NCBI GenBank assembly: GCA_030625285.1
Contig: DAOURC010000024.1
Span: forward strand, 1 to 8,171
DNA: 8,171 nt
Reading direction: 5' to 3'
Origin: Eubacteriales bacterium
GTDB taxonomy: Bacteria > Bacillota > Clostridia > Peptostreptococcales > Acidaminobacteraceae
Shown one piece after another: positions 1 to 8,171 of the stretch (its first letter is position 1; each line of letters begins with the position of its first letter). The notes beneath the pieces were generated by a model. It searched no databases. It was not told the DNA's origin and saw nothing but the letters and a program-made list of their open reading frames with translations. The position numbers and the translations under genes are program-made.

Positions 1-596
<596 letters not shown>

Positions 597-641
597 TTAA
601 ATTTTTTTGAGATTGTTAAAAATTTGTTTATTTCCGTATAA

Positions 642-669
642 ATTATAACACATATAATTTCTTTGTAAA
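642..669 (-). promoter_or_regulatory. Predicted sigma-A promoter of glutamate dehydrogenase
   Basis: Read on the minus strand, TTTACA (664-669) and a perfect TATAAT (642-647) are separated by 16 bases. This predicts a leader of roughly 50 bases before the ATG at 581. The boxes lie just beyond the stop of the upstream P-loop gene, and I see no terminator between the two genes, so some read-through is possible. Confidence 0.6.
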
Positions 670-680
670 GATTTATATGA

Positions 681-1499
681 CTATAATAATTTAATGTTTT
701 TAATGTTTATTTGAACATACTTTACATTTAACTCTGTCATATCTTCAACAATTCTCAATATTGTCTTTTGTACTTCATTACCTAACTTTATCAGATTTTC
801 ACCACTAATAACACCTATATCGCAAATTAATACAATCCCGTCATTTTCTTCTATAATTTTTCCTTTATAAAATCTAGAAACAGATGGATTATCATATAGA
901 CTGAAAGCCATCATTTGATAAATCGCTCTAGTTGATATTGTATATTTTCCTATATAACTAAATGTCGGTCTTATAATCGTCTTTTCTGCAATTTCATGCC
1001 CTACACCTTTTTTTCTTATCAAAACCTTCAGTTTATCCAGAAAATATCCCGAAAAATCCTTTTTTACTTCTACAGAAGGAAGTGGTATAACATGTTTGCC
1101 CTCAGTTTTTCTACTATGCTTGGCCTTGATAATATCTTCTTTTGTTGATATATCTTCAATCTGATAAATATGTTCAATAGGTAATATCTCTAAATTTCCA
1201 GCTATCTGATTAACCATTTTATTTGAGGTTCCGATAATTAATATATTGGATGGATTCTCTTGCTTCAAGAGTTTCTTCATCTCTTCCCTATGTTCATCAT
1301 AATAAAATATAGCTCTTTTTACAGCAGCAAGTTTGGTCGTTTCTTTTTTCGCAGAAAATCCCCCAACCTTTTTATTCTGAGAAATCAAAATTCCATCGTC
1401 AATAATATAATCGATATTTTTCAATCTAGCGATATTAAGCGCTTTGTAACTTTTACCAGTTCCACTTGAACCTACCAATGCATAAACCTTAATTTTCAT
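681..1499 (-). CDS. P-loop ATPase fused to an Asp23/Gls24-like domain, function unknown
   Basis: I do not recognise a named gene. In residue numbers counted from the GTG at 1502 (273 aa), the protein opens with a clear Walker A motif, GSSGTGKS (11-18). It continues with IIDDGILI (33-40), a basic AKKETTKLAAVKRAIF stretch (51-66), a hydrophobic strand NILIIGTSNK (86-95) and a KHVIP motif (136-140). Residues about 178-273 resemble the Asp23/Gls24 (DUF322) fold: RPTFSYIGKYTIS, an acidic strand pair around 216-230, and a helix with a terminal strand ending in VQINIKNI. There is no signal peptide or membrane segment, so it is probably cytoplasmic. From memory, similar unnamed proteins are widespread in Firmicutes. 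The ATG at 1499 (272 aa) is taken as the start; GTG at 1502 is possible. The SD-like AGAGGTGAT runs into the start codon, which is unusual. It is divergent from the ferredoxin gene. Confidence 0.72.
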   Translation of the reverse strand: MKIKVYALVGSSGTGKSYKALNIARLKNIDYIIDDGILISQNKKVGGFSAKKETTKLAAVKRAIFYYDEHREEMKKLLKQENPSNILIIGTSNKMVNQIAGNLEILPIEHIYQIEDISTKEDIIKAKHSRKTEGKHVIPLPSVEVKKDFSGYFLDKLKVLIRKKGVGHEIAEKTIIRPTFSYIGKYTISTRAIYQMMAFSLYDNPSVSRFYKGKIIEENDGIVLICDIGVISGENLIKLGNEVQKTILRIVEDMTELNVKYVQINIKNIKLL

Positions 1500-1532
1500 C
1501 ACCTCTCACTCATAAATTATGAATTATTACAT

Positions 1533-1560
1533 ATAATAACCTAATTCTATGATTTATCAA
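1533..1560 (-). promoter_or_regulatory. Possible promoter of the P-loop/Asp23 gene
   Basis: On the minus strand, TTGATA (1555-1560) and TATTAT (1533-1538) are 16 bases apart, about 35 bases before the start codon. The region is very AT-rich, so chance matches are likely. The elements sit back to back with the ferredoxin promoter. Confidence 0.4.
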
Positions 1561-1569
1561 AATTTATTA

Positions 1570-1598
1570 TTGTCAATCTTGCTTTTATTATATATAAT
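1570..1598 (+). promoter_or_regulatory. Strong predicted sigma-A promoter of the ferredoxin gene
   Basis: TTGTCA (1570-1575), a 17-base spacer and a perfect TATAAT (1593-1598) predict transcription starting near 1605 and a leader of about 28 bases. The near-consensus elements and optimal spacing suit the high expression usual for clostridial ferredoxins. Confidence 0.75.
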
Positions 1599-1632
1599 CT
1601 AAATGTTAAATGAAATATAAGGAGGAAAAAAA

Positions 1633-1803
1633 ATGACATATATCATTAATGATTCTTGTATCAGTTGTGGAGCTTGTGAATCTGAGTGTCCAGTAGACGC
1701 TATTTCTCCAGGAGACTCAATTTACGTTATCGACGAAGATGCTTGTATCGATTGCGGCGCTTGTGCAAATGTTTGTCCAGTAGACGCTATAGCACCTAAA
1801 TAG
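1633..1803 (+). CDS. 2[4Fe-4S] clostridial-type ferredoxin
   Basis: This is a 56-residue low-potential electron carrier of the cytoplasm. In anaerobes such ferredoxins take electrons from pyruvate:ferredoxin oxidoreductase and similar enzymes and pass them to hydrogenase, Rnf or other partners. Two classic CxxCxxCxxxCP motifs are complete: Cys9, 12, 15, 19 and Cys38, 41, 44, 48. Each half ends in CPVDAI, showing the internal duplication typical of the family. The length is normal for a clostridial ferredoxin. The start is fixed by AAGGAGGA (1619-1626) six bases ahead of the ATG. It is monocistronic, with its own promoter and terminator, and convergent with rex. A 17-base DNA stretch is identical in the two halves (1687-1703 and 1774-1790). 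Its particular redox partner cannot be told from this window. Confidence 0.97.
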   Translation: MTYIINDSCISCGACESECPVDAISPGDSIYVIDEDACIDCGACANVCPVDAIAPK

Positions 1804-1812
1804 GTAATAAAG

Positions 1813-1843
1813 ACCCCTTGGATTATATCCAAGGGGTTATTTA
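1813..1843 (+). terminator. Rho-independent terminator of the ferredoxin gene
   Basis: ACCCCTTGGAT (1813-1823) pairs perfectly with ATCCAAGGGGT (1827-1837) around a 3-base loop, giving an 11-bp GC-containing stem, followed by a modest T-rich run. It begins nine bases after the ferredoxin stop codon. Confidence 0.85.
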
Positions 1844-1865
1844 GTTTATTCACTAACCTAATAAC

Positions 1866-1889
1866 AAAAAAAGCCTATGCAAGCATAGG
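1866..1889 (-). terminator. Rho-independent terminator of rex
   Basis: CCTATGC (1874-1880) and GCATAGG (1883-1889) form a hairpin directly after the rex stop codon. On the minus strand it is followed by seven T residues (complement of 1866-1872). The plus strand also has T-rich sequence after the stem, so it may work as a back-up stop for ferredoxin transcripts. Confidence 0.8.
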
Positions 1890-1890
1890 T

Positions 1891-2517
1891 TTATTTTTCT
1901 TTTAAAAAATATGAAAGTGTCAATAGACTATCAATTAAATGCACGTTTTCAACTATTATTTCTCCATTATTTATCTTAAGATCTACCGGAGTAAAATTCC
2001 ATATAGCTTTAACACCGAATTTTACCAAGTCATCTGCGACCGATTGCGCTGCGTCTTTATTCGTACAAATAAAGGCGATATCAATATTTTTGTTCTTTAT
2101 TTCTTCTTCTAGTAAATCCATATCCATAATCTCAATATCTCTAATCCGAAGTCCAGTAACTTTAGGATTGATATCAAACATTCCCTCTAATTTAAATCCA
2201 TGTGAACCAAAATTAAAATTTGCCAATGCCTGACCTAAATTACCAGCACCAATAATAATCGTGTTATAAGTTTTAACCAATCCTAAAATTTGACCAATTT
2301 CATTATATAAGTCTTCAACATTATAACCGTATCCCTGTTGCCCAAATCCTCCAAAATTAATTAAATCCTGTCGTATCTGAGAAGCAGTGAATCCAATAAT
2401 ATCACTTAGTTCTTTTGAAGAAATTCTATTGATACCATTTTCCAACATTTCTTTTAAATATCTATGATATTTTGGCAGTCTTCTGATAACAGCCATAGAT
2501 ACTTTATTATTTGCCAT
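1891..2517 (-). CDS. rex: Redox-sensing transcriptional repressor Rex
   Basis: Rex is a homodimeric repressor that binds DNA when NAD is plentiful and lets go when NADH rises. In anaerobic Firmicutes it controls fermentation and NADH-reoxidation genes. The 208-aa length is typical. The N-terminal winged helix (residues 10-60) contains the family hallmark RRLPKYHRYL and the recognition region SQIRQDLINFGGFGQQGYGY (46-65). The Rossmann domain follows, with GAGNLGQA (90-97) as the dinucleotide loop and FDINP (114-118) after the second strand. The C-terminal helix that swaps between subunits is intact (about 193-208). The ATG at 2517 is preceded by GAGGTGAT (2521-2528). A near-consensus Rex operator overlaps its -35 box, so autoregulation is expected. 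It is convergent with ferredoxin and divergent from the ABC-F gene. Confidence 0.97.
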   Translation of the reverse strand: MANNKVSMAVIRRLPKYHRYLKEMLENGINRISSKELSDIIGFTASQIRQDLINFGGFGQQGYGYNVEDLYNEIGQILGLVKTYNTIIIGAGNLGQALANFNFGSHGFKLEGMFDINPKVTGLRIRDIEIMDMDLLEEEIKNKNIDIAFICTNKDAAQSVADDLVKFGVKAIWNFTPVDLKINNGEIIVENVHLIDSLLTLSYFLKEK

Positions 2518-2544
2518 ATTATCACCTCAATCATTTACTTTTCA

Positions 2545-2574
2545 AGTATACCATTCTATAAAATTGTTTGTCAA
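2545..2574 (-). promoter_or_regulatory. Predicted sigma-A promoter of rex
   Basis: On the minus strand a perfect TTGACA (2569-2574) is followed after 18 bases by TATACT (2545-2550). The -35 element lies inside the proposed Rex operator, so Rex binding should block RNA polymerase. Confidence 0.75.
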
Positions 2575-2585
2575 TTAATTAACTA
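2568..2585. promoter_or_regulatory. Putative Rex operator (ROP)
   Basis: TTGTCAATTAATTAACTA matches the clostridial Rex consensus TTGTTAANNNNTTAACAA at 12 of 14 defined positions and has a palindromic core (2573-2580) centred on the same point. It covers the rex -35 box. The ABC-F promoter starts about 12-35 bases away, so control of that gene is possible but less direct. The consensus is from established work on Rex; binding here is inferred. Confidence 0.62.
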
Positions 2586-2597
2586 ATTGTATATTAC

Positions 2598-2626
2598 TTT
2601 CATTACCATATTTCCTATGCTAAAAT
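2598..2626 (+). promoter_or_regulatory. Possible extended -10 promoter of the ABC-F gene
   Basis: TGCTAAAAT (2618-2626) is an extended -10 element. The -35 position (TTTCAT, 2598-2603) is poor, which is common for extended -10 promoters. The predicted leader is only about 20 bases, leaving no room for the attenuator found ahead of many antibiotic-resistance ABC-F genes. Confidence 0.5.
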
Positions 2627-2652
2627 GTTTCTATGCTTATGGAGGTAAAAAA

Positions 2653-4551
2653 ATGATTCTAGTTACTTTGAACAACATCGTTAAATCATATGGTATCAAT
2701 ACCATATTAAATAAAATATCATTAACTATCAACACCGGTGAGAAAATCGGCATTGTCGGGAACAACGGTGCTGGAAAATCGACTTTATTCAATATCATTA
2801 CAGGTATGATTACTTTTGACGATGGTCAATTTTTTTCAGCAAAAGATATTAATATCGGGTATTTAAAGCAAGCTGATTCAACAGGAGAAAATATCAATCT
2901 ATATGATTATTGTTTGGAACCTTTCAAAAAATTAATAGATATAGAAAATAAAATGAGAAAAATTGAGAATTTATTAACAGATAATCCTTTTGACAACGAT
3001 TTGATAGATGAGTACTCAAATTTGACGGAGACTTTCACAAAGTTGAACGGTTATGCATACCATAGTAAAGCGAGAGGTGTTTTAATAGGTCTTGGTTTTA
3101 CCGAAGATGACTTCACCCGCACAATCAAAACCTTGAGCGGAGGACAAAAAACGCGACTGAATCTAGCAAAATTGCTATTGACTGAATATGATTTATTGCT
3201 TCTTGACGAACCTACAAATCACCTTGATATCGACTCGGTCAAATGGTTGGAAAATTATCTTTCAAATTACAAAGGGGCTGTTGTAATCGTCTCACATGAT
3301 AGATATTTCTTAGATAAAATCGTTACAAGGGTTCTCGAATTAGAAAGTACTATAGGAACTCTTTATAACGGCAATTACACTGAGTACATGCGCCAAAAGA
3401 GAGTTAATTATGAAACTGAAATAAAGCACTACCAAAATAATCAAAGCCTCATAAAAAAAGAAGAACAACTGATCAGAAAATATAAACAACACGGCACGGA
3501 AAAATTAGCAAAACGAGCTAGAAGCAGGGAGTTCAAACTTGAAAAAATCGAGAGAGTCCAAAAACCATTTTGGCTTAATAAGAATATCAATTTATCCTTC
3601 GATATAGGTATCCCTAGTGGTAATAATGTTTTAAGTGTCAATGAAATAAGTAAAAGCTTCGATAAAACCATTCTCTTTGATGATATTTCCTTCGAAGTTT
3701 TCAAAGGAGATAAAATTGGCTTTATTGGAAAAAACGGTATTGGTAAATCGACATTGTTTAAAATCTTAGTAAATAAAGCAAAAGCAGATTCTGGTACTTT
3801 TCAAATAGGGCATCATGTGACGAAGGGTTACTATGATCAAGATCTGCAAAATATTGAAGATAGCAATACATTGCTAGAAGAAATGCAAGTATCGCTACCA
3901 TTGGCAGATGAAACCGACCTTCGTAAGTATCTCGGTTCCTTCTTATTCACAGGTGATGATGTTTTTAAAGAAATCAGGATACTTAGCGGGGGTGAGAAAT
4001 CAAGACTCTCACTGCTCAAATTGATGCTTTCTAAAAACAATTTTCTTTTATTGGATGAGCCTACCAATCATCTGGATATCATCTCTAGAGAAACTTTGGA
4101 AAATGCAATTTTTAATTATAGCGGTACAATGTTGGCAATATCGCATGATAGATATTTTCTCAACAAAGTTTGCAATAAGATATACGAACTTGATGAAAAT
4201 GGTCTAACAATATACTTAGGTAATTATGATTATTACTTTTACAAAAAAAATCAGATGAATCAATATGCTCAAAATAATGATGAACCAATAAAAATCTCAA
4301 AAACCGAGCGTAAGGATTTATCAAAACAAGAACGTGAAAGCAAAAAAAATATTAAAGATAAAAAGAAAAAGACTGCAGATTTAGAAAAAAATATTCATGA
4401 GTTGGAATCTAGGATTTCCGAGATTCATGAATTGCAATGTCAAGAAGAAATCTACTCGAACAAATCAGAATTAATGAAAATCAATAAAGAACTTTCATCA
4501 TTGGAAGAGAAACTTGATCTAATTTATGAAGAATGGGAAAAATTATTATAG
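2653..4551 (+). CDS. ABC-F family ATPase, YdiF-like, ribosome-associated
   Basis: This is a 632-aa soluble twin-ABC protein without membrane segments. ABC-F proteins bind the ribosomal E site and act on translation. Domain 1 has Walker A GNNGAGKST (36-44), LSGGQ (161-165), Walker B LLLLDEP (181-187, catalytic E186) and the H-loop SH (214-215). A basic, helical linker (about 245-305) corresponds to the P-site tRNA interaction motif. Domain 2 has GKNGIGKST (359-367), LSGGE (444-448), LLLDEP (465-470) and SH (497-498). A lysine-rich coiled-coil tail spans about 550-632. Both ATP sites look competent. The ATG at 2653 is chosen because GGAGGT (2641-2646) precedes it and homology begins at MILVTLNNIVKSYG; an in-frame ATG at 2587 lies upstream of the predicted -10. 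The tail and B. subtilis neighbourhood favour a housekeeping YdiF type, not a resistance protein. Confidence 0.93.
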   Translation: MILVTLNNIVKSYGINTILNKISLTINTGEKIGIVGNNGAGKSTLFNIITGMITFDDGQFFSAKDINIGYLKQADSTGENINLYDYCLEPFKKLIDIENKMRKIENLLTDNPFDNDLIDEYSNLTETFTKLNGYAYHSKARGVLIGLGFTEDDFTRTIKTLSGGQKTRLNLAKLLLTEYDLLLLDEPTNHLDIDSVKWLENYLSNYKGAVVIVSHDRYFLDKIVTRVLELESTIGTLYNGNYTEYMRQKRVNYETEIKHYQNNQSLIKKEEQLIRKYKQHGTEKLAKRARSREFKLEKIERVQKPFWLNKNINLSFDIGIPSGNNVLSVNEISKSFDKTILFDDISFEVFKGDKIGFIGKNGIGKSTLFKILVNKAKADSGTFQIGHHVTKGYYDQDLQNIEDSNTLLEEMQVSLPLADETDLRKYLGSFLFTGDDVFKEIRILSGGEKSRLSLLKLMLSKNNFLLLDEPTNHLDIISRETLENAIFNYSGTMLAISHDRYFLNKVCNKIYELDENGLTIYLGNYDYYFYKKNQMNQYAQNNDEPIKISKTERKDLSKQERESKKNIKDKKKKTADLEKNIHELESRISEIHELQCQEEIYSNKSELMKINKELSSLEEKLDLIYEEWEKLL

Positions 4552-4576
4552 ACATCTTTTTAAGTTTGTATATAAT
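4549..4576 (+). promoter_or_regulatory. Predicted sigma-A promoter of acpP
   Basis: TAGACA (4549-4554) overlaps the ABC-F stop codon and is followed after 16 bases by a perfect TATAAT (4571-4576). This predicts a start near 4583 and a short leader of about 23 bases. It suggests that acpP is transcribed separately as well as by read-through from the ABC-F gene, since no terminator is seen between them. Confidence 0.6.
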
Positions 4577-4605
4577 GATATTATACTTATATAAGGGGGT
4601 AAACA

Positions 4606-4836
4606 ATGTTTGAACTTGTACAAAAAATTATTGCAGAACAGATGGGTGTAAAAGATTTAGATAGTATAACATATGATACTCATTTAGTGGATGATTTAAA
4701 TGCTGATTCAATTGATGCCGCAGAAATCATCATCGCTGTTGAAGGTGAATTTGATATAGAAATTCCGGATGATATTGCTGAAAAAATTAGAAAAGTTTCT
4801 GAAATTATGGAATTTTTGGAAAACGAATTAGAATAA
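4606..4836 (+). CDS. acpP: Acyl carrier protein
   Basis: This is a 76-aa acidic four-helix carrier that holds growing acyl chains as thioesters on a 4'-phosphopantetheine arm. The attachment serine is Ser35 in DLNADSIDAAEI (30-41), a variant of the usual DSL motif with Ile after Ser. The helix-III region EFDIEIPDDIAEKI (48-61) is typical of fatty-acid ACPs, and the length is normal. The start is supported by AAGGGGGT (4593-4600). It is not in a fab cluster: it stands alone behind the ABC-F gene with its own promoter and a strong terminator. It is most likely the housekeeping fatty-acid ACP, but a second specialised ACP elsewhere in the genome cannot be excluded. Confidence 0.93.
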   Translation: MFELVQKIIAEQMGVKDLDSITYDTHLVDDLNADSIDAAEIIIAVEGEFDIEIPDDIAEKIRKVSEIMEFLENELE

Positions 4837-4869
4837 GCCCAAAGATAAAAATCTTTAGGCTTTTTTTTT
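4837..4869 (+). terminator. Rho-independent terminator of acpP
   Basis: GCC plus AAAGAT (4837-4846) pairs with ATCTTT plus GGC (4851-4860) with a single C-A mismatch and an AAAA loop, followed by nine T residues (4861-4869). It starts at the base after the acpP stop codon. Confidence 0.9.
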
Positions 4870-4895
4870 ATAAAATTAATTTAACATTTTAAATT

Positions 4896-5043
4896 TAATC
4901 CACATTTTCTGTGGATTGAATTTCCACATTCAAAAGATAGATATAGCAAGTTTTATATAAGTTATCCACTTCATCCACAGTCTAATCCACATTTTTTTCA
5001 ACATTTTTTAGTTTACATAATATTTACTCGGTTTTTATCCACA
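4896..5043. promoter_or_regulatory. Cluster of DnaA-box-like nonamers, possible DnaA-binding locus
   Basis: The consensus DnaA box is TTATCCACA. One perfect copy lies at 5035-5043, two bases from the tsaD stop codon. One-mismatch copies lie at 4896-4904 (TAATCCACA), 4962-4970 (TTATCCACT), 4971-4979 (TCATCCACA) and 4983-4991 (TAATCCACA). All five are on the plus strand, and 4962-4979 is an exact head-to-tail pair. Two-mismatch copies are at 4910-4918 (minus strand), 4920-4928 and 4995-5003. The left flank (4861-4898) and 4992-5030 are very AT-rich. The gap lies between convergent genes, so promoter control is unlikely. A DnaA titration or reactivation site, or less likely part of an origin, is the best reading; DnaA binding is inferred. 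Confidence 0.68.
4897..4917. repeat. 8-bp perfect inverted repeat made of two DnaA-box cores
   Basis: AATCCACA (4897-4904) and TGTGGATT (4910-4917) are exact reverse complements separated by TTTTC. It could form a small hairpin or place two DnaA monomers in opposite orientation. No T-tract follows on the minus strand, so it does not look like a tsaD terminator. Confidence 0.7.
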
Positions 5044-5045
5044 GA

Positions 5046-6056
5046 TTAAAGTTTTAAATTTGGCACAGAATTTAAATCGAGATTTGCGAATATACCCTTT
5101 TTAAATTGATAATATGCAGCCGCCCCGATCATCGCTGCATTATCAGTGCATAAACTCATCGGAGGATAAAAAACATCTAAATAATGAATTTCAGCTTCCT
5201 CTTTCAATCTCTTTCTTAGGTGAGAATTCGCAGCAACACCACCTGCAATAATAATTTCTTTATGATTCATTTTCAATGAAGCCTTAATAATTTTTTCCAC
5301 TAAAACATCTACAACCGCTTCTTGAAAAGATGCAGCTACATCATTAGCGTTGATTTCAATCCCTTTCATTTTCATGCTATTCAAATAATTCAAAACAGCA
5401 GATTTAATACCAGAAAAACTGAAATCAAAAGAGTCTTTTTCAAGATATGTCCTTGGAAATTTTATAGCTTCTTTATTCCCATCTTTTGCAGCTTTATCGA
5501 TGTACGGTCCACCTGGATATGGAAATCCTAGAGTTCTAGCTACCTTGTCAAACGCTTCACCCACCGCATCGTCTCTTGTTCTGCCTAGCACTTCATACTC
5601 TCCATAATCCAATACATCAATAATATGAGTATGCCCACCAGAAACAATCAAAGCAATATACGGCGGTTTCAAATCCGGAAACGCAAGATAGTTTGCAGCA
5701 ATATGACCATCTATATGATTGACTGGAATAAGTGGAATCCCCAGCCCAAACGCCAACGCTTTCGCATAGCTCATTCCAACCAATAAAGCACCTACAAGAC
5801 CGGGTCCATATGTTACTGCAATGGCATCTAAATCGCTAAAATTCAAACCGCTTTCTTCTAATGATTGAGTAAATATCAGATCAATTTTTTCAATATGCTT
5901 CCTCGATGCAATTTCGGGCACCACTCCACCAAATTTTTTATGTAAATCTATCTGAGTATAAACTACATTAGATAGGATCTCTCTACCATTTTTTATAACC
6001 GCAACAGAGGTTTCATCACAGCTTGTCTCTATTGCCAAAATAATTATATCTTTCAT
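5046..6056 (-). CDS. tsaD: tRNA t6A threonylcarbamoyltransferase TsaD
   Basis: TsaD transfers the threonylcarbamoyl group from TC-AMP to N6 of A37 in ANN-decoding tRNAs, working with TsaB and TsaE in the cytoplasm. The 336-aa length is normal for this Kae1/Gcp family. ASKHA-fold motifs are clear: [13 protein letters not shown] (8-20), the metal-binding HIDGH (His114 and His118), the phosphate-binding SGGHTHI (139-145), GGVAANS (272-278) and TDNAAMIG (304-311) with metal ligand Asp305. No key residue is missing. The ATG at 6056 follows AGGAGA, and the rimI stop codon TAG overlaps that ribosome binding site, leaving only 11 bases between the genes. It is the last gene of the tsaE-tsaB-rimI-tsaD operon. 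No clear terminator follows; transcripts would run into the DnaA-box cluster. Confidence 0.97.
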
Positions 6057-6067
6057 CTGTTTTTCTC

Positions 6068-6526
6068 CTAATCTTCACCGTTTGAATTCATCCACATAAG
6101 CAGAGCATCTTCATTTGTATCCGTATAGTATTTCTTTCTTCTTCCCTCTACGCTAAAACCAAATTTCGAATAAAGTTCTTGAGCTATGATATTCGACTCT
6201 CTTACTTCAAGGGTAAACATATGAACTTCTAATTTTTTCATTTCACCAAGCACATAACTCACTAATTGTTTTGAATAACCTTTTCCTCTATAATCAGGAT
6301 CTATCGCAACATTTGTTATATGACCCTCATCGAGTATTTTCCATATCCCCATGTAACCGACAAGAGTATCATCAACTCCAACAACATAATAATAAGCAGC
6401 TGAATTATCATTTATTTCTTGGTAAAAAGAAGCTTTTGACCACGGCATCGAGAATGATTTTTTTTCTATCTCGTAAATCTCATCTACATCATCAAATGCC
6501 ATCTCTCTGACAATCACTTTAGTCAT
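6068..6526 (-). CDS. rimI: Protein N-alpha-acetyltransferase RimI (GNAT family)
   Basis: RimI uses acetyl-CoA to acetylate protein N termini, classically that of ribosomal protein bS18. Counted from the chosen start it has 152 aa, matching the usual size of about 150. Strand 4 and the pyrophosphate loop are intact in [19 protein letters not shown] (70-88), with the R-G-K-G-Y-S loop at 80-85. Glu107 (TLEVRESN) and Tyr119 (ELYSKFGF) match the general base and acid known for the Salmonella enzyme. ATGs at 6544 and 6556 are in frame; 6544 has a GAAGAGAT motif ahead of it. I prefer 6526 because homology with other RimI proteins begins at MTKVIVREM. That start overlaps the tsaB stop by eight bases (ATGACTAA), suggesting translational coupling. 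Confidence 0.9.
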
Positions 6527-7220
6527 CAAAAACACTCTTTCCATGAATCTCTTCATAACTAGTTTCAGCTTGAGATTTTCTGACGTAGTTCGGTTTTATG
6601 ATTTTACCAAATTCTCTATTCCTAGAAACATACGCCACTGAAGAAGGTCTTGGAATTCCTAGATTGAATGCAACTAATTGAATATCACTATTATTCATAG
6701 CCTTGATCCTATCATAAAACTTATCCGCATCAGGTCCCGCCAATAATATGGATTCATCATACTTTTCAATTCTATCGATGAACTCATCTATCGATATTGC
6801 CATATCAGGCGTTAATCTAATCAACTCGTCATTTTCAAATTTAAAAAACGCTGTATATATTTGATCTCTTCTTGCATCTTGCATAGGACATATTATTCCA
6901 TTAAAACCCTTATTATTCATCGCCAACGCTTCAAGAGTTGAAATCCCAGCCATAGGGATATCCTTAGCACGAGATAAACCTAGAGCGGTAGCCATACCTA
7001 TTCTAACTCCTGTAAAAGAACCCGGACCTATTGTAACAGCTATCCCATCAATCTCATCTAGTGTCATATCCAGATTTTTAAATACTTGATCGATAATCAC
7101 CATCAATTTCTGCGAATGGGTAATATCATTATTTATAACAATCTCACTTTTTAACACTTCATCCTCTATAATTGCAACTCCCGCAGTTTGAGTAGATGCA
7201 TCAATCCCTAAAATTTTCAT
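6519..7220 (-). CDS. tsaB: tRNA t6A biosynthesis scaffold protein TsaB
   Basis: TsaB is an inactive TsaD paralogue that dimerises with TsaD and bridges it to TsaE in the t6A complex. The 233 aa include the ASKHA N-terminal half: MKILGIDASTQTAGVAI (1-17), THSQKLM (34-40) and the hallmark GPGSFTGVRIGMATALGL (66-83). The family region CPMQDARRDQIYTAFF follows at about 111-126. As expected for TsaB, the metal-binding HxxxH of TsaD is absent. The ATG at 7220 is preceded by GGAGGA (7226-7231). The gene overlaps the end of tsaE by 20 bases and the start of rimI by eight, so the three are read as one unit. Confidence 0.96.
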   Translation of the reverse strand: MKILGIDASTQTAGVAIIEDEVLKSEIVINNDITHSQKLMVIIDQVFKNLDMTLDEIDGIAVTIGPGSFTGVRIGMATALGLSRAKDIPMAGISTLEALAMNNKGFNGIICPMQDARRDQIYTAFFKFENDELIRLTPDMAISIDEFIDRIEKYDESILLAGPDADKFYDRIKAMNNSDIQLVAFNLGIPRPSSVAYVSRNREFGKIIKPNYVRKSQAETSYEEIHGKSVFDD

Positions 7221-7650
7221 AGTGTTCCTCCAAATCCATTCCTGTTATTTCAATTAATCGCTCATCAATATTATCAGTATATAAAATTTTTATCCATATA
7301 GCGTCTTTAGGAATGATTTCCTCAATAATATCTGCCCATTCAATAATCATTATTGCATCTTGATTCAAATAATCATCAAAACCTATTTCAAACATCTCAT
7401 CTACATCATTAATCCTATATACATCGAAGTGAAAGACTTTCTTAGGATGATGATACTCATTGACGATAGTGTATGTTGGACTTGTTATATATTCTTCAAT
7501 CCCAAGTCCTTTCATGATCGACTGAGTCAAAGTAGTTTTTCCTGCTCCTAAATCGCCTGTTAAACATATAATCGATTTCTCTTTAAGTTTTTTTGAAATT
7601 ATATTTCCAAGAGCTTCAGTTTCTAAAAGACTTTTAATCTTAAGTTTCAT
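7201..7650 (-). CDS. tsaE: tRNA t6A biosynthesis ATPase TsaE
   Basis: TsaE is the P-loop ATPase that binds the TsaB-TsaD pair and is needed for multiple turnover of t6A synthesis. From the chosen start it has 149 aa, normal for YjeE/YdiB proteins. Walker A is GDLGAGKT (32-39), followed by the conserved switch SPTYTIVNEY (57-66), HFDVYRI (74-80) and the Walker B-like region IIEWAD (102-107). The ATG at 7650 is chosen because GGAGGA (7660-7665) lies ten bases upstream and homology begins there. An in-frame ATG at 7686 would add 12 residues (MIKVSVNGGIFF), has no good ribosome binding site and overlaps the possible -10 box. It is the first gene of the t6A operon. Confidence 0.95.
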   Translation of the reverse strand: MKLKIKSLLETEALGNIISKKLKEKSIICLTGDLGAGKTTLTQSIMKGLGIEEYITSPTYTIVNEYHHPKKVFHFDVYRINDVDEMFEIGFDDYLNQDAIMIIEWADIIEEIIPKDAIWIKILYTDNIDERLIEITGMDLEEHYENFRD

Positions 7651-7681
7651 AAAAAAAATTCCTCCATTTACAGATACCTTT

Positions 7682-7710
7682 ATCATACATCAGTTTAACA
7701 GATTTAAAAA
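7682..7710 (-). promoter_or_regulatory. Possible promoter of the tsaE-tsaB-rimI-tsaD operon
   Basis: On the minus strand TATGAT (7682-7687) is a good -10 box; 17 bases upstream lies only a weak TTTTTA (7705-7710), which is also the T-tract of the peroxiredoxin terminator. The placement right after that terminator and about 25 bases before the tsaE ribosome binding site is sensible, but the -35 match is poor. Confidence 0.33.
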
Positions 7711-7744
7711 GAAAGGGAACCCCATATTTCATGAGATTCCCTTT
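7706..7744 (-). terminator. Rho-independent terminator of the peroxiredoxin gene
   Basis: On the minus strand 7731-7744 pairs with 7712-7725 as a continuous 14-bp stem around a 5-base loop, followed by C and five T residues. The inner six pairs include three G-U wobbles that exist only in the minus-strand RNA; the plus strand would have A-C mismatches there. This fixes the direction as downstream of the peroxiredoxin gene. Confidence 0.88.
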
Positions 7745-7756
7745 TGTCAGCACCAT

Positions 7757-8171
7757 TTATTTTTTTGGAGACCAAACTTTCCACACATTTCCCACTAAAT
7801 CCGGTCCCGGTTTAAGAGTCGGTTCACCAGGAGTCCACTCTGCAGGAGTTGCTTCAGTTCCACCAGATTCGCGCACTAATTGGAATGCTTTCACTTGGCG
7901 AATAGTTTCCTCGATATTTCTTCCAACTGGAGGTGTAAGAACTTCATATCCTTGAATGATTCCATCTGGATCGATGATAAATCTTCCTCTATTTTCAACT
8001 CCACCTTCTTCACTGTATACGCCGTACATAGTTCCTACTTTTCCACCACCATCTGACAACATTGGGAACGGAACTCCTCCATCAACCATTTTGCTCAGTT
8101 CATTATCATTCCACATCTTATGCACAAAAATACTATCTACACTAACAGATAAGATTTCAATATCCATATCG
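7757..8171 (-). CDS. Peroxiredoxin (AhpC/Prx family), C-terminal part (runs off the right edge)
   Basis: Peroxiredoxins are cytoplasmic thiol peroxidases that reduce hydrogen peroxide and organic hydroperoxides. About 137 C-terminal residues are present; the N-terminal part with the peroxidatic PxxxTxxC motif lies outside the window, and the ATG at 8167 is internal, since the reading frame stays open to the edge. Family features are VLSVSVDS-like ILSVSVDS, FVHKMWN, PFPMLSD, YGVYSEEGGVENRGRFIIDPDG, the conserved Arg in VGRNIEETIRQV, and AFQLV. No cysteine occurs in the visible part: where typical two-Cys AhpC proteins have VCPANW, this one reads ATPAEW. It is therefore a one-Cys-like variant unless another resolving thiol lies upstream. 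A strong terminator separates it from the t6A operon. Confidence 0.92.
   Translation of the reverse strand, partial: DMDIEILSVSVDSIFVHKMWNDNELSKMVDGGVPFPMLSDGGGKVGTMYGVYSEEGGVENRGRFIIDPDGIIQGYEVLTPPVGRNIEETIRQVKAFQLVRESGGTEATPAEWTPGEPTLKPGPDLVGNVWKVWSPKK

Follow-up and report, generated by a model that had tools for sequence, protein, structure and literature searches.

A DnaA-box array behind tsaD recurs across much of the Bacillota and is probably a non-origin DnaA control site

Introduction

A cluster of DnaA boxes lies directly behind tsaD in a bacterium of the Acidaminobacteraceae (Eubacteriales; assembly GCA_030625285.1), and arrays of the same kind recur behind tsaD in other Bacillota, with a recurring set of distances between the boxes. 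The array is probably a conserved DnaA-binding control site outside the origin, which would likely titrate ATP-DnaA and so delay re-initiation at oriC, a reading drawn from comparison of sequences. It seems to be a further case of a known kind of site, and the depth of its conservation and its spacing rule appear to be new. The titles and abstract openings returned by a literature search held no report of tsaD-array conservation beyond Bacillus subtilis, and Okumura 2012 may cover close Bacillus species; PMC12371093 covers Escherichia coli and one Salmonella, and the word Bacillus is absent from it.

The array and its gene neighbourhood

The stretch of DNA analysed here (the window; 8,171 nucleotides, contig DAOURC010000024.1) is the entire contig C119 of a 1.06-Mb metagenome assembly that is 63% complete. 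From its low end upwards it carries a gdh fragment, an ORF with no NCBIfam match and rex (all on the minus strand), followed by genes for an ABC-F ATPase and acpP (both plus), the gap that holds the array, then tsaD, rimI, tsaB and tsaE (all minus) and a peroxiredoxin fragment. Family matches confirm that tsaD and acpP had been called correctly; the gap between them is convergent. By eye, acpP stands between the array and the ABC-F gene in the window and its nearest relatives, and is absent from that place in the Bacillus-type genome G188. The ORF with no NCBIfam match (681-1502, P-loop) looks, on inspection by eye, like an ORF located close to a different DnaA-box array, in genome G197 (L300, 30-605).

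A motif search of the window for TTATCCACA with at most one mismatch (a good box; copies with two mismatches are termed weak) returns five boxes within 148 bp, all on the plus strand (Table 1). The cluster described in an earlier note on this DNA is real, with one exact box, four one-mismatch boxes and a head-to-tail pair at 4962-4979. Its placing of the boxes on the plus strand holds for all five good boxes and for two of the three weak ones; the weak box at 4910-4918 is on the minus strand. A reading of the array as a hairpin or terminator was rejected because the inverted repeat at 4891-4923 is not conserved in G001 (same genus) or G003 (same family). No Rfam family reaches its gathering score anywhere in the window. 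A promoter was rejected as well, a scan giving 4 sites where 4.2 were expected.

Table 1. Features of the array and of the genes around it (window coordinates)
Feature	Coordinates	Strand	Remarks
DnaA-box array, core of the finding	4896..5043	+	TTATCCACA on the plus strand, TGTGGATAA in the tsaD sense; array kept downstream of tsaD
Exact DnaA box	5035..5043	+	Starts at the third base past the tsaD stop (tsaD sense); same place in G001 and G003
DnaA box, 1 mismatch	4983..4991	+	12 bp to next box
DnaA box, 1 mismatch	4971..4979	+	Head-to-tail pair, first member in the tsaD sense
DnaA box, 1 mismatch	4962..4970	+	Head-to-tail pair, second member (9 bp)
Weak DnaA box, 2 mismatches	4920..4928	+	Exactly 42 bp past the pair, a recurring offset; 1 mismatch here in G001
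DnaA box, 1 mismatch	4896..4904	+	Final good box in the tsaD sense; exact in G001
Weak box, 2 mismatches	4910..4918	-	Opposite orientation; inverted repeat with 4891-4904, not kept in G001 or G003
Weak box, 2 mismatches	4995..5003	+	Retained in G001 and G003 (TGTTGAAAA in the tsaD sense)
tsaD (gcp), anchor gene	5046..6056	-	TIGR03723, 451.6 bits; array begins at third base after the stop
acpP, convergent neighbour	4606..4836	+	Gene call confirmed
Hairpin and T run ending acpP	4835..4869		Stem listed on the minus strand; T run on the plus strand read from the sequence; outside the box array
ABC-F ATPase, ydiF counterpart	2587..4551	+	Convergent neighbour in the B. subtilis-type arrangement
rex, ydiH counterpart	1891..2517	-	Near the array in Bacillus-type genome G188 too
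rimI, tsaB, tsaE, remainder of the tsaD operon	6068..7686	-	Order as in Bacillus-type genome G188

Conservation downstream of tsaD

An array was counted where at least three boxes fall in 150 bp, within 600 bp past tsaD. It is present in 39 of 56 relatives, in 89 of 148 genomes of a phylum-wide sample that is biased to high-scoring tsaD (199 genomes were searched, and the 148 are those examined besides the genome of the window, G000), and in 23 of 75 named loci, a set skewed to Lachnospiraceae (80 loci less five with short downstream DNA, including one Atribacteria record, which is without an array). Some species possibly stand in two sets. Among the relatives tsaD was found in 59 of 61 genomes, of which 57 were examined (without G031 and G033) and one was dropped for having less than 300 bp downstream. 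By the same criterion no set yields a single array for the reversed box or for either of two scrambles, and other places around the gene are nearly empty: 2 of 266 for the last 600 bp of tsaD, 0 of 266 for its first 600 bp, 3 of 249 at 600-1200 bp downstream, and 0 of 136 for the 600 bp upstream. The positional conservation that the earlier note proposed is thus upheld by a comparison of the gaps downstream of tsaD, as conservation that is patchy in genus, family, order and phylum.

In the window, G001 and G003 the boxes lie at +3, +55/56, +67/68, +76/77 and +142/143 past the tsaD stop, and in the gap alignment the islands of identity are the boxes. In more distant relatives the block is displaced and its inner spacing often kept. 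In G012 a block of five boxes lies 644-752 bp past tsaD. Named carriers include Alkaliphilus, Thermovorax, Sporomusa, Brevibacillus, Kroppenstedtia, Saccharibacillus, Paucisalibacillus, Amphibacillus, Halolactibacillus and Bacillus sp., and by class the named loci with an array number 9 of 12 in Bacilli, 12 of 53 in Clostridia, 1 of 5 in Negativicutes, 0 of 1 in Tissierellia and 1 of 4 unranked.

There is no array within 600 bp of tsaD in 128 of the 279 loci, and about 40% of the phylum sample is without one. No array was found behind tsaD in Listeria, S. aureus, Enterococcus, Paenibacillus cellulosilyticus or Acetoanaerobium, in any of the 12 loci titled Lachnospiraceae that have enough downstream DNA, or in any of 11 records selected to represent other phyla, E. 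coli included. Sixteen records were chosen from the 60 plasmid-collection matches listed. On a FastTree phylogeny of 260 TsaD proteins (139 with an array), which like the counts of neighbouring genes below predates the addition of the last 19 phylum loci, presence of the array requires 41 changes, compared with 86.5 for shuffled labels, and at least 24 of the 41 are forced by well-supported branches. Such counts do not distinguish loss from gain; with 41 changes needed, a single origin followed by many losses is an assumption.

That chance or base composition made the array is so improbable as to be negligible. It could be argued from the AT-rich, low-complexity flanks and from the abundance of one-mismatch boxes in the genome, which as a whole is not box-rich: its 365 boxes (at most one mismatch; 0.05 expected per 148 bp) barely exceed the 343 matches of the reversed motif. 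Permuted boxes already refute it, as 60 of them gave arrays at a mean of 0.28 and at most 10 of the 279 loci, and conservation with constrained spacing contradicts it too. So do shuffled sequences: the densest 148-bp stretches contained three boxes at most, both in 3,000 dinucleotide shuffles of positions 4501-5500 and in 300 shuffles of the window as a whole, compared with the five observed, which bears out the claim that the density is beyond chance.

A narrower pattern, ATCCACAN{1,31}ATCCACA, occurs at two places in the window's own genome, the array and C16:3732-3747. The complete relative G013 has a sole match of ATCCACAN{1,31}ATCCACA, its tsaD array, which is also the only exact-box pair within 150 bp among 34 places listed. 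G001, G003, G017 and G029 have further close exact-box pairs, at oriC, at a recU-like gene and elsewhere.

A spacing rule

Across the sets the distances that recur between boxes are 9, 12, 21, 42-43, 51, 54 and 63 bp. In the 109 genomes with a 9-bp pair, a further box stands 12 bp from the second member in 30 genomes, at 42 in 20, at 43 in 18, at 44 in 11 and at 45 in 4, with more boxes around 54, 64 and 74; offsets 39 and 41 occur once each, and no box occurs at offsets 13-38, 40 or 46-50. The box at +42 in the window is a weak one. A degenerate box at +12 was found in 20 of 51 genomes at no more than three mismatches, the mean there being 4.57 mismatches, compared with 5.7-7.3 at other offsets from 9 to 32. 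Helical phasing of the boxes comes to about 10.75 bp with a vector strength of 0.49, a purely descriptive value uncorrected for relatedness.

A genome-wide search for exact boxes arranged as a pair plus a third box, with the gap left free from 10 to 40 bp, returned 10 places in 199 genomes and none for the reversed pattern; the offset is 41-45 in nine of them and 23 in one (binomial P 6e-7). Three of the places are tsaD arrays (G098, G178 and G145), one lies just downstream of dnaA (G221) and six lie elsewhere. Since the spacing recurs away from tsaD, the layout is general to DnaA arrays of the phylum and the tsaD site is not unique in having it. Modules away from tsaD were seen in G096, G158, G138, G095 and G250 (L326-L329, L331), with their neighbours read as ORFs.

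The spacer that separates the pair from the box at 42-45 is richer in AT than its own locus in 43 of 54 cases. Spacers often read as an A-tract, GG and a T-tract mid-way, a pattern that a bending protein could recognise. The idea that the spacer carries a conserved protein site was rejected, as all that was found is the AT bias, the degenerate box at +12 and this vague tract pattern.

Position relative to dnaA

The distance from tsaD to dnaA was computed for 19 of 30 genomes, all with both genes on one contig (G084 also qualified and was left out), and there the two genes lie 0.10-0.47 of the contig apart, with a median of 0.19. The earlier note had offered part of an origin as its alternative, and these distances argue against it. 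That the array belongs to a second replication origin is very improbable: the gap is AT-rich with clustered boxes, and the G221 place beside dnaA has the same 9 + 44 spacing; against this, tsaD lies at the distances just given, relatives carry separate box clusters beside dnaA, and in B. subtilis the counterpart is remote from oriC (PMC4447404). In the 63% complete assembly of the window dnaA itself was not found, the search giving one weak match under the cut-off. The motif RDHTTV, in which D, H and T are residues that contact the box (PMC7561715), is kept in five DnaA proteins (those of four relatives and G188), with S replacing the first T in that of G013.

Orientation and the link to tsaD

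The boxes follow the direction of tsaD, with 183 boxes in its sense and 15 opposed in one count, and 396 and 36 in another. The gene is on the leading strand in 18 of the 19 genomes, and in the exception, G094, where it is on the lagging strand, the boxes are still oriented with it.

The gene beyond the array varies. Neighbouring ORFs were chosen by length, at least 100 amino acids, and small genes such as acpP are therefore skipped. So defined, the next ORF is an ABC-F gene in about half of 58 arrays from the relatives and named loci (the ABC-F C-terminal domain is present in 27); in 76 arrays of the phylum sample it is Lgt in 22, a radical SAM protein in 18 (DUF512 in 13), 5-FTHF cyclo-ligase in 14, ABC-F in 5 and others in the remainder. 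The array can be called linked to tsaD, as the earlier note had it, because the neighbouring gene changes while the array remains. Regulation tied to a particular neighbour was rejected, since the neighbour families vary.

There is a small chance that the array is a transcription switch or roadblock operated by DnaA, which would either halt or adjust transcription running on from the tsaD operon, or govern expression of the following gene. Transcriptional regulation by DnaA is known at sda and other places (PMC4447404), and the direction of the boxes tracks tsaD even in G094. Moreover, the next ORF is co-directional with tsaD in 66 of the 76 phylum-sample arrays, often starting close behind the array, so that a promoter role is possible there. 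Against such a switch, the window and 26 of 37 arrays of relatives have a convergent next ORF (as do 12 of 23 named and 10 of 76 phylum-sample arrays), which in the window and those relatives leaves DnaA without an adjacent promoter on which to act; in addition, the neighbour family varies while the array stays, and acpP carries a terminator-like hairpin of its own.

Other DnaA-box clusters

A search of 30 genomes, the majority assembled into one to three contigs, found 43 places with exact same-strand pairs spaced by no more than 28 bp (one for the reversed control). Thirteen of these, in 11 genomes, are tsaD arrays, and the rest lie beside dnaA or elsewhere. A second cluster, repeated in the window's own genome (G000:C16:3730-3820, L001) and in its nearest relatives (L068, L072 and L075), stands just upstream of a recU-like gene, with ksgA/rnmV close by where these were seen (names from translations). 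Its layout is of exact boxes 82-83 bp apart with one head-to-tail neighbour, and it is possibly a promoter under DnaA control. Arrays with 9 + 42/43 or 12 + 9 spacing were seen beside comFC-like and/or hpf/raiA-like genes (names from translations) in three Bacillota genomes (L298, 2018-2077; L303, 2044-2134; L329, 2002-2062), and are perhaps another conserved address. In two relatives, box clusters lie upstream of or near a lipoprotein gene of the same type, BtuF-like by eye (L069, 176-292; L073, 2185-2321).

Proposed function

The mechanism proposed for the array is capture of DnaA. Head-to-tail boxes at 9 and 12 bp would nucleate a cooperative filament of ATP-DnaA; the roughly 30 bp lacking good boxes ahead of the box at +42-45 would be bent, perhaps by HU, allowing the far box to join the complex; and passage of the fork would duplicate the array part-way through replication, lowering free DnaA. 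The bend and the role of HU are conjecture. In B. subtilis, deletion of six non-origin clusters leads to early initiation, and putting one cluster back gives partial relief (PMC5295017). The array is read as a DnaA sink because of this deletion effect and because its head-to-tail boxes, nearly all pointing one way, fit a cooperative filament. A distance from dnaA of up to 0.47 of the contig speaks against a sink, being odd for one timed by gene dosage.

Catalysis of the kind described for datA, in which the DNA would bend at the spacer and bound ATP-DnaA would hydrolyse its ATP, is an unlikely alternative to simple titration. In E. coli, datA acts through ATP-DnaA on boxes flanking a bend and requires the bending site between them (PMC5742627); the tsaD arrays likewise keep the interval from the pair to the box at 42-45 free of good boxes, and the gcp/ydiF site strongly prefers ATP-DnaA (PMC4447404). 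Against this, B. subtilis is without IHF (PMC13220808), and no B. subtilis regulator is known to turn DnaA-ATP into DnaA-ADP (PMC5295017).

A broader proposal is offered tentatively, as one that could well fail. The array may descend from one ancestral control element that predates the divergence of Bacilli, Clostridia and Negativicutes, namely a directional DnaA complex at the 3' end of tsaD with an obligatory layout (pair, weak box at +12, bent spacer, box at +42-45) that would be a Gram-positive answer to datA; lineages that lost it (Listeria, Staphylococcus, Lachnospiraceae) would then control initiation differently.

A site kept at one gene, with one type of spacing, across much of a phylum is a site about which selection cares. 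Recent reviews give the B. subtilis non-origin DnaA clusters little weight, with datA and DARS absent there (PMC5295017, PMC13220808). The present comparison shows which species have the site and which lack it, and supplies a spacing rule that experiments can deliberately violate; these make Gram-positive control of DnaA through chromosomal sites directly testable.

Comparison with known systems

The earlier note had pointed to a B. subtilis cluster near gcp and ydiF, and this matches region 4 of an in vitro map of DnaA binding, given as 'downstream of gcp; downstream of ydiF' with 10 sites (PMC4447404). The gap binds ATP-DnaA with a Kd of 0.15 µM and ADP-DnaA with one of 0.33 µM, and DNA recovery at 55 nM was 16-fold higher with ATP-DnaA; only the eight strongest regions were readily detected in vivo, gcp/ydiF being among them by Table 1 of that study (PMC4447404). 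B. subtilis is represented in the comparison by G188, a complete-looking genome whose gene order suggests that it is close to that species: thiL-tsaE-tsaB-rimI-tsaD-array-ABC-F-moaC-rex-tatA-tatC (names read from translations). Further exact-box clusters of G188, for example between yqeG and sda and beside a YrdC-domain (ywlC-like) gene, match DnaA sites of B. subtilis (PMC4447404).

Gene order and array in G188 indicate that the window array and the B. subtilis site share an address, apart from acpP, and the former would be the counterpart of the latter. Common to both are the order tsaE-tsaB-rimI-tsaD facing ABC-F with rex nearby, a convergent gap, several boxes in a cluster outside oriC at the 3' end of tsaD, and a core of 9 then 42 bp, found at 67/76/118 in the window (the last with two mismatches) and at 156/165/207 in G188. 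The two differ in their box sequences and in that binding was measured in B. subtilis only; furthermore, the window array does not lie directly between tsaD and a convergent ABC-F gene, as acpP intervenes, and the likeness therefore rests on the place behind tsaD and on the spacing, and does not extend to the exact gene pair.

With the bipartite oriC of Bacillota the array shares the box and, through the G221 place downstream of dnaA, the 9 + 44 layout; it differs in that the window array is not beside dnaA or dnaN.

E. coli datA and the array are both non-coding DnaA-box clusters outside oriC that likely lower active DnaA, which for the array is predicted from its boxes. They differ in location, with no boxes within 1200 bp behind E. 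coli tsaD. The E. coli K-12 boxes at 4392677-4392926 are presumed to be datA from their position near 4.39 Mb; they lie (L288, 4386000-4400000) about 2.7 kb from tsaE, while the Bacillota array lies behind tsaE-tsaB-rimI-tsaD, which is probably a coincidence. DARS1 and DARS2 of E. coli have a fixed core arrangement of boxes in common with the array. Those sites reactivate DnaA, whereas gcp/ydiF of B. subtilis prefers ATP-DnaA, a preference that speaks for capture and not for nucleotide exchange.
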